Made by a program: the position numbers and the translations under genes. From NCBI GenBank assembly GCA_022600195.1, contig JAHZKX010000051.1, positions 62,001 through 126,000 of the forward strand: DNA of 64,000 nt. Direction: 5' to 3'. The notes under the pieces were generated by a model that searched no databases, was not told where the DNA came from, and saw only the letters and a program-made list of their open reading frames with translations. Source of the stretch: Planctomycetota bacterium. GTDB taxonomy: Bacteria; Planctomycetota; Planctomycetia; Planctomycetales; Planctomycetaceae. The stretch's first letter is position 1. Each line of letters begins with the position of its first letter. This document shows, piece after piece, positions 1-64,000 of the stretch.

Positions 1-749
1 GAAAGCCCCATTTCTTCCATCGCTGATTTCAATAACGCCTCTGCGTCTGCAGCCAGTTGACTATATTTTCTTAATTGACGAGGCGTCATCCGTCCGTTAT
101 GTGACGTTGCTTCATTCTCGAAGCGGCGGGCCTGAACCTCCCGGGCTTCGAGTACCTGTTCACGCATTGTTGCACTATTCGTACCTGAGGACTGGTTAGA
201 AAGTTCGCGGAAAGGGACTGGAGGCACTTCAATATGAATGTCAATTCGATCTAATAACGGTCCGCTGATTTTGGAGAGGTACCGTTCTACCTGGACCGGA
301 TTACAGGAACATTTCCGACGCGGATCAGACAGATACCCACACGGACAAGGATTCATAGCAGAAATTAACATCACATTTGCGGGGAACGTTACGCTGCCAA
401 TGGCGCGGGAGATCGTGACTTCCCCCCCTTCTAAAGGTTGTCGCAGCACTTCCAATGTACGGCGATTAAATTCGGGAAGTTCGTCCAGAAACAAAAGTCC
501 GTTATGAGCCAGACTGATTTCTCCAGGAGCCGGCGTTGATCCCCCTCCCACCAGACCTGCTTCACTAATGGTATGGTGGGGCGTGCGAAACTGCCGCAAC
601 ATAACCAGAGATTGATCGTTCGACAAGCGACCCATTGCACTGTAAATTCGTGTTGTCTCCAGACTCTCTTCCTGGGAAAGACGGGGTAGAATGGTACTGA
701 TCCGCGAGGCCAGCAAAGTCTTGCCAGTGCCCGGCGAACCAATCATCAG
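1..749 (-). pseudogene. comM: ComM/YifB-type AAA+ ATPase, C-terminal fragment (gene split by island)
   Basis: Reading the minus strand from 749 to the window edge gives one open frame that starts at the core of the family's ATPase domain. It shows Walker A GSPGTGKT, Walker B LLFLDELPEF, the NPCPCG segment and a DRIDIHIEV stretch, all typical of the Mg-chelatase-like ComM/YifB family. ComM is a hexameric helicase that promotes branch migration during natural transformation. The N-terminal part of the same gene lies at 12319-12972, so the gene is separated by about 11.6 kb of inserted DNA. An ATG at 753-751, supplied by the island edge, could start a truncated protein, but nothing shows that it is made. 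The frame runs off the window, so the C-terminus is not seen. Confidence 0.93.
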
Positions 750-770
750 CATGTTGCATCCAGTTTACCC
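727..770. other. attL of the serine-integrase island
   Basis: Left junction between comM and the island. Bases 727-747 are comM sequence, 748-749 (AG) are the inferred crossover dinucleotide, and 750-770 are the element half. The element half is the imperfect inverted partner of 12296-12316 at the other end (17 of 21 positions match, including the inner CAACATG/CATGTTG). Joining the two element halves across AG gives a symmetric attP of the kind used by large serine integrases. Joining the two comM halves restores an uninterrupted HHLLMIGSPGTGKT reading. The exact dinucleotide is inferred from that in-frame reconstruction. Confidence 0.85.
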
Positions 771-898
771 TTACTCCGTAACACAGGCTGAAAGCCTGCT
801 AACTTACGAAATAGTATTGTGGAGCTAGGGACGTGCACCCCCGAAAAGTGGTAATCCCTGCCGCCTGCTCCATCTATTAACACAGGGAGTCTGTAAAA

Positions 899-1603
899 GT
901 GAGACAGAAAATGAAAATACGAAAAAAGGTATCGGCAAGAAAATCTATTGAGAAAAAAGTATCTCCGGGGGATGCATCTAAATACATTTCTTATGATTGT
1001 ATCAAGCCGGGTGATCAGGTCGTATTGTACTGTAGGGTTTCCACACGTCAGCAAAACTATACAGGCAACCTCGATGCCCAAGAACGCTACCTGCGTACCC
1101 AGGTCACCGAGAGAGGGGCAATAGTAGTGACCGCCGTGCAGTGTGTTGGGTCTGGGTTTTACCCATTTCGTCTAGCATATGCCGCTTCTTTAGCAAAGCA
1201 AAGTGGTGCCAAAATAGTTGCACTTACCACAGACCGTTTTATCCGAAACGAATTTTTCAAGTCGACAGGTTCAAAATTCGAACGAAATGCCCGAGCAAAT
1301 ATAGAGGGACTTGAAACACTAAAACAGTGTGCAGAGGGTATTGAGCTGGTTACCTTAGTTCACCCCAATACGAGCTTGCTCGAATGCTCGGGATGGCAAA
1401 AGAAAATAGGCCAACAGGTCAAAAGTAGGAAAGGAGGCAGACCAAAGAAAAATCCACCTGGATATAAAAAGGAACGTCGACATGAAAAGCTACCAAAAGT
1501 CCGTGAACTTCGAAGTGAAGGAGTAGGGATTAGAGAAACGGCACGAAGGGTTAGCTTGCCTGAAGCCACGGTATGGTATTGGGTGCGCAATTTCTTAAAC
1601 TAG
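899..1603 (+). CDS. Divergent serine recombinase (resolvase-type) with C-terminal HTH
   Basis: The 234-aa product begins with GTG at 899 behind GGGAG; an ATG at 911 is an alternative start. Residues 41-110 match the resolvase catalytic fold: LYCRVSTRQQ with the presumed nucleophile Ser48, LDAQERYL, and later IVALTTDRFIRN. The region between these is much altered compared with ordinary resolvases. The last ~45 residues (KVRELRSEGVGIRETARR onward) form a resolvase-type helix-turn-helix after a basic KGGRPKK linker. It could act in excision or resolution, or serve as a directionality or regulatory factor for the element. It is the first gene inside the left end of the island. Activity is uncertain because the catalytic region is divergent. 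Confidence 0.75.
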   Translation: MRQKMKIRKKVSARKSIEKKVSPGDASKYISYDCIKPGDQVVLYCRVSTRQQNYTGNLDAQERYLRTQVTERGAIVVTAVQCVGSGFYPFRLAYAASLAKQSGAKIVALTTDRFIRNEFFKSTGSKFERNARANIEGLETLKQCAEGIELVTLVHPNTSLLECSGWQKKIGQQVKSRKGGRPKKNPPGYKKERRHEKLPKVRELRSEGVGIRETARRVSLPEATVWYWVRNFLN

Positions 1604-1859
1604 AAGTATTACCCAAATAAGCAGGTGCTACGAATCTAGGGGAATCTTGGCAATATGCCCGGCAAGTAGTTTGTAAATACCACTACTACATGCAGTAAGC
1701 ATTGGTTGTAATTGGTGGGCAGGAAAGAGCATGGACCTACCCACCCGTGGCGCTGCACCCTTGTAATGACGGACCAGACCGACAACACCACACATAGCCG
1801 TACTTTAGCCAAACAGGAAAATGCGTTTGCTTTATGACCAAAGTAAATACTTTTTTAAA

Positions 1860-1878
1860 CGTGTAGACGTACTACACG
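1860..1878. promoter_or_regulatory. Spaced palindrome P1, CGTGTAG-N5-CTACACG
   Basis: A perfect 7+7 bp inverted repeat with a 5-bp spacer lies 25 bp before the ATG of the gene at 1904. The same palindrome with the same spacing recurs at 5800-5818, so this is not chance dyad symmetry. The position fits an operator for a dimeric regulator; the XRE protein at 6962 is the only obvious regulator on the island, but the link is inference. The rest of 1604-1859 holds no convincing gene. Confidence 0.6.
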
Positions 1879-1903
1879 GTAACCTTTTATTGAGAGACTT
1901 ATT

Positions 1904-2614
1904 ATGCCACGACACAATACACCACACCACACTGATGGCGACGGCATTGGGAAAAAGCTTAAAGGCCTTAAGCTACTCGAAAGAGTAGAACACCTAACTG
2001 CAGAAATAACAAAACACCACAGACAAGCATCGGCAGCATGGCAGGGGTTCCTGGGTGAGGCACGTGAGGCAGGTGAAGGCCTCTTGGAATTAAAACGCCG
2101 ATTTGGCCATCGTTCTAAATGGTCCAAGTGGCGTTACTTTGAACTAATAAAACCGGGCATCATGTCTAAGGAAACCTCAGTGATCTACATGCGTATTGCC
2201 CGCGAATGGGACACCCCACAAATGCAAGCTGCAAGGGACAGTGGTATTAAGATCGACAGTATCAATAAGTTTATGGAGGTTGCACGATGCAAACCTAAAG
2301 AGCAGGAAATGCCGAGTTTAAGCAAAAGCGAGGAATTACAAAGTATGTATCGTGATTATCTGCGAAAAGCATTTGCTGAAAAGCTCCGTAGACTTACGCC
2401 CTATGAACTAGACCTGCTTAAGGAGTGGGGTGAGTTTGACGAATTATGGGACGGATTTTATGAGCAATTGAAACATGGTGTCCAAGTCTGTTATGGGGAT
2501 GCGTATGAAATGGATAAAGAGGAAAAACAAAACAAACGAAACGCCATACGAAAAATAAAGGATGCATTAAATACTAAGCGTAACGCACGGTCGACTAAAG
2601 CCAACACAGCATGA
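1904..2614 (+). CDS. DUF3102-like protein of unknown function
   Basis: A 236-aa soluble, charged protein. Residues ~25-100 (aromatic and basic, with LLELKRRFGHRSKWSKW and MRIAREW) resemble the DUF3102 type found on phages and plasmids, where a long helix is followed by a W-rich segment. The C-terminal half is Lys/Glu-rich and probably helical. No enzyme motif is visible. The ATG at 1904 follows the P1 palindrome; the upstream GAGAG gives a weak ribosome site. Function is unknown; the family is often found near replication or partition genes of mobile elements. Confidence 0.65.
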   Translation: MPRHNTPHHTDGDGIGKKLKGLKLLERVEHLTAEITKHHRQASAAWQGFLGEAREAGEGLLELKRRFGHRSKWSKWRYFELIKPGIMSKETSVIYMRIAREWDTPQMQAARDSGIKIDSINKFMEVARCKPKEQEMPSLSKSEELQSMYRDYLRKAFAEKLRRLTPYELDLLKEWGEFDELWDGFYEQLKHGVQVCYGDAYEMDKEEKQNKRNAIRKIKDALNTKRNARSTKANTA

Positions 2615-2643
2615 CCTGCGTCGTCTTACTGTTTGGTAGGTAG

Positions 2644-2669
2644 CCAGTGGCAATTACTTTTACCACTGG
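2644..2669. terminator. Hairpin after the gene at 1904 (possible terminator)
   Basis: CCAGTGG at 2644-2650 pairs with CCACTGG at 2663-2669 (7 bp, 12-nt loop), 30 bp past the stop codon. There is no strong T-run after it, so termination is only possible. Confidence 0.4.
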
Positions 2670-2712
2670 GACATGTGCCAAGATATGCCGATCAAGGGGC
2701 CCAATAGCACTT

Positions 2713-2840
2713 ACAGCCCACCACAAAACACAGACCACCACCGAGCGCCGTCGAGGTTGCCGTCTGACGCGGCTTGCCCCAGCGAGATGACTGAGACTAC
2801 GAGAGGTGACGCATAAGGCCAAGTCGTGGCTAAGACATTG
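2713..2840 (+). repeat. Structured repeat, copy A
   Basis: This ~128-bp stretch aligns with 5828-5957 in the same orientation. Identical islands include ACAGCCCACC, CTGACGCGGCTTG and GAGACTACGAGAG, and both copies end in a short hairpin followed by an ATTG. The small stem GCCG-YCTGA-CGCGGC is kept in both copies (the C/T change leaves a G-U pair). It could be a structured RNA, a recombination or transfer site, or the relic of a duplication. No open frame is shared between the copies. Confidence 0.65.
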
Positions 2841-2972
2841 TTAACAGCTACCCAGACGAACGCGAGCTATTAAGGCAATGTCAATAGGATTTGTCTTCAA
2901 TACCCGCGCAAGCGAAAACGGTGGTTTAAAAAACAATTCTCGAATACCTTTGAGTAGATAGGAAAGGGGAGA

Positions 2973-3061
2973 GTAACGTCTGACATCACCCGCTGCCGCC
3001 GAATGATAGCGAGTCGAAGACGAACGCCGAGCGGCAGTCGGCGTGCATGTTTTTGTTATCC
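2973..3061 (-). other. attC-like site 1 (integron cassette recombination site)
   Basis: An ~89-nt imperfect palindrome bounded by GTAAC at 2973 and GTTATCC at 3055-3061. The arms pair through ACAT/ATGT and CTGCCGC/GCGGCAG, with a few unpaired bases on one arm, as expected of folded attC sites. It lies directly behind the stop codon of the minus-strand ORF at 3063, the usual position of attC in a gene cassette. Confidence 0.68.
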
Positions 3062-3062
3062 G

Positions 3063-3416
3063 CTAATCTGCGGGGGCGCGAAGGAGTGCAATGAACTCTG
3101 AAACGCCGGTGGCCACCAATGAAATTGTGAGATCCAAGTCATTACAATACCATATCGTAGAGTCAGCAGCACGAAGCAACACGACGTCAGCACCGCCACC
3201 AGACGCGCCGAGTTGATAGTATATTTCGCCCTGATACTCAATAATATGATCGCGCGGGTTGTGTTTCGAATCACCACGGGCGTTGCCAATCCATTCCTCA
3301 ACGCATCCCTCCCATTCCCGGCCGTCCGCGTTTGTGTATCCAAAGACCAACACATCGTCGTCGAACTCGAGGCGGATGTTTGCCGCTTTTGTGACCGCAG
3401 TTTCAGCCGGTGTCAT
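3063..3416 (-). CDS. Cassette ORF 1, 117-aa hypothetical protein
   Basis: A soluble acidic protein (MTPAETAVTKAANIRLEF...) with several Trp/Tyr and Asp/Glu residues and no recognisable catalytic motif. The ATG sits 24 bp after attC 2 and the stop touches attC 1, so the ORF fills its cassette completely. The size and composition are typical of cassette-borne proteins of unknown function; an immunity-type role is possible but not supported by a motif. Confidence 0.6.
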   Translation of the reverse strand: MTPAETAVTKAANIRLEFDDDVLVFGYTNADGREWEGCVEEWIGNARGDSKHNPRDHIIEYQGEIYYQLGASGGGADVVLLRAADSTIWYCNDLDLTISLVATGVSEFIALLRAPAD

Positions 3417-3439
3417 TGTATCGAGAACGCCTCAGTCGG

Positions 3440-3527
3440 ATAACGGCAGTGTTCACCGAGCCCGGACGGTGGACGTTACTTCAAAACACGCACGCAATCC
3501 GGGCTTCGCGTGCAACATATTGTTATC
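3440..3527 (-). other. attC-like site 2
   Basis: An ~88-nt imperfect palindrome from ATAAC (3440-3444) to GTTATC (3522-3527). The inner arms CACCGAGCCCGG and CCGGGCTTCGCGTG pair with two extra bases on one side, a normal feature of attC. It separates the cassette ORFs at 3063 and 3640. Confidence 0.7.
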
Positions 3528-3639
3528 TGGCGATTGGGATTAAAAATGTTACCAGAGCGACAACGTGTTCATTGTATCAGATAAATCCATTGCAAATCGG
3601 CAACATTACACCGTGCCGTTTGATGATCTTTCATTCAAC

Positions 3640-3885
3640 CTATCTAAAGATGTCAGCAAGGGGTTGTTCGGGGTGAATATGTTCGTAATCCTCGCCGCTC
3701 ACGTCGGAGATGATTTCGCGCACTTTCAACGCGACTTCGCGATTTGTTCCGGGTGAACATCGGCGGACGAATTCGTCGTCGTCAATTGCAGGCCATCGTT
3801 TATAAAATTTGTTGCTCGGTGCGAAATACACGAGGTAGATTGCACCGAGAACGAAAAGAGCAGCAATGCCGACAAGAATTTCCAT
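3640..3885 (-). CDS. Cassette ORF 2, 81-aa membrane-anchored hypothetical protein
   Basis: The start is placed at ATG 3885 (MEILVGIAALFVLG...) because GTGGAG lies just upstream; the longer frame to 3930 would run into attC 3. Residues 3-22 form one membrane segment. The soluble part contains DDDEFVRRCSPGTNREVALK and a helical region ending in IHPEQPLADIF, which looks like a small carrier-type helical domain but lacks the DSL serine of acyl carrier proteins. Function unknown. Confidence 0.6.
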   Translation of the reverse strand: MEILVGIAALFVLGAIYLVYFAPSNKFYKRWPAIDDDEFVRRCSPGTNREVALKVREIISDVSGEDYEHIHPEQPLADIFR

Positions 3886-3909
3886 TGCGGTCTCCACTTT
3901 GGTAGCCAG

Positions 3910-4032
3910 ATAACGTTCAGAGTGACCCACAGCCTACTGGAAGCGCCACTCCGAAACAGGGCTGAACGTCCAAATCAAGAGGGTCATGTCGATCCGATGC
4001 GGTAGGCTGTTGGTGTCCACTCGCTTGTTCGA
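3910..4032 (-). other. attC-like site 3
   Basis: A long imperfect palindrome (~123 nt). ATAAC at 3910-3914 starts the left arm with GAGTGACCCACAGCCTAC, which pairs with GTAGGCTGTTGGTGTCCACTC (split 4002-4022) on the right. The distal end GTTCGAT at 4026-4032 is a weaker match to GTTRRRY than in sites 1 and 2. It begins 33 bp after the stop of the hydrolase gene. Confidence 0.6.
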
Positions 4033-4065
4033 TCCCGGACCAATTCCTTCTCTAACGGGAAGAAT

Positions 4066-5307
4066 TCAATCCCTCGCAATCTTCTTGTTGAACCTTTCAT
4101 GAAGTCCCCAATTGACCTTCTGTATGGCATCGACCAGGTCCGGATAAGGCTTGCCGTCAACTTGCAGCAATCCTTGCTTGAGAATCTTTTGACTCCCCTT
4201 GTAGCGGTCAATGTACTGACAGCGATTGTATCCAATGAGGAAGGACGTTGAAAACCCTTCTTTCAGATAACGTTCGTAGGACTGCCCCACGCTCGCCACA
4301 TCAGGCAGGGTTTCCCACATCACATTCGAGTGCTCTGGAGTGTTGAAGCTCATGCCGTGATCACAAATCATCACCGGTTTTCTGGTCTCCCGATATAGCC
4401 GCTCGAAGGACTCCGCAGGAAATGTCGTAGAGTTGGGCTGCACGGAAACCACATCGATCCACGGCAGAGCCTCTTGAATCACCTCCCAGGGCAAGGCCGC
4501 CCCGGCATATCGTTCTCCGAAGATGAGCGTATCAGGAAAAAGCTCCCGCGTGAGGGGACCAATGTGGGAGTAAACTTCCCGGGCGATGAGCACCATAAAT
4601 TCCTCGTCTGAAGCAGAGGATTCGTTTTCGAGGAGAAAGCGCTCATACCTGACTTTTCCGGGCGCATCTTCTGGCAACTCCCGGATGGCTTCCATCCACG
4701 TCTTTCCCGTGCGGCGTTTTGAATACTCCAGATCCCAAGCCGGCATATCGGTCCAATAGATGCCGATCAAGTTCGGGCTCGAGGCGTCATAGTTCTTTGC
4801 CATCCGCTTGAGCTTCTTGATCGCTCCCTGCTTCCATGAATCGCTGAATACGTCGGGAAACTCCACCTGTTTCCCCATCCAGGTACTGATCTTCCCGGAG
4901 GGTGAACTACTGGCAAAATGAGGAAGCAATTTCCGGGTGGTCACATGTCCCCCATATCCCAAACTGTTGTAGCCCCAAGTGCGGAAGTTGGATTGAAGAT
5001 CTGTGTTCACCTTGCTCCAATCGCCTCCAAATTTGATCTGAAAGCAATCGCAGTTCGAATCCTCCGGATGCCCCATTCCCCCGGTGTGGCTCACTCCGAT
5101 GGAGACAAACCCATGGCCCTCCGGGGTGATCAGGAAATGCCTGCCATTGATGAAATCCAGATGAAACCGCCCGGTTGCCTCTCCTTTTAATGCCAAGTAT
5201 CCACCATAGCGATCGAAGCCTTCCCTCCCAGGGAACACCTCAGCCAGGAGGCTACTGGATGCGCAGCAAAAGATGAGGATGATAGTTCTGAGTTGGTTCG
5301 GGTTCAT
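4066..5307 (-). CDS. Secreted agarase-like glycoside hydrolase in a gene cassette
   Basis: A 413-aa protein with a signal peptide of about 22 residues ending near LLAEV. The N-terminal phrase FINGRHFLITPEGHGFVSIG and later FGERYAGAALPW and VSVQPNSTTFP belong to a TIM-barrel hydrolase related to beta-agarases (GH50-like); Glu in FGERY and acidic residues near YWTDMPAWD are candidate catalytic positions. It is expected to be exported and to attack a marine polysaccharide. The stop is 33 bp from attC 3, so it appears to be a gene cassette, which is long for this class. Family assignment rests on motif memory and could be another clan-A hydrolase. Confidence 0.62.
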   Translation of the reverse strand: MNPNQLRTIILIFCCASSSLLAEVFPGREGFDRYGGYLALKGEATGRFHLDFINGRHFLITPEGHGFVSIGVSHTGGMGHPEDSNCDCFQIKFGGDWSKVNTDLQSNFRTWGYNSLGYGGHVTTRKLLPHFASSSPSGKISTWMGKQVEFPDVFSDSWKQGAIKKLKRMAKNYDASSPNLIGIYWTDMPAWDLEYSKRRTGKTWMEAIRELPEDAPGKVRYERFLLENESSASDEEFMVLIAREVYSHIGPLTRELFPDTLIFGERYAGAALPWEVIQEALPWIDVVSVQPNSTTFPAESFERLYRETRKPVMICDHGMSFNTPEHSNVMWETLPDVASVGQSYERYLKEGFSTSFLIGYNRCQYIDRYKGSQKILKQGLLQVDGKPYPDLVDAIQKVNWGLHERFNKKIARD

Positions 5308-5797
5308 TGTCTTCTTGAAATTAGATCGAACTTGTTATTAACCTGCACGGCCTTGTTCTGATATGACGCTTATATGGAACAAATACGCGCAAAAAAAACG
5401 GTTTTTGTTTTGATATGGAGCCAACATGCTGTATATGATACCTCAGGGAATTCGCTTTACAAGTTATAAATTCATTTACATTAGACAGTTATAGTCAGTA
5501 GCTGCTGATATGAAAAAACAGAAACGCAACAAGGCATAAAACTCATTGAGCAACTGGAACAGAAAACGTTCGAAATACAGGGCATCGTGAAGTTCAAGTC
5601 TTTGGCTAGCGGATTCCAGAGGAATTAATTCGAGAAACTCATAACGTAATTCAAAACACCTTAAAGTCGTGCGGGCAGCGGTTTTTCGTACAACTCCTTT
5701 CGACTCAAAGTCCCCGTTTCCGAAGCCCCTAACCGGCTTACAATATAGCAGACTTACCCAGACCATTCCTGTGACTTTTTGTTCCAGAATTTGTTTT
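5308..5797. other. Gene-poor stretch with a degraded coding remnant
   Basis: The first 120 bp hold the likely promoter region of the hydrolase. On the plus strand, 5510-5627 reads through as a charged, protein-like peptide (LIEQLEQKTFEIQG) but has no start codon, begins at a stop and is followed by further stops. It looks like a coding remnant whose family I cannot name. The minus-strand frame over the same bases (5476-5766) is probably its shadow. Confidence 0.35.
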
Positions 5798-5820
5798 ATC
5801 GTGTAGAGGGTCTACACGAT
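5798..5820. promoter_or_regulatory. Spaced palindrome P2, same motif as P1
   Basis: ATCGTGTAGA (5798-5807), a 3-bp gap, then TCTACACGAT (5811-5820): a perfect 10+10 bp dyad containing CGTGTAG-N5-CTACACG exactly as at 1860-1878. It lies 8 bp before repeat copy B. A regulator or recombinase binding site is plausible. Confidence 0.6.
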
Positions 5821-5827
5821 ACCTGGT

Positions 5828-5957
5828 ACAGCCCACCCACTAAAACGTTTACAAGTACCAAGGACCGTCGAGCTTGCCGCCTGACGCGGCTTGTCCCTGC
5901 AAGCTAACCGAGACTACGAGAGCTGACGAACGGGGCCGTGTCACGGCTTAAGGTATT
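5828..5957 (+). repeat. Structured repeat, copy B
   Basis: Direct repeat of 2713-2840. This copy has stronger secondary structure: AGCTTG/CAAGCT pair, GCCGC-CTGAC-GCGGC forms a hairpin, and GCCGTG-T-CACGGC forms a near-perfect dyad at its end. It lies just past the 3' end of the minus-strand gene at 5963, whereas copy A lies past a plus-strand gene, so a simple terminator role for both is unlikely. Confidence 0.65.
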
Positions 5958-5962
5958 GCGGA

Positions 5963-6847
5963 CTAATCCCATTCAGCAGCCTCAAGGTATTTGTTTGGTA
6001 TGTTCCCCCAAGTCCCTAGGTAACCTTTGGCTGCGTTGGGATGCTCAGCTTTAAAGTCTGGCGAGTTCATGGCTTGGTGGGCTTCTCGGGTCGAGTAAAT
6101 ATTGACTGTTTTACAACCTTCTTTGTCTGCGATGGCCTTGGCAGCCTGACGCTGTGTGTCCACCGGTGTGGCACGTGAAAAACTAGGGACTAAAATTTCT
6201 GCATGCCACCCACTGACGGGTCGGTTTTTCTTCTGAATTACTTCATATTCGGGTAGTGACTGCTCAGCTATTTGCTCCGGTTCCTTTTCAGCCTGCTGTT
6301 TGCTAAGAAAATCGGCCTTTGTTGTTTGGTATAAAACCCGAAGTTCATTCGGTTCAAGTGATGGCTCCACATCCGCTTTAACAGCAACAGTACAGAAATG
6401 CTTAACCTGATCCATGTCACCACTCTCAAAATGGTATTCGATTACACGTTTAAGTATTTTGTGTTCGGGTGTGGTTGATCGATTTATCCTATCTGCATAG
6501 CGTTCCACGGCCTCTGACTTTTTGCCTTCCTCCCACAGGGCGTCAGCTTCTTCCTCAGATGTTGTAACAAAGGTCAATAACATAAAGCTGATTGTAATCC
6601 CTAGCACGACATACCGCTTTAAACCTGTGTCTATACACAGTGGTTTAAATACAACGTCCTGCCAGTCCTGCTTGCACAGCAAGGCGACTGCACCAGCAAT
6701 AATGGCAAGGGCCAGTAACGTCCCACCAAAGGGGCGTTCAACCCGTATAAAACCTGTCAAAATAAATATGCCAAAGACTAGTAGGCACGGGACTAAACAG
6801 CCTGCCTTGGCGTCTAGTTTGGTAGATTCTTGCTTCTCGGTCTTCAT
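5963..6847 (-). CDS. Membrane protein with TPR-like and C-terminal unknown domain
   Basis: Start ATG 6847 is chosen because AGGAG lies 7 bp upstream; a longer frame to 6907 has no such site. The 294-aa product has three N-terminal membrane segments (about residues 17-35, 40-58 and 80-98). A helical region ([20 protein letters not shown]) resembling a TPR unit follows, then an ~85-residue C-terminal domain containing a possible [12 protein letters not shown] helix. It is divergent from the XRE gene at 6962. No enzyme motif is visible. Confidence 0.7.
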
Positions 6848-6961
6848 GTCAATTCTCCTAAACGAGGTCGTTGGTACAGTACTGAGGTTAGCAAGCCACG
6901 CAAACAAACGCTACTCATAGGCCGTGGACCTAAAGTCATCACTCCATGTATCTTTGCATGT

Positions 6962-7183
6962 ATGAAACAGGTTGATGACATTCTGATTCGCTTCGGACAA
7001 CGCATTCGCGAACTCCGAAAGAAACGCGGCTTCTCACAAGAAGCCTTTGCGGCTGCCTGTGGTATGGATCGAACCTATATGGGTGGCATAGAACGGGGCG
7101 AGCGAAATGTTGCCTTGCGAAATATTGAACGAATTGCCGAGACGCTGGAACTGACAGTTGCCCAGCTCATGAAGGGTGTGTAG
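6962..7183 (+). CDS. XRE-family helix-turn-helix regulator
   Basis: Start ATG 6962 gives a 73-aa protein that is one complete Cro/CI-type domain: [36 protein letters not shown] and a final helix [12 protein letters not shown]. It closely resembles small control proteins of restriction-modification systems, but no such genes are nearby. It is transcribed divergently from the membrane protein at 5963, with 114 bp between the starts. It is likely the main regulator of the island and a candidate binder of palindromes P1 and P2. Confidence 0.88.
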
Positions 7184-7380
7184 CTGGTCCCAATAATACG
7201 ACCGCCACCACTTAATAATCTGCAATGTTCCTGCAATAAGATTATGAAGAGTGCGCTTCTTTTAAACTCTCATACAATCTGGAGTTGCGAAGTTCCACAG
7301 TCTCCTTAGAGTGCTGATGTAACCCATATGGCAACGCCACCTGCATGGCCTTAACACATCACCACAAAGGAGACCAACAA

Positions 7381-7725
7381 ATGGCAACAGCAAAGAAAAT
7401 TCCAACGTCAGCCACTACGTCAACAAAGGCTAAGGCTGAAACTAAAAAACAGAAATCAATACCTACCCCAGAGACTAAGCAAGAAGCTGCTACAACCCCA
7501 AAGACACCTGGCGTACGTGCAATAAAGTCACGATCTTTTTATGCAGGTCAGGTGATTGCCAAGCATGGTCTAGCAGCTGGTGTAACAGACGCGATGGTGG
7601 TTGAGCTGGATACGGCTTATGGAGCACCCAATCCAAGAGAGAGCCTGTTTTGCTTAAGAAATTCGTGGCATGCAGTTCGTGGCTTTAACGGTCTGGATAA
7701 CCCTACTGCCAATACAAACAAATAA
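7381..7725 (+). CDS. 114-aa protein with histone-like Lys/Thr/Ala tail
   Basis: ATG 7381 follows AAAGGAG at a good distance. The first ~50 residues are rich in Lys, Thr, Ala and Pro (low complexity, like bacterial H1-type tails). The rest is a compact domain with SFYAGQVIAKHGLAAG and SWHAVRGF motifs that I cannot assign. A nucleic-acid-binding role is suggested by the basic tail only. A strong terminator follows. Confidence 0.68.
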   Translation: MATAKKIPTSATTSTKAKAETKKQKSIPTPETKQEAATTPKTPGVRAIKSRSFYAGQVIAKHGLAAGVTDAMVVELDTAYGAPNPRESLFCLRNSWHAVRGFNGLDNPTANTNK

Positions 7726-7753
7726 CATACTGCGTACGTCTAAAAAAACGTGT

Positions 7754-7790
7754 AAGACCCATTGGCTTGCTTAGCTGATGGGTCTTTAAC
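7754..7790 (+). terminator. Rho-independent terminator after the 114-aa gene
   Basis: AAGACCCAT (7754-7762) pairs with ATGGGTCTT (7778-7786), a perfect 9-bp stem with a 15-nt loop, followed by a T-containing run (TTAACTTTT). Confidence 0.8.
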
Positions 7791-7995
7791 TTTTCATTAT
7801 ATGAAGCAAAAATATGGAAGAGAATCTAGTGGGTTACAACTTCTTTTTTATGTTTGTTACCACTCCAATTTAGGGTAACAAATACATCACATATTCTATT
7901 TAAGCAAAGGGGTTGAGTATTAGAAATACTGTGATATAACCTGTCGCAATATATCAAATACATAACTGATTCTTAGAACTGATTCGGAGGTAAGA

Positions 7996-8589
7996 ATGAT
8001 AAACCAATTCAACGATAAACAGGAAACTAGTGCTGCCATACCCGCGACATTTAGGAAGGTGTTCTGGCCCCTATACCCTCTACAATCAAGGGCACGGTCT
8101 TATGTGCAAGAACGTGGACCAATTGCAGGTATTGGTATTGCGGCTCCTGGTGAAATCATAAAACAGTTTTCATTTGATCAATCTGAACCTGAATCATATT
8201 ACATGCCTACCGAGGCTGAAATATTAGTTATCGAAGAACGCTACACTGAGTCTGCAGTGATGACACCACCTTGGCATTTGGTTCAAGCCAAGTTGTTTCG
8301 CAATGCAGGGGGTGAAGGAAATATTGGAGATTTAACTGCACCAGCCGTTATCGCATTATTAGATAGGGAATCTGAATGTGAGCTTAAACGTTCATCAGAT
8401 TCCCTAGCTGATTATTCTGCACCAAAATCTCCCTCAGAATGGAAGAAACTGTATCAGTGCAGTTGGGATACACTTAAGAAACGGTTTGATGAAGGTTCAA
8501 TTCGTAACAAAAAATTAAGTCTTAAGAGCTATCGTATCCATAAAGACGACTTACCGGAATTATATTCAAAGTCTGATTTTCTAGGCTAA
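7996..8589 (+). CDS. Island protein of unknown function, 197 aa
   Basis: ATG 7996 is preceded by GGAGG (7987-7991), a textbook ribosome site. The protein is soluble. The C-terminal ~55 residues (SPSEWKKLYQCSWDTLKKRF ... YRIHKDDLPELY) look like a small winged or excisionase-type helix-turn-helix that ends in a strand and a basic helix; the N-terminal part has no recognisable motif. A role as a DNA-binding accessory factor for the recombinases is possible but unproven. It is separated from neighbours by ~270 and ~140 bp. Confidence 0.65.
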   Translation: MINQFNDKQETSAAIPATFRKVFWPLYPLQSRARSYVQERGPIAGIGIAAPGEIIKQFSFDQSEPESYYMPTEAEILVIEERYTESAVMTPPWHLVQAKLFRNAGGEGNIGDLTAPAVIALLDRESECELKRSSDSLADYSAPKSPSEWKKLYQCSWDTLKKRFDEGSIRNKKLSLKSYRIHKDDLPELYSKSDFLG

Positions 8590-8625
8590 GTCCGTTTAAC
8601 TCGGCTTATCTCCGATACGCCCTAC

Positions 8626-8655
8626 AAGGCACTTTCCTCCAGAATTTTGTGCCTT
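8626..8655. terminator. Hairpin after the 197-aa gene
   Basis: AAGGCAC (8626-8632) pairs with GTGCCTT (8649-8655), 37 bp after the stop. There is no T-run, so a factor-dependent or weak terminator is the most that can be said. Confidence 0.4.
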
Positions 8656-8726
8656 AGGATGCTTTCAAACGCGTCAATAAATTTGTAATGGCGTACAAAT
8701 AAATCTCAAAAATCGGAGGTAATTTG

Positions 8727-9368
8727 ATGAACGAAAAAGAAGAAATTGATACGGATTTGATTTCTCAATTGGTCTGGTGGGCTGAGATGAGGGCCACTGG
8801 AAATCATAGTGGAGTGGAAGAATGTACCACTGAAGAGCGTCCGATCCTAGAGAATGGTTTGGTCAAGATTCACGAGTACTATCTCAAGATAGAAGCCGAA
8901 TTGAAGGAAATGGAAGCATGTGAGGTTTTTGCATGGGACCGATGTCTTATTCGTCAATGGCAAGAGAAAAAGTGCTATGATAGTCAACAGTTGAATTATC
9001 TTCGTTCGCAGGGACCCTCTGTGACAGAACAACTCATCGAACTAAACAAAGATGAGAATAGAGGAGTTGTCAAAGTTGAAGAAGCCATAGGGAGTTCAAC
9101 TTCACCAACCAGTGTCGAGTCGCTAATAGTGGGTATGGCACTTGCAGACTATGAGAAGTTTGGGAGTAATTGCTTTGGTCGTTTTCATGACGATGTTTTC
9201 ATATGCTATGGTTTCCTAATGGCCGTTAATTTCAGTCACGAGGCGGCCATTTTATATCTTCAAGAACTGTCTAAGTACCTTTTTGAAGAGTGCGATAGTG
9301 ATGTATTTGCCGAAGTGCTCATGAAGTTGTATCGTCGTCGACAGGAGTTGAAAGATGAGGTCCCCTAA
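8727..9368 (+). CDS. Island protein of unknown function, 213 aa
   Basis: ATG 8727 follows CGGAGGT with 7 bp spacing; a TTG just upstream in frame is less likely. The product is acidic and mostly helical, without signal peptide, membrane segment or known motif. Two long helices (EYYLKIEAELKEMEACEVF and AILYLQELSKYLFEE) suggest a protein-protein interaction role. It stands between the unknown gene at 7996 and the resolvase at 9646. No family recognised. Confidence 0.62.
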   Translation: MNEKEEIDTDLISQLVWWAEMRATGNHSGVEECTTEERPILENGLVKIHEYYLKIEAELKEMEACEVFAWDRCLIRQWQEKKCYDSQQLNYLRSQGPSVTEQLIELNKDENRGVVKVEEAIGSSTSPTSVESLIVGMALADYEKFGSNCFGRFHDDVFICYGFLMAVNFSHEAAILYLQELSKYLFEECDSDVFAEVLMKLYRRRQELKDEVP

Positions 9369-9421
9369 ACCAAGCCTCGCCGATGCAAGCCATCGTTTCA
9401 CCGGACACTGACGGCCCTTTA

Positions 9422-9470
9422 CGACCGTCTGATGGTGACCTCGAAAATTAGAATCGCCATCAGACGGATG
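9422..9470. other. Long perfect hairpin before the resolvase gene
   Basis: CCGTCTGATGG (9425-9435) pairs perfectly with CCATCAGACGG (9457-9467), and the stem can extend inward by three more pairs (one G-U). It lies 57 bp past the stop of the 213-aa gene and ~180 bp before the resolvase ATG. It could be a terminator for 8727-9368 or a recombination/res-type site for the resolvase. Confidence 0.6.
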
Positions 9471-9645
9471 TGTAAAAAACCAACCCCGAAATGACACCAC
9501 CATAATAGAGCTGCGAAAGCCAGTATATCTATTCGCAAAAATCTGTAAGGCATCAAGAGGTCTTGGAGTTTAACAATTAGCCATCTTCTGCATAATGTAT
9601 TCACATGTATACTTTGTGACATATCAATCATTAGGAGAAAGATTT

Positions 9646-10233
9646 ATGAAACACACGGCAATTTACGTTCGGGTTTCGACGAGCGAACAAACACATGCAA
9701 GCCAGGCACCCGATTTGGAGAGGTGGGCCACAACACACAGCGGTCCCATTGTGCGTTACGACGACACGGCCAGTGGTCGCACAATGCAACGTCCAGGCTG
9801 GCAAGACTTGGAAGCCAACATTCGTGTTGGCAAAGTGGCCCAGCTTGTCGTGTGGCGGCTAGACAGGCTAGGACGTACGGCTGCAGACTTAACCGCTTTG
9901 TTTGACGAGCTGCGTCAACGCAATATTAACTTGGTAAGCATTAAGGACGGTTTAGACCTGTCTACACCAGCGGGCATGCTTATGGCAAACGTACTGGCAA
10001 GCGTTGCCCAATTTGAGGCTGAAGTGATCAGCGAGCGGATCAAAGCAGGCGTTGCTAAGGCAAAAGCAGACGGCAAGCAATGGGGTGGTAGCAAGCCCGG
10101 TCGGCGAAAGGTCACTCTTGAACAACTTCAGGTAATCAAGCAACTCAATAAAAGTGGTACACCAATAACACGAATAGCAAAGGCTGTCGGGCTATCACGC
10201 CCCACGATTTACGATGTTTTGAGGGAGGCATGA
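9646..10233 (+). CDS. Small serine resolvase/invertase
   Basis: Start ATG 9646 has TAGGAGA upstream. The 195-aa protein is a canonical Tn3/Hin-type recombinase: IYVRVSTSEQ with nucleophile Ser11, VVWRLDRLGR with the conserved active-site arginines, SPAGMLM-like helix E region, and a C-terminal HTH (GTPITRIAKAVGLSRPTIYDVL). It would act on short dyad sites for resolution or inversion. It may maintain or rearrange the island; no invertible segment with matching sites was seen. Confidence 0.93.
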   Translation: MKHTAIYVRVSTSEQTHASQAPDLERWATTHSGPIVRYDDTASGRTMQRPGWQDLEANIRVGKVAQLVVWRLDRLGRTAADLTALFDELRQRNINLVSIKDGLDLSTPAGMLMANVLASVAQFEAEVISERIKAGVAKAKADGKQWGGSKPGRRKVTLEQLQVIKQLNKSGTPITRIAKAVGLSRPTIYDVLREA

Positions 10234-10385
10234 GGTTCCAGAGTAAATTGCTAAACAGATTTGTTGTACAGATATTCGAGAGGCGATACGTTTTCGGATT
10301 GATCCCCCGAATCGGGCACGTTTGCTTTTGATCGGCGAACCAGCCGCCTCTATTTACTATTTCGGTCGAAGAAAGGTCGAAGATT

Positions 10386-12317
10386 ATGTCTCAAAGACTC
10401 CGTAAGCCAATAGCAAAGGTTTATTCTTATATTCGCTTCTCAACTCCCGAACAATCAATGGGCGACAGCGAAAGACGTCAACTCGAACTTGCACAAAGGG
10501 CGGCGAAAAAAATTGGGCTGCCCTTAGATGATACGCTTGATCTGACAGATCGGGGATTAAGCGGATACCACGGAATACACCGTACGAAAGGTAAGCTAGG
10601 AGATTTCCTCGCATTGGTGGAAGCAAAACAGATTGCTGCAGGTAGCTATTTACTCGTTGAGAATATGACCCGTTTGAGCCGTGAGGGAACACTTACAACG
10701 CTACAAGAAGTAATCATTAAATTATGGAAGCACGACATTACTCTCCAAACAATAAGCCCCGATGAAACATATGAACCCGGATGTGATAAAAAACCAAAAT
10801 TCTTAGCGTTGTTTCTTTTCCTTCAACAAGCTGAAGAGTCTTCACGTCAAAAGAGCGAATGGGGCAAAGCAAACTGGAAACAGAAACGTAAGCTCGCCCG
10901 TGAGGAGGGAATCCATATCACCAAAAGACGCCCTGCTTGGCTAGATGAAGATTTCAAGCCTATCCCCGAAGCGGCTAAGTGCCTGAACCGCATTTTTAAA
11001 CTCAAGCTACAAGGTGTTGGGGTAGCAACCATCGCTGAAAAAATGAACCAAGAAAAAATCTGGGAACGTCCGAACGGCTGGCAATCAAGTTACGTAAAAA
11101 AAATCATCACCAACCGCGCTGTGATTGGTGAATGTCAATTACATATCAAACAAGGTAATAAGAGAATACCGGACGGCGATCCGATTCTGGACTATTACCC
11201 TCAGGTTATCAGTAAGGATCATTTTTTTGCTGTTCAAAAACAGCTTGCCGGTAACCGTGGTTGTGGCGGGCGAAAAGACAGATGCAGTAACTTGTTTACA
11301 AGAATTATCAAATGTGCGTATTGTGGCGGTACAATGCAGTTTGTAGATAAGGGCATCCCCCCTAAGGGGCAACAGTATCTCCAATGCTCGAATGGCTACA
11401 GATCACACAAATGCAAACGTTACCGTATTCGATATGATGAATGCGAAAACTTAATCTTGAATAATTGTACCAAGCTAAATCCTGCTCAAGTTCTTCCAGA
11501 TCCCGATGAACAGGCGGAAAGGTGCCAATCCCTCCGTCATCGCATCGATGCCAAAGTGGCTGAAAAGATCGATATTGAACGGCAGATAGAAATCCTAGTC
11601 GACCAGATCGGCAGAACAGAATCAGAATCTGTACGTGACCGTTATGAAGATCGCATTAAAAAGTATGAATCCAAACAAAGCGAAATTGAGGAAGAATTAT
11701 TGGAGGCTGAGCATGATCTTTCAATAGTCGAGCAGGATGAAAAAATAGTATGCAATTGGTCAAAAAATCTTGAGGCTCTGAAGGATGCAATAGCTGAGGA
11801 GAACGCCGTCGAATTGAGATTACGCTTGCGAACCCACATTGAAGAATTAATCGACAAGATCGAGGTATTTTCCCAAGGATATCGAGAGGATGAAAACTAC
11901 GGAAATCGCAACCGACCAAAATGGATAAAAGTTGAAGGTAGAAGGATCGGGAAATTTGTGCCACCACATCCACAGCAAAGTGACGATTTCTACAATGTCA
12001 CAGAGGCTGTGTATAGTGAATTTTACCCAGAGCTATGGCAGGATAAAATGTTCCGTGAGTTCGTAGTGTATGTGTCCGAACAACGCAAAACGAAAAAGGG
12101 TAGATTTCTTCGCGTTTTTTTCAAAACTGGTAAGCATGTTGATCTAGTTCCAGAAGGAAGCCTTGCATCTGGAATGGAATTACAGGAAGATAAGAAGAAG
12201 CGAGTTGGTTGGAGTTTTATTTCTCCTAAACATAACAGGATGTGGCAGGACTTCAAAACTGATTATAGGAAGAAAAAAGGCATAACTACCCAAAAGGGTA
12301 TACTAGTTACAACATGA
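10386..12317 (+). CDS. int: Large serine integrase of the island
   Basis: A 643-aa protein with three parts. Residues ~10-160 are the catalytic resolvase domain (YSYIRFSTPEQ with Ser19). About 170-300 is the recombinase domain, including the NGWQSSYVKKIITNRAVIGE segment. About 310-360 is a zinc ribbon (CAYCGGTM ... CSNG ... CKRY), followed by a long coiled coil (~390-470) typical of integrases that control directionality. The TGA stop (12315-12317) overlaps the attR crossover dinucleotide, so the gene abuts the attachment site. Excision leaves the reading frame unchanged because the stop lies in the element half plus the core. It catalyses attP x attB integration into comM. Confidence 0.95.
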   Translation: MSQRLRKPIAKVYSYIRFSTPEQSMGDSERRQLELAQRAAKKIGLPLDDTLDLTDRGLSGYHGIHRTKGKLGDFLALVEAKQIAAGSYLLVENMTRLSREGTLTTLQEVIIKLWKHDITLQTISPDETYEPGCDKKPKFLALFLFLQQAEESSRQKSEWGKANWKQKRKLAREEGIHITKRRPAWLDEDFKPIPEAAKCLNRIFKLKLQGVGVATIAEKMNQEKIWERPNGWQSSYVKKIITNRAVIGECQLHIKQGNKRIPDGDPILDYYPQVISKDHFFAVQKQLAGNRGCGGRKDRCSNLFTRIIKCAYCGGTMQFVDKGIPPKGQQYLQCSNGYRSHKCKRYRIRYDECENLILNNCTKLNPAQVLPDPDEQAERCQSLRHRIDAKVAEKIDIERQIEILVDQIGRTESESVRDRYEDRIKKYESKQSEIEEELLEAEHDLSIVEQDEKIVCNWSKNLEALKDAIAEENAVELRLRLRTHIEELIDKIEVFSQGYREDENYGNRNRPKWIKVEGRRIGKFVPPHPQQSDDFYNVTEAVYSEFYPELWQDKMFREFVVYVSEQRKTKKGRFLRVFFKTGKHVDLVPEGSLASGMELQEDKKKRVGWSFISPKHNRMWQDFKTDYRKKKGITTQKGILVTT

Positions 12318-12339
12318 GTAAATGGTGCATGCCAGCTGC
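12296..12339. other. attR of the serine-integrase island
   Basis: Right junction. Bases 12296-12316 are the element half, the inverted partner of 750-770; 12317-12318 (AG) are the inferred crossover; 12319-12339 are comM. The element contributes the TAA that ends the truncated comM frame. Confidence 0.85.
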
Positions 12340-12972
12340 TGCAACGGTGATCGCCCTTTTCGCGTATTCCTGCCCTTTCACATCACTGTAGTCGATGTCA
12401 TAGTGACCATGTTCTTCCAGTGCATCATCCCAGGAAAATTCTACTGCTTCCACGGGCAGGTTCCCCGTATAGAAACCGACCGCTTCTGCCAGAGTTCCCA
12501 CAGCAAAGATATCGAGACCTTCCACGACGGCTGCTTCTTCTGCATTCTGAACCGGTACCAGAAGACCATGCTTTCCCTGCTCGCGCGCTGTAATGGCCAT
12601 CGACAATGCACCGCGCACGGGACGAATTGTGCCATCCAGCGCCAACTCTCCCACAGCGGCATAATTCTGGAAACGATCTGATGCAAGTTGACCGCTTGCA
12701 GTCAGTAAACCCAATGCAATCGGTAGATCAAACGACGCTGCATCCTTGGGAAGATCTGCGGGTGAAAGATTGATAATGATTCGATCGATCGGGCGATTAT
12801 AGCCGCTGTTGACCAGAGCACGTTCGATCCGATGTGTACTTTCTTTGACCGCTGCTTCCGCTAAGCCAACCAGGATCGTTTTCGGCATCGCGCCCGGTGA
12901 AATGTCCACTTCCACTTCAACCGGTTTGGCGTCGATGCCAAATAATGAATAAGTAAAGAGCTTGGCCAGCAT
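12319..12972 (-). pseudogene. comM: ComM/YifB N-terminal fragment
   Basis: Starting at ATG 12972 the protein is the N-terminal ChlI-like domain of ComM (MLAKLFTYSLFGIDAKPVEV, with NLSPADLPKDAASFDLPIAL and GELALDGTIRPVRG), which is the ribosomal-S5-like part of the family. It ends in AAAGMHHLL immediately before the island; two extra codons and a TAA come from the element (to 12307). The ATPase domain is in the fragment at 1-749. This piece lacks all ATP-binding motifs and cannot be a functional helicase. Confidence 0.93.
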
Positions 12973-13275
12973 GAGGTTTTCTTCAGTTCAATTCATCGTT
13001 TGATTTTGTCCAGTATTCAATTGATCCCCACTATGCTAACCGGAATCAGAACAACAGTCCACATATCGAAAGCCTCACAAGTCATTATTCAGCCCAATAC
13101 TGCATCTGATTTCGAACAATTCCGCTCAGAACGGGTGAATTTAGACTGATTGGCTTTTTTTCATGGAAAGGTTCGACTAGAATACCCGACCCGATACCGA
13201 TACTATTTTGCAGGCCTCATCAGACAATGTGTGGTCTTGATTTGTAAAATTCGAAGACCATTAAAGGATAAAGTC
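12973..13275. promoter_or_regulatory. Divergent intergenic region, comM / 32-aa gene
   Basis: The 303 bp separate the minus-strand comM start and the plus-strand small gene at 13276, so both promoters should lie here. No credible ORF or repeat was seen, and the longer frame upstream of 13276 lacks a ribosome site. Confidence 0.5.
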
Positions 13276-13374
13276 ATGGCGAAAACACAACGAAAATTGA
13301 ATAAAGCAAATCACGGTCGACGTCCCGCAAGTGCCAAAGCACGTAAGCAAAAGCGAAAGCACATCAAGTTCTAA
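13276..13374 (+). CDS. 32-aa highly basic protein (possible ribosome-associated)
   Basis: AAAGGA lies 9 bp before ATG 13276. The protein has 32 residues of which 15 are Lys, Arg or His (MAKTQRKLNKANHGRRPASA followed by a Lys/Arg-rich tail), and is closed by a strong terminator, so it is a stand-alone gene. The composition is like very small ribosomal proteins of the bTHX kind, but I see no diagnostic motif; nucleic-acid binding is the safe inference. Confidence 0.72.
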   Translation: MAKTQRKLNKANHGRRPASAKARKQKRKHIKF

Positions 13375-13417
13375 CTTGATTCAGCCGTACAATTCGGCGT
13401 ACTGACGACTTATAATA

Positions 13418-13455
13418 AAAAAACCTCGCACATGAATTTGCTAGCGAGGTTTTTT
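13418..13455 (+). terminator. Terminator, usable on both strands
   Basis: AAAAAACCTCGC pairs with GCGAGGTTTTTT across a 14-nt loop. The flanking A and T runs let it work in either direction, although both neighbours are on the plus strand. Confidence 0.85.
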
Positions 13456-13543
13456 GCTGCGCGCATTCAGGAGACATTTCCCTTATGCCTCAGGATTAGC
13501 TGGAATTACGACTTCAAAAATGGAATCCTTTGAGGAACACGAC

Positions 13544-14302
13544 ATGGATTATTTGGAATACTTTGAGAAGTTTCCGGACTCCTACGCAAAAGTGGCCGTC
13601 AGCTTTGATCGATCTCGAACACTAAATGCATATCTTGCAAATAATGGTTTGTTAGAAAATATTTCGAGCATCCTGTCAATCGGCCCAGGAGAGGGTGAAG
13701 TTGAAATCAAGATTGCAAAAGAGTCTGAGATTGAATTTGGAATCGTCGAACCTTCAAAAACCTTGTTTGATCAATTAATGACAAACGCGCGAGATGCTGA
13801 TGTGGAATCAAAGCTTCTGGAAGCACATCAGCAATCTTTTGAAGAATTCCAGCCTGCAAGAAAATATGATTTGGTGCTTTCCCTGTTTTCCTGGTTTGCT
13901 TTTGGATTCGATCAGCGATTACTTACCAAGGCACTGTCATGCCGCAACCCAAATGGTAAATTACTCATTTGCCTCCAGTCAGAATCAAGTCCTTCTACCA
14001 AAATCTCCGCGGTGAGCCGATCTTCCGGAATTAATCTCACTTCCGAAACACTTTCTACCTGGGCAACCAGTCAAGGATTTCAACATGAATTTGATATCTA
14101 TCACGGAACTGTTCCAGCCGATAGATTCATTTTACATGGCGAATTAACTCAAATGGGAAAAGATTTTGCTTCATTTCTTACAGCAACGCCTTGGAATGAG
14201 ATTCCCAATGAAGTCAAGTCAGTAACGCTGAATTCATTGCGTCAGGCACAACACGAAGATCTGATTGATTTCCAATGCGGTTGTTTGATTTTTAGTGACT
14301 GA
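13544..14302 (+). CDS. Class I SAM-dependent methyltransferase
   Basis: ATG 13544 is preceded by TGAGGA at 8 bp and is preferred over the upstream ATG at 13520. The 252-aa protein has the SAM-binding glycine motif SIGPGEGEVEIKIA at residues ~48-61, an acidic FGIVEPS strand end, and a KYDLVLSLFSWFAFG motif post I region. This topology is shared with small-molecule methyltransferases such as histamine N-methyltransferase. The substrate is unknown. It converges on the sigma-factor gene, with 2 bp between the stops. Confidence 0.75.
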   Translation: MDYLEYFEKFPDSYAKVAVSFDRSRTLNAYLANNGLLENISSILSIGPGEGEVEIKIAKESEIEFGIVEPSKTLFDQLMTNARDADVESKLLEAHQQSFEEFQPARKYDLVLSLFSWFAFGFDQRLLTKALSCRNPNGKLLICLQSESSPSTKISAVSRSSGINLTSETLSTWATSQGFQHEFDIYHGTVPADRFILHGELTQMGKDFASFLTATPWNEIPNEVKSVTLNSLRQAQHEDLIDFQCGCLIFSD

Positions 14303-14304
14303 TG

Positions 14305-14949
14305 CTAGGACAATCCCAATCCTGACAAATCGGCATCCTGAATCTGGGCTGTTGTGATTGCGTCTTTTAATTTTCCCACCACGAAGTGCTTATGGTTGGC
14401 GACGGTTTGCTCAGAAATTTGTAATTGTAATGCAACTTCTTTGTTCGCCTTACCTGATACAAACAATTGCTCAATGCATTGCAGTCGCTCAAACTCGCCA
14501 CTTTGGATCCACGATAAAATCAATGCTTGTAGACTCTCACATATGATTTGCTCTTCTTTTGTTTTACGCTCTTTACTCCGCGCCATGCTGGAGGCCACCC
14601 GCGTATGTCCTGCTGGTTCGCGATGATTTTCCCGTTCGCCATTTTCATCCGGGAATAGTGGTATCGTAGGTCTGCGTCCCTGCTTCCGCAGTAAATCAGT
14701 CAGCTTATGAGAGGCTATCGCAAACAGAAAAGACTCTAATGGAGTTGTGGGATCATAATTGGGAATACTGATCAGAAAACCCATGAACGTTTCTTGTACG
14801 ACATCTTCACTGCTCGCTGCATTCCGCAATCGACTGTTCACAAATGCCAGCAGACGCCCTTCGAATCGCGCAATCAACTCGGCCCAGGCTTCGGAGTCGC
14901 CGGCTTTGATTTGTGATACGAGAAGTTGGTCGGCTTCGTCAATCGGCAT
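14305..14949 (-). CDS. ECF-type RNA polymerase sigma factor
   Basis: A 214-aa protein with sigma region 2 (SSEDVVQETFMGFLISIPNY ... LLRKQGRR) and region 4 HTH (ANKEVALQLQISEQTVANHK). The insert between the two regions (~40 residues, charged) is longer than in the classic ECF factors. It directs transcription of a target regulon. It is the last gene of a minus-strand group with a membrane protein and a Ser/Thr kinase upstream, an arrangement often used by planctomycetes to couple kinases to sigma factors; no anti-sigma factor is visible. Confidence 0.88.
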   Translation of the reverse strand: MPIDEADQLLVSQIKAGDSEAWAELIARFEGRLLAFVNSRLRNAASSEDVVQETFMGFLISIPNYDPTTPLESFLFAIASHKLTDLLRKQGRRPTIPLFPDENGERENHREPAGHTRVASSMARSKERKTKEEQIICESLQALILSWIQSGEFERLQCIEQLFVSGKANKEVALQLQISEQTVANHKHFVVGKLKDAITTAQIQDADLSGLGLS

Positions 14950-14984
14950 AAATGGATCACAGACTGCTTTGAGTAGGACGATTA

Positions 14985-15902
14985 CTAAGTTTGCCTGATT
15001 GTAGCAGGATCATGTGTGGCTCTCAAATAAACGGCTACACCAGCACAAAGCAGTGTTATCAAGCCTAAGCCGCCTCCCAGCCAGACAGTCCGCTCATTAC
15101 CAATGTTCCGTTTCCATTTTGTGAGCAAAGTTTGCCTTACAGCTGGCGAATCTTCAACTTCCAGATAGGCACGATACATATCCTGTTTGAATGCTTTGCC
15201 GGATTTGAGCACATTCCCAAAATCATGTTCGACTTTTTGATAATGCACTTTTCTATATGCAGACTGACGAATCAATTCAGGATTCAGTCTCCAAAGATTG
15301 CTCTTATATTGCGGATATCTCAACAACAAATTCGCCTGCAGTTGTTGCATAGCCTTTGAAAGTGCATCCTGCATTGCTTCTTCGCGAGTTGCAAACAACC
15401 CTGATTGAAAGACAGGTCGACTCGACTCTAATAAATTGGATTGATTTTGTTTTGTGTTTTTCAATCCTGTTACGACCCAGCCTGGCAAAGGACCTTGTAT
15501 TGCCAATTTAGGCTGGACCAGACCGCCCCCTAAGCCTGTTTCCGAATCATAGGGTTTTCTGGCTACGACCGGTTGTTCCGATAAAGGATTGACTACAGCG
15601 GGAGACGAGACATCTACCGTTTTCGGTAGTATCAGCTTTGATTGGAGAAAGGGGCTCGACACCTGAACTCGCGCCTGTTGATGCACTGACACATTTGGCA
15701 CTTGTAAAGTGAGATACATCACTACCGCGAATAATGCGATACCGGTCGCTAAACCAAACACCAGAATTGGTATGATATTGCCTTTGATTAGATAGCGAAT
15801 CACAACGACAGCAAACAGAATGAACAGTGGTACTACAAGTAATATCAAGAATAATGAAACATATGTCAAATCGACACCAAATGATGCGGGATTTTCAGAC
15901 AT
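14985..15902 (-). CDS. Membrane protein of the kinase/sigma cluster
   Basis: A 305-aa protein with two N-terminal membrane segments (about 14-38 and 44-65), a ~200-residue extracytoplasmic region and a C-terminal membrane segment (~274-294) with an Arg/His tail. Its start overlaps the kinase stop by 8 bp, so the two are translationally coupled. The extracytoplasmic part has no known fold by eye; it may sense a signal for the kinase or for the sigma factor. Confidence 0.75.
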   Translation of the reverse strand: MSENPASFGVDLTYVSLFLILLVVPLFILFAVVVIRYLIKGNIIPILVFGLATGIALFAVVMYLTLQVPNVSVHQQARVQVSSPFLQSKLILPKTVDVSSPAVVNPLSEQPVVARKPYDSETGLGGGLVQPKLAIQGPLPGWVVTGLKNTKQNQSNLLESSRPVFQSGLFATREEAMQDALSKAMQQLQANLLLRYPQYKSNLWRLNPELIRQSAYRKVHYQKVEHDFGNVLKSGKAFKQDMYRAYLEVEDSPAVRQTLLTKWKRNIGNERTVWLGGGLGLITLLCAGVAVYLRATHDPATIRQT

Positions 15903-17904
15903 GGTTCTCTCCCTTCAATTCGACGATCCGTTGTTCTTCAGGAATCCATGTCGCAGAAAGTTGCACCACACTCGAAATAATGGCGGCCCAACATAAAGCT
16001 GCCGAAACGGGAAACGCCCAGACTGCCGTGATCACATAAGCGGTAAATACTGAAATTAGTACTGAAGAGACCTTGAACTTCCGCGGTCGAAAAGAATCAG
16101 CGTGCCACCACCAGCGACGAAAACAAAATAACATTCCGAAGAATATTGAATATCCTATCAGACTGGGCTGTCCGTTATTAAGAGTCAGGGCATAGGGACC
16201 AATCACATTAAAGAATGGTCTCAGACGCAGAGACGCTTCTTGCGAATTCGCGACAGTCGTCAACAGAACGTCTGATTGAATCAAGAAGATGATTGCTCCC
16301 ACAATAACTCCTGATGCCAGCCAGATGATACGTCGCGTGCTGTTATCGAAGGATTTTCCTTCGGTCATTTTTGCCACCAGCAAAACACTCCAGGCCGCAA
16401 CGATTGCCCCGGAAGTCAACAAGGCAAAAGGTGCAAAGTCAGTGCCATTCCAGAAACCTTCAGCTATCGCCCCATCAGTAAAACAGAGTATCCCGGCCAC
16501 AATGACCAGAGTGCAGATGACTGCTTTCACCATGGAAACAGATAAATCATAGAACCGACTTGGATACGAAATCGATCGCGGAGTTTTTGGCGTCAATGAT
16601 CGGGAATAGTAAGGTTTTCGACGATGCTGCTCTCGCACACGTCGACGCTGTTCTTCCGCTTCCTTACGTGACTGATCTCGAAAGGCGCGGGTCTCTTCCA
16701 ATTTTTGCTGATGATATTCTTTTGCATCTTGATGCTCTTGTGTTTTTTCTCCCTGATCCCAGAGGTCACTGATCGGAGGTGGGCCTTTTACTAAGGCAGC
16801 AAAACTTTTTCCAAATAATAGTTGCCCTCCCTTGCCGAATAATGCCACTCCCCCACAAGAGAGTACCGCCACAATTACCAACAGAACGACTGGTATACCG
16901 CCACCAACGAAAAGTAAGAAAAATAACAAGCCGCATAGAACCAGGGGAATTGACATCTTACCGAAAACGGAACCCATCCCCTTTGAGTGAGTGTCTTCAT
17001 ACTCTCGATTAAGGTTGTGAGACTGGTTGGAGCTTGATGTTTGTATTCGATCTACTGGTGTCTCAAAGGAATTTTCAGGAATTTCTGTGTGCGTTTCACG
17101 CTGAAACAGGGCGTGCTCGAATTGCTGCTTGAAATCTTTGATATCGGCAATTCGTTTCTGAGGATCTTTTTCCAGGGCACGACCTACGACAGCACGCAAA
17201 TGAGCGGGCAGACGATTCAGGTCTGGTTTTTCGGAAAGATGTTTCATCAGGATTTCTGCCGTCGATTCACCTTCGAAGGGAACGACTCCAGTAATCATCT
17301 CATAAACCATGACCCCCATAGCGTATACGTCAACTTCTTTTCCGTAGCGGCCTCGTGCGACTTCAGGCGCCATATAATACACGGTGCCCACACTTTGTGT
17401 ATTGGCACTGCGGCGGCTATGGGTAATAAACTTCGATAACCCCACATCACCAATTTTAACAATCTCTCCATCACGAAACACATTCGAAGGTTTCAAATCC
17501 CGATGAACAAGACCGCGACTATGCAGGTACGAGAGTCCTTCTGAAATGCCTGACAACCAATACCGAACCTGTTCCATTGGCATCCCGTTCGGATTTTGGT
17601 GTAAGGCTTTATCAAGACCCTGGCCGGAGACATATTCCATCACCACCCAATGGTCACCATCCCGGTCTGTCTTCACATCAAAGATTGTGACCAGATTTGG
17701 ATGACTCAGATTCAGACATTGGGTTACGCCACGTAATTCAATGTCCATATTCTGCTGCAGAAGTTTTAATGCTACCTCTTTACCGGAATCGCTCAGTGCA
17801 TAATACACCTCACCAAATCCGCCCCGATCAATGGCGCGTTTGATCGTAAATCCTTCTAAAGGTTTCGATTCCGGTGCGAAGGTGAATTTCATGACCCATT
17901 CCAT
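15895..17904 (-). CDS. PASTA-less Ser/Thr protein kinase (Hanks type), membrane-bound
   Basis: The 669-aa protein starts with a complete kinase domain: GGFGEVY loop, catalytic Lys47, HRDLKPSN with catalytic Asp136, and DVG (153-155) in place of the usual DFG, then APEVARGRYGKEVDVYAMG. After ~280 residues comes a charged linker and two groups of membrane segments (about 315-365 and 465-650). The kinase faces the cytoplasm. It is probably regulated by the membrane part or by the co-transcribed protein at 14985. The DVG change keeps the metal-binding Asp, so activity is still expected. Confidence 0.9.
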   Translation of the reverse strand: MEWVMKFTFAPESKPLEGFTIKRAIDRGGFGEVYYALSDSGKEVALKLLQQNMDIELRGVTQCLNLSHPNLVTIFDVKTDRDGDHWVVMEYVSGQGLDKALHQNPNGMPMEQVRYWLSGISEGLSYLHSRGLVHRDLKPSNVFRDGEIVKIGDVGLSKFITHSRRSANTQSVGTVYYMAPEVARGRYGKEVDVYAMGVMVYEMITGVVPFEGESTAEILMKHLSEKPDLNRLPAHLRAVVGRALEKDPQKRIADIKDFKQQFEHALFQRETHTEIPENSFETPVDRIQTSSSNQSHNLNREYEDTHSKGMGSVFGKMSIPLVLCGLLFFLLFVGGGIPVVLLVIVAVLSCGGVALFGKGGQLLFGKSFAALVKGPPPISDLWDQGEKTQEHQDAKEYHQQKLEETRAFRDQSRKEAEEQRRRVREQHRRKPYYSRSLTPKTPRSISYPSRFYDLSVSMVKAVICTLVIVAGILCFTDGAIAEGFWNGTDFAPFALLTSGAIVAAWSVLLVAKMTEGKSFDNSTRRIIWLASGVIVGAIIFLIQSDVLLTTVANSQEASLRLRPFFNVIGPYALTLNNGQPSLIGYSIFFGMLFCFRRWWWHADSFRPRKFKVSSVLISVFTAYVITAVWAFPVSAALCWAAIISSVVQLSATWIPEEQRIVELKGENHV

Positions 17905-18047
17905 CCGTTAAACAACGTAGCTGTTATACGGTAAACAATTTAGTGCTGTATTTTGAAAGCATGTATTTTCATACACACCAAGCATGATTATTGACTATTA
18001 TTTAACAACGTTCGAAAAGTCGCCTTGGATCTTTTTATTTTCGATTT

Positions 18048-18284
18048 CTACTGTCCCGTTTGCTTAATTCGTTCCGGGCGACGTATAAAGTAATAGAGCA
18101 ATGCCCCAATACCCGTGAATGCGATCACTAATCCCCAGATGATTTTATCGTTGCCCGTCGATGGTTCGTTCTTGAGACAGTCGATGAGCATCCAGACCCA
18201 AAATACAAAACATAAGATGCTAAAAGCAGTCGCAATTAAAAAAAACAATATCCCAATCAATGCACCCATTATTCCAACTTCCAT
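18048..18284 (-). CDS. Small membrane protein, PLDc_N-like
   Basis: A 78-aa protein (or 73 aa from the second ATG at 18269) with two membrane helices joined by a WMLIDCLKNEPSTGNDKIIW segment, the pattern of the phospholipase D N-terminal-like family PLDc_N. It ends in a basic RRPERIKQTGQ tail. The role of such single-domain proteins is not established. It lies between the kinase and the FHA-like gene, on the same strand. Confidence 0.7.
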   Translation of the reverse strand: MEVGIMGALIGILFFLIATAFSILCFVFWVWMLIDCLKNEPSTGNDKIIWGLVIAFTGIGALLYYFIRRPERIKQTGQ

Positions 18285-18324
18285 AATTTCTTATTCTGTT
18301 TGCGCGAGTAATACCCCAACTTGT

Positions 18325-18996
18325 TTAAGCAACAACCTCCCAGCGAAAACGTAGCTCGGGACCACTGACAAGAGAACCTGGGGTTAAAACGGCTCCCTGA
18401 GATGCAGCTTCCTGATTCGCAAATATTTTCAGTTTCGAACGACATAAAATCTGATCGCCCTGGCGATACAAAATGACCGTACCCGGCCAATCGTGACACA
18501 CAACATGATTTTCACTGGATGGACCGAGCAAACAAGTCTCCGCCAGTAAAACGATCCCATCAATACGCTGTTGCGGCTGATGATGGCTTGTTAATTCCAA
18601 ACATGCAGAAGCACTTAATACTGTTGGTTGCCTGAATGTTATGACAGTTTCTGCATTCAGTCTAAGCTCTGCCTGATCGCTCAGCAAGACGCGATCGTTG
18701 ACAGGACGCTGATTACAAAAAATGGGGGCTTTCGCTTCCAGAAAATAACTTTCACCTGAACGCGTTATTGAAGCATGGTGCCGTGAGAGATTAGCCAGTA
18801 ACGATAAATCAGCCCATGCGGATCCCAGGCATCCTACGGTGCCGGGTTCTCCCGGGCCACCAATTTTCAAGGTCTCCTGTAGATAAACCAGATAGGTTCC
18901 CACACCATCAATCCACAGCAGATAACTCGAACCAACGACAGGTTTTGTCGCTGGAATCTGCCTTTGATCGTTTGATGATGAAGTGAAGAAACCCAA
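18325..18996 (-). CDS. FHA-like phosphopeptide-binding protein
   Basis: The start is placed at TTG 18996 because AGGAGA lies 7 bp upstream; an in-frame TTG at 19032 is the alternative. The 223-aa protein contains LSRHHASITRSGESYFLEA, FCNQRPVNDRVLLSDQAELRL, the SxxH and N motifs of an FHA domain, and a second, weaker copy in its C-terminal half. FHA domains bind phosphothreonine, so it may read out the kinase encoded upstream on the map at 15895-17904. No membrane segment or signal peptide is seen. Confidence 0.68.
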   Translation of the reverse strand: MGFFTSSSNDQRQIPATKPVVGSSYLLWIDGVGTYLVYLQETLKIGGPGEPGTVGCLGSAWADLSLLANLSRHHASITRSGESYFLEAKAPIFCNQRPVNDRVLLSDQAELRLNAETVITFRQPTVLSASACLELTSHHQPQQRIDGIVLLAETCLLGPSSENHVVCHDWPGTVILYRQGDQILCRSKLKIFANQEAASQGAVLTPGSLVSGPELRFRWEVVA

Positions 18997-19213
18997 GGTC
19001 TTTCTCCTGAGTACACATGACAAGGAAGACAAAGCTGTAAACGGTTTAACTCTTTATTTTAACGAATGATTCCAAGAATTGGTCTAAAAGAATCTGATTT
19101 TTCGCTGATGATTTTGATCATTTGATAATCTGGCACGGGGCAGGCAGCCTCGCTTGAAGGCGAAAACTACCTGCCACCACTCGCGCCAATGCTTCATATC
19201 CACACCTGAGTGA

Positions 19214-20020
19214 TTATTGAACAGCGACTCGGTCGCCAGTCTTCAATTTGAAGTATTCATCCATTTGCTTTACCACATCCCGTTTTTTCTCAACTTTTGT
19301 ATCAACGGGAATCAAGCCTGTAAACTTCCCTTCAGCATCCAGAAGCTTTTCTTTGACATCAAGCTGCTTGTTCAAGTCTTTGATCAGACTCTTGGCTCGC
19401 GTTAACTGTGAATTATCAATTTCCAGATTACTGACCGTTTCGGCAGCCTGGACAGATTTCAAACGTGCTTCCAGTTGTTCGATCTGCACTTCCATATCCA
19501 TCTTTGCAGATAGCATATTTTCAAGCTTCTCGCGATTGGCGTCTAATGCTTTTTCACGTGCTTTCAAAATCTGAGTATTACGTTTGACTGTGTCCGTCGC
19601 CATTTTAAAACGGTCAAACCGCTGTGACAAATCGTTGCGAACTTCGTCTTTGGTGTATGTTCGACTTGCATACACAAATTCAGTGTCATTCGACTCCAAA
19701 TCGGAACGCAGGGTAAACATTGCTTCTTTTTGTTGCTTCATCGCCAGTTCAGATTCATGAATTTCATTTTGCAGCGATTCCACATCAACCTGCTGTTCGG
19801 CAATCACATGCATACAACGTCTGATATCAGGAACCAGATCTTCTACCATTTTCCGTGCCCGTTCCACTTCAAAGTCAACGGGGACTTCCGCTTTGACCGC
19901 CTGTCTCACTGAGTTTCCGGCTGTTTTCATATAGCTCACAACATCTCGGCCAAACACGAAGGTACCCAACGTGGCCAGCACTGCCGCACCTATCACAAAT
20001 TTCTTACAGAAAAATACCAT
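19214..20020 (-). CDS. Membrane-anchored coiled-coil protein
   Basis: Start ATG 20020 has GGGAG upstream. One N-terminal membrane segment (residues ~6-25) is followed by about 170 residues of strong heptad pattern (ARKMVEDLVPDIRRCMHVIA to KQLDVKEKLLDAEG). The extracytoplasmic or periplasm-like compartment would hold the coiled coil. It resembles PspA-like or spacer proteins in shape only. Function unknown; no obvious operon partner. Confidence 0.72.
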   Translation of the reverse strand: MVFFCKKFVIGAAVLATLGTFVFGRDVVSYMKTAGNSVRQAVKAEVPVDFEVERARKMVEDLVPDIRRCMHVIAEQQVDVESLQNEIHESELAMKQQKEAMFTLRSDLESNDTEFVYASRTYTKDEVRNDLSQRFDRFKMATDTVKRNTQILKAREKALDANREKLENMLSAKMDMEVQIEQLEARLKSVQAAETVSNLEIDNSQLTRAKSLIKDLNKQLDVKEKLLDAEGKFTGLIPVDTKVEKKRDVVKQMDEYFKLKTGDRVAVQ

Positions 20021-20149
20021 TGTCCACACTCCCTCAACAAATATTCGATTCGGAACAGTAGGCCAAACCGATCGGCCACGTCACTGTTAGTTATTCGCCA
20101 TGGGATGTCTTATATTGAAACATTTTCAAAAAGATTTTCCATAAAACAA

Positions 20150-20190
20150 AAAACGCCGTATCCCATTGATTTACAATGAGATACGGCGCC
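20150..20190 (-). terminator. Terminator of the dipeptidase gene
   Basis: CGCCGTATC (20154-20162) pairs with GATACGGCG (20180-20188), with extra CAT/ATG pairing inside. On the minus strand it is followed by a T-rich run, which fits termination 27 bp after the dipeptidase stop. Confidence 0.88.
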
Positions 20191-20216
20191 ATCTATTTTA
20201 CTCGGTCCAGACAAGA

Positions 20217-21305
20217 TTAGGTTGATTGAGCCGGTAATGCCTCGCTGAAGAAATCGATAAAGTTCTGAGACATGATGCCTTTGATATCCTCTGAACTGTA
20301 TCCTCGTTTTTCGAGAATCTCTGCAAACATTTCCAGATCGGCAATCGTATCCAGATCGTGGGGTGTCTGTTCCTTCCCGAATCCACCATCCAGGTCTGTT
20401 CCCATCCCACAATGCTTTGCATTACCGGCCAACTGACAAATGTGATCGGTATGGTTGGCAATATCTTCAACAGAGGTTGTCGCCGGATCGGAAACGCCAA
20501 TGGTCCATCCCGGTTTAATCATCCAGTTATCGAAGGCACACCCAATGACTGCTCCCCGTTCAATCAAGGCTTTGATTTGCTCATCCGTCAATTGACGATC
20601 CGCGTTGACGAGTGATCGACAGTTATGATGGCTGGCTAAAACAGGCCCCTGGTAAACATCCAACGCTTCCCAGAATGATTGATCTGCCAAATGAGTCACA
20701 TCCAATATCATGCCGACCCGGTCCATCTCTTTCAATAAAGCCGGTCCCTGTTCTTTGAGTCCCCCTTCACTGCCCGTACCATAACAATAGGGAGCGGGAC
20801 CATAATGTGCAGGTCCTAAAATTCGGAGACCCGCATCAAACCAATGCTCAATCTGTTCGGGCGAGAGAATTGGAGGAGAACCTTCCATACTGACAATAAA
20901 TCCAATCGGTATGGAACTCCCTTCAGCACGTGCAGAATCTTCATTGGTCTCCCATTCCGCAACATGGCTTTGCAACGTGCTACTATCGGAAATTTCTCTT
21001 AACACACCTTTTTCTACCATCGCGCGGTAATAAGCCAGTTGTCCCATCGCTACACCGTAGGCGGCTTCTCTTGATTGATAGTGACTTAAAGGAGCATCTT
21101 TACGATTTAATCGAGGTAGCAGTGTAGATATCGTGACTCCAACGCCCCCTTTGCGTAAAGCATGCCAGGAGACCGTGGCTTCGCCTGGAATAATGTTTTC
21201 AAACTGCCTTTCAAATTTACGAATTTCACTGACGGGTAATTCCAGATCCCGGTTCCATTCACAGGCATTCCAGGCCATATCAAGGTGCGCATCAAAAATC
21301 AGCAT
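20217..21305 (-). CDS. Membrane dipeptidase-like protein (peptidase M19)
   Basis: A 362-aa protein with the M19 signature: FDAHLDMAW at the N-terminus (metal-binding His and Asp), SMEGSPPIL with the bridging Glu, DVTHLADQSFWE and SHHNCRSL with two metal-binding His, and GMGTDLDGGFG near the C-terminus. The family hydrolyses dipeptides using two zinc ions. No signal peptide is present, so it is cytoplasmic. Its own terminator follows. Confidence 0.9.
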   Translation of the reverse strand: MLIFDAHLDMAWNACEWNRDLELPVSEIRKFERQFENIIPGEATVSWHALRKGGVGVTISTLLPRLNRKDAPLSHYQSREAAYGVAMGQLAYYRAMVEKGVLREISDSSTLQSHVAEWETNEDSARAEGSSIPIGFIVSMEGSPPILSPEQIEHWFDAGLRILGPAHYGPAPYCYGTGSEGGLKEQGPALLKEMDRVGMILDVTHLADQSFWEALDVYQGPVLASHHNCRSLVNADRQLTDEQIKALIERGAVIGCAFDNWMIKPGWTIGVSDPATTSVEDIANHTDHICQLAGNAKHCGMGTDLDGGFGKEQTPHDLDTIADLEMFAEILEKRGYSSEDIKGIMSQNFIDFFSEALPAQST

Positions 21306-21379
21306 GAGTTCATCAATCCTGAAGTAAGGGAGGTTTGATCGTTTAAGATCATTTCATTAATTAAAAGCCAAGAAATCTA

Positions 21380-21859
21380 TCATGTCGAGGAAGGAGTTTC
21401 AGGGCCGGTAATTACATCGGACGAGCCACAGCAACAGATACCTGCAGCAAGAGTAAACCAGCCCACAATAAACAGCGTACCTCCAATCGGGGCGATCGCT
21501 CCCCAGAAAGTCTGGCCGCTTAATGTTAAAACGTAAAGACTGCCGGAGAAAAAAATAATCCCCAGCAGGAAACACCAGCCTGCAATATTCAAAAGTTTTT
21601 TCTTTCGTGAAGTCAATCCCGAAAATCCAACCAGCAGTAAAGCCAGTGCATGATACATTTGATATTGTGCGCCGGTTTTAAAATCATTCAAATATTTTTG
21701 AGAGGCCGGAACTTCTTTTCCTGCTACGATTTTTACCTGCCCTGCATATTTCTCTGCGAAATAGCCATCGAGTCCATGTGCGGCAAACGCGCCCAAAATC
21801 ACAGAGAAGCCTGCCAGAACTGCTCCAATGGTAGACCAGTTGAATGAGCAACAAGACAT
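21380..21859 (-). CDS. DUF423 (YgdD/TMEM256-like) membrane protein
   Basis: A 159-aa protein with four membrane helices and the family phrase ILGAFAAHGL near the N-terminus, a QYQMYHALALLLVG helix, and a central GIIFFSGSLYVL helix. An extra charged insert of ~20 residues (YFAEKYAGQVKIVAGKEVP) lies between helices 1 and 2. Function of the family is not known. It is the last gene of the minus-strand group 23555-21380. Confidence 0.85.
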   Translation of the reverse strand: MSCCSFNWSTIGAVLAGFSVILGAFAAHGLDGYFAEKYAGQVKIVAGKEVPASQKYLNDFKTGAQYQMYHALALLLVGFSGLTSRKKKLLNIAGWCFLLGIIFFSGSLYVLTLSGQTFWGAIAPIGGTLFIVGWFTLAAGICCCGSSDVITGPETPSST

Positions 21860-21910
21860 CAGTGTATCTCCGAATTCAGAATAAATTCAACAACTCAATT
21901 TCAGCATATA

Positions 21911-22492
21911 TTACAATTCGATTTTCGTTCCCAGCACATCTAAAAATGCTGCCAACCACTGGGGATGGGCAGGCCAGGCGGGTGCAGATACAAGATTTCC
22001 ATCTACGTGCACACCATCGATGGGTGTCTCGACATAAGTACCACCAGACAAATTCACTTCCGGGGCACAGGCGGGATATGCGGTACAACTTTTTCCTTTC
22101 AGAACTCCGGCTGCTGCCAACAACTGCAAACCATGACAGATGGCAGCTATGGGTTTATCGGCTTCGGAAAACAGTCGGGCGATTTCCAATACACGTTCAT
22201 TCAGACGGATATATTCCGGAGCACGTCCACCGGGAATCAACAAGCCTGTATAATCATCCGGATTCACATCAGAAAATGTCGCGTTCAGGGTAAAATTGTG
22301 TCCCCGTTTTTCGGAATAGGTCTGATCCCCTTCGAAATCATGTACCGAAGTCCGAATGGTTTCACCAGATTTTTTATCCGGACAAACCACATCGACCTGA
22401 TAACCCACCATCTGTAACGCTTGAAAAGGGACCATGATTTCATAGTCCTCTACATAATCTCCTGTGAGAAACAGGATTGATTTGATTGCCAT
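21911..22492 (-). CDS. DJ-1/PfpI family protein
   Basis: ATG 22492 follows GAGGGAGAAG. The 193-aa protein has the PfpI fold: [14 protein letters not shown] with the acidic residue that contacts the active cysteine, [14 protein letters not shown], and [14 protein letters not shown] with the nucleophile Cys. Members include intracellular proteases, deglycases and chaperones; the exact reaction cannot be told from sequence. Confidence 0.88.
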
Positions 22493-22517
22493 TATGTCTT
22501 CTCCCTCTTGTGATGCT

Positions 22518-23396
22518 TTATCCGGCCAGCAAAAAGACCAGACGGGTTCCAATCATAAGAGCCACCGACAGTAATAACCAGCCTAACTGTTTCCTTAACT
22601 GCAAGCCTTTGAGTCGAGCATTCAGATCAGAACCCAGGCGGGCTCCTACCGTTCCGCCCACCAGTAAAGCGATTACAATTATGATACTGATATTTCCATG
22701 CCAGGCGTGCGCAATCGTTGATTGAAAAGCGACAATCCAGACAATGACCAGGCTACAGGTTATAGCACGATGTGTAGTGATTCCCAGCCCTAGAATCAAT
22801 GTGGGTAATAACAGAATTCCACCACTGATACCTAATAAACCCGATACGAAACCGAGCCCCAGTCCAAACCAGGCAATCAGGGGTAGCGAAATTTTCCCAT
22901 CAAATAATTCGGGAAACCGTGCCAGAGGGGGGAGCTGAAAACGGTCTTTAAAAACCGCTCCCGTAAGTTCAGCATCAGAATGGTGGGCACTTCGTAAAGA
23001 AAGTACTCCCAGCCCCAGCAACATCAAAAAATAGAATACCAAGACAACCAGATCAGCTACGATGATTGTCTTCCCATTGATGCTGATAGCCGCCAGTTCT
23101 TTGGCATGCTCCAGAATGCTCGTACCAGCGATGACTCCTAGTAACAAACCACCGGTGATTACCAGTGGAAACGATAAATCACGGACTTTGATTTTTCGCG
23201 CCAGCAGCGAAGTCGTTGCTGGTCCCAAAACCTGACAGGCACTGGCTCCTACTGCCAATTCCATCGGAATGCCCAAGACAATATTCAATATGGGGACTAA
23301 TAAAAAACCTCCACCAACACCAAACATTCCCGCCAGGAAACCTATCAGGCCTCCGGCTAAAGAAATTGTAATAAAATCGATTAATCCGAAGCCCAT
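22518..23396 (-). CDS. TauE/SafE-type sulfite/anion exporter
   Basis: A 292-aa membrane protein with about eight helices and the family's N-terminal [19 protein letters not shown] motif, repeated in the second half as [17 protein letters not shown]. The family exports sulfite, sulfoacetate or related organic anions. It is expressed with the 48-aa gene just upstream (12 bp) and probably with the DJ-1 gene downstream (25 bp). Confidence 0.9.
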
Positions 23397-23408
23397 TCTC
23401 TCGTCGCC

Positions 23409-23555
23409 TCAGATTTGATAGTCGGGGAAAATATAGTCGTCATCAGAGCGATTTGAAGAACGATCCTGCCACAAATTAAAAAGCCAGTTGACAATCACTC
23501 CCCACAGAACGGGAATAATAATGCAGGCAATGATAAAGAAAATCTTGTCTAGCAT
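23409..23555 (-). CDS. 48-aa membrane protein upstream of the exporter
   Basis: An open frame from ATG 23555 to TGA 23409 encodes MLDKIFFIIACIIIPVLWG and so on: one membrane helix (residues ~4-27), a Trp/Asn-rich stretch and a charged C-terminus (RSDDDYIFPDYQI). AAAGG lies ~10 bp upstream and the stop is 12 bp before the exporter start, so co-expression is likely. It could be a small subunit or modulator of the transporter, although no family is recognised. Confidence 0.65.
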   Translation of the reverse strand: MLDKIFFIIACIIIPVLWGVIVNWLFNLWQDRSSNRSDDDYIFPDYQI

Positions 23556-23748
23556 TCGTTTGGCCTTTGCAGAGTTAAGGTTGGTGTGCCTTGTGTTTAG
23601 AGGCTGACCGCCATTGCTGTCAAGAGTTAGAACCCGCTTCCCTGAAATTGGCGTCTGATCTTAGTTGTTTTTTCACAACTTTTATGAGAGCATGTACGTT
23701 AGTGGATCAATTTCTTTTTACGTGAAAACAGCAAAGGAACTTGAGCGG

Positions 23749-24879
23749 ATGGGGGAATCGTTGTCTGAAGCGGATCAAAAACTTCTCGACCAGATTCAAT
23801 TGAATCTAATTCAAGGTGTGGGGCCGCGCATCCGTCGTAATTTACAAGAGCATCTCGGTTCCGCTTCTCAAATCCTGAAAACATCCCGACAAGAACTTTT
23901 AAATATCCCCGGCATCGGCACGAAACTCGCTAATGCAATTATTTATCGATCAGCTAAGTCGACCGCTGAAGAGGAATTGAAACGTTGTCGGGAGAACGGG
24001 TATCAGATTCTTTCTGAAGACCAGGATCATTACCCAACACTGTTGAGAGAAATGCCTGACCCCCCTTCACTACTTTATTGTAAAGGAAGCCTGTTGCCGG
24101 AAGACGAATTGGCGGTTGCCATTGTCGGTTCGCGCAAATGCACAATCTATGGATTACAACAGGCAGAAAAAATAGCCGGCGTTCTGGCACGCGCCGGCAT
24201 CACGGTTGTCAGCGGCCTGGCACGAGGCATCGACAAAGCCGCGCACCAGGGAGCACTCAAAGCAGGTGGAAGAACCATCGCAGTCATGGCAACCGGGCTA
24301 TCACATATTTACCCTCCCGAACATCAGGATCTTTCAGAGGAAGTTGTCAACCAGGGTGCGCTCGTCACTGAATTCCCCCTCGATCAAGCCCCGGTTGCGG
24401 GTCTGTTTCCACAACGAAATCGCATCATCAGTGGCCTCTCAATGGGAGTTGTTCTCATCGAAGCAGGTCGCAAAAGTGGTGCGCTCCACACCGCACGACA
24501 CGCTTACGAACAGGGTCGGGAAGTCTTCGCGGTTCCTGGGCGCATCGACCATCCTGCCAGTGCCGGCTGTCATGATCTGATTCGTGATGGCGCCATGCTT
24601 GTGCGAAGCGTTGAAGACATTCTGGAAGGCCTCGGCCCGGCAAAGACCCCTGTGATGACAGCCCAAAACCGGCAAGTTCATACTCCTCGCGAGCTATCAT
24701 TGAGTGAATTTGAACGGGATATCCTGAATCTGGTCACACTGGAACCACAGCATCTTAACGAAATTGTACAGTCCAGCAGTCTTGATTCTTCACGAATCCT
24801 TTCTACACTCACAATTCTGGAAATGCGAAAGGTGGTCAAACGGCTGCCCGGTGGTTATCTGGTGAGAGCCACCAGCTAA
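23749..24879 (+). CDS. dprA: DNA-processing protein DprA
   Basis: The 376-aa protein starts at ATG 23749 (AAGGA upstream). It has an N-terminal helix-hairpin-helix region (IQGVGPRIRRNLQEHLG, NIPGIGTKLANAI), a central Rossmann fold (AIVGSRKCTIYG, VVSGLARGIDKAAHQGAL, FPQRNRIISGLS, VIEA-like GVVLIEAGRKSGALHTA), and a C-terminal winged helix. DprA loads RecA on incoming single-stranded DNA during natural transformation. This copy looks intact, whereas comM in the same window is broken. Confidence 0.94.
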   Translation: MGESLSEADQKLLDQIQLNLIQGVGPRIRRNLQEHLGSASQILKTSRQELLNIPGIGTKLANAIIYRSAKSTAEEELKRCRENGYQILSEDQDHYPTLLREMPDPPSLLYCKGSLLPEDELAVAIVGSRKCTIYGLQQAEKIAGVLARAGITVVSGLARGIDKAAHQGALKAGGRTIAVMATGLSHIYPPEHQDLSEEVVNQGALVTEFPLDQAPVAGLFPQRNRIISGLSMGVVLIEAGRKSGALHTARHAYEQGREVFAVPGRIDHPASAGCHDLIRDGAMLVRSVEDILEGLGPAKTPVMTAQNRQVHTPRELSLSEFERDILNLVTLEPQHLNEIVQSSSLDSSRILSTLTILEMRKVVKRLPGGYLVRATS

Positions 24880-24927
24880 TCAATACCAAAATACAAACCA
24901 ACCAATAAATTGAGTTCTCTCACTATC

Positions 24928-25611
24928 ATGAATATTGCCTCTGAAGACACCATTGCTGGTCAAGCTGTTTACTCAAAAAAAATGTTATCCGTCTACGATC
25001 TCTGGGTACTGGGAGTCTCCAATTCTCTGATCTGGAAATGTCGCACAAAAAATATTCTGCGCTGGTTGAATCAGAGCCTGACCGCCAACCATCTGGATGT
25101 CGGCGTGGGAACCGGTTATTATTTGGACCGCTGCTCATTCCCGACTTCTAAAATCAGACTCGGCTTGCTCGATTTGAATCCCAATAGCCTGGAAGCCACA
25201 GCACATCGAGTCAACCGTTACACACCTGAAGTCTACCAGTCAGATATCCTGCAACCACTGCCCGAACAACTACAGCGGTTTGACTCAGTCAGCTTGAATT
25301 ATCTGCTGCATTGCCTGCCCGGCGACCTCATATCGAAAGCTGTTCTATTTGACCATTTGGAATCCTGGTTGAATCCGGGCGCCATTATTTCCGGCTCGAC
25401 CATTTTACATGCAGGTGTGCCCCGAGGTCTCTCTGCCCGGCGTTTAATGCAGTTTTACAATCAAAAGCAAATCTTCAGTAATACCTTTGATAGTCTGGAT
25501 GAATTACAATCTCAACTGACAAGTCGATATACTGATGTGGAAATCAATGTCATTGGCTGCGTCGCTCTCTTCCGAGCGTTATACAACCCCACACCATCGA
25601 ATATTGAGTGA
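24928..25611 (+). CDS. Class I methyltransferase
   Basis: A 227-aa protein from ATG 24928. SAM motif I is HLDVGVGTGYYLDRC (residues ~56-70), with the acidic end of strand 2 in LGLLDLNPNSLE and motif post-I FDSVSLNYLLHCLPG. No membrane segment. Its TGA is 1 bp before the start of the DUF455 gene, so the two are translationally coupled. The substrate is unknown; similar to methyltransferases of pigment or lipid pathways by pattern only. Confidence 0.8.
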   Translation: MNIASEDTIAGQAVYSKKMLSVYDLWVLGVSNSLIWKCRTKNILRWLNQSLTANHLDVGVGTGYYLDRCSFPTSKIRLGLLDLNPNSLEATAHRVNRYTPEVYQSDILQPLPEQLQRFDSVSLNYLLHCLPGDLISKAVLFDHLESWLNPGAIISGSTILHAGVPRGLSARRLMQFYNQKQIFSNTFDSLDELQSQLTSRYTDVEINVIGCVALFRALYNPTPSNIE

Positions 25612-25612
25612 T

Positions 25613-26449
25613 ATGGAAATTCGCGAATTTGCAGAACGGGTCCTGCTCAGTGATTCACTGGAAGAAAAACTGGCGTCCGCCCTCGAGCCATTAACGGACG
25701 AGCGACCAGGTGAACCACTACGTGTCGAAGAACCAGTTCGACCGGCTAATCTTCAGTTCGCGCCACCTCGTACTGCGCCTGCCATGCCAAAGCCTTCCGC
25801 GTTGGTGGAACAGGAGAAACGAGCCCTTGCACATCACATTATGGCCAATCATGAACTACAGGCGCTGGAAGTGATGGCCTATATCCTGTGTGCTTTCCCC
25901 GATGCGCCGACAGAATTCCGCCAGGGAATGTGCAAAATCATGGCCGACGAACAACGTCATACTCGCATGCATAAAGAACGCGCCTCAGTTCTCGGGCTGG
26001 AGTTTGGCAGCCTGCCCGTCAACTGTTACATCTGGAAGAAAGCGCTCAGCTATGAAAGTGTGCTCGACTATTTAGCCGGGCTCCCGCTCACCTTTGAAGG
26101 GCGCAACCTGGACCACGCACTTGAATTTGAAAACTACTTTCTCGACGCAGGGGACCAGCGCAGTGCCGCTTTAATGAAAGTCGTCTATCGAGATGAAATC
26201 CAACATGTCGCATTCGGCTTACATTGGCTCCGTACTCTAAAGCCTGATCACCTCTCGGACTGGGAAGCCTACGAACAACATCTGCACTGGCCCATTCGGG
26301 CGGCCCTCTCTGTCGGCGACACATTCAACCGTGAAGGACGCAAGCAAACCGGTATGAGTGACGAATTCATCGAACAGCTCTATCAGGCAGCACAAACGGA
26401 TGAGCCACCCAATCAGAAACCAAAAAATCTGGATCAGAAAACCAAGTGA
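25613..26449 (+). CDS. DUF455 ferritin-like di-iron protein
   Basis: A 278-aa protein with the two-iron helical pattern: NHELQALEVM, ADEQRHTRMH and YRDEIQHVAFG provide the carboxylate and His ligands. Proline-rich residues ~30-70 precede the bundle. DUF455 proteins are related to MiaE-type tRNA hydroxylases and other ferritin-like oxygenases. It is coupled to the upstream methyltransferase and followed by a HAD-type gene, which suggests a small modification operon. Confidence 0.85.
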   Translation: MEIREFAERVLLSDSLEEKLASALEPLTDERPGEPLRVEEPVRPANLQFAPPRTAPAMPKPSALVEQEKRALAHHIMANHELQALEVMAYILCAFPDAPTEFRQGMCKIMADEQRHTRMHKERASVLGLEFGSLPVNCYIWKKALSYESVLDYLAGLPLTFEGRNLDHALEFENYFLDAGDQRSAALMKVVYRDEIQHVAFGLHWLRTLKPDHLSDWEAYEQHLHWPIRAALSVGDTFNREGRKQTGMSDEFIEQLYQAAQTDEPPNQKPKNLDQKTK

Positions 26450-26467
26450 TGGGCCGGAGATAGTACT

Positions 26468-27205
26468 ATGATCCAACCAGTACTGCCGTTATGGGATAAA
26501 GTGATCTTCGTCGACTGGCATGGCGTCTTGTCGAGAGATCCGTTTTGGATGTCGATTCTCAATACACGGCAGCACCCACTTCACAAACAACTCTCCGGGG
26601 CAGTGGAAAAACTATTTTCTCAAAATGAACCTCTCATCTGTGACTGGATGCGAGGCAAAGTCAATGCAAGTGAAGTCATTGAATCACTGGAGCTTGTGCT
26701 CAACAAACCATACAACTCCGACTATCTGGTTCGCAAATTGGTTGATGACTGCCGACTTATGCGGACGAATGCAGGCTTATTCAATGTTCTGCAGAAAGCA
26801 CAAAACAACGGCGCATTCGTTGTTCTGGCAACCGACAATATGGACTGTTTCTTCGAACAGATTCAACGCTCCAAGAACCGACATAGAAGTTTTCGAAAAT
26901 CAAATGATCTTTCTAAAAACCAAACATTGCCCATGGCGGAAACGGTCAACTTGTTCGATGACGTTCTCTGCTCAAGTGAGCTGGGTGTCCTTAAAAGAGA
27001 AGATCCAACACGTTTTTTTGGAGACTGGCTAGATAAGCGGTCGCTCGATTTCAAGAACGCCTTATTACTGGACGACCTAGAAGATAATTGCTCGGGTTTT
27101 TGCTCCGCAGGAGGGGCGGCGCACCGCATCTCATACAAATTACCGGTGAGTGACTTAGATTCCTTATATTCCAAACTACAGTCATGGATACAAGAAAAAA
27201 CGTGA
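26468..27205 (+). CDS. HAD-superfamily protein with altered DxD motif
   Basis: A 245-aa protein starting MIQPVLPLWDKVIFV, with motif I reading DWHGVL (the second Asp of DxD is His), VVLATDNM as motif II, LKREDPTRFF with the motif III Lys and LLLDDLEDNC as motif IV. Loss of the acid/base Asp argues against ordinary phosphatase activity, and it may bind a ligand or act by another reaction. It is 18 bp after the DUF455 gene on the same strand. Confidence 0.72.
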   Translation: MIQPVLPLWDKVIFVDWHGVLSRDPFWMSILNTRQHPLHKQLSGAVEKLFSQNEPLICDWMRGKVNASEVIESLELVLNKPYNSDYLVRKLVDDCRLMRTNAGLFNVLQKAQNNGAFVVLATDNMDCFFEQIQRSKNRHRSFRKSNDLSKNQTLPMAETVNLFDDVLCSSELGVLKREDPTRFFGDWLDKRSLDFKNALLLDDLEDNCSGFCSAGGAAHRISYKLPVSDLDSLYSKLQSWIQEKT

Positions 27206-27227
27206 TCGAAAACGAAACGTAATCTGC

Positions 27228-28745
27228 TTACTTCGTCTGCTTCTTTTTCACCCGTTTTTTCCGTTTCACTTCCAGACTCGGATGCTTCGGGCCACCTCCT
27301 AAGTAAGGGTTTTTTTCCAGTTCGGCCCCCTGCCCTGACTCGCGGGGATCGTGTGTGGCTGTTAATTTTTTCTTTAATTTTTCAGCCAGATTTTGTTTGG
27401 TGGTTTGATACATCGGTTGCTGAGCGACATTTTTGAGTTGATCAGGATCGTTCCGCAAATCATATAATTCTTCAGCGGGTAATTTTCCAAACGACAATTC
27501 GTAGAGTCTGCGGTGATTCGCGTCTTTATCTTTGTTCTGGACCATATAAGTTTTGGTCGGCCCGTTATCACAATCACCGTACCATGTTCCGGAAATCGCT
27601 GCCTTTTGATAATGAGGTGTACCGGCGGGCCAACGATCGGGCCGGTAGTTACGGATATAAAGAAAATCATCGTTTCGAATCGCACGACACGGATAACCGC
27701 CCATGTCGGGCGTTTCCTGTGAAGGCACATGCCGTTCTTTTCCAAAATAGATCTCGCTTCGATCAGCGCTCATTCGCCCCGATTTCGAGCCCGATAACAA
27801 TTGCATCAGACTCCGTCCGGTAACATCAGCGGGAACCGTAATTCCAGCCGCTTCATAAAATGTCGGTGCTAAATCGATCAGACTCACAAAATCGGTCACG
27901 CTTCGCCCGGCCTGTATTTTGGCAGGCCAGCGCGCCGCCAGAGGCACACGGGTTCCTGTATCGTACAGACAACTTTTGCTGCGCGGGAAAGGCATACCAT
28001 GATCGCCGGTCATGAAAATGATGGTGTTATCCAGTTCTCCTTTTTGCTCCAATAATGCCAGTGCGTCTCCTACCAGTTTATCAAACCGCTGAACTTCCCA
28101 ATAATAGTCGGCTACATCACTGCGCACTTCAGGAGCGTCCGGAAAACAGGCGGGCAGCTTGATCTTCGAGAGATCCATTCCACTCTTCAGACCGGAACCG
28201 GGTTCATATGGTCGATGGGGATCGCTGCTTCCCAACCAGAAACAGAATGGTGCTCCCTCTTCCTGTTTACCGAGAAACTCCTCAAAGTTTTTAAATCGTT
28301 TCCCCGCAATTTCTCGTGAACGTGTCTCCGTTCGCCCTGGACCCCAGGCTTTTCCGGTATGCCCCACACGATAACCGTGTGCTTTGAGTATTTCAGGATA
28401 CGTTTCAAACTTGTCGGGAAAAATGCAGTGCAGGTTCGCGCCAGCTTCCAGCTGCCAATGGTATTTTCCCGTTAGAATCGCACCCCGAGAGGGCGTGCAG
28501 GAAGGAGAAGAAACATACGCATGCTGAAACAGAACCCCTTCGCGTGCCAGTCGGTCAAAGGTAGGAGTTTTCACAACCGGGTCACCATAAGCGCCCGCAT
28601 GAGGCCAACCCCAGTCGTCGGCAATCGCAAACAGTATATTGGGCCGCTGTTTTTTCTCAGCAGCCTGCGTTTCCACTTGAATTACTAAATTTGCGGCCAG
28701 AATGAAACAGAACAACAGACGTAATGCAATAGAACGACCGGGCAT
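27228..28745 (-). CDS. Secreted sulfatase (formylglycine type)
   Basis: A 505-aa protein with a signal peptide (~29 residues). NILFAIADDWGW gives the two metal-binding Asp, SCTPSRG the sulfatase signature with Cys83 converted to formylglycine, and TGKYHW the second signature. The GDHGMPFPRSK segment in the middle supplies further metal ligands. Planctomycetes use dozens of such enzymes on sulfated polysaccharides. The C-terminal tail is very Lys-rich. The next gene upstream (28796) may be co-transcribed. Confidence 0.93.
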   Translation of the reverse strand: MPGRSIALRLLFCFILAANLVIQVETQAAEKKQRPNILFAIADDWGWPHAGAYGDPVVKTPTFDRLAREGVLFQHAYVSSPSCTPSRGAILTGKYHWQLEAGANLHCIFPDKFETYPEILKAHGYRVGHTGKAWGPGRTETRSREIAGKRFKNFEEFLGKQEEGAPFCFWLGSSDPHRPYEPGSGLKSGMDLSKIKLPACFPDAPEVRSDVADYYWEVQRFDKLVGDALALLEQKGELDNTIIFMTGDHGMPFPRSKSCLYDTGTRVPLAARWPAKIQAGRSVTDFVSLIDLAPTFYEAAGITVPADVTGRSLMQLLSGSKSGRMSADRSEIYFGKERHVPSQETPDMGGYPCRAIRNDDFLYIRNYRPDRWPAGTPHYQKAAISGTWYGDCDNGPTKTYMVQNKDKDANHRRLYELSFGKLPAEELYDLRNDPDQLKNVAQQPMYQTTKQNLAEKLKKKLTATHDPRESGQGAELEKNPYLGGGPKHPSLEVKRKKRVKKKQTK

Positions 28746-28795
28746 AGCGCAACCTTTAACGGTAAGGAAAATTCAGAAAGATTTCTGATTCCACT

Positions 28796-31700
28796 TTACT
28801 TGCGGTTCTGCAGGTAAGCAAGCAAATCACGAATTTCCTGGCGAGATAAACGCTGCTCGAGCCCTTTGGGCATGATCGAAGTGGGTGATTCTTTCATCAC
28901 TTCTATTTCATCTCGGGCAATCCTTACTTCCGACAGGTCGGCTGTTCTCAGGTAAACCGTATCGGACGATTCACGACTGATCACGCCAGTATAGATCCTC
29001 CCTGCATCATTCACCACCAGATAGGAACGATACCCGCGAGCAAAACTCGCACTGGGCAAAGCAATAGCTTCCAGCAAATCGGTCCCGGTACGTATCGCGC
29101 CAATCTTCGTCAGGTCGGGACCCACTTTACCGCCCAGATCTTCCACAGCATGACATCCTGAGCACGCAGCTTTCTTACCAAAGAAGATCTTTTTACCTTC
29201 TTCTAGCCGGCCTTCTGTTAACAAAGGCTTGAGTGATTCCAGATGTGCTTTCTGTTGCGCCAGATCTACACCCAGTTTTTTCAACAGCGGTGAGGCTGCC
29301 TTCTGAACGGATTCAGGATATTTCTTCAACAAACTCGCCAATTCGTCAGCCGACAGGTTCGTAGCGGCCGAGGAACTATTGAGGCCTTTGATTAAAGCAA
29401 GTCCCACAGCCTCATCAGTACCCTTGGAGTAGGCTCTCAATAAAACAGGTAAAGCCAGTGGCCCCGGTGCATCCAATTGTTGGGATAGCTGAGTCAATTG
29501 CGAGTTAGAGTGCGGCAAACCGGCAAGTGCCCGTGCTGCCGCCAACCGATCTAAAGGCGGATAATCTTCATTCATTCGCGACATTACAAAATCAAAAGTA
29601 CCCTGATCAACCTGATCTAATTTTGAACCGATGGCTGACAACGATTCAATCCGCAGTGGGGCAGGCTGCTTCATATCCAGAGCCAATGATTTTAACAGTT
29701 CACCTAGATCAGGCAGATCATGCGTCTGTGCAATTCGTACGACTAAAATTTGTAGCTCAGAATTTGTTGATTTCAGCGTCTGCTCTAATGCAGATCGCCA
29801 GGCGACTGGAAATTCTTTTAATGCGGAACGTTGAATCACTTCCAACAAAATACTCTTGGCGGGCACCGATGTTTTGGAGCTCGTCAATGACTGAGCGATC
29901 AAAGACTGGACATCCTGATCAGCCGACTGGGCGACCAAAAAACCACGCAAAACCGCGGCTCGTTCTTGACTCAGGTTATCTTCACTCAACCACGTTTTCA
30001 ATAATGTCAGAGTTTCACCAGCCCAGCCTTCATGCTCACCGATAATGGTCAACGCTTCTTTCTGTAGTTCAGGATCATCCGTATCCAATAATGGTGTCAC
30101 CAGCTCGCGTGTTAAGTTGCCTGAATCCATTTGATCCAGGGCAATCAAAGCAGCACGACGAACAGCAGGACTGGAATCACTTAAACCGACCAGAACCAGA
30201 TCACGATGATCAATGCGAATCATTGCGTATATTAAAGCGTGTTCGAGAGTTCGATCTGGCGATCCTGATTTCATCGCATGGAACAGCGATTCCATCACGG
30301 GTTTCAATTCTTTCTCTGAAACAGATTCACCACGACCGGCTTCACAAATGCGCCCTAAAGCTGTAGCCGCGGTACGCTGGACCGCAGGTTTTCCCTGTTT
30401 GACCATCTGAGATAATTGCGAAATCGAATGTGCATCACGCAATGTTCCTAAGCTTTTGGTGGCAGTCATCTGCACGGTCTCGGAGGAATTGAGGCCTCCC
30501 TGAATTGCGGAACGGGCTTTGGCATTACCGATACGTGTCAATGTCCAGATTGCATTCCGCTTGCTCGTATCGTTATAAAACGAACCTGCGGGAGAACTGA
30601 CCACCCTGGCAAGCAAAGGTACTACGCTATCACCCGATTTGGCTAACTGATCAATGGACTTTTGTTGTACGAAAGGACGTGAATCATTTAATAACTGAAG
30701 TAGCCGATGAGGTGAAAGTGATTTCCAATCCAGTGTCAATCCATAAGGATCTTGTAAGGCGGGTGTCCCCGTTTTTCGAATCCGATAAATGGCGCCATGA
30801 ATTTCTGGCTTGGAAATCTGAGATTGCGGACACCCAATACGGAACCAGCCCCCCGTGTTAATCACAAGCAAACTTCCATCTGCATCTTCAATAATATCGG
30901 TCGGGTGAAAATCGGGGTCATCTGAAACGAGAAAATCTTCCTCTTTGGTTTCAAACGTCGCGCCACTGCGAACAAGTTGCGAGCGAATCACTTTGTGGGT
31001 ATTGAAAATGGATGTAAAGATATTTCCCTGATACTCCTGACCGAATTGCGTGGAACGATAACGCAACATTCCGGAAACAGCAACATGACCAAATCGAGTG
31101 ATCGGCCCCAGCAAGTCACCCGTGCGCTTAAATTCCGAAACACAGTCTCCAAAATGAGGATAAACTCCCCCTTCCATCCAATGTACAAGACAGTCTACGC
31201 GGGGTCGCGTCATCAAAATATTCACTGAGCCAATCATTTCTCCTTCAGGAGTGAAATCAATCTCCACCGGATTATCCATGCCGCCGCCACAATGCACTTC
31301 AATATCGGAACCATCAGGCTTGCAAGAGAAAATCCGAGCGGCTAAACCTTTGCTGGTCACTTTTCCGGTTTTATCTTTAAACTCATGGCCGTGTCTGCCG
31401 TCACACCAATACAGCCGCCCCTCTGGTCCACGAAAGCAACCATGAATACTGGCAGCGTTACCAGAAAACCCAAAGGAATCGATGATGATTTTCCGCTCAT
31501 CAGCCACACCATCATCATCGTGATCTGTTAAACGCCAGATATTCGGAGGGCTGGCAACATACAAAGAACCATCGTGCCAGAGCGCTCCCATTGGAAGTGT
31601 CAACTTATCAGCGAAGACTGTGCTCTTATCAAATCGTCCATCGCCGTCCCGATCTTCCAGCATGCGGATCATACTTTTTGGCTCCTTAATTAACTGAGGA

Positions 31701-31930
31701 GCACGCGTGTTTTCTCCGGAACTTTCGGCAATGAACAGTCGGCCTCGATCATCAAAGCCTGCCATCATCGGATATTTAGTCAATTCGCTGTTTGTCACAC
31801 GTTCGATACTGAAACCTTTGGGAACGCGCGGCAGATTTTCTGCCTGCAGCAAATCGGTGAAAGTGAAACACAACAGGAAAATCAAAAATGAGTAACCAGA
31901 AACGGTAATACGAGGCAGTTGTTGTTTCAC
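28796..31930 (-). CDS. PVC-type membrane/exported cytochrome c with HEAT repeats
   Basis: A 1,044-aa protein with an N-terminal signal peptide (to about residue 30). An N-terminal ~350-residue beta-propeller region follows (GFDDRGRLFIAESSG, WHDGSLYVASPP, HGHEF), then alpha-helical HEAT-like repeats to ~860 and a C-terminal domain with the haem c site CSGCH at ~920 and an axial-Met candidate near SIMPKGLE. It belongs to the large planctomycete PVC-type cytochrome family, which is thought to join oxidation to extracellular polymer or sugar use. It sits 50 bp upstream of the sulfatase gene on the same strand. Confidence 0.9.
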   Translation of the reverse strand: MKQQLPRITVSGYSFLIFLLCFTFTDLLQAENLPRVPKGFSIERVTNSELTKYPMMAGFDDRGRLFIAESSGENTRAPQLIKEPKSMIRMLEDRDGDGRFDKSTVFADKLTLPMGALWHDGSLYVASPPNIWRLTDHDDDGVADERKIIIDSFGFSGNAASIHGCFRGPEGRLYWCDGRHGHEFKDKTGKVTSKGLAARIFSCKPDGSDIEVHCGGGMDNPVEIDFTPEGEMIGSVNILMTRPRVDCLVHWMEGGVYPHFGDCVSEFKRTGDLLGPITRFGHVAVSGMLRYRSTQFGQEYQGNIFTSIFNTHKVIRSQLVRSGATFETKEEDFLVSDDPDFHPTDIIEDADGSLLVINTGGWFRIGCPQSQISKPEIHGAIYRIRKTGTPALQDPYGLTLDWKSLSPHRLLQLLNDSRPFVQQKSIDQLAKSGDSVVPLLARVVSSPAGSFYNDTSKRNAIWTLTRIGNAKARSAIQGGLNSSETVQMTATKSLGTLRDAHSISQLSQMVKQGKPAVQRTAATALGRICEAGRGESVSEKELKPVMESLFHAMKSGSPDRTLEHALIYAMIRIDHRDLVLVGLSDSSPAVRRAALIALDQMDSGNLTRELVTPLLDTDDPELQKEALTIIGEHEGWAGETLTLLKTWLSEDNLSQERAAVLRGFLVAQSADQDVQSLIAQSLTSSKTSVPAKSILLEVIQRSALKEFPVAWRSALEQTLKSTNSELQILVVRIAQTHDLPDLGELLKSLALDMKQPAPLRIESLSAIGSKLDQVDQGTFDFVMSRMNEDYPPLDRLAAARALAGLPHSNSQLTQLSQQLDAPGPLALPVLLRAYSKGTDEAVGLALIKGLNSSSAATNLSADELASLLKKYPESVQKAASPLLKKLGVDLAQQKAHLESLKPLLTEGRLEEGKKIFFGKKAACSGCHAVEDLGGKVGPDLTKIGAIRTGTDLLEAIALPSASFARGYRSYLVVNDAGRIYTGVISRESSDTVYLRTADLSEVRIARDEIEVMKESPTSIMPKGLEQRLSRQEIRDLLAYLQNRK

Positions 31931-32365
31931 AGCTATTACCTTTATTGGAAAGAAACAAAAAGACCATGTGACTAAAGTAATTGGAGTACTGAAGCCTGAG
32001 GATCTTACATTGTAAACAAAGTAAAGATTGTTCTCAAATGGGATTTAGAAGAATTCCCTGTTTCCTGTCCTGAATTTCCGAACGAATGACATTCCATTTG
32101 ACATGCTGTTTCCGCAACGACTCTAACTGTCTTTTCACATGTCCTGCGACCGTTTGGTTTTCGAGCGCTGAAAAAAATAAAAAAACTCATCTTTTATTGG
32201 AACCAAACAACGGAATAGTTCGCCGAATATCCGCAATTCGCGGCTAAAGGCGGCATTCGTCTTTTCACTATTTTGAAGCACCTCATGCAAAAAAGAGATC
32301 GCATATTTCCCGTTATAATTCTCACGTAACGCACATCAAATCACTTCATTACAGGAATCAAAAAA
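31931..32365. other. 435-bp intergenic region with a frame-shifted small ORF
   Basis: Divergent promoter region of the cytochrome protein and the LexA-CsrA gene. On the minus strand, 32190-32035 starts as ATG-AGT-TTT and runs into a T-rich tract. A one-base shift there gives a plausible short protein (ALENQTVAGHVKRQLESL onward) ending at about 32039. It could be a broken small gene or a slippage site; as it stands the uninterrupted frame reads unlike a protein. Confidence 0.3.
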
Positions 32366-32749
32366 ATGAACAGCACAGATAAATCCACCAGACAGAAACT
32401 GACTGAGAAACAACACGCCATCTACACATTCATTAAACAGGAAATTATAGAACAACGCCTGTCACCAACAGTTCGGGAGATCGCCGAACAATTTGGAATC
32501 CGTTCTTCCAATGGCGTCATGTGTCATTTACGTGCACTGGAACGAAAAGGATGGATCAAGCGTGATCACTATTTATCGCGAGGCATTACTTTAATCGCCG
32601 AACCAGCCACACAGATTTTTACACTCATACCTGGTGAAGCAGCCACTATAGGCGAAGTCTATGTCGGCTGTGTCGGAGTTGAAAATCGCGGTGTGACGCT
32701 CGAACTGATCGCTCCTGACACAATGGGTAAAATTCGCAAGGACATCTGA
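32366..32749 (+). CDS. LexA DNA-binding domain fused to a CsrA-like domain
   Basis: A 127-aa protein. Residues 12-75 match the LexA winged helix-turn-helix (LTEKQHAIYTFIKQEI, SPTVREIAEQFGI, GVMCHLRALERKGWIKRD). The LexA autopeptidase is absent. Residues 83-127 instead align with CsrA: PGEAATIG, EVYVGCVGVENRGVTLELIA, AP and IRKDI, with Arg124 at the position of the RNA-binding Arg44. The result would be a protein that binds DNA through LexA-type recognition and RNA through a CsrA-type face. It is followed on the same strand by two unknown genes. RBS AGGA sits before the ATG. Confidence 0.72.
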   Translation: MNSTDKSTRQKLTEKQHAIYTFIKQEIIEQRLSPTVREIAEQFGIRSSNGVMCHLRALERKGWIKRDHYLSRGITLIAEPATQIFTLIPGEAATIGEVYVGCVGVENRGVTLELIAPDTMGKIRKDI

Positions 32750-32845
32750 GTGAGGGTATACACGATCGTGAGACCCCGCTCACATCAAAACACATAAGAT
32801 GTACTCCAAACTTCATCAATCATAAATCAAACAGGAAAATCAGGA

Positions 32846-33538
32846 ATGGAATACGTACCTGAAAATAATGAAAACCGAAGTCTGTTACCTTTTTCAACTC
32901 CGTTGGGAAGTGCTTCAAAATTGACGCCCGGTTCCGAGCGATCAAAACTTGAATTTCCTGAACTGTTGAAACACAGTTATTCAAATTTACTGACGATTGA
33001 AGATGAATATGAAGGTTTGACAGCAACAGAAGCAGGCACTGATGTCAAACAATGTAAAAAGCTACTTCACGAACAGGAACAAGAGATTAACAGCCTGTCT
33101 CAAAAATTGAATCAGAAAAAATCGAAACGCGAACGAATGCTCGGCGATCTGGAAGAAGCGGAAGTTTGTCTATCAATGGCTGAATCATTTGAAGCGGCCA
33201 TCGCTGGTTGGCGGGATACGATTCAAATTTTTGAATCACTACATCAGACCACAATCAACATGCAGGAACCATTCTCTCTGGCTGAACAAGCCTGGGAAGA
33301 TTTGAAACATACCGAGCAGCAGGCTCTCGCCGAACTGAATCTTGCAACGACCAACGATGTAATTAACGTCCCCTATGGATCAATGTCCGTTCAAAAAAAG
33401 GAAGCCAGACTTCCTGAAAAAGTCTCAATCGACATTCTTGGTGATTATCTACCGGTTTCCATTATGACGGAAAGTGCCCAGCTCGCTTTAACAGACTGCC
33501 AACAGGGAACCGCGACTTATACAGTCAACAGTGAATAA
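32846..33538 (+). CDS. Coiled-coil protein of unknown function
   Basis: A 230-aa protein with a coiled coil at about residues 68-110 (KLLHEQEQEINSLSQKLNQK) and further helices to ~165. The C-terminal 60 residues are less charged and contain a possible beta segment. No signal peptide or known domain is seen. It lies 96 bp after the LexA-CsrA gene and 69 bp before the next, so a common operon is likely. Confidence 0.65.
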   Translation: MEYVPENNENRSLLPFSTPLGSASKLTPGSERSKLEFPELLKHSYSNLLTIEDEYEGLTATEAGTDVKQCKKLLHEQEQEINSLSQKLNQKKSKRERMLGDLEEAEVCLSMAESFEAAIAGWRDTIQIFESLHQTTINMQEPFSLAEQAWEDLKHTEQQALAELNLATTNDVINVPYGSMSVQKKEARLPEKVSIDILGDYLPVSIMTESAQLALTDCQQGTATYTVNSE

Positions 33539-33607
33539 CCACAGCGTCATTAATCGTCTGACTCTCACATAATAACATCCCTTTCACAACACAAGGAGAT
33601 TACGTCT

Positions 33608-34693
33608 ATGCAAAACCAGACAGCACAACCAAATCAAGTTTCTGATGAATGCCGCATTGTTAGTGGTCAACTTGCCGAATGGGGTATCGAATTCAGTCAG
33701 GATCGGGTTTTACAATTATCAATAGAGCAACGCAATGTGCTCCAGAATTGGATCAATGCCGGCGTAGATGCTGATGAATCGTATCAGGAACTGTTTGAAT
33801 CGTTACCCGAATTTATGGAAAACGAGTTACTGGAAATGAGCGGTAAGTTATCGTCAGAACCTCAAGAATTGATTATCGAGCAAGCCATCAACGCATATGA
33901 AGCAGAGGCATCTGTAACCAGTAATCCTTATCTATTTGACACAAATAACTGGCACCTCTGGAGAAAAGCCTACTGTCATTGGCATCGTGGCGAAACATTG
34001 AATTTTTCTGAAGAACCAAAGTTTGGTTCGCCAACCATTGAAGACCAGCAATCGGTCATGGACCTCAGTCAGCAGTTAGTACAACTCTCTCCCCAATTAA
34101 TCCAGACAGATCAATCGCTGAAAAAACTCCGAAGTCAGTTGAAAAAAACGAAACGTCAAAGAAAAGCGATTCGTAAGCAACAATCAGAATTGTTATACAA
34201 ATTATGTGACTCAATCAGCTTTGAAAAAGAAACTCCTCTCAAGAATGAAAAAGAAGAGACAAAACAGCCCCCTTGTACTACCACGATGGGAAGCCAGACT
34301 CAAATCATTCGTATTCCGGTCACAGGACCCGATACAAATCGAGTGGAAGTCCACTTATTACAGGATCGTACTGGCCACTGGCGAGCCGGACATCTCTGGT
34401 CTGTCGATGCAGATGCGCGAACAGGACAATTATCCCGTGGCAGCAGACAACCCGATCTGAGTCAAATCACATTCCCAACCGAAACGGAAGCTTTGATGAA
34501 TGAACTCCTTGATCTGAGCCGGGGAATCATAGGCGTTGCCGAAATTGAAAGCCAGATCATCGACTACCTAAACCTGTTGGAAGAATATCCTGGTCAAATT
34601 GCCGTCTGCGGCTTTTGTCATCGCCACTATATTAATGAGGAAATCGACCCACCACACGCTTGCCCTGAATGTTCTGCTGAACTGGCAGATTAA
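33608..34693 (+). CDS. Zinc-ribbon protein of unknown function, same operon
   Basis: Start ATG 33608 has AAGGAG upstream. The 361-aa protein is helical in the N-terminal half with a highly basic stretch (KKLRSQLKKTKRQRKAIRK, ~170-190). A beta-rich region follows, then a C-terminal zinc-finger pair CGFC ... CPEC (residues ~340-357). This combination suggests nucleic acid contact. It shares strand and spacing with the two genes before it; the group may be one module. Confidence 0.66.
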   Translation: MQNQTAQPNQVSDECRIVSGQLAEWGIEFSQDRVLQLSIEQRNVLQNWINAGVDADESYQELFESLPEFMENELLEMSGKLSSEPQELIIEQAINAYEAEASVTSNPYLFDTNNWHLWRKAYCHWHRGETLNFSEEPKFGSPTIEDQQSVMDLSQQLVQLSPQLIQTDQSLKKLRSQLKKTKRQRKAIRKQQSELLYKLCDSISFEKETPLKNEKEETKQPPCTTTMGSQTQIIRIPVTGPDTNRVEVHLLQDRTGHWRAGHLWSVDADARTGQLSRGSRQPDLSQITFPTETEALMNELLDLSRGIIGVAEIESQIIDYLNLLEEYPGQIAVCGFCHRHYINEEIDPPHACPECSAELAD

Positions 34694-34839
34694 ACCGTAC
34701 TGAGATCATCCTTGATTTTCCGTGAGTCGTTCGTTTTGTCTTGCTAAGCCCTTCGAATCTTGCCATAGTTTAATATAGTTAAACAATCTGATACAACACT
34801 TGATGGTAATTTTCATATTCCTGATGTGGAGGGTTCACT

Positions 34840-36213
34840 GTGCAAGATCAAACTGGCCATTCAGACAATACTCAATCGTCAATCAACCGCAGAAAATTTC
34901 TGGCAACATCTGCTTCCGCCGCAGCTGCTGTCGGCTTTGGTGCTCCTGCCATTGTTCGAGGTAGAAATCTAAATGAAAAACTCAATATCGCCATCATTGG
35001 TTCCGGAGGACGAGGTGGCAGTAACCTGAGGTCTGTCTCGTCCGAAAATATTACCGTCCTCTGTGATGTGAACGAACAAAATTTACTCCGCGCAGGACAG
35101 AGTCATCCTAAAGCAAAACAGTTCCGTGATTTTCGTAAGGTCTATGATCACGCTGACAAATTCGACGCGGTTGTCGTCAGCACCTGTGAACATACTCACG
35201 CTTTTGCAACACTGCCAGCGCTTCAATTAAAGAAACATGTTTACTGTGAAAAGCCACTGACTCATAGTGTCTGGGAAGCCCGTGTCATTCGAGAAGCAGC
35301 GCGAAAGGCAAATGTCGCCACACAAATGGGAACACAGATTCATGCCACCGATAATTATCGTCGAGTGGTCGAGCTGATTCAATCCGGAGCAATCGGCGAT
35401 GTGCAGGAAGCGCATGTGTGGGTCTCTCGTGCATGGGGTTGGCATCCCTCAGAAGCAGAAGCCCGCAAAGCCAAAGACATTGTCTATTCTGCAGAACGCC
35501 CGAGCCATTCCGATCCCATTCCTAAAAACCTGGATTGGGATCTTTGGCTGGGACCCGCACCGGCTCGTCCTTTCAACAACATTTATTTCCCGGGCCCAAA
35601 ATGGTACCGCTGGTGGGATTTCGGAAACGGAACGATGTCAGACTTAGGCAGCCACTGGATTGATTTACCATTCTGGGCATTAAAACTGGATTACCCGCTG
35701 ACCATTGAAGCCGAAGGCCCACCCATTCAAAAAGAAATCGCCCCCGCATCCATGCAGGCTGTCTATGAATACGGTCAGCGCGGCGATTTGCCCCCTGTCA
35801 CTGTGGGTTGGTATCAGGGCACTAACAAACCTAAACTCTGGAAAGAAGGTAAAATTCCTCAGTGGGGTAATGGTGTGTTATTTGTCGGCAAGAAAGGTAT
35901 GCTGCTTTCAGATTACCGTAAGCATGTTTTACTACCGGAAAAAGAATTTGCGGACTTCAAACCACCGGCACCATCTATTCCCAAATCTTTGGGACACCAC
36001 GCCGAGTGGATTCATGCCAGTAAAACCGGCGAACCTACCACCTGTAACTTCGAGTACGCAGGCCTGCTCACCGAAGCCAACCACCTGGGTAACGTGGCTT
36101 ATCGCACAGGTAAAAAACTGCACTGGGATACACAGGCGATGAAAGCAACAAATGCACCAGAGTCGGATCAGTACATCCGCCGTGAATATCGTAAAGGCTG
36201 GAAACTGATATAA
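34840..36213 (+). CDS. Gfo/Idh/MocA-family oxidoreductase, Tat-exported
   Basis: A 457-aa protein starting at GTG 34840 behind [17 protein letters not shown] is a twin-arginine signal. The NAD(P)-binding fold starts with [16 protein letters not shown], and the family's EKP motif appears as YCEKPLTH; catalytic [12 protein letters not shown] lies further on. Enzymes of this family act on sugars, inositols or related substrates, and planctomycetes carry many exported copies. Residual folding before export through Tat would keep the cofactor bound. Confidence 0.93.
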
Positions 36214-36721
36214 GTTGAAGTGAGGAACTTAATCTACCGGTTTCGAAAGAGTCAAAGCATCGGAGACCTCCTATGCTCCTGAAGTGCGAGGCCGCTGGCT
36301 TTGAACCCTTGCGAACTTGAAGAAGGCGATCACTACAGGGTCAACTGTGATGGCTCCGATTTCCAACTCGCAACACAGTGCCTTAGATGGTTTTAATCGA
36401 GGCTGACTACTTGCATGCTAGATAAACCAATTTGAACCCCCAAAAAGAAATTAAGATATGCTAATATAAAGCGATCAGCCGCTCAGCATCTCGTCCACCC
36501 GCCACTATAATTGTATAATGAACTTCGGCAGATTGATCGGGTCTTGTAGATGACCAGCACAGAGCCCTTTCTGCCATAAGTATGGTACTGAGTCAATTGC
36601 AGTCGGTTCGATATTGCTTTTCGAATTCTCCGTAGGTTGCCATAGAAGTGTTTGCCGAACCCACATCGCAAATCGATTCACGAATTCTTCCAGCTCGCTA
36701 CCATCGCCTTTCCTTAAGCAG
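36214..36721. other. 508-bp intergenic region between oxidoreductase and glycosyltransferase
   Basis: No convincing complete gene. On the minus strand from ~36700 there is a ~75-codon open stretch (ELEEFVNRFAMWVRQTLLWQ...) without a good ATG; a GTG start would give 57 residues ending near 36496. It may be a remnant of the adjacent phage module. This region should hold the right boundary of that module, but I could not identify an attachment site. Confidence 0.35.
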
Positions 36722-38635
36722 TTAGTTTCTAGGATTCAGGAAAACTAGCTCTTGATCAGATCTGTGCTTTGCCAGACCACCAATGGAATGATCAGAAGCG
36801 ACCCGCTGGCTTTTGATGCTCTCTTCCGTCATCTGCTTGATCTGTTCTCTCAATCCAGAACCATGCCCGCTGGTGACTTGATCGTTAGATAAAGAGGGGT
36901 TGTGCAATCGTCTCAAAGACACAACATCCTGCATTGCTACAGCTTTATAGCCAGCCAGAATGCAACGTTCATAAAACTCCGAGTCAGCTCCGGCAATCCA
37001 GGGAGCCATGCCGTTGGCGACTTCATACACGGACTTCCGCATTACCATCGTTGAGTTAACGATTGTACCAGAGGGGGATGCCGCATAGACCGCACCTGAA
37101 TGATGGTAAGGCTTCCAAGTAAGAGCCCGCCTCATTCTCTCGCTCTCGTCGTCATAAGATACAAACTGCTCCATTGAGCCGCCTACAATGTCGTAACCTT
37201 CTGCGATCAAATTAAGACTTTTATAGAGTCGCATCGGGAGAGAGAGGTCATCTGAATCTTGATTCGCAAAGCAGTCATGCTCCAGGTGGTCAAACAAACG
37301 GTTATAAGTCACATAAGGTCCTACCGGCCCATCGGTGTTCTTGTAGAATCTCACATTATCGAGTAGCGAAAATTCATAGCCGATTGGATCATATTTCATT
37401 CCATCGTTAACCAGATGAATTGTTGTCTTTACAAAATTTTGATTCAGCACTGACTTGATGGAATCCTTCAGGTATTTATAGTTCTCTTTACTGTATGGCA
37501 GGATCACATCGCACGCATAACTCTCTCGATGTTTTTGAGGCACGACAGGCGATCGAACTTTTGGAATCTGATTTGCTTTGCAGGCTGGTTTAATCTTTGT
37601 GGTCTGATTCATCACTAGCTGAGGAACTGGATCAACGGCTCTATTTCTTTTTTCAAAATACTCCTTCACCTCACGATGCAAGTCAGTCTTGTCTGAATTC
37701 CATGCCCAGAGACCTTGCTCATCTTTGCAAATATCTTTCGCAGGATCGAACCGGTGACGCTTTAGAATTTCATACCGTGAATGAATCTGACGATCTGAGT
37801 AATCACCATGATAGAGATGTTGCAATGTTCCAGACGTGTAACCAATCGAGAGTTTCTGCGAGATCCATCTCCGAAGCTGCTCGGAATCGCCGCCGCCGGT
37901 AATTCGTTTGTCATACAAACCGTCTACCAGCAACTCGCGACGAGCCGCCCAGGCACCACCGGGAGAACCTTCTTCTTTGTTGCCATCAACAGAGCATTTC
38001 CCGAAGCTCGGAATCGACTTCTCGATCTGGCCATCAGCCCTGATATAGTTTACACAATCATACATCTGGACCAGATCATATGTTTCAAGCTGCAGCTTCG
38101 TTTCTTCAAGCCAATTCGGATTTTCGAAGATCAGATCTGAGTCAATCCAGACGACAGCATCAACATCATCAGGCAGGTTCTCAATCGCAATATTGAGCAT
38201 GCTCTCTTTCTGCCAAAGTAAGTGCTTTTGCACATCCCCCTTAAGCTGGATAGAATGATCAGAGAGAAAATTGCCATCGAAGGACAGCTCTACAACGATC
38301 ACAGGTGAACCCAGACGTGCCATAAACGTTCTGAAGTTCTTTTCCTGATTACCATTTTTAGTGGGGTTGAAATAGGTCGTTAGAACGACAATGTTTTTGA
38401 TTTTAGATTTCCGGGGGATCACAGGATGACTCTCTCCCCATTGATTGCACCAGTTGCTTTTCTGCTTTGAATAGTCAGCACACTTTTTTTTGTACTGATT
38501 ACAATAGACGTCAGATCGATACTGGCATCTTTCGCAGGCACTGATCCTGCTTGTGAATTGCTGCTTTGTAACTTCAAGCTCTGAGAATTGGCGAAATTGA
38601 TTGAGGCAATGCGATAAGCTTCTGACATGTGTCAT
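36722..38635 (-). CDS. Two-domain glycosyltransferase with Cys-rich N-terminus
   Basis: A 637-aa protein. Residues ~34-63 contain six Cys (CERCQYRSDVYC ... KKKC ... WC), a likely metal-bound module. Residues ~80-320 are a GT-A fold with the DxD-like WIDSDLIFE. About 375-600 is a second, GT2-type domain (VILPYSKENYKYLKDSIKS, NQDSDDLSLPMR). It would modify a polymer or protein with sugar. It is the last gene of the tail region, 19 bp after the fibre gene, so it could glycosylate the fibre or the host receptor. No signal peptide. Confidence 0.78.
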   Translation of the reverse strand: MTHVRSLSHCLNQFRQFSELEVTKQQFTSRISACERCQYRSDVYCNQYKKKCADYSKQKSNWCNQWGESHPVIPRKSKIKNIVVLTTYFNPTKNGNQEKNFRTFMARLGSPVIVVELSFDGNFLSDHSIQLKGDVQKHLLWQKESMLNIAIENLPDDVDAVVWIDSDLIFENPNWLEETKLQLETYDLVQMYDCVNYIRADGQIEKSIPSFGKCSVDGNKEEGSPGGAWAARRELLVDGLYDKRITGGGDSEQLRRWISQKLSIGYTSGTLQHLYHGDYSDRQIHSRYEILKRHRFDPAKDICKDEQGLWAWNSDKTDLHREVKEYFEKRNRAVDPVPQLVMNQTTKIKPACKANQIPKVRSPVVPQKHRESYACDVILPYSKENYKYLKDSIKSVLNQNFVKTTIHLVNDGMKYDPIGYEFSLLDNVRFYKNTDGPVGPYVTYNRLFDHLEHDCFANQDSDDLSLPMRLYKSLNLIAEGYDIVGGSMEQFVSYDDESERMRRALTWKPYHHSGAVYAASPSGTIVNSTMVMRKSVYEVANGMAPWIAGADSEFYERCILAGYKAVAMQDVVSLRRLHNPSLSNDQVTSGHGSGLREQIKQMTEESIKSQRVASDHSIGGLAKHRSDQELVFLNPRN

Positions 38636-38654
38636 TGATGCTACTTTCTAAATC

Positions 38655-40445
38655 CTAGTAAGTCGTGAGCTGAGCAGGTTCTTCTTCTACGACGTCCATC
38701 CAGAATTCACGCTGCTCCAATTCCACGACCACGTACCCGCCACCCTGAACGTAGTTCGCAATTCCGAATGATCCTGCCGATGTATGCTGATACACATTCA
38801 GTGCATAATAATTCACGATACCATGATCGTTTTTATGCTCATGCTCGACGCTCTGATGGAAGTGGCCCCACACTCCATAGTACCCCCACTGTCTGCCCTC
38901 ACGATCAAAACCACTGGCATCAAAACCACCGTAGTCATAGCCATCTTTATCGAACCCGTTTTCATTGAACCCATGTACGTTGTAAGGTCCGTTAGGTGTG
39001 AGTACTCCGTCTGCATCGTAGGTGTACGGCCCCACAAGGAAAGCACCGTTATAGCCCCCCGGTCCGTAGTAACCACCGTATAGATTGTTGTAATTATAAC
39101 CCAGCCCTCCGAAGTATGCTCCACCGTAATATCCGAGAGGACCGCCGCCCCATCCACCGTAATAGCCATAGTCCCCGCCGCCATAATATCCATAGCCGTA
39201 CCCAAAGCGACCTGCACCATAATAACCTCCAGCCCCGTACCATCTCTGGTAATGATTCAGCGGTTTCGAGGCTGGAGTGATCTGAACCGTGTGAGTTCCG
39301 GGGAGAATTCGATAATCATAATCTCGAAGCTCGAATTGTTTGATCGGTGGTATATCTGGTGACCCAGATACACTGTTTGCCACTGGGGGGTCAGGATGAA
39401 TATGGATGATCCGTTGCCAGTACATTTGAGGCATTCTTACTCCCGCGAGATCGCCCATAAATTCAAGTATAAATCGACCTGTTCGAATACCGGGAGTGTA
39501 GACTTTTACATTTCCTTCACCCACACCTGGAAGACTCTCAAGTGCTGCTTGGATATCCGTTCCATCAGACTGAATCTCAAATGGTCCTACTGTTCCAAGA
39601 CTGCCCCAGACCAATTCGAATTCATATTGATGACCGAACGCCCCGGCGAAGTCGAGCAGCATCGTGTGATTCCACGCTGCTGACCTTGGGTTGACGTATT
39701 CCATGATATCAACTGCTACCGAACCCGTGGTGAAGATCTCATTTGTGATAGGTTCCTTCGTCAGAAAAACAATGCTCGGCTGTGTTGATTGGGCAGCAGG
39801 CGCAACATACGCCAATAAGTTTTTAGTTAGATCTTCGTCATCTTTTTTTCCTTTCGTTTTTTCTCCTGTGTTATATTTATAAACCCCTAAGACATTCCAA
39901 CCGACTTGTGAGAATTGATCTGAGTCCTCAACATCTTCAGGCAGTTGAAGCTCACCAGTCGGACTGCCAAGCAAGTTGGTGATCACGCCTTGACCGAACA
40001 GCTTTTCCTGCTGTTCGAATTTATCATATTCTTCGTCAGTATATTTTCCACCGAGCGTTCTTTTCGGTGCCTTGTATCGACCGAATATTTTATCGTTTGC
40101 GACATCGACGCTTTCTTCTTTGAAGCGACAAAAAGCAGGCGGGAATTTCATCCTGCCCTGGTGATTTTTGAGGATGGCCCCCTCTCCTGTGAAAGCCTGA
40201 GCTCCTGATGATGGTACAAAGTTCTCATCCTTTGTTGATGAGGCAATACTCCTCTGCTTCAGCAGTCTGACCTCATGCACGAAATGATCGTCATTGATTC
40301 TACGAAAGCCGACGACCTCAACACATGAATGATCAGGAATCACCAGATCTATATCATCTCTGCGATCTTCCTCTTTCTCATAATCATCACCGACGTTCAG
40401 ACAATCAAACCATTCACCGGGGCTGTTTAGCATATCATTGAGCAT
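38655..40445 (-). CDS. Tail fibre-like protein with Gly/Tyr-rich and GFDxxGY repeats
   Basis: A 596-aa protein of the tail module. Residues ~270-350 match a unit also found in the neighbouring 955-aa fibre (GPFEIQSDGTDIQAALESLP, FMGDLAG). A long Gly/Tyr-rich segment (about residues 405-475, many GYYGG units) follows, then five-residue repeats GFNENGFDKDGYDYGGFDAS, and a C-terminal portion with HFHQSVEHEHK. The repeats are the kind seen in adhesive or elastic fibre tips. The start at 40445 is 2 bp downstream of the previous stop. Confidence 0.65.
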   Translation of the reverse strand: MLNDMLNSPGEWFDCLNVGDDYEKEEDRRDDIDLVIPDHSCVEVVGFRRINDDHFVHEVRLLKQRSIASSTKDENFVPSSGAQAFTGEGAILKNHQGRMKFPPAFCRFKEESVDVANDKIFGRYKAPKRTLGGKYTDEEYDKFEQQEKLFGQGVITNLLGSPTGELQLPEDVEDSDQFSQVGWNVLGVYKYNTGEKTKGKKDDEDLTKNLLAYVAPAAQSTQPSIVFLTKEPITNEIFTTGSVAVDIMEYVNPRSAAWNHTMLLDFAGAFGHQYEFELVWGSLGTVGPFEIQSDGTDIQAALESLPGVGEGNVKVYTPGIRTGRFILEFMGDLAGVRMPQMYWQRIIHIHPDPPVANSVSGSPDIPPIKQFELRDYDYRILPGTHTVQITPASKPLNHYQRWYGAGGYYGAGRFGYGYGYYGGGDYGYYGGWGGGPLGYYGGAYFGGLGYNYNNLYGGYYGPGGYNGAFLVGPYTYDADGVLTPNGPYNVHGFNENGFDKDGYDYGGFDASGFDREGRQWGYYGVWGHFHQSVEHEHKNDHGIVNYYALNVYQHTSAGSFGIANYVQGGGYVVVELEQREFWMDVVEEEPAQLTTY

Positions 40446-40446
40446 A

Positions 40447-42606
40447 TTATCCCTTTGGCTTTACTTTCTGCGTTTTATCGATGATCTGACTTTGTGATTG
40501 AATCATCTCTTTCAGACTCGCCTCGCGTTGTCTTTCGTCGAAGTCTGGAACGATCGGCGCAATCTCTCTATTGCGAGAGATCGTAGTCGTCATGCCTGAT
40601 TCATTGCGACTGATCGTGACTTGATGAATGGCTCCATCGATCTCGATTTTTTTCAGTCCTGCATAAACACCAGAGCCACCGTCCTGAGTTACGATATTGA
40701 GAGACTCCACAGCAACTGTCGCCAGTGCCTGCTTTTCTAGTTCTTCTTTTTTGAAATTCGTATCTACTTCATGCTGCTTGATGTCGATCGCGTTATTCTT
40801 CTTCGAATTGTGAAAGAACTTATAAACCGCCCGATATGCCAGAACAATCTGATTGTTGATCACGACTTTTGTGCCTGGATCTTTTGGAACTTTCTGCGGT
40901 TTATCTTTCAACCCTTTGGGCAGACTAGCTGGCTTGCTTTTGTACTTCTCAGGGATCTTGTACTCATATTCATAGCGAGCCGTTTCGCCAACGATCGACT
41001 TGAGGGGAGTCGCAATCAGCAGCAGCAGCCTTGCAGGGAATGGTCTCTTGAGGCTCGGGCTTTTTTTTCCGTTTTCATCTGTGACCTGGATTGTCCCCAG
41101 TCGAATGATTGGCTCTTTGAATTTTATGATTCCCAGATCGGGAAGTATCTCATACTTATCCCGCTGAATTGGCACATTCAGCTGTGTGTTGCTTCGCTTG
41201 TCTTCATCCCAGATACTGCCGACCATCGACGCCGGTTTTCTTTCCAGCTTTCCAGTATAAGGATTGATCGACAGCTCTGCCCGCGTCTCAAAACAGGGAA
41301 GCACCTGGTTGAATTCCTCGAGTACATAATCTTCGAGTTTTCCTGTTTTTGGATTCTTCTGCTTTGGCCCCGGTAGAACCGGCCTTGATTTACGAAATAA
41401 CTCGCGTCCTGCTTCTTCATATTCCTCTACTTCATAATCAAAATTAGCATTAAAGAAATTGAAGACACCGTATTGATCTCCGTTCCTTACTCCATGAGCG
41501 ATTAAATCACCGAGCTTGTCATATTTCTTTCTGAGCGTTTCGTCTTCTTTTGTGCCGACTGGATACTTGAGGCGATAACAACGAAAGACCGTTTCCCTCG
41601 CTAATTGTAGGCTTTTCTTTCTCCGCAGGAACTCTGGCTCTTTCGGTTTTTTGTTATCCTCGACTTCTTTCAACTCTTGCTCAATTCTAGGGAATGTCGG
41701 GGGGCTTGATATGTGCCAGCCATTATCATCATTCGGCTTGTAGCTCAGATGGTTGATCGGCTTCCACATGCCGTCAGTATCCAGCCCGACTGCTTCCAGT
41801 TCCCAAGCTGTTTCGTGCATTGTGTGATTGCCGACGACGGTGATCGATTCAGGCACCTCAGGCAGATCGCTCTCGAAGCCTCCGCTCATCAAATCATCAG
41901 TCGGCAGAATATTATTGTTCCCGAAATTCTGCTTCGTTACACCTGCTCTCCTGATCCTCACTCGATCATCCCACCCCAAGCAGACACGGTATCCGATTGA
42001 GTTCACCAGATCATCAAGAGCCTGAGCTGGAGCAATGCGATCCCAGTGAACTTCGGGCCTGACTGCTTTTCTGTACTTGAATTTTTTCAGCTTCTCTAAT
42101 TCGTCGAGATCTTTTGTGTCGTAGTTCAATTCGCCCATTGCTTCGAGACACATGTCAGCCAATTGTCGAACTGTTTTTTCTTTGCGTTTCTCGATAATGC
42201 CGTTCTTCTTGATGTTCCAGTGTCCGGAGAAAGATCCGAACTTCCATTTCCAGCGACGATCGAAGATCGGGATCTGCCAGATCTCATTATTCTCTGCGCG
42301 TCTCAATGCAGCTTTATCTGGTCGGCAACCCTGCATCAAGATCTGGATCGTGCTTTCCCTTGTGGTAGCGAAACCTCCTGCATCCGTTTTGGTTTCAACC
42401 GTATCGAATTGGAATTTGAGATATCCATTCTGCTCGATCTGCACATAGTTCTTATTTTTAGGATCAAGGGGCTGCGGAGCCATCTCGATGATGCAGACAC
42501 CGGGAGCGATACCATGCGATCGAGTGTAACTCGCACCCACGATCTGCACGATGCCTGGATAAGAAACTGATCCAACGTGTTCATACTTTGTAGTATTCTT
42601 TTCCAC
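40447..42606 (-). CDS. Tail hub/baseplate-like protein
   Basis: A 719-aa soluble protein with many Lys/Glu, located between the LamG fibre and the Gly/Tyr-rich fibre. Short regions (ALDDLVNSIGYRVCLGWDDR, VVGNHTMHETAW) look like the beta-rich tail hub proteins related to the gp27/Tal group, but no diagnostic motif is certain. Size and order support a central tail protein. No enzymatic site seen. Confidence 0.62.
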   Translation of the reverse strand: MEKNTTKYEHVGSVSYPGIVQIVGASYTRSHGIAPGVCIIEMAPQPLDPKNKNYVQIEQNGYLKFQFDTVETKTDAGGFATTRESTIQILMQGCRPDKAALRRAENNEIWQIPIFDRRWKWKFGSFSGHWNIKKNGIIEKRKEKTVRQLADMCLEAMGELNYDTKDLDELEKLKKFKYRKAVRPEVHWDRIAPAQALDDLVNSIGYRVCLGWDDRVRIRRAGVTKQNFGNNNILPTDDLMSGGFESDLPEVPESITVVGNHTMHETAWELEAVGLDTDGMWKPINHLSYKPNDDNGWHISSPPTFPRIEQELKEVEDNKKPKEPEFLRRKKSLQLARETVFRCYRLKYPVGTKEDETLRKKYDKLGDLIAHGVRNGDQYGVFNFFNANFDYEVEEYEEAGRELFRKSRPVLPGPKQKNPKTGKLEDYVLEEFNQVLPCFETRAELSINPYTGKLERKPASMVGSIWDEDKRSNTQLNVPIQRDKYEILPDLGIIKFKEPIIRLGTIQVTDENGKKSPSLKRPFPARLLLLIATPLKSIVGETARYEYEYKIPEKYKSKPASLPKGLKDKPQKVPKDPGTKVVINNQIVLAYRAVYKFFHNSKKNNAIDIKQHEVDTNFKKEELEKQALATVAVESLNIVTQDGGSGVYAGLKKIEIDGAIHQVTISRNESGMTTTISRNREIAPIVPDFDERQREASLKEMIQSQSQIIDKTQKVKPKG

Positions 42607-42615
42607 AGGATTCCC

Positions 42616-45483
42616 TTATGTGAGCGTCACTGTGTAATTGCTTGCGAAATGCAGTTGCTCAAAATTTTTGATGTCCTGCATCACGATGACTGGGGCACTG
42701 ATGCAACCGGAGTCGTCAAAGATCTCTGAGCCTTCACTTTTCTTTGTGATAGCTGTGACAGCCTTCGGCCTGCGATCCTGATTGAAGTTCAGAACAGCAT
42801 CACCTGCCAGACTGATTGCAGTCGCCGTACCTGTCGAGTTGTAGTTCAGAGTTCCATCATTCACATCCAGAGCAGCATGAGCCCCGGCGTGGATCGTAGT
42901 CTCTCCTGCATCCTGTCTGAAAGTCGTCGTCGCTGAATTGATATCCAGATCGCCGCCTGTCTTGATGATGTCAGTGATCGTCACGCCGGCACCCAGAAAG
43001 ACAGTTGTATCGCTCGCCGCATCGTCAAAGAATGCTTGCCGTAAAGTAGCAATGGTAGAAACCTCAGTCGGATAGTAAGCGACTCCCAGAGATCCGCGAT
43101 TGATGTCAATCACATTGCTGGCATGAGTTCCGAGTAAGAGAATAGCCGGAGTGTTCGCATCTTCCCCAGTTCCAGAGTCGGTAATCAGCACTGTGCTTTG
43201 TACCGATCCCAGGTCAATCTTGATACGATCAGAGCCATCTCCCTCTTTGTCTCCGATGTTGATCAATGTCGCCCTGATTTTTAGATACTGGTCTCGATAC
43301 TCAAAATAAGAATTCGTTCCATCGGAATTCGTGCGAGGTAATCCGATGAAGCCGGTGAATGTTTGCTCGACGTGCAAAGCAGCCAAAGTCACTGCACTCT
43401 GGTCTAATCCGTAAAGGATACTGACATCAGTGTCAGAGATGTAAACGGTATCGCTTGTGACCGGGACTGTGTTCGAATTCCAGTTAGCGGCGATGCTCCA
43501 GTCATTCGGCCCTTCACTCGCCGTGGTCTCGGTTTGCGTCAATGGAGTGACCGTCGTCGCCACTGACCCAACTGGAGCGGTTACTCCTTTCGTGGTCTCA
43601 GTGACGAGCATTACTAAGGCTGATGTATCCATATCTAGCAGCTCCACATCAGTCACAGCCAGATCATTGATGAACTCAACAACAAGAGCAGTCCCAGGCC
43701 ACGGGCCACCAGTCACATTCACATTCACATTGCCACTCCCGATTGTCGAGATAGTATCGAGCAAGACCTCAGCCTCTGATGCCGTTGCATCGTAAGGGAT
43801 GTCAACGCCTACTCCCTGATAAGAGACAGTCACACTGCCTGCTGTAGGTGAGCCTGTGAGTGTGAGTGTTTGAACTTCGTTATTTCCGGCGGATAGAAAC
43901 GGATACTCGTCTCCAACTCCTGAATTGTACAAGTCGCCAACCTGCCCGATAGTCAGTGCTGAACTATAAATACCAACGGCGTCGATGTAACCTTCCCATG
44001 ACTCATAGGAGCTTAATCCGGAATGAGACCCGCCACCCACTTTGAGGTATGTAGAAGACGGTTCGCTGAAAGTGGTAGACGTTGCAGCCGTTACAAACGC
44101 CGCGCCATCAACGCTAATTTTTACGAGATTATTTACTGAGTCATATACTCCGACGACGTGTGCCCAAATGTTGATCGTCGCGGTCGCAACCGACGTTACA
44201 GTATAAGTTGTTCCTGAAATCGCGAAAGTAAACGTGTTATCGTGATTCATTTTCAAGTGATAATTTACAAATGATGAACTTGATGCTGCCATTATGATCC
44301 GGCCAAGACCAGCCGTTGCATTATCAAATTTAACCCATGCTGATACAGAAAAATCCTCTGTTCCTGCCTTAGTATGTTCTCCGCTGCTGCCCAATAAATA
44401 GTTGGATGAAGACGATGTACCACCGGGATAATGCACGCCATTTCCAATTACACCATTGGCGCCATGAGTCAACACGCCTGCGTTTGGTTCATCAAGTATC
44501 GTTGATCCGACACTATCCGTAAATTTTCCGCCTGACGCCTGTGTCTCGAAATTCCAAAAGTGCTCAGTCGCATCTTTGATTGTTGAACCACCAGCCGTTA
44601 TCTCAGCAGCAGATCCGGTTACCCCCGTCAGACTACTCGAATCAGCGACCAATAATGCAACATCTCTTGAAGCAAATTCGTCCTGAAAAGTAACCGTGAC
44701 TGGCGTTCCTGGTAATGCTCCACCGGCACATGAGACGGAGTCTGTCGGAATCGTTGTCAGCAATTCAAGAGCCGCCTCAATCGTTGCAGCACTTGCGTTG
44801 TAAGCGATGGGTGCGGTTGCTTCTCCACCGAATGAGAGAGTGAATGTTCCACCCGTGGGGCTGCTTGGACTTGAGATCGTCTGGATCTCATTCACGCCAC
44901 CCGTAAGATTCGTTGTTTCGATTGTCATCAATGCGACATTTGTTCCAGCCAGAGCCCCGGTAAATTCGACCGTCCAAGGTCCCGTTCCAGTGACAGTCAC
45001 ATCTCCCGCCCCGATGTTGCTCAACGCTTCGAGGGCAGCATCCACAGTCGCGGCACTCGCGTTGTAAGCAATGTTTCCCGTCGTCTGTCCATCAAAAGTC
45101 AGAGTGAATGTGCCGCCTGTCGCTGCTGTTCCTGAAAGTGTGATGACCTGAACCTCATTGTTCCCTGATCCGATTGAGACAGTCACCGCAAATGGCTTGC
45201 CTGCTGTTCTTGCTGTGAGCTTCATCACGCCTGTGAGATTGCTGTCATCGTCCACAACGGCCACCGCCGAGATTTCTGCGACCTCTGGAATTGTTGAATT
45301 GTTCCAGGCAGAGGCGACCTCAGCGATGATCAGGTCGCGTGTCGTGCCGGTCAGAGTCACTGAGAAAGTCCTGACTCCGAGTGCAAAGCTGATGATCTGG
45401 CCTGCTTCCACATCATCGGGAAACGTTACTGATTCGACTTGGGCAACGGCAGGAGCACCACCAATCCATATATGAGAAGCCAT
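42616..45483 (-). CDS. 955-aa tail fibre with LamG domain between beta repeats
   Basis: Residues ~135-285 contain two ~70-residue beta repeats (GGTFTLTFDGQTTGNIAYNA, GGTFTLSFGGEATAPIAYNA), and a third copy starts near ~550 (AGSVTVSYQGVGVDIPYDAT). The stretch from ~310 to ~530 is a LamG/concanavalin-like fold (TEDFSVSAWVKFDN, DGAAFVTAAT, YIDAVGIYSSALTIG), a sugar-binding module. The C-terminal 300 residues look like a beta-helix. It probably binds a surface glycan. The same repeat is found in the protein at 38655. Confidence 0.72.
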   Translation of the reverse strand: MASHIWIGGAPAVAQVESVTFPDDVEAGQIISFALGVRTFSVTLTGTTRDLIIAEVASAWNNSTIPEVAEISAVAVVDDDSNLTGVMKLTARTAGKPFAVTVSIGSGNNEVQVITLSGTAATGGTFTLTFDGQTTGNIAYNASAATVDAALEALSNIGAGDVTVTGTGPWTVEFTGALAGTNVALMTIETTNLTGGVNEIQTISSPSSPTGGTFTLSFGGEATAPIAYNASAATIEAALELLTTIPTDSVSCAGGALPGTPVTVTFQDEFASRDVALLVADSSSLTGVTGSAAEITAGGSTIKDATEHFWNFETQASGGKFTDSVGSTILDEPNAGVLTHGANGVIGNGVHYPGGTSSSSNYLLGSSGEHTKAGTEDFSVSAWVKFDNATAGLGRIIMAASSSSFVNYHLKMNHDNTFTFAISGTTYTVTSVATATINIWAHVVGVYDSVNNLVKISVDGAAFVTAATSTTFSEPSSTYLKVGGGSHSGLSSYESWEGYIDAVGIYSSALTIGQVGDLYNSGVGDEYPFLSAGNNEVQTLTLTGSPTAGSVTVSYQGVGVDIPYDATASEAEVLLDTISTIGSGNVNVNVTGGPWPGTALVVEFINDLAVTDVELLDMDTSALVMLVTETTKGVTAPVGSVATTVTPLTQTETTASEGPNDWSIAANWNSNTVPVTSDTVYISDTDVSILYGLDQSAVTLAALHVEQTFTGFIGLPRTNSDGTNSYFEYRDQYLKIRATLINIGDKEGDGSDRIKIDLGSVQSTVLITDSGTGEDANTPAILLLGTHASNVIDINRGSLGVAYYPTEVSTIATLRQAFFDDAASDTTVFLGAGVTITDIIKTGGDLDINSATTTFRQDAGETTIHAGAHAALDVNDGTLNYNSTGTATAISLAGDAVLNFNQDRRPKAVTAITKKSEGSEIFDDSGCISAPVIVMQDIKNFEQLHFASNYTVTLT

Positions 45484-45495
45484 GTTAAAAATCCT

Positions 45496-46236
45496 TTATG
45501 TGGTTGGAGTCGGGAATTGATCATTCCGCTCAAATGTATAAGACCAGTGAATCGGGTACTCTATTTCAAAACCGCCACGCTTTCTGGCTGGTGGATATCT
45601 GATCTGTCGCTTTTCAAGATGTTCATCGTCGGGCCAGAGTGGATCATTGGGAAGTGGGCGAGCACCCAAGCCGACAGACAATCCTGATTGAGTCACACTC
45701 ACTAGACTCTTTTCAGTGAGCTGCTGCTTCTGATATTTTCCTTCGAGTGTCGGCAGGAATCCGAATCGCCGACCACCTGTTCCCGTATAATTAATCGATT
45801 CTTCATACTTGAGCAGTGTCAATTTTGTGAGATCAATCGTCTGTGTCTGGTCAAGATACAGACCAGCGAAAGCAACATCAGCAGAAACAACGATATCGTA
45901 AGATCTGAAAGTCGTCAGCTCGCCTTGACCGTCCTTGCTAAATTGGGGGAGTGTCGTCACGCGCGTACCGCTTAGCGTATTCGCACTGATCAGCTCATGC
46001 ATTGTCGTCCCGTTTTTTTCCCAGACCAGATCTTGATTCTGAATTGAGTAGGCTGCATGGAGATCAGCCATCGCTGTCACCAGAAGTTCATCAGTGTCTC
46101 CATGCAGGATGCCCTTGATTGCCCACGTCTCTGTGTACCCATAAACGAAACCATTATCAGCGACGAGACCTGATCGTGTGATCGAGATATCTGCTTCATT
46201 CTCCGCGTGGTTATAATTGCCGTATGAATGCTGCAT
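45496..46236 (-). CDS. Tail component, possible distal tail (Dit-like) protein
   Basis: A 246-aa protein whose start overlaps the tape-measure stop by 1 bp (ATGA-type junction). The N-terminal ~120 residues are beta-rich (DISITRSGLVADNGFVYGY, TTMHELISANTLSG), and the C-terminal ~60 residues are Arg/Pro-rich (RQIRYPPARKRGGF). Order right after the tape measure suggests a distal tail role; no homology signature is certain. Confidence 0.6.
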   Translation of the reverse strand: MQHSYGNYNHAENEADISITRSGLVADNGFVYGYTETWAIKGILHGDTDELLVTAMADLHAAYSIQNQDLVWEKNGTTMHELISANTLSGTRVTTLPQFSKDGQGELTTFRSYDIVVSADVAFAGLYLDQTQTIDLTKLTLLKYEESINYTGTGGRRFGFLPTLEGKYQKQQLTEKSLVSVTQSGLSVGLGARPLPNDPLWPDDEHLEKRQIRYPPARKRGGFEIEYPIHWSYTFERNDQFPTPTT

Positions 46237-48260
46237 CAGGATTTATACGCCTTTTCCAAGAGTTTGTTTTTTTCGACTTCTTTCTTCATATCTTCCAGAC
46301 CTTTCCTCATCGATCCGAACGTGTCACCCAGCGCACCGACGACTTCCATCGATGCCTTCTCGACTGCATCACTGCCATCAGCGGCAGCTTGCTGGACAGC
46401 TTTCCCCATGGCCGCTGGTTTTCGAAATCCTGGCAGATCCTCATGATGTAAACCCTGCTCCTCAGCCGACAAGCTGACTCTGTTTTGAGTTGTCTGCGCT
46501 TTGGTTTCTGCTCTGGAGATGACTGCTGCCCTTTGCTGATCCTCCTTGGCAGATCTCGCAAGCTCCTCCCTTTCAAGTTTTTTCAGATTGGTCTCTGAGT
46601 CGGCCTGCTCTTCATTCTTCTTGACGAGAGTCAGATCAGCAGCGACAGAATCAGCACCCGCTTGCCTGCCTGCATTCGCAAAGAAGTTCGAAGCGTGATC
46701 CCCGGCGAGCCCGAGCCGTTCCAGTTCCTGAATATCACGCCTGCTGAGTTCCTGACCTCCGGCTTTCTTTTTGCCAATTTCTTTCGCCCGTTCCTGATCT
46801 GCTGCTGACAGACGTCCGAATCTTTCTCGGATTCTCTGCTGCTCAGACTTCATTGCATCTTTACCAATCTGGATCTTTTCCTTCTCGGCATTGATCTGTT
46901 CGGCGATCAGATTCTTTTGATCCATGATCGACTTGAGGCGATTTTGCTCAGCAACGAGCATTCGACCCTGAGCCTTTTCGAGATCTGCTGTTACCCGCAC
47001 ACGATTCTTCAGGCTGGCAAAATGACCCGCTGCGATCCGCTCCTCCTGGATTTTCTTTTCTTCTGCGACAGCTTTTTCTGCACGCTGAACATCTCGCAGA
47101 GCTGCGATTCTTTCTTTGTCAATGTCGCTGACACCACCTTGACGAGCATCATCCACAGCAACATTTGCATGGATCATATCTCTAGAGAATCCAGCTCGTT
47201 TGGCTTCATCGTCTTCGAACTTAGACCGAGCTTCGAGCAGCTTCTGCTTTCTCTTTTCAGCGGCTTCTGTTTTTTTTTGGGCTTCTTCTGCCTGTTCTGC
47301 TGCTCGGAGATAGCTGTCACCTGCAACGAGTATACTTTCATTCCAGTCCCAGCTTGCACCGATTAGCCATTCGATCCCTCTGGCTATAGCTAAGAATCCC
47401 TCAGCCAGAACAAGCGCGATTGATGCCAGTTCAGCAGCAGCCAATGTCAAAGCAGCGAGCACTTTAACACCTGCGATCATTGCGATGCCTGTACCTGCTG
47501 CTTTCGCACCTGTAGCGACAGCACCTGATCCGGCAGTCGCAGTACCTGATGCACCTGCCACTGCCGATGATGCTGCGACTTTATTATTGCTCGCAGCGAG
47601 AATTTCATTCGCTGCTGCCTGGGCTTTTGTGGCTGTGCCTAATGCGACCAACCCTTCGCGACTTTTCCAGATGACATCCGTGAATCCTTTAAAGACTTTG
47701 ATACCATCCTGAACCATATTGAAATTTTTGGTAAACTTTTCGAAATTCTCCTCGCTCACCAATCCTAAATTGGCAGCTCCCTCTACCAGATCAGCCAGTC
47801 CCTGCACTACGACGACTGCTGATTCATTTGCTTTCTGGTGTCCGGCGACAACAGCTTCCTGAGCTGCTTTGAGCTTTTCAGCATGTTTCTTTGCCGCTTT
47901 CTCCGCTTTTTTATTGGCCTTATCAGCAAGCCTTACTCGCTTTTCACCCTCTGTTTCCTGACTGGCTGTCTGCTTTTCGAGGAGATCAATGATTCGCTCA
48001 GTGAGTTTTTTGTGAGCTTCGAGCTGTTCTGCCGTGCTGAGTTTCGCGATCTGGACAATTAGTTCTGCTTGGGTTTTACCAATCCGAGTAAGCTTTTTCG
48101 AATTATCGTTCGCAATTTTTTCCAGCTTCTTATAGCTCGCATTTCCTGCCGTAACGACTGATTTTGCTTGACCTGCAACGATTTTCGCTTTAGCCTGGTT
48201 ATTTGAATCAGCGACCAGCTTTAGCTTAATGAGCACATCGCGCTCGGCACCATTACCCAT
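46236..48260 (-). CDS. Tape-measure-like tail protein
   Basis: A 674-aa protein made mostly of coiled coil and Lys/Ala/Glu-rich helices. A hydrophobic block at ~260-305 (GVKVLAALTLAAAELASIAL, followed by FLAIARGIEWLIG) is typical of tape-measure proteins that pass through the membrane during ejection. If the usual ~1.5 angstrom per residue holds, the tail would be of the order of 100 nm. The N-terminus (ERDVLIKLKLVADSNNQAKA) matches other short siphovirus tape measures. Confidence 0.82.
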   Translation of the reverse strand: MGNGAERDVLIKLKLVADSNNQAKAKIVAGQAKSVVTAGNASYKKLEKIANDNSKKLTRIGKTQAELIVQIAKLSTAEQLEAHKKLTERIIDLLEKQTASQETEGEKRVRLADKANKKAEKAAKKHAEKLKAAQEAVVAGHQKANESAVVVVQGLADLVEGAANLGLVSEENFEKFTKNFNMVQDGIKVFKGFTDVIWKSREGLVALGTATKAQAAANEILAASNNKVAASSAVAGASGTATAGSGAVATGAKAAGTGIAMIAGVKVLAALTLAAAELASIALVLAEGFLAIARGIEWLIGASWDWNESILVAGDSYLRAAEQAEEAQKKTEAAEKRKQKLLEARSKFEDDEAKRAGFSRDMIHANVAVDDARQGGVSDIDKERIAALRDVQRAEKAVAEEKKIQEERIAAGHFASLKNRVRVTADLEKAQGRMLVAEQNRLKSIMDQKNLIAEQINAEKEKIQIGKDAMKSEQQRIRERFGRLSAADQERAKEIGKKKAGGQELSRRDIQELERLGLAGDHASNFFANAGRQAGADSVAADLTLVKKNEEQADSETNLKKLEREELARSAKEDQQRAAVISRAETKAQTTQNRVSLSAEEQGLHHEDLPGFRKPAAMGKAVQQAAADGSDAVEKASMEVVGALGDTFGSMRKGLEDMKKEVEKNKLLEKAYKS

Positions 48261-48419
48261 CAGACTACCTCCTGAGTGTGAGCCATTGAAAAATTATTTG
48301 GAGACACAATTATGTTGGATTTGCACATATTCGTGCTATAACTGTCATTCCAGTTCGGCTTTATCGAAAGACCAAGGGGTACCAAAGCGAGAAACCAAAA
48401 AAAAGATGAGTTTGCAAGC
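48261..48419. promoter_or_regulatory. Divergent spacer before the plus-strand ORFs
   Basis: This stretch lies between the tape measure (minus) and the first plus-strand ORF and should contain a promoter for the latter. It has a short ATG-initiated 4-codon ORF at 48406 whose TGA overlaps the next ATG (ATGA at 48420). Confidence 0.4.
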
Positions 48420-48554
48420 ATGAGCCACGAAGTCCAGCACCTTCATCTGCATACACAGGATAAAATATCTGAGTTCAGATTTGGCATCATGACATTCGTC
48501 CGCACCTGTGTGTGTTCCGGCTGCATCATCTACTATGTTATCTGGAGTATGTAA
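48420..48554 (+). CDS. 44-aa membrane peptide in the phage module
   Basis: ATG 48420 to TAA 48552-48554 encodes MSHEVQHLHLHTQDKISEF and a C-terminal hydrophobic helix (CIIYYVIWSM). It is immediately followed (1 bp) by the 93-aa gene. It is oriented against the phage genes and has only a weak ribosome site. It might be a holin- or antiholin-like peptide, but the coding status is uncertain. Confidence 0.4.
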   Translation: MSHEVQHLHLHTQDKISEFRFGIMTFVRTCVCSGCIIYYVIWSM

Positions 48555-48555
48555 T

Positions 48556-48837
48556 ATGCCTGAGCATGAATTCTTCAGCACCGGCCAAAAGGTCATCCTG
48601 GCTATCGCAGTCGTCGGCATACTGTTTTTGTTGGGCGTAGACCATGAAAACAAAGAGCGTAAAAAGCGGAAAGCAGAGGAAGCCAAGGAAGCCGTTGAAT
48701 TAAAAGACCTCTCTCCTGAAGGTAAGCTCCTGCACAAGCTCGTCAAACAGAATGAGGAAGAGAAAAACAAGCCTAATGTTATTGGTGCACTGTTAATCAT
48801 AATTGGAATCGCCTACTGTATTTTCACTTATCTCTAA
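48556..48837 (+). CDS. 93-aa two-helix membrane protein (holin-like arrangement)
   Basis: ATG 48556 has GGAG 9 bp upstream. The protein has an N-terminal helix (VILAIAVVGILFLLGV), a very basic and acidic linker (ENKERKKRKAEEAKEA) and a C-terminal helix (VIGALLIIIGIAYCIFTYL). Two helices flanking a charged loop are seen in class II/III holins. It lies on the plus strand between tail chaperone and tape-measure genes, an abnormal position for a lysis gene, so an inserted unit is likely. Confidence 0.55.
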   Translation: MPEHEFFSTGQKVILAIAVVGILFLLGVDHENKERKKRKAEEAKEAVELKDLSPEGKLLHKLVKQNEEEKNKPNVIGALLIIIGIAYCIFTYL

Positions 48838-48924
48838 GCAAACATAACTCGCCTAATCGCCCCTGCCCACAAATAAGCGGCTGTAAGAGCCGAACACATT
48901 AAAGACGCTGGGGCCAGCCTTAAT

Positions 48925-49113
48925 GTGGCCAGAAGGGAAAACCTTCTCGGCAATCTCGCATATATGATCTTTGTTCTTGTCTTTACCGGTTCGGCTTTCT
49001 TACTGGGTAAACTGATATCCGTAATTGTCAGGACGATTATCTGCCCCCCATCATCGCACTCATCACCTGGAACTGTCTTTGCTCTGCAGCAATATCAGTC
49101 AGCTCCTGTATAA
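48925..49113 (+). CDS. Possible 62-aa membrane peptide overlapping the tail gene
   Basis: A GTG-started frame (or from ATG 48961) with one strong membrane helix (MIFVLVFTGSAFLLGKLISV). The last 26 codons overlap the minus-strand gene at 49037, which is better supported, so the C-terminal part may be artefact. Listed as weak because it forms a third membrane ORF in the same plus-strand block. Confidence 0.25.
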   Translation: MARRENLLGNLAYMIFVLVFTGSAFLLGKLISVIVRTIICPPSSHSSPGTVFALQQYQSAPV

Positions 49114-49405
49114 TCACCGCATTCCGTCTCACAGTGGGATCATCGGGAAACTGGCCAATCGCTTTGCATTCTTTCCAATGCTGATAAGCCCGCATATTCT
49201 TTTCGCTCAATACATTCTGATTCTCTGGCGTTCCTTTCGGGCAGCCCTTACTTGTTCGACAGGGAGCAGGCACAGTCGGCAGCCGCTTGCAACATTCACC
49301 ACGGCTTGTGACTCTCGTCTGTCCTGTCTCCTCGTTGTAAACGAAATCGAGACAATGCTCGCAATCTCTGAACGCCACTTTCGGATGAAACAGGAGTAGT
49401 TCCAT
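49037..49405 (-). CDS. Cys-rich 122-aa phage tail region protein
   Basis: The N-terminal half has CEHC, CCK, C and CP cysteines in a zinc-site-like order (CEHCLDFVYNEETGQTRV and so on); the C-terminal half is helical (QELTDIAAEQRQFQVMSAMM). It stands 8 bp after the previous gene. Position between tail tube and tape measure suggests a tail assembly chaperone role; no programmed frameshift with the previous gene is evident. Confidence 0.65.
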   Translation of the reverse strand: MELLLFHPKVAFRDCEHCLDFVYNEETGQTRVTSRGECCKRLPTVPAPCRTSKGCPKGTPENQNVLSEKNMRAYQHWKECKAIGQFPDDPTVRRNAVIIQELTDIAAEQRQFQVMSAMMGGR

Positions 49406-49413
49406 CCCTCTTC

Positions 49414-49785
49414 TTAGTTTTTTGCGTCTGCCACTGCCTCATCCTGTTTTGCTGCGAGATCCTTATCACTCATGTCCGAGTATGTAATGATGTTGAAAAG
49501 CCGATCCACAAAAGGCTGCTTAAGACGAGACAGTACCTCGGCAGTGATCGGCAAACTGTTTCCTTTATGGAGCAGATCCCACTTGATCAAATTGTCAATG
49601 ATTAGATTGTTGATTCGCTTCGTTTTCTCAGCAGCAGAGATTGAACCCCACTGCTCGAGCACCTCTCTGATTTTCACCGGCATCACTGGCCGGAATTCGA
49701 ATCTCACTGCCTGATGGATTCCTGGTGATTCCTGCATGTATCCGGTTTCTGTGTATCCATCCTCAATATACGCTGACGTCGTCAT
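49414..49785 (-). CDS. Tail assembly protein candidate (123 aa)
   Basis: Start ATG 49785 is preferred (AAGGAAAAG upstream) over the longer frame to 49827. The protein is mostly helical (EVLEQWGSISAAEKTKRIN ... WDLLHKG) with a long loop. By order after the tail tube gene it corresponds to the first tail-assembly chaperone of siphoviruses. No distinctive motif. Confidence 0.62.
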   Translation of the reverse strand: MTTSAYIEDGYTETGYMQESPGIHQAVRFEFRPVMPVKIREVLEQWGSISAAEKTKRINNLIIDNLIKWDLLHKGNSLPITAEVLSRLKQPFVDRLFNIITYSDMSDKDLAAKQDEAVADAKN

Positions 49786-49887
49786 TTTCTTTTCCTTAAA
49801 AATATTCCGTGATAAATAAATCAGCACGTAGAGATTTTGTGAAACGCATTGAACTCATCAAGATAACTTAAAAAATCGTTCATAACT

Positions 49888-50784
49888 CTAAGCATGGGCA
49901 TTCGTGACGATTAGACTTTTCGTTGTTCCTGAACTTCGAACCATGCCCTGCAATGGCAGTCGAATGACATCTTTCCCACCCATCGAAGGCGTGATATTGG
50001 CGTACTGAATTGCAGCCATTTCAAACGTCAGCACATCTGTTATGACTTCCGCATTCGTAAAGACCAGCGTGCCGGCAGCACCATCAAGATCCTGCTTGAC
50101 AAGATCTGTATTATCCGTATCCCAAGGGTGATCGGTCGCCAATGTGATCACACGATCTATTAAGGGAATATCATGCCGAGTCAACCCATTCTCAAACAGT
50201 TCAGTGTTGAGACGATTCTCTATCGTGAGGCTGAAATTTTCAAAGGATCTTGTCGCAGCCTGGAGCGTCAGCATACCATCGGCCATCAGGAATGGCTTTT
50301 CCGTTGGAGCCGTCAGAGGTGTGAACGTCCCGGCATTACCGACTGTTTCAGCTTCAGCCTCGATCTCTAGATCCAAAAACAAGAAGTCGCCCTTCGCTCC
50401 GCTGAATGTGGCCTTCGCAATCCGGCAGCCGGTGTATGTGTAGACTTTGGCACCACGATCGATCAGCAGCAGGAACTCAGGCAAAGTGTCAGCTAGAGCG
50501 AACACATTTGTCGCTTCTGCCGTTCCGCAGATATAAGGCAACAGAGTGTCCAGGGCGATTCGTGAGCAGGCAATTTTGATACTACCTGACACTCGCTTTA
50601 ACCCTTCACGCGTGCGTTCTTTATTGTGGTCTGTCGTGCCCGTCATGCCATTAGTTTCGATGATCTCAGCAGTCTCGACCAATGACTCTGGGAGGATGAT
50701 CTCAATCGGAATTGAGCTGACATCAAAAGGCAGGGCCGTATCAAAGGCAATTAGTCCGAATGTTCCGATTTCGGGAGTGGTCAT
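49888..50784 (-). CDS. Major tail tube-like protein
   Basis: ATG 50784 gives a 298-aa protein that is almost entirely beta-rich (TPEIGTFGLIAFDTALPF, GDFLFLDLEIEAEAETVGN, ITDVLTFEMAAIQYA). It sits directly after the tail completion genes and before the chaperones, which is the standard position of the tail tube subunit. The strong ribosome site (GAGG) and length fit a highly expressed structural gene. Confidence 0.68.
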   Translation of the reverse strand: MTTPEIGTFGLIAFDTALPFDVSSIPIEIILPESLVETAEIIETNGMTGTTDHNKERTREGLKRVSGSIKIACSRIALDTLLPYICGTAEATNVFALADTLPEFLLLIDRGAKVYTYTGCRIAKATFSGAKGDFLFLDLEIEAEAETVGNAGTFTPLTAPTEKPFLMADGMLTLQAATRSFENFSLTIENRLNTELFENGLTRHDIPLIDRVITLATDHPWDTDNTDLVKQDLDGAAGTLVFTNAEVITDVLTFEMAAIQYANITPSMGGKDVIRLPLQGMVRSSGTTKSLIVTNAHA

Positions 50785-50794
50785 TTTATTTTCC

Positions 50795-51247
50795 TCATAG
50801 TTTATCGATTTGTTGAATGACTGAATCAGCGACCTTGGTAGTCGCACTATGTGTTACCTTCTCATTGAAACCCAGGAATTGTCGCTGAGGTATTAGTCCT
50901 GATCCTTCTTGATGCGTGCTTGCATATTCAACGTACGTCCCGAGAGTCAATCCTTCATCGCTGACTGTTTCGAGATGGCCTGCTGTCTTTTCTGTCACAC
51001 TCTCCTGAAGTTTGTAAGTATCAAGCAGCGGTTTATTGTTCTGATTCCTGTGTGGTGGTCTCGGCTGTTTCAGAGCAGGCCATTTTGATCCAGTCGGAGA
51101 AATGCCTTGCTGGAATCCAGTATTGATCTGTTCTTTCGTATCTTCGACAATTTTCTGCATCACACTTTTGCATTTGGGCTTTTGTGTGACGACGACGATT
51201 CCGTCGAGGAACTCTCCGAGATCTTCGATGTCAATTTCTTTAGACAT
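50795..51247 (-). CDS. Tail completion/virion morphogenesis protein (gpS/Mu gpG-like)
   Basis: A 150-aa protein with the family's pattern: INTGFQQGISPTGSKWPALK at ~38-57, a PLLDTYKLQESVT stretch, and EYASTHQEGSGLIPQRQFLG near the C-terminus. Such proteins close the head-tail junction. Start ATG 51247 lies inside the preceding gene (88-bp overlap). Confidence 0.85.
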   Translation of the reverse strand: MSKEIDIEDLGEFLDGIVVVTQKPKCKSVMQKIVEDTKEQINTGFQQGISPTGSKWPALKQPRPPHRNQNNKPLLDTYKLQESVTEKTAGHLETVSDEGLTLGTYVEYASTHQEGSGLIPQRQFLGFNEKVTHSATTKVADSVIQQIDKL

Positions 51248-51432
51248 GGCCGCGATCCTTTCTCAGTTGTGATCTGTGGTATGAGGGCTTCGAGTTGATC
51301 CAAGCTCATGCCTTTCATTTCGGCATACAGTTTTTTCGCAGTAGCCATATCTGTCCTGAACTTCAATCTACCGTGAGTCGTTCGAATTGAGATGGTCTGT
51401 TCCGTCTCGGTGCTGAATTCATATTCTGCCAT
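51160..51432 (-). CDS. 90-aa phage protein overlapping the tail completion gene
   Basis: Start ATG 51432 overlaps the previous stop (TAATG). Residues 1-62 are convincing (MAEYEFSTETEQTISIRT ... KLYAEMKGMSLDQLEALIP). The last 28 codons overlap the next gene in another frame and give a Ser-rich tail, so the C-terminus may be accidental or a genuine long overlap. No family recognised. Confidence 0.6.
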   Translation of the reverse strand: MAEYEFSTETEQTISIRTTHGRLKFRTDMATAKKLYAEMKGMSLDQLEALIPQITTEKGSRPCLKKLTSKISESSSTESSSSHKSPNAKV

Positions 51433-51881
51433 TATCTTGTCTCCCAACTGATAAACCACAGGGTCATCCCTGCGTGATATTCTCCGGCTTCAAACCATCC
51501 TGGGTCTACAACCGCCCCAGGGGATACGTAACTGTTGACTACGGAATCCACGCCCGCTAAACGAGGAGTGCGAAACTTCTTTACAATCGTTTCATACCAG
51601 GTTAAATACTTGTTTCTGTTAAGTATTTGATTCTGTTGATCTGCGTCCACGATAAAAACACCAACTTGATATTCGATCTGATCTCTCTCATTTGTTCCCT
51701 CCTTCGAGTTATATTTCGGTGTACCTGGTGCAATTAAAATTGCCGGGAAATCTGTACTGGTAAAATTTCGCGTGCTGGGTACTTTCTGGATAATAATCGA
51801 ATCATCTGCGATATCGGTCAGAGTCAAAAATTCGATTTCTGATTTCACCGTTGTCAGGATAGATTCCAGAATGGCTGTCAT
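51432..51881 (-). CDS. Tail terminator-like protein
   Basis: The 149-aa protein starts at ATG 51881 and has a mixed alpha/beta pattern (ILTTVKSEIEFLTLTDIADD, IEYQVGVFIVD) found in tail terminator and minor tail proteins of the gpU group. It overlaps the preceding connector gene by 4 bp and the next by 1 bp. The order (connector, this, completion protein) agrees with the role. Confidence 0.62.
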   Translation of the reverse strand: MTAILESILTTVKSEIEFLTLTDIADDSIIIQKVPSTRNFTSTDFPAILIAPGTPKYNSKEGTNERDQIEYQVGVFIVDADQQNQILNRNKYLTWYETIVKKFRTPRLAGVDSVVNSYVSPGAVVDPGWFEAGEYHAGMTLWFISWETR

Positions 51882-52219
51882 TTCTCTCTCCTGCAAATAC
51901 AACGCCAATGAGTTTGTGATCGCACACATGAGATAGAAATCACTGTCCAGACTACACTATTCGAATCCGTGATGGCGTCGCCTGTTTCAATCTCTTTGCC
52001 CGCCAATAATAGGTTAGGAATATTCCAGACAATGCCCTCTGAAGCTGATGTGACAAGTCCGCGGGCTACATCATCCCGCGTAATATCCCGCATCCAGGCA
52101 TGAGAGACGCTTTGGGTTTCCACGGTATCATTATTCACACCCCGTTTCGTCGTCAGCGTAATGGCTTCTGTGCCAGGCATTTTTAGATATAGTCTGTTTA
52201 GTTGAGCTACGCTTACCAT
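51878..52219 (-). CDS. Head-tail connector-like protein (113 aa)
   Basis: Small beta-rich protein (AITLTTKRGVNNDTVE ... GDAITDSNSVVWTVISIS) resembling head-tail stopper proteins. Its start overlaps the stop of the gp6-like gene by 1 bp (ATGA-type junction at 52219), and the stop overlaps the following start by 4 bp. A connector role is supported by synteny rather than by a motif. Confidence 0.62.
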   Translation of the reverse strand: MVSVAQLNRLYLKMPGTEAITLTTKRGVNNDTVETQSVSHAWMRDITRDDVARGLVTSASEGIVWNIPNLLLAGKEIETGDAITDSNSVVWTVISISCVRSQTHWRCICRREK

Positions 52220-52881
52220 CAGATCACAACCTTCTTGTAATGAGCCAACGATCCTCTGACCGAATCAAGGAACTTTCCTTCGTCTTCGAATCCAGCAAGT
52301 GTGTAGGAGTAATCCTCAATCGATTCCGACTCAACGCGACCACCGTGATCAATGGATTGAACCATCGAGATCACCAATTTGTTAGCCGCGAACTGAATGT
52401 CAGATGGCACAGTCGCCCATCCGGCAACATAAACGACTTTGATATTCCCTATTCCTAGACCGGGAGCACTTGTTAATTGCCCTTGTAGTCGGGAGGAAGG
52501 GCGAGGCCAGCCTTTACCCGTGTGATAGACAATCCCACTTTTACTGACTTCTGTATTCGTTGCGTCATCTTTCTGGAGAACAAAGTCCGTTCCCTCAACC
52601 AATACAGAAGAGGCGGGGAAAGCCTCCGTGCCGTCCCCATAATATCCGTCACTATCTAAATGAACTGAAGTGATTGATTGCACTGGGGTTTGGTTAAGTA
52701 ACAGAACCTTATCGCCTGAGCCGCTGTAGAACTCTGTGTACGTCGCTTGTTCGATATTTCGCTGCAAATAACCTTTGATGATGGCACCAGCCTGTGGGAT
52801 CATTAAATCGATCGCAGCATCCAATGACGTATCACTGATGCCGAGAAGCGTTTTAATTGTTGCCTTGTCTGTTAATGCCAT
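52219..52881 (-). CDS. gp6-like head-tail connector (adaptor)
   Basis: A 220-aa protein whose N-terminal helices (TDKATIKTLLGISDTSLD, AIDLMIPQAGAIIKGYLQR) match the phage gp6 connector family; a beta insertion follows (TYTEFYSGSGDKVLLLNQ ... SITSVHLDSDG). It forms the ring below the portal. Start ATG 52881 has GGAGAC upstream; an ATG two codons further is also in frame. Confidence 0.85.
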   Translation of the reverse strand: MALTDKATIKTLLGISDTSLDAAIDLMIPQAGAIIKGYLQRNIEQATYTEFYSGSGDKVLLLNQTPVQSITSVHLDSDGYYGDGTEAFPASSVLVEGTDFVLQKDDATNTEVSKSGIVYHTGKGWPRPSSRLQGQLTSAPGLGIGNIKVVYVAGWATVPSDIQFAANKLVISMVQSIDHGGRVESESIEDYSYTLAGFEDEGKFLDSVRGSLAHYKKVVI

Positions 52882-52968
52882 CTTCAATTTGTCTCCCTGA
52901 GAGTTCTTTCATTCATTATCTGAAATAGTGAACCAAATCATTCCTGCAAATGGTCATAGCTATGACCA

Positions 52969-53178
52969 TCATTTTTTCATCGTTGCTTCTTTCACATTTG
53001 ACGATGTTTTTTCGTCACCAACAGTTTGATAGAAGGCTTTGGCTAACTTATAGGCTCTTCTTACATAGTGTGATTCATCAAATCCTTGATGTGTGGTGAC
53101 ACACATTTGAATAAAAATCCGTTCTGCCAAGGATTCAATTTGAGATGTTTTGGCTGATTGTTTTAATCTCTGATTCAT
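52969..53178 (-). CDS. Small helical phage protein, 69 aa
   Basis: MNQRLKQSAKTSQIESLAER followed by a second helix (SHYVRRAYKLAKAFYQTV). Basic and helical, between the capsid-side gene at 53231 and the connector. Typical of small morphogenetic proteins, no family recognised. Confidence 0.55.
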   Translation of the reverse strand: MNQRLKQSAKTSQIESLAERIFIQMCVTTHQGFDESHYVRRAYKLAKAFYQTVGDEKTSSNVKEATMKK

Positions 53179-53230
53179 CTGTGGTAGTTCCCAGCAATTT
53201 TTCCTGACTGAAGAAAATGCGAAAGAGGCA

Positions 53231-53743
53231 TCATGCGATAGCAGACTGTTTTATTTCATTGACGTAATCAGCTCCCTGAAGAATATAAAATCCTGCTCCG
53301 AGCTGTGCGTTTGCCCCAACGTCTGCCACGTTAAATGAAACAAAAGTGAAGCCGTTATCAGAGTCTAAGTCATCGGCCAGGACCTCAATGGCGATCAGTG
53401 CCTCATTTTCTGCACCATCAATGGATGCAGTGTCGAAACTTGCGGCTTCCGTTTGTTCGGCGAGAGAAAATTGACCAACGGCATTGATATCAGTCGCACC
53501 TACTTTATGCCGAATGCGAGAAAAATTCAGAGCCTTCGAATTGCCAGAAGTTGCGGCATCGTGCTGCAGTGCAGAGACCACAGGGTCATCTCCCGCGGTT
53601 CCAATGGAGGCCAACAAGATAAAGAGACAACGATCATAATTTTTCAGATTAACCCGGTCTCCAGTATTGGCAGCGGTTGCCAAGTCAACTGGCATGAAGG
53701 CGGGAATAATATCGTGATTTTCCAGGAATTCTTTATTAAACAT
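53231..53743 (-). CDS. Phage capsid-region protein (decoration-like), 170 aa
   Basis: A beta-rich acidic protein with DRCLFILLASIGTAGDDP and GFTFVSFNVADVGANAQLG. It is the first gene after the major capsid gene, where decoration or stabilisation proteins are usually found. Start ATG 53743 has AAGGATC upstream. Confidence 0.6.
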   Translation of the reverse strand: MFNKEFLENHDIIPAFMPVDLATAANTGDRVNLKNYDRCLFILLASIGTAGDDPVVSALQHDAATSGNSKALNFSRIRHKVGATDINAVGQFSLAEQTEAASFDTASIDGAENEALIAIEVLADDLDSDNGFTFVSFNVADVGANAQLGAGFYILQGADYVNEIKQSAIA

Positions 53744-53803
53744 TGAATGAGATCCTTCTCGATTTTGATTCTTGAATGGGAATTATAATTCTTCATCATG
53801 CCA

Positions 53804-55075
53804 CTAAGCGCGTGTTGCCAGAGTGACAAAGCTGGATTGAGTAGCAGTACCTTTGTATGGGGTTAATGGTTGAGTTTCCCAGGGTTTTCCATCAATTCGC
53901 ATGATGAAGCGTAAAGCCAACTGGTCTGTGAGGAACTCTACATGCATTGACTCAGCCTGCTCGATTGCTCCTTTGCTGATGGTGATATAATCATCCAGAC
54001 TAGCTAACATGATATCCCCCTCGGTTCCCAAAGTTTCGTTAAACTCTGTTGGTATAACGGGGCGTCCCATTAACGTTGCATAGGAGTTGTCAGACAAACC
54101 AGAAGGTGGCATATAGACTAATTGTCCTCCTGCAGTTGAGACTCCCAGGCTCATCTGATGAAGTTGAGGTTCGGTATCCTGATTTATAAACCAGGCAGCA
54201 TTCATTCTTGATGAAGCCTTCATTCGACTCCACATGTTCAGAATATTTTCAGCCAAAATTGTATTGGCTGCCTGACCGGCTTCCTTGGGGACAGATACTC
54301 TAGCCGTTGATTGCATAATCCCTAACGGCTTACTGACCCCGTTTCCATTAAAGATAGATTCGCCTAATACAAACTCCATTTCTTCTGTCACTTTTTTGTT
54401 GACATATGATTCAAGAGCCATCCCATTGTCATTGATTAATTCTTCAGTCAAGTACACCAACACTGCTAATTTATGAAGTTTCAGTGATGTTTCACCAAGT
54501 TTAGGCGTAGTTCCCGTAAGTGGATCGCCTTCTCCTACCCAATAGGCGCGTAGTCCACCAGCGCGTGATCCATCGGCACGAGTCGTTTCAGAATCAGTCG
54601 GGAAAGTCATGTTATTTCCAGCAACTTGATAGTGATCCGTCCTGCTGACAATGTCGTTTTGATAAATACGGGTTAGAATTTCCTGATGGAATTCGGGCAA
54701 AACGGCAATTCCACCATCGGCTCCCACAATTTCTGACATACCTTGAATCGCTTTACACATTCCCCAGGACTTCTTCGTCTTGGCAATGACTTCACTGCGA
54801 TCTTTAAATCCACACCGAATGAATTCTCCAAACGAATCAAATTCTGAATATGGTTTATAGCCGACTGGTAAAGTTCGTAAATTTTTTGAATGGGATTTAT
54901 CCAACGCCACTAGAGCGGTTTCCTTCTCTTCTGCTTGCCAGTAACTGGAAGGTCGGCCCTGACTATCTTGATGGACTCCACTCATGTCCGGGCTGTTTAA
55001 CAGATCTACACTTTGGGTCAGATTTTTAATATTTGATGAGAGAGACTTTACTTTTTCTTCGAGTGTTTCAGACAT
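53804..55075 (-). CDS. HK97-fold major capsid protein
   Basis: The start is placed at ATG 55075 because AGAAGGACAT lies upstream. The 423-aa protein has an N-terminal coiled coil (SETLEEKVKSLSSNIKNL), which is probably the scaffold-like delta region, and the HK97 core: AVLPEFHQEILTRIYQND, VGEGDPL, LAVLVYLTEELI, FNGNGVSKPLGIM, and a DDYITISKGAIEQ loop near the C-terminus. This is one of the surest identifications in the module. Confidence 0.93.
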   Translation of the reverse strand: MSETLEEKVKSLSSNIKNLTQSVDLLNSPDMSGVHQDSQGRPSSYWQAEEKETALVALDKSHSKNLRTLPVGYKPYSEFDSFGEFIRCGFKDRSEVIAKTKKSWGMCKAIQGMSEIVGADGGIAVLPEFHQEILTRIYQNDIVSRTDHYQVAGNNMTFPTDSETTRADGSRAGGLRAYWVGEGDPLTGTTPKLGETSLKLHKLAVLVYLTEELINDNGMALESYVNKKVTEEMEFVLGESIFNGNGVSKPLGIMQSTARVSVPKEAGQAANTILAENILNMWSRMKASSRMNAAWFINQDTEPQLHQMSLGVSTAGGQLVYMPPSGLSDNSYATLMGRPVIPTEFNETLGTEGDIMLASLDDYITISKGAIEQAESMHVEFLTDQLALRFIMRIDGKPWETQPLTPYKGTATQSSFVTLATRA

Positions 55076-55186
55076 TAAATATGTCCTTTCTTCTAACTGT
55101 TTTTTATGTTTCATTAAATCAATATTTTATCCAGAGATACTGTATGTAAATCTCAAGCGCTCTATTCTTAGTTGTGCTGTTTTCAT

Positions 55187-56587
55187 TCAGGCAGGCAGTA
55201 GATCAGATATTTTTTGTTTTAGTTCTACGACTGCTTGCGAAAGTCCTTCAACATTTCTCTCTAGCGTCTTTTCATCATAGGAAAGCTGCCTATGACGATT
55301 AGGACTTATCTGTTTTAGTATTTCAGTCAATAATTGACGCTGATGAATTGTCAAATTTCCCGACTGTGACAATTTTATTAAGCGACCATAATAATCTGAA
55401 TTTCGCAGTTGACTAATCATCTCGGAATCCAGACAAGCTGTTGAAGACCGTGTGAATGGATCATTCTCATACGGATTTATTTCTTCGATATTGAGGTGAG
55501 AATAATTGCCTATATACAAGTTAGCTAAAGCGGCTTGTTCGTTTTCAAGAGAGAGCAGAAATGTATTTAAAAACGATTTAATCTGCTCGTTTTCCAAAGC
55601 AAAAGATGTGGAAACAACATGCGTCGTCAATTGTTTGATGGAAGACTGAATGAACTTCAATATCTGTGCCCCTAAAGGCACATTTTCTGTTTTCCGGTTT
55701 GTGAGTTCAGAAACAGGGATGTTCGTTAAATTTGTCTTATTTTGTATCTCCTGCAGACTTGATTTTGATCGATGCACATCTTTTTGTTTATCTGATTTGA
55801 CAGGTTCGTTTGCCACACAATCTTTATCCTTTGATTGAGTGCTTATCTTGCCAGCTGCCTGAGGCAGGTCGTCATTTACTTTATCATTCTTTTCTCGCAA
55901 CATTTTTTTTGTGGAATTTGTCCAACCGGGTATCTTATGTTTCTTTGAAGGAAGAACGGATTTGAGTGATTTCAAAAGTGGCTCCGCAATATTGCGACCT
56001 TCAATTGTTCCTTTATCAATAGTTCTTGCTATGGCATCTGGGTTTACGCCCAATGCACCCCAAGACCACTCAATCAGTTCCCATTCTTCAAGTATGATTC
56101 CCACACCATTATTCGATGTTTTTCTCGTGGAAGATTTGATGGGAACTGCTCGAACTGATGTTGCCCTTACCAGTCCTTCAGCAATGAGATGAAAAATCTG
56201 CATCGACTCCAAAGATTTATCTGTAAAGTAAGAGGTCGCTAAGATCTGACTCTCTTCGACTTCTAATGCCAGGTTGCCATCGGGATGTTGACACTTGGCA
56301 ATGGGGCGGGTGATTTCACCTAAACCGTGTTCCCAAAGTACAACTGGATTCTTGCTGAAATTTTCGAGGTGTACGCCTTTAGGGACTATTATGTCACCTT
56401 CACGGTCTTCCCCTGGCGTATTGATGATGGCACGAGCGGACATTAATTGTGCATCGATCATGGGCTGTGATTGACACGCCAAAGAGAGATCTGATGTTCT
56501 GCCTGCGATGCGGCAGAATGTTCCAAATTTTTTGTGCCGATTCTTGAGGATGACCTGCAAGGAATTTTTAGCTTTTTTTGTTTTCAC
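55187..56587 (-). CDS. Prohead protease with long scaffold-like tail
   Basis: The start is placed at GTG 56587 (GAGG upstream); an ATG at 56461 is also possible. Residues ~45-190 are the HK97-type serine protease: ARAIINTPGEDREGDIIVP, LWEHGLG with the catalytic His, and EGLVRATSVRAVP with the catalytic Ser. The C-terminal 250 residues are charged and helical, like the scaffold part of protease-scaffold fusions. It cleaves the capsid precursor. The next gene downstream is the capsid gene. Confidence 0.9.
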   Translation of the reverse strand: MKTKKAKNSLQVILKNRHKKFGTFCRIAGRTSDLSLACQSQPMIDAQLMSARAIINTPGEDREGDIIVPKGVHLENFSKNPVVLWEHGLGEITRPIAKCQHPDGNLALEVEESQILATSYFTDKSLESMQIFHLIAEGLVRATSVRAVPIKSSTRKTSNNGVGIILEEWELIEWSWGALGVNPDAIARTIDKGTIEGRNIAEPLLKSLKSVLPSKKHKIPGWTNSTKKMLREKNDKVNDDLPQAAGKISTQSKDKDCVANEPVKSDKQKDVHRSKSSLQEIQNKTNLTNIPVSELTNRKTENVPLGAQILKFIQSSIKQLTTHVVSTSFALENEQIKSFLNTFLLSLENEQAALANLYIGNYSHLNIEEINPYENDPFTRSSTACLDSEMISQLRNSDYYGRLIKLSQSGNLTIHQRQLLTEILKQISPNRHRQLSYDEKTLERNVEGLSQAVVELKQKISDLLPA

Positions 56588-56701
56588 ATTTTGCCTCGAA
56601 AAGAAACAGTTAATGTTTGTGACGAGGCTGTGTTTTAAGGTTCGGCACCTATGGGTCAAGATGGTTGAAAATAATTTTTACTTTTTTAGAGCCTGAAGTA
56701 C

Positions 56702-56821
56702 TTACGAATATTCATCGGATTCTATCCGGAAGTCCTGGCTTGAAAAAAACGACTCTTGAGGACTCTCAATGGCTGGTATCTTCTTGAACTCGTCAAGAGA
56801 ATAGGAAATGCGATCACTCAT
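56702..56821 (-). CDS. Possible 39-aa acidic peptide
   Basis: ATG 56821 to TAA 56702 encodes MSDRISYSLDEFKKIPAIES and a Ser/Asp-rich tail. Codon use looks coding and no other gene covers the spot. There is no good ribosome site. It lies between the YkgJ gene and the protease gene. Confidence 0.35.
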   Translation of the reverse strand: MSDRISYSLDEFKKIPAIESPQESFFSSQDFRIESDEYS

Positions 56822-56988
56822 TCTGATTTAGAACGAGACGTTACTCCGTTTCAAAGAGAAAAAAGCAAGTAAGCCTTTTGATGACAGAACAAATTTCATT
56901 ATCACCTGAATTACTAATGGCGACAAATCATTTATGAAGGCTAAAGCATCGAGTTTGGCACAGAGAACTGACTGAGATGCGTGTCTGC

Positions 56989-57702
56989 TCAGGCCGCTTT
57001 CCGATATGACCCGGAGTCTTCCGCAGAATGTGATCTCTTTTCATCCGTTTCTGACGGTTCCCGATTTGAGTCACTATTAGTCTCATCGGAGACTCGGTTT
57101 GAATAAATGATATCAACAAACTCTGGAAAGCTATTCCACTCTCCCGGATTCTGGTTCCAAATCGCTGCAATTTTCTTAAAAAACGTCATTTCATATTGCG
57201 CGATAACCAAACTCTGGATCGTATCATTTGGTTCTAAATCGGATGCAGTCCACTGCCTCGGACATAAATCGTAAGCCGGTTCACCATCTCGTCCATTACT
57301 GGGAATCTCATAGAGAACGGCCAGTTCGTTGGAATCGTTTAGTTTTGCAGGAAAGCTCCGACAGGTATGAGGTCGGCTTCCATAGATGCTGCAACGCCCC
57401 AAACCTTTGGGATGCTCTTCATCTGGTAAACATTCAGTCAAAAAGCGACATTTTGTTGTTCCAGGAAATGAGATACTGGGTATGTGCTTTAAGCAAATCA
57501 CAAAGGGAACTGCCGGAGTATCTTCAAAGAAGAAATGCGGAGCCAGATTGCGGGAAATTAAGCCCTCTGAATCCTCCCAGCGACAGGCAAAATCCCAAAA
57601 TGATTTTTCCTGATCATGTGTGAAACGATGAATGTCCGCCCCAGAAATGGGAACAGCAAATGATCGGCAACATCCAGAATGGCAGGAATCACAAATGCCC
57701 AT
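56989..57702 (-). CDS. YkgJ-family Cys-cluster (Fe/Zn) protein
   Basis: A 237-aa protein with the YkgJ signature CDSCHSGCCRSFAVPIS at the N-terminus and later CRFLTECLP, GRCSIYGSRPHTCRSFP, which place the Cys cluster that binds a metal. The C-terminal ~60 residues are charged and low-complexity (NSDSNREPSETDEKR). YkgJ-family proteins are not phage structural proteins. It sits between the portal and the protease, separated from the aminotransferase by 187 bp, so it looks like inserted host DNA. Confidence 0.85.
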   Translation of the reverse strand: MGICDSCHSGCCRSFAVPISGADIHRFTHDQEKSFWDFACRWEDSEGLISRNLAPHFFFEDTPAVPFVICLKHIPSISFPGTTKCRFLTECLPDEEHPKGLGRCSIYGSRPHTCRSFPAKLNDSNELAVLYEIPSNGRDGEPAYDLCPRQWTASDLEPNDTIQSLVIAQYEMTFFKKIAAIWNQNPGEWNSFPEFVDIIYSNRVSDETNSDSNREPSETDEKRSHSAEDSGSYRKAA

Positions 57703-57889
57703 TAGTCTTCTTGCTTTTAGAGGAAATCCTGTCTTTTTTGCTTAGAGATGAAAAAGGATTTTGATTTCAATGAAGAAACGGCGAAACCCTGCCTGCCTTA
57801 TCGTCATAATCGTTAAACTCCCTTAAGCCGATTCCTAAAATCGTAATCATTGTGCAGTGATCGAATTCGTCTTATAGTCTTAAGCTATT

Positions 57890-59191
57890 TCATATGAATG
57901 ACTTGACAGCATTTGCCAACCTTTTCATTCCCTCCTGAATGCCTTCAAGGTTTTGAACACCAAATGTCAGTCGCATATGATTTTTTTGCACGGGAGATTG
58001 TTCTGTACCGCTAAGACCTTGATCGATTGCATAACATAATTCTCCAGGAACATACATCACTTTCTCTTCGTGTATCGCTGTTTGAAACAAGGGGCTCGAA
58101 AACCCCGTTTCGATAGTTTCTGGCAATGTCATCCATACATACAAGCCTCCATTGGGATGAACCCAATGGACGCCGGGTAATTTTGAAAAGTGGCGATCAG
58201 CGGCTTGCAACATACAGTCCCGTTTTTCTCGGTACACTGCTCTCAAATTATCAACATGGTCATAGTACCAGTTTTGGTGCAATGCTGTTGCAAGAATGTG
58301 TTGGCTCATATTCGTTGAACCAAAGTCATCGTTTCCTTTTTTATCTTGAATCGCAGCACAGACTTCCACTGGGGCAACACCAAAGCCCACTCTTAATCCT
58401 GGAGAAAAGCTCTTGGAAAATGTCTGTGTCAAAATTACTGTTTCTCCTGTCGAGTCAAAGCTTTTAATACTCGGAACAACAGGTCCATCGTAGCAAAGCT
58501 CACGATACGCCAGATCTTCCAGTATGAGAATCCGTTGTTGCTTCGACCAGTTTTGTGCTATTTGTATAACTTGCTGACGTCGATCCTGAGAAAGAGAGAG
58601 GCCGGAGGGGTTTTCATAATCGCTTACGAGGTAGATCAATTTGACTCTGTTTAATTGCCCCTGCGACTCCAACATCGCGAGAGTCGCTTCAAGAGAATCC
58701 ATTCTCATTCCCGATTCATCCGTTTCGACCGAGATGATTCGCGCGCCTAGACCCTGTAAGACTCCGAGGAAAACAAAATAAGTCGGTGCTGCTACCAGGC
58801 AGATATCTTCCGGGTCGAGTAGAACCTCGCCCAGCAATGACAGATACTGTTGAGAGCCCGTGGTTACGATGATGTTATCTTCTGTAATCCCTAATTCTTC
58901 GGCAGATTTTTGTTCCAGAGTTTCTAAATGCGACAGCAGCAGTGACCTAAGCGGTAATGAGCCAGCCGTCGTGCCATATTGCAATGCTTCTTTTGCAGAC
59001 TGTTGATTTGAAAACAAATGCTCAAAAGATTTTTTTGTGATCTCGACGGGCAGGCTGTTCTGATCAACTAATCCTGCGGCTAATGAAAGAACATCCGGAT
59101 TTTCCACGCCTTGTTGCATCAAAAAACTGATGGGTAAATCATGACTCCATGATCTTTTTGTACTGAAGTGGATTTTTTTGTTATCAGACAT
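57890..59191 (-). CDS. PLP-dependent aminotransferase class I/II
   Basis: A 433-aa protein with the fold-type I pattern: TTGSQQYLSLLGEVLLD, PTYFVFLGVLQGLG, YLVSDYENPSG, EDLAYRELCYDGP, and TQTFSKSFSPGLRVG with the Schiff-base Lys; C-terminal PNGGLYVWMTLPE. It resembles 2-aminoadipate/aromatic transaminases (LysN/ARO8-like). The cofactor and motifs are intact, so it should be active. It lies within the phage head module, an odd place for a metabolic gene. Confidence 0.92.
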   Translation of the reverse strand: MSDNKKIHFSTKRSWSHDLPISFLMQQGVENPDVLSLAAGLVDQNSLPVEITKKSFEHLFSNQQSAKEALQYGTTAGSLPLRSLLLSHLETLEQKSAEELGITEDNIIVTTGSQQYLSLLGEVLLDPEDICLVAAPTYFVFLGVLQGLGARIISVETDESGMRMDSLEATLAMLESQGQLNRVKLIYLVSDYENPSGLSLSQDRRQQVIQIAQNWSKQQRILILEDLAYRELCYDGPVVPSIKSFDSTGETVILTQTFSKSFSPGLRVGFGVAPVEVCAAIQDKKGNDDFGSTNMSQHILATALHQNWYYDHVDNLRAVYREKRDCMLQAADRHFSKLPGVHWVHPNGGLYVWMTLPETIETGFSSPLFQTAIHEEKVMYVPGELCYAIDQGLSGTEQSPVQKNHMRLTFGVQNLEGIQEGMKRLANAVKSFI

Positions 59192-59360
59192 TACGCTTAT
59201 ACTCTCTCAACCCATGAATAGAACCGATTTCGAATACGACAAACTAATCATACGGTCGGTGTCAAATAAAGCATAGTTAGTGATACATCATATTTCCTCT
59301 AACGTGTGTCAGGCTTGTTATCTCACAGACTATTCTCAATATGAAGAGTGAAAAGATTCG

Positions 59361-60818
59361 TTATTGAATTGAGTGTCTGGCAAATCGATACTGAGAATCC
59401 AATTTTGCTCCATTAACAATACCTTTTCCTGCAGGTAAAACGGGAGGAGTTGAATCATTTATTTCCTGTTCCTGAAGTGGAGACTGCTCTTTGCTGTTTT
59501 GATTCACTATGAGATCTCCTCCCTGCTTCGGGCCTAAAGGTGGCAATCCCCGAATTGCCCGTAACTCATCTACTTTGATAATCTTTGCACGTATATCTGT
59601 CGCTAATCGTTTTTCCAAGATATCAGGATCATCTATGTGAGTTGCTTCAATTTCTATCGTCAAGTTTTTCCCAAACTGTGGGGCTAAATGTTCGGTATCA
59701 TCTTCCGCCAATAAATCTAAAATGGGCTATACTGTAAGAGAAATGAACTGCTTTAAACTCGCATAAAAAGCAGCGTAGCTTCCGCCGTCTGAAATTCCAG
59801 CGGCTATTCCCGGGACACCGTGCAAAGCGAGAATGGCATCTCTGAATTGAACAAACGACTGGTTGTAGTCCATGTCTCTGGGAGTGGTCGTCAGTGAGAC
59901 AACCTGTTCTCCTGTTGTAAAGATGGCCTTACCGGTATTTTCAGTGCCACCGTATTTCTGTTCAAACATGGCAGCCGCTGTTTCGAGTTCCTCTCGCGTT
60001 GGATTCATATCTTTGCCACATGTGACGACAATGGAAGGATCAGCTCCATTATTCATCTGAGCCCAACGAGCTGCATCGATCTGATTTGCTGAGTCGATCC
60101 ATTTGGCACCTGCGCTCACTGGAGACTGGCCATCATCCTTGTAAACAGGGTGTGGCCAGCGCGTAATTTGTAATTGGGTAATGGGAATGATTTTCCCGGC
60201 GACCTGATGAAAAGTGCCCGTTTCAGTAAACGCACTACTGAATCCAGCTTGCAAGTTGCGTAGCGAGGTCGGCTGTATCTTATAACCTCCTTCTGGCAAA
60301 TCACTTGTAGGAGAGACTGGTGTGGCAATTGTTGTTGGGATGACATATCGCTGGACAGTTTTTCCAAATTTATTGGGCACATTCCAGACAATACAGGTGC
60401 CTGTCAACTGAAGCTGTAACACACGCTCATAACGGAACGAGGCTCCTGATTGTGTCGGATTCGGATGTTTTAAGATCTTACATAACGGATGGTCGTTGGA
60501 AAGAGGTACTGAGGCACCATATTCTCCTGCATACAGACTTTTTGCTTGAACGTATCCGGAGTGTTCCTGGATTCGTTGATTCAATCTTTTTTGTTTTGAT
60601 CCATTTGCTGAATCATTAAAGACAAACACAGATGCCTGCATTGCCTGAAGGCAAATTGCTCGAACAGCAACAAACGTCCAACCAGTAAATTGTTCCGCTT
60701 CCTGTCGATGATCGCTACTCCAAGATCCAGGTTGTCCAGACCCAAGGGCCGTTCGAAGTGCGACTGCAAATTGATGAGTTTTAAAACGAGTGGCAATTTT
60801 CTTAAAGGGGTTCCACAT
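59361..60818 (-). pseudogene. Phage portal protein interrupted by an in-frame TAG
   Basis: From ATG 60818 the frame encodes a portal protein (FTGWTFVAVRAICLQAMQA, QAKSLYAGEYGASVPL, AMFEQKYGGTEN, GVPGIAAGISDGGSYAAFYA). It meets TAG at 59727-59729 (codon 364) and continues in the same frame to 59361 with the rest of the portal fold (IEIEATHIDDPDILEKRLA, DELRAIRGLPPLG). A CAG to TAG change would explain it. Portal is a dodecameric ring needed for packaging, so truncation should abolish particles unless the codon is read through. Confidence 0.85.
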
Positions 60819-60880
60819 AGCAGATCGTTCCTGTTTACGAATCGAATATTTGGATTGACTAATCGTTTTACATTGCTCTT

Positions 60881-62590
60881 TTAAGCGACAATCAGGTGTC
60901 GGCGCTGCTGATCTCGTAATGCACACAGGCAATAAACGACTGCATCAGCCCGATCGGGTGATCGTCCCAAAAGTTCCCGAATGGTTTTTCCCGTATAGTT
61001 TTCATCGGTGCCACGTCGACCTTTGGGAGTTATGTAGTACTTTTCTCCGTCATGGCCTGCATAGATTTTTGCCGGAGCTACCAACTCAGCACGTAGTCTT
61101 TCGTTATCGGGCAACCCGAAGGGTATCATGCGAAAGTCCCCCGCCGGGTCAAGTCTTCTTCCAGCTTCACCATAAAGCTCTGCCCGTTTATTTGCATATT
61201 TTTGCGAGTCTAGATCACTGGTTGCATTGCCATGAACTTCAATCACATGCACATTCATTTTTTTCAATGGGTCACCTACTGCATTGCCATATCCGCCTCC
61301 CCAGTCAATGGCGATTGGTATATTGCCTTGTTTCAAATTTATTCCGTAAGCAAGTGCTGTCTCCAAGACCCACGACATAGTCTGCTGCGTATCAGAGAAT
61401 TGACATTCGTGAATGGCACGAATACCATAGCGCCCCCCCACAGCCAGTACAGAGCTATCGCCGTATCTGGATGCTGCGACATCGAGCCCAAATCCTTCTA
61501 CAGGCAAGATCTGATCTAAATATTTCAAAGCGATTTTGTGCTTCCCTGCGTTAGCACGTCTCCATAATTGGTTCCACCGATTCCAGAATTTAACAGGTTC
61601 GACCAGCCAACTTTGTAAAATGATTTGTTTAGCTGGATCCTGATCAGGAAACTTGCCGAGCGCATAAACATTTCGAATCAGCGGATCTGAGTCGTTTAAT
61701 AACGCCATAAATTCATCGTAACAGGTTTGTCCTGGAATAATCGGTTGGCATTGACTGAAATGTTCTTTGATAATGTGAGCACCGTGTGAATAAAACGTAC
61801 CAGCGATTTTAAAGCCACCCAGGGGCGCCACTGGTTGTTCAAGACATTTTTCTTTTACATTCGTACATTCCCATCCACTAACAGTAATGCAGCGTGTTTT
61901 TCCATATTGATCAATGATCGTTTGTGTTTTATCCGGATCTTCTATTGGAAAGGTATCTCGAAATGCGCCCGCTAATGTAGAAGGGTTTGAAAGTGCCAAA
62001 AATTTTTTTGCCTGAGTATTTGCCAGCTTGTATTTATCTTCAAGGTTTGGTGCTGTCGCCTCATCAAACCAAAAAAGGACATGGGAGGAATGAGCGCCTC
62101 GGAATCCCTCAATATGTTGTGGATTTGCAAGAGAAATAGAATGTTGTTTGTTATCATATACACCGGAAGTAAGAAGTTTTCCCGGCGGTTTAAAGGACAT
62201 TTGGCGCCACCATTTATCAACTTCACCAAAGGCAATTTTTTGTGCCATTTTCATGGAATCACGAGTAATGATTATTTTGGCATCGTTCCAGATATGATAG
62301 TACATACAACAGGCAATACCTGCTGCAGCTCCTTTTCTGCAGCCTGTATTTCCTTTTACAAAAACGCGTCGAATTGTAGGATTGAACAGCGACTCAATAA
62401 TGTCCCACTGCCAGTGATCTAATTTCACTGTCGGCCATTGTAATTTGACAAAAGGACGAATCTTCCCAGAGCGAGCCTGACCAATGGCTGCATTTAGCTC
62501 AGTCTCCCGAGTTGAATGAAGACGGTCTCTGTTTTCCTGTTCAATTCGAATGAGCGAGTTATTCTTAAAGTGATTCAAAATCATCACCAT
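60881..62590 (-). CDS. terL: Terminase large subunit with atypical Walker A
   Basis: A 569-aa protein with the ATPase and nuclease domains of phage terminases. The Walker A-like segment reads VKGNTGCRKGAAAG, where Arg stands in place of the usual Gly and Gly in place of Ser/Thr; Walker B is VLFWFDEA. The nuclease part shows GFGLDVAASRYGDSSV, IAIDWGGGYGNAVG and DRADAVVYCLC with acidic metal ligands. It translocates DNA into the prohead. The altered P-loop is either a family variant or an inactivating change. Confidence 0.85.
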   Translation of the reverse strand: MVMILNHFKNNSLIRIEQENRDRLHSTRETELNAAIGQARSGKIRPFVKLQWPTVKLDHWQWDIIESLFNPTIRRVFVKGNTGCRKGAAAGIACCMYYHIWNDAKIIITRDSMKMAQKIAFGEVDKWWRQMSFKPPGKLLTSGVYDNKQHSISLANPQHIEGFRGAHSSHVLFWFDEATAPNLEDKYKLANTQAKKFLALSNPSTLAGAFRDTFPIEDPDKTQTIIDQYGKTRCITVSGWECTNVKEKCLEQPVAPLGGFKIAGTFYSHGAHIIKEHFSQCQPIIPGQTCYDEFMALLNDSDPLIRNVYALGKFPDQDPAKQIILQSWLVEPVKFWNRWNQLWRRANAGKHKIALKYLDQILPVEGFGLDVAASRYGDSSVLAVGGRYGIRAIHECQFSDTQQTMSWVLETALAYGINLKQGNIPIAIDWGGGYGNAVGDPLKKMNVHVIEVHGNATSDLDSQKYANKRAELYGEAGRRLDPAGDFRMIPFGLPDNERLRAELVAPAKIYAGHDGEKYYITPKGRRGTDENYTGKTIRELLGRSPDRADAVVYCLCALRDQQRRHLIVA

Positions 62591-62854
62591 TTCTGTCTTT
62601 TATTGATTCAAGTGCAAATCGCTTTTGAATTTCCTGAATCAAAAAGACAAATTACTATCGCTCTGCGAAATTGGTCTTTCTGGCCTGGTAACTACTCAGA
62701 TTTTTAAATTTCAGTTCAAAATTGTTGCGATTGGCATCTGCCGGTCAAGACTAACTTTCCTGACAGGTCTGGCTTAGACCGTTGTGAACACAAATGTAAA
62801 TCGATTAGAATCGTAAGACATAAAAGTTCATTATCATATTACTGGGGATCAACC
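62591..62854. promoter_or_regulatory. Divergent region between terminase and hydrolase
   Basis: A 264-bp gap that should contain promoters for the minus-strand phage module and the plus-strand hydrolase. No small terminase gene, integrase or att-like repeat could be read in it. Confidence 0.4.
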
Positions 62855-63718
62855 ATGAAATCCGTCTTCATCGCAACCTTGCTTGCTTCCATTTTGTTAC
62901 CAGTCTGTTCATTGAGTGCCGACGAAAATGTGAAAATTACTCCCGATGTTGTTTATGGGCATAAATATGGAATGGCTCTTACCTTTGACGTGTATCGTCC
63001 CAAGGAAAAGCCTAATGGGGCAGGTGTTTTATTTATGGTAAGTGGCGGCTGGCATTCGAGATGGACTGATCCCCAAAACATGCTGGGCTGGTTTAAACCG
63101 CTACTCGATGAAGGATTTACCGTATTTTCGGTAAGGCATGGAAGCAGTCCCAAATTCGTCATTCCAGAGGTTGTGAATGACGTTCGCCGCAGTGTGAGAT
63201 TTATTCGCCTGCATGCCAAAGATTATGGCGTGTATCCCGAGCAGTTAGGTGTCTGGGGAGGTAGCGCCGGTGGTCATTTATCGTTAGTTCTGGGGACGAC
63301 TTCAGACAAAGGAAACCCAAAAGCAAAAGAGACTGTATTACGAAACAGTAATCGCGTTGCTGCCGTCGTTGCGTATTATCCACCGACGGATTTACGAGAG
63401 TTTGTTAACGAAAAATCGCCTTATTACCATCGCTTTCCTGCTCTGCAATTTGATTTTGACCTCGCTGATGATTTTTCCCCGGTGTTGCATGTCACGCCGG
63501 ACGATCCCCCAACGTTACTCATTCATGGAGATCAGGATAAGCTCGTTCCGATCAGTCACAGCGAAAATATCATGAAGCAATTTCAAGACCAGAAAGTTCA
63601 AGCAGAATTATTAATCATTAAAGATGCGGCGCACGGATTTCAAGGCGAAGATAAAACCCGTGCCAGTCAAGCTGTTGTCAGATGGTTTAAACAACATCTG
63701 CTAAAAAAACAGGAGTAG
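62855..63718 (+). CDS. Secreted alpha/beta hydrolase (BD-FAE/esterase-like)
   Basis: A 287-aa protein with a signal peptide (cleavage near residue 22). The catalytic triad is visible: nucleophile Ser137 in WGGSAGGH, Asp in IHGDQDKLV and His in AAHGFQGE; GGWHSRW forms the oxyanion region. Such enzymes cleave esters such as acetyl or feruloyl groups on polysaccharides. It is the first host gene after the phage module and is transcribed away from it. Confidence 0.88.
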   Translation: MKSVFIATLLASILLPVCSLSADENVKITPDVVYGHKYGMALTFDVYRPKEKPNGAGVLFMVSGGWHSRWTDPQNMLGWFKPLLDEGFTVFSVRHGSSPKFVIPEVVNDVRRSVRFIRLHAKDYGVYPEQLGVWGGSAGGHLSLVLGTTSDKGNPKAKETVLRNSNRVAAVVAYYPPTDLREFVNEKSPYYHRFPALQFDFDLADDFSPVLHVTPDDPPTLLIHGDQDKLVPISHSENIMKQFQDQKVQAELLIIKDAAHGFQGEDKTRASQAVVRWFKQHLLKKQE

Positions 63719-63739
63719 TTCACTCTCGCTGAATGACAA

Positions 63740-64000
63740 TTAAAACTCTGCGTTTTTAGGAGTTCTGGGAAATGGTATGCAATCTCGAATATTCGTCATT
63801 GACGTGATTAATTGAATCAGACGTTCAAACCCCAGGCCAAAACCTGAATGGGGAACCGTCCCGTATTTTCGTAAATCGGTGTACCACCAATAATCATCCG
63901 GATTTAATCCTCCCTCTTTCATCCGATCAACGAGGACATCATACCGCTCTTCGCGCTGACTTCCACCAATAATCTCTCCCACACCTGGCACAAGTACATC
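63740..64000 (-). CDS. asnS: Asparaginyl-tRNA synthetase, C-terminal part (cut by window end)
   Basis: The minus-strand frame, open to the window edge, ends with the hallmark class II AsnRS C-terminus: [48 protein letters not shown] and [12 protein letters not shown]. This is motif 3 with the class-defining Arg. About 87 codons are seen; the start lies beyond the window. Confidence 0.95.

Follow-up and report, generated by a model that had tools for sequence, protein, structure and literature searches.

What follows the DNA-binding head of a LexA-like protein when the autoprotease is missing? The question is raised by a gene at positions 32366..32749 (+ strand) of the window, as we call the whole 64,000-nucleotide stretch of planctomycete DNA that was analysed. 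Its 127-aa product appears in the ORF list and has orthologues throughout the genus genomes searched. Residues 10–73 (32393..32584, +) match the LexA DNA-binding domain of Pfam (LexA_DNA_bind, PF01726) with 68.7 bits and E 3.7e-19, against a cut-off of 23.7, and the 12 top-ranked Foldseek matches (1–12) of a full-length model are LexA structures. The recognition helix, SSNGVMCHLRALERKG, is close to SPNGVMCHLKALEKKG of the LexA encoded in the same genome (L001). Only 54 residues lie C-terminal to this head. A full LexA combines PF01726 with an S24 peptidase; here neither S24 nor any other peptidase family was found at E ≤ 1 in Pfam across the 127 residues, and the NCBIfam lexA model (TIGR00498) scores 65.6 bits, below its equivalog cut-off of 110.95. 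An earlier note on this DNA, which had placed a LexA winged helix at the N-terminus and proposed that the autoprotease had been replaced, is borne out on both points. Proteins consisting of the LexA head alone also occur: those encoded at L003:1043-1746 (contig C68 of the same genome) and L004:1501-1746 are 81 aa long, and end (..FCGVVS/Q) near what we take to be the LexA self-cleavage site. On C68, one such head-only protein lies ~200 bp after a csrA gene whose product has a similar ending (..AFCGSIS). Altered members of the LexA superfamily with changed domain use, such as UmuDAb, have been described (PMC4807011); a CsrA fold, the feature of the protein discussed below, goes unmentioned in the portion of that source available to us.

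The remainder of the protein was more difficult to assign. About 45 of its residues had been claimed to align with CsrA, and a CsrA profile search against residues 80–127 (32603..32746, +) had been suggested as a check. Plain Pfam returned no match to PF02599 (CsrA) in this segment at E ≤ 1, so that by sequence the tail falls outside that family, and the NCBIfam CsrA model likewise gave no direct match. Widened profiles did score CsrA. When an alignment of the tails of 12 orthologues and two paralogues (A2) was compared with 34 planctomycete CsrA sequences using HHalign, 39 columns fell in register with a score of 19.6 and a probability of 24%, the best of 99 column shuffles reaching 15.8; with single sequences, with fewer sequences or with orthologues alone, the probability was 0.3–9%. 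A search of PDB sequences with A2 gave 36 rows, of which the 21 best were ubiquitin-type, followed by a dehydrogenase at E 0.17, five CsrA rows at E 0.27–0.36, and then more ubiquitins and others. Two of the ubiquitin-type rows owed their significance to the summing of a 17-residue stretch of about 4.6 bits each. By itself, this search lends weak support to CsrA likeness. The absence of a plain Pfam match, the low HHalign values for single sequences or orthologues alone and the placing of CsrA behind other PDB rows are all in keeping with a tail that is an unrelated β hairpin, or a decayed LexA remnant, and resembles CsrA by chance; the TIGR00498 alignment, which extends to residue 101, also points that way.

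What speaks against such a chance resemblance includes a family of small proteins that connects the window-type tail with true CsrA, matching both. Across 170 genomes from this order, A2 retrieved, in addition to the genus members, stand-alone proteins of 60–65 residues from other planctomycetes, a divergent CsrA-like family represented by L102-L111, L113 and L114 (for example L108:1444-1626). Three of these were tested with Pfam: CsrA was the best match in two, at E 0.0022 and 0.015, both below the cut-off, and the third had none. A profile was built from 12 of these bridging proteins (A3), with the window tail and CsrA both excluded. Against all PDB sequences, its first nine of 12 rows were CsrA (E 0.0029–0.075), and in the genome of the window its sole match at E ≤ 0.01 was the window tail itself (9.7e-4; 16 of 22 candidates scored). 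Across 397 genomes of the class, 18 of the first 20 out-of-family matches by E-value were CsrA, as judged by a CsrA profile at E ≤ 1.8e-13, several of these being near-identical to each other; the other two were near-identical copies of one small protein from one genome. In other genomes of the genus, the matches listed for A3 were instead to another small ORF (e.g. G011:C1:2836575) or to a tail encoded on a prophage in genome G026. Adding the bridging proteins to the tails, with CsrA again left out, produced an alignment of 28 rows (A5) that matched the same 34 CsrA sequences in register with a probability of 93% and a score of 33.2. None of 199 column shuffles equalled that score, the best reaching 19.7. 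In the earlier A2 alignment with CsrA, Arg124 (codon 32735..32737, +) takes the same position as CsrA Arg44, as had been claimed.

Predicted structures, all of the monomer, gave a concordant picture. The full-length model (mean pLDDT 84) places tail strands at residues 92–95, 98–106 and 109–115, with low confidence for residues 121–127 (last block pLDDT 52). Since CsrA was absent from the best 50 of its 1294 Foldseek matches, the tail was modelled alone, and the resulting model, built without CsrA sequences, has a mean pLDDT of 90. Ranks 1–15 of its 140 Foldseek matches in the PDB are CsrA, RsmA or RsmE chains (E 0.026–0.73; TM by query 0.51–0.77; rmsd 1.0–3.6; 38–47 columns at 23–37% identity), and the earliest unrelated match follows at rank 16 with E 0.83. 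No match among the 140 attained E 0.001 or better, which we attribute to a length of only 49 residues. The tail is therefore predicted to adopt the CsrA fold, the outcome that the earlier note had asked structure prediction to decide. It is a separable module: ~45 extra residues separate it from the winged helix in the relatives L221 and L248.

A chance β hairpin was rejected on the A3 search of the PDB, the Foldseek ranking and the A5 comparison; together with the retention of the tail across the genus, these make a CsrA-like appearance by accident, or through decay of LexA, very unlikely indeed. The likeness goes beyond chance on the A5 alignment, the bridging family, the Foldseek ranking and, as described below, the csrA neighbours at phage-type loci, and on this cumulative evidence residues 80–127 are a remote CsrA homologue. 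A LexA winged helix and a CsrA-fold domain are joined in one protein of 127 aa, as proposed for this single ORF. Compared with CsrA/RsmA (PF02599), the tail has the predicted fold, the strand register, the GE..IG and AP motifs and the Arg44 position in common, but it goes undetected by Pfam, has lost Arg6, is acidic and is fused to a DNA-binding head. CsrA has a C-terminal helix, and the tail here stops where that helix would start.

Does a protein with this fold still bind RNA? The first interpretation offered was that the head recognizes promoters while mRNA is bound by the tail, at GGA sites, and some residues are compatible with it. Arg6, Arg44 and Glu46 are invariant in the 34 CsrA sequences aligned (34/34), and the window protein keeps the Arg44 equivalent (Arg124) and an aspartate, Asp126, at the Glu46 position, leaving a partial R-x-E motif; Arg44 is essential for RNA binding by CsrA according to the part of PMC7366521 available. 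However, the position of Arg6, located by ungapped extension of the A2–CsrA HHalign alignment, is leucine (Leu87 in the window) in 17/17 orthologues; of the two arginines, the window protein has the Arg44 equivalent alone. The Arg44 position holds arginine in 12 of the 17, glutamine in four and histidine in one, and Glu46 is replaced by aspartate in all 17. By eye, an arginine equivalent to Arg44 is present in one of five phage-type relatives (L221), the others having lysine (L115), phenylalanine (L051), glutamate (the second L223 protein) or no clear equivalent (L052), and it is absent from the 12 stand-alone relatives. The tail is also acidic, with a net charge of −2 to −6 in the 17 orthologues versus −2 to +3 in the first 47 residues of the 34 CsrA proteins; the stand-alone relatives carry −8 to −11. 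Judged from sequence, the CsrA RNA-binding surface looks largely dismantled and RNA binding by the tail is doubtful. The leucine at Arg6, the incomplete retention of Arg44 and the acidic charge make CsrA-type RNA binding an improbable use for this conserved tail, and the mRNA-binding part of the earlier proposal is not upheld.

The upstream region was inspected for signals of either kind of regulation. A TATAAT and its adjoining 3′ block, TCACGTAACGCACA (32314..32335, +), are well conserved in 17 aligned upstream sequences and likely represent the promoter and transcript start region. An exact 14-mer of this block has one copy genome-wide, and with up to two mismatches the block is no repeated genomic motif, occurring at 35 sites versus 36 for a backward control. 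Searches for conserved blocks and repeats found no recurring operator upstream of the lexA-csrA-like gene. Perfect 6-base inverted-repeat arms, mostly A/T-rich and near −80 to −77, were present in 11 of the 17, and a few other upstream inverted repeats were common to close relatives alone (e.g. near −303 in four). We considered an SOS operator held in common with lexA, using blocks conserved 5′ of this gene across 14 genomes of the genus and taken from part of their alignment, and rejected it: such blocks are not repeated near the fusion gene, matching the window 7 times versus 10.0 expected and once versus 1.4. One lexA upstream block has two near-matches in the genome, of which one is lexA’s own. 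As for GGA stem-loops, a GGA lies 9–13 bases 5′ of the start codon in 17/17, as expected of a ribosome-binding site, and in four of 17 single folds, that of the window included, it falls in a hairpin loop. Such a weak hairpin loop before the start codon would fit a gene that regulates itself or is controlled by CsrA; however, with −1.2 kcal/mol and a z of 0.67 the window hairpin is no better than shuffles. With the residue changes described above, this leaves a protein that couples promoter recognition to GGA binding quite unlikely.

The lexA-csrA-like gene occurs throughout the genus genomes searched. The protein is full or nearly full-length in 15/15 same-genus genomes, its own included, with 78–96% identity over at least residues 6–126 in the 14 others, and the tail was matched at E ≤ 1e-27 in 17/17 same-genus genomes in the 170-genome search of the order. 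Among the matches listed from other genera, the LexA head leads the match. Five named contigs carry relatives, three of them Gimesia (including the closest, at 96% over the protein) and two Planctomycetaceae. A divergent gene of 1044 aa, the lexA-csrA-like gene, gene 2, gene 3 and an oxidoreductase gene occur in this order in 8/8 relatives with DNA past gene 2 (L046, L048, L049, L050, L053-L056; in L050 the divergent gene is limited to its start), L047 being excluded as it ends before gene 2. The three-gene group is present, both in the window and in these relatives. Gene 3 (33608..34693, +; 361 aa, from the ORF list and synteny) has the basic Lys/Arg-rich stretch and the zinc-finger candidate that had been noted in the group, the latter a C-terminal, zinc-ribbon-like CxxC...CxxC; its Pfam matches are all below cut-off. 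Gene 2 (32846..33538, +) encodes a 230-aa coiled-coil protein found in 17/17 genus genomes, and by coordinates it adjoins the lexA-csrA-like gene in 16 of them. In the exception, G078, the two are on separate contigs, and the matching contig L047 ends directly after the fusion. Apart from the chromosomal copies, gene 2 has a single further match in these 17 genomes, on the G026 prophage, ~1 kb from another lexA-csrA-like gene (BLASTP E 7e-14). The placing of this one extra copy ties gene 2 to the fusion, of which it is a likely functional partner, and points to a phage as the source of the chromosomal group. The C-terminal stretch of gene 2 (..SIDILGDYLPVSI..) recurs on this prophage.

Away from the chromosomal site, LexA heads joined to CsrA-like tails are encoded at four distinct loci, and a canonical csrA lies within ~1.6 kb of the fusion in all four (4/4). 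In L115 (IMG/VR), the fusion gene and csrA share an ATGA overlap, with a Sak4-like gene following within 1.5 kb. L116 (IMG/VR), which encodes the same proteins as L222 of G026, has csrA ~80 nt after the fusion and, as neighbours, a phage-type repressor, the gene 2 homologue, RecT and an O-like replication gene. Two fusions occur in L223 (G016), with csrA ~1.6 kb from the first, in the company of ParB, terminase and portal genes. In L221 (G059), represented also by the IMG/VR contig L248, csrA is ~0.7 kb from the fusion, with ParB and integrase genes nearby. At L223:9188-10907, a GroES-like gene (assigned by eye) stands on the prophage beside ParB and the second, divergent LexA-CsrA-like gene. 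Searched against phage records, the protein gave 49 matches, none of which covered 80% of the query. CsrA homologues on plasmids and phages have precedents in RsmQ (PMC9928087) and csrA+ phages (PMC7366521); judging by the available parts of these sources, those are RNA-binding homologues, whereas here csrA neighbours a LexA-CsrA-like fusion.

This neighbourhood raises the possibility of a repressor that senses CsrA, in which the tail would form mixed dimers with true CsrA and the amount of free CsrA would decide whether the heads dimerise and bind DNA. Besides the four phage-type loci, a set of 56 viral loci that encode LexA-like heads bears on it, csrA being found in 2/2 with the tail and in 1/54 without (Fisher p ~0.002), although many are near-duplicates of unequal length and the comparison is indicative only. 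A two-hybrid assay of plasmid RsmQ against host Rsm proteins appears in PMC9928087 under a section heading that has it interacting with the host Rsm system, which is as much as the part available conveys. On the other hand, the nearest Pfam csrA match is ~40 kb from the chromosomal locus, adjacency may mean co-regulation alone, and the loci are few. We regard such a sensor as possible, if on the improbable side.

For a simpler reading, in which the protein is a phage-derived, uncleavable transcription regulator of LexA type dimerised by its CsrA fold, we put the chances at about even. The LexA winged helix would bind DNA, as its homologues do, and the CsrA-fold domain, on the profile and fold evidence, would stand in place of the S24 domain. 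In LexA, the S24 domain both dimerises and cleaves the protein. Since proteins of the CsrA fold dimerise by swapping strands, the tail would most likely pair two winged helices and hold them together on an operator; titles among the tail’s Foldseek matches mention dimers. With the peptidase missing, RecA-triggered self-cleavage would be closed as a route of removal, and with its RNA-binding surface looking largely dismantled the fold would serve as a protein–protein module. These observations suggest that the CsrA fold has been put to another use, probably that of keeping a DNA-binding protein together instead of binding RNA. The origin was probably a phage regulator paired with a phage csrA, given the terminase, portal, ParB, RecT, O-like replication protein and integrase genes near relatives of the fusion and the gene 2 homologue on one prophage; the fusion would later have been fixed in the genus chromosome together with gene 2.

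As a LexA-family regulator, the protein has a new second domain, and this tail belongs to a divergent CsrA branch. We know of no LexA-CsrA fusion, and none was found among the best-ranked results of a literature search. A CsrA fold on a DNA-binding head beside a phage csrA would show the fold to be an interchangeable dimerisation module, would take LexA heads beyond cleavage by damage signalling, and could couple a lysogeny-type switch to the control of translation. CsrA has been studied as an RNA-binding homodimer. In a bolder extension, the LexA-headed protomer would swap strands with CsrA, phages and, once the system had been domesticated, the host would take free CsrA as the signal that sets a DNA switch, and a larger planctomycete family of acidic, non-RNA-binding CsrA-fold proteins would tune CsrA through mixed dimers. 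We consider this improbable; if true, post-transcriptional and transcriptional control would be connected directly at the level of proteins. The small CsrA relatives described here are missed or barely seen by Pfam, in genomes able to hold many csrA copies. The genome of the window has 13 PF02599 matches over the cut-off, two of them in one frame. One csrA gene, at C77:54720, lies ~7 kb before the window start, and at C77:238118-238375 two partial CsrA matches share a single 106-residue frame, a possible tandem CsrA.
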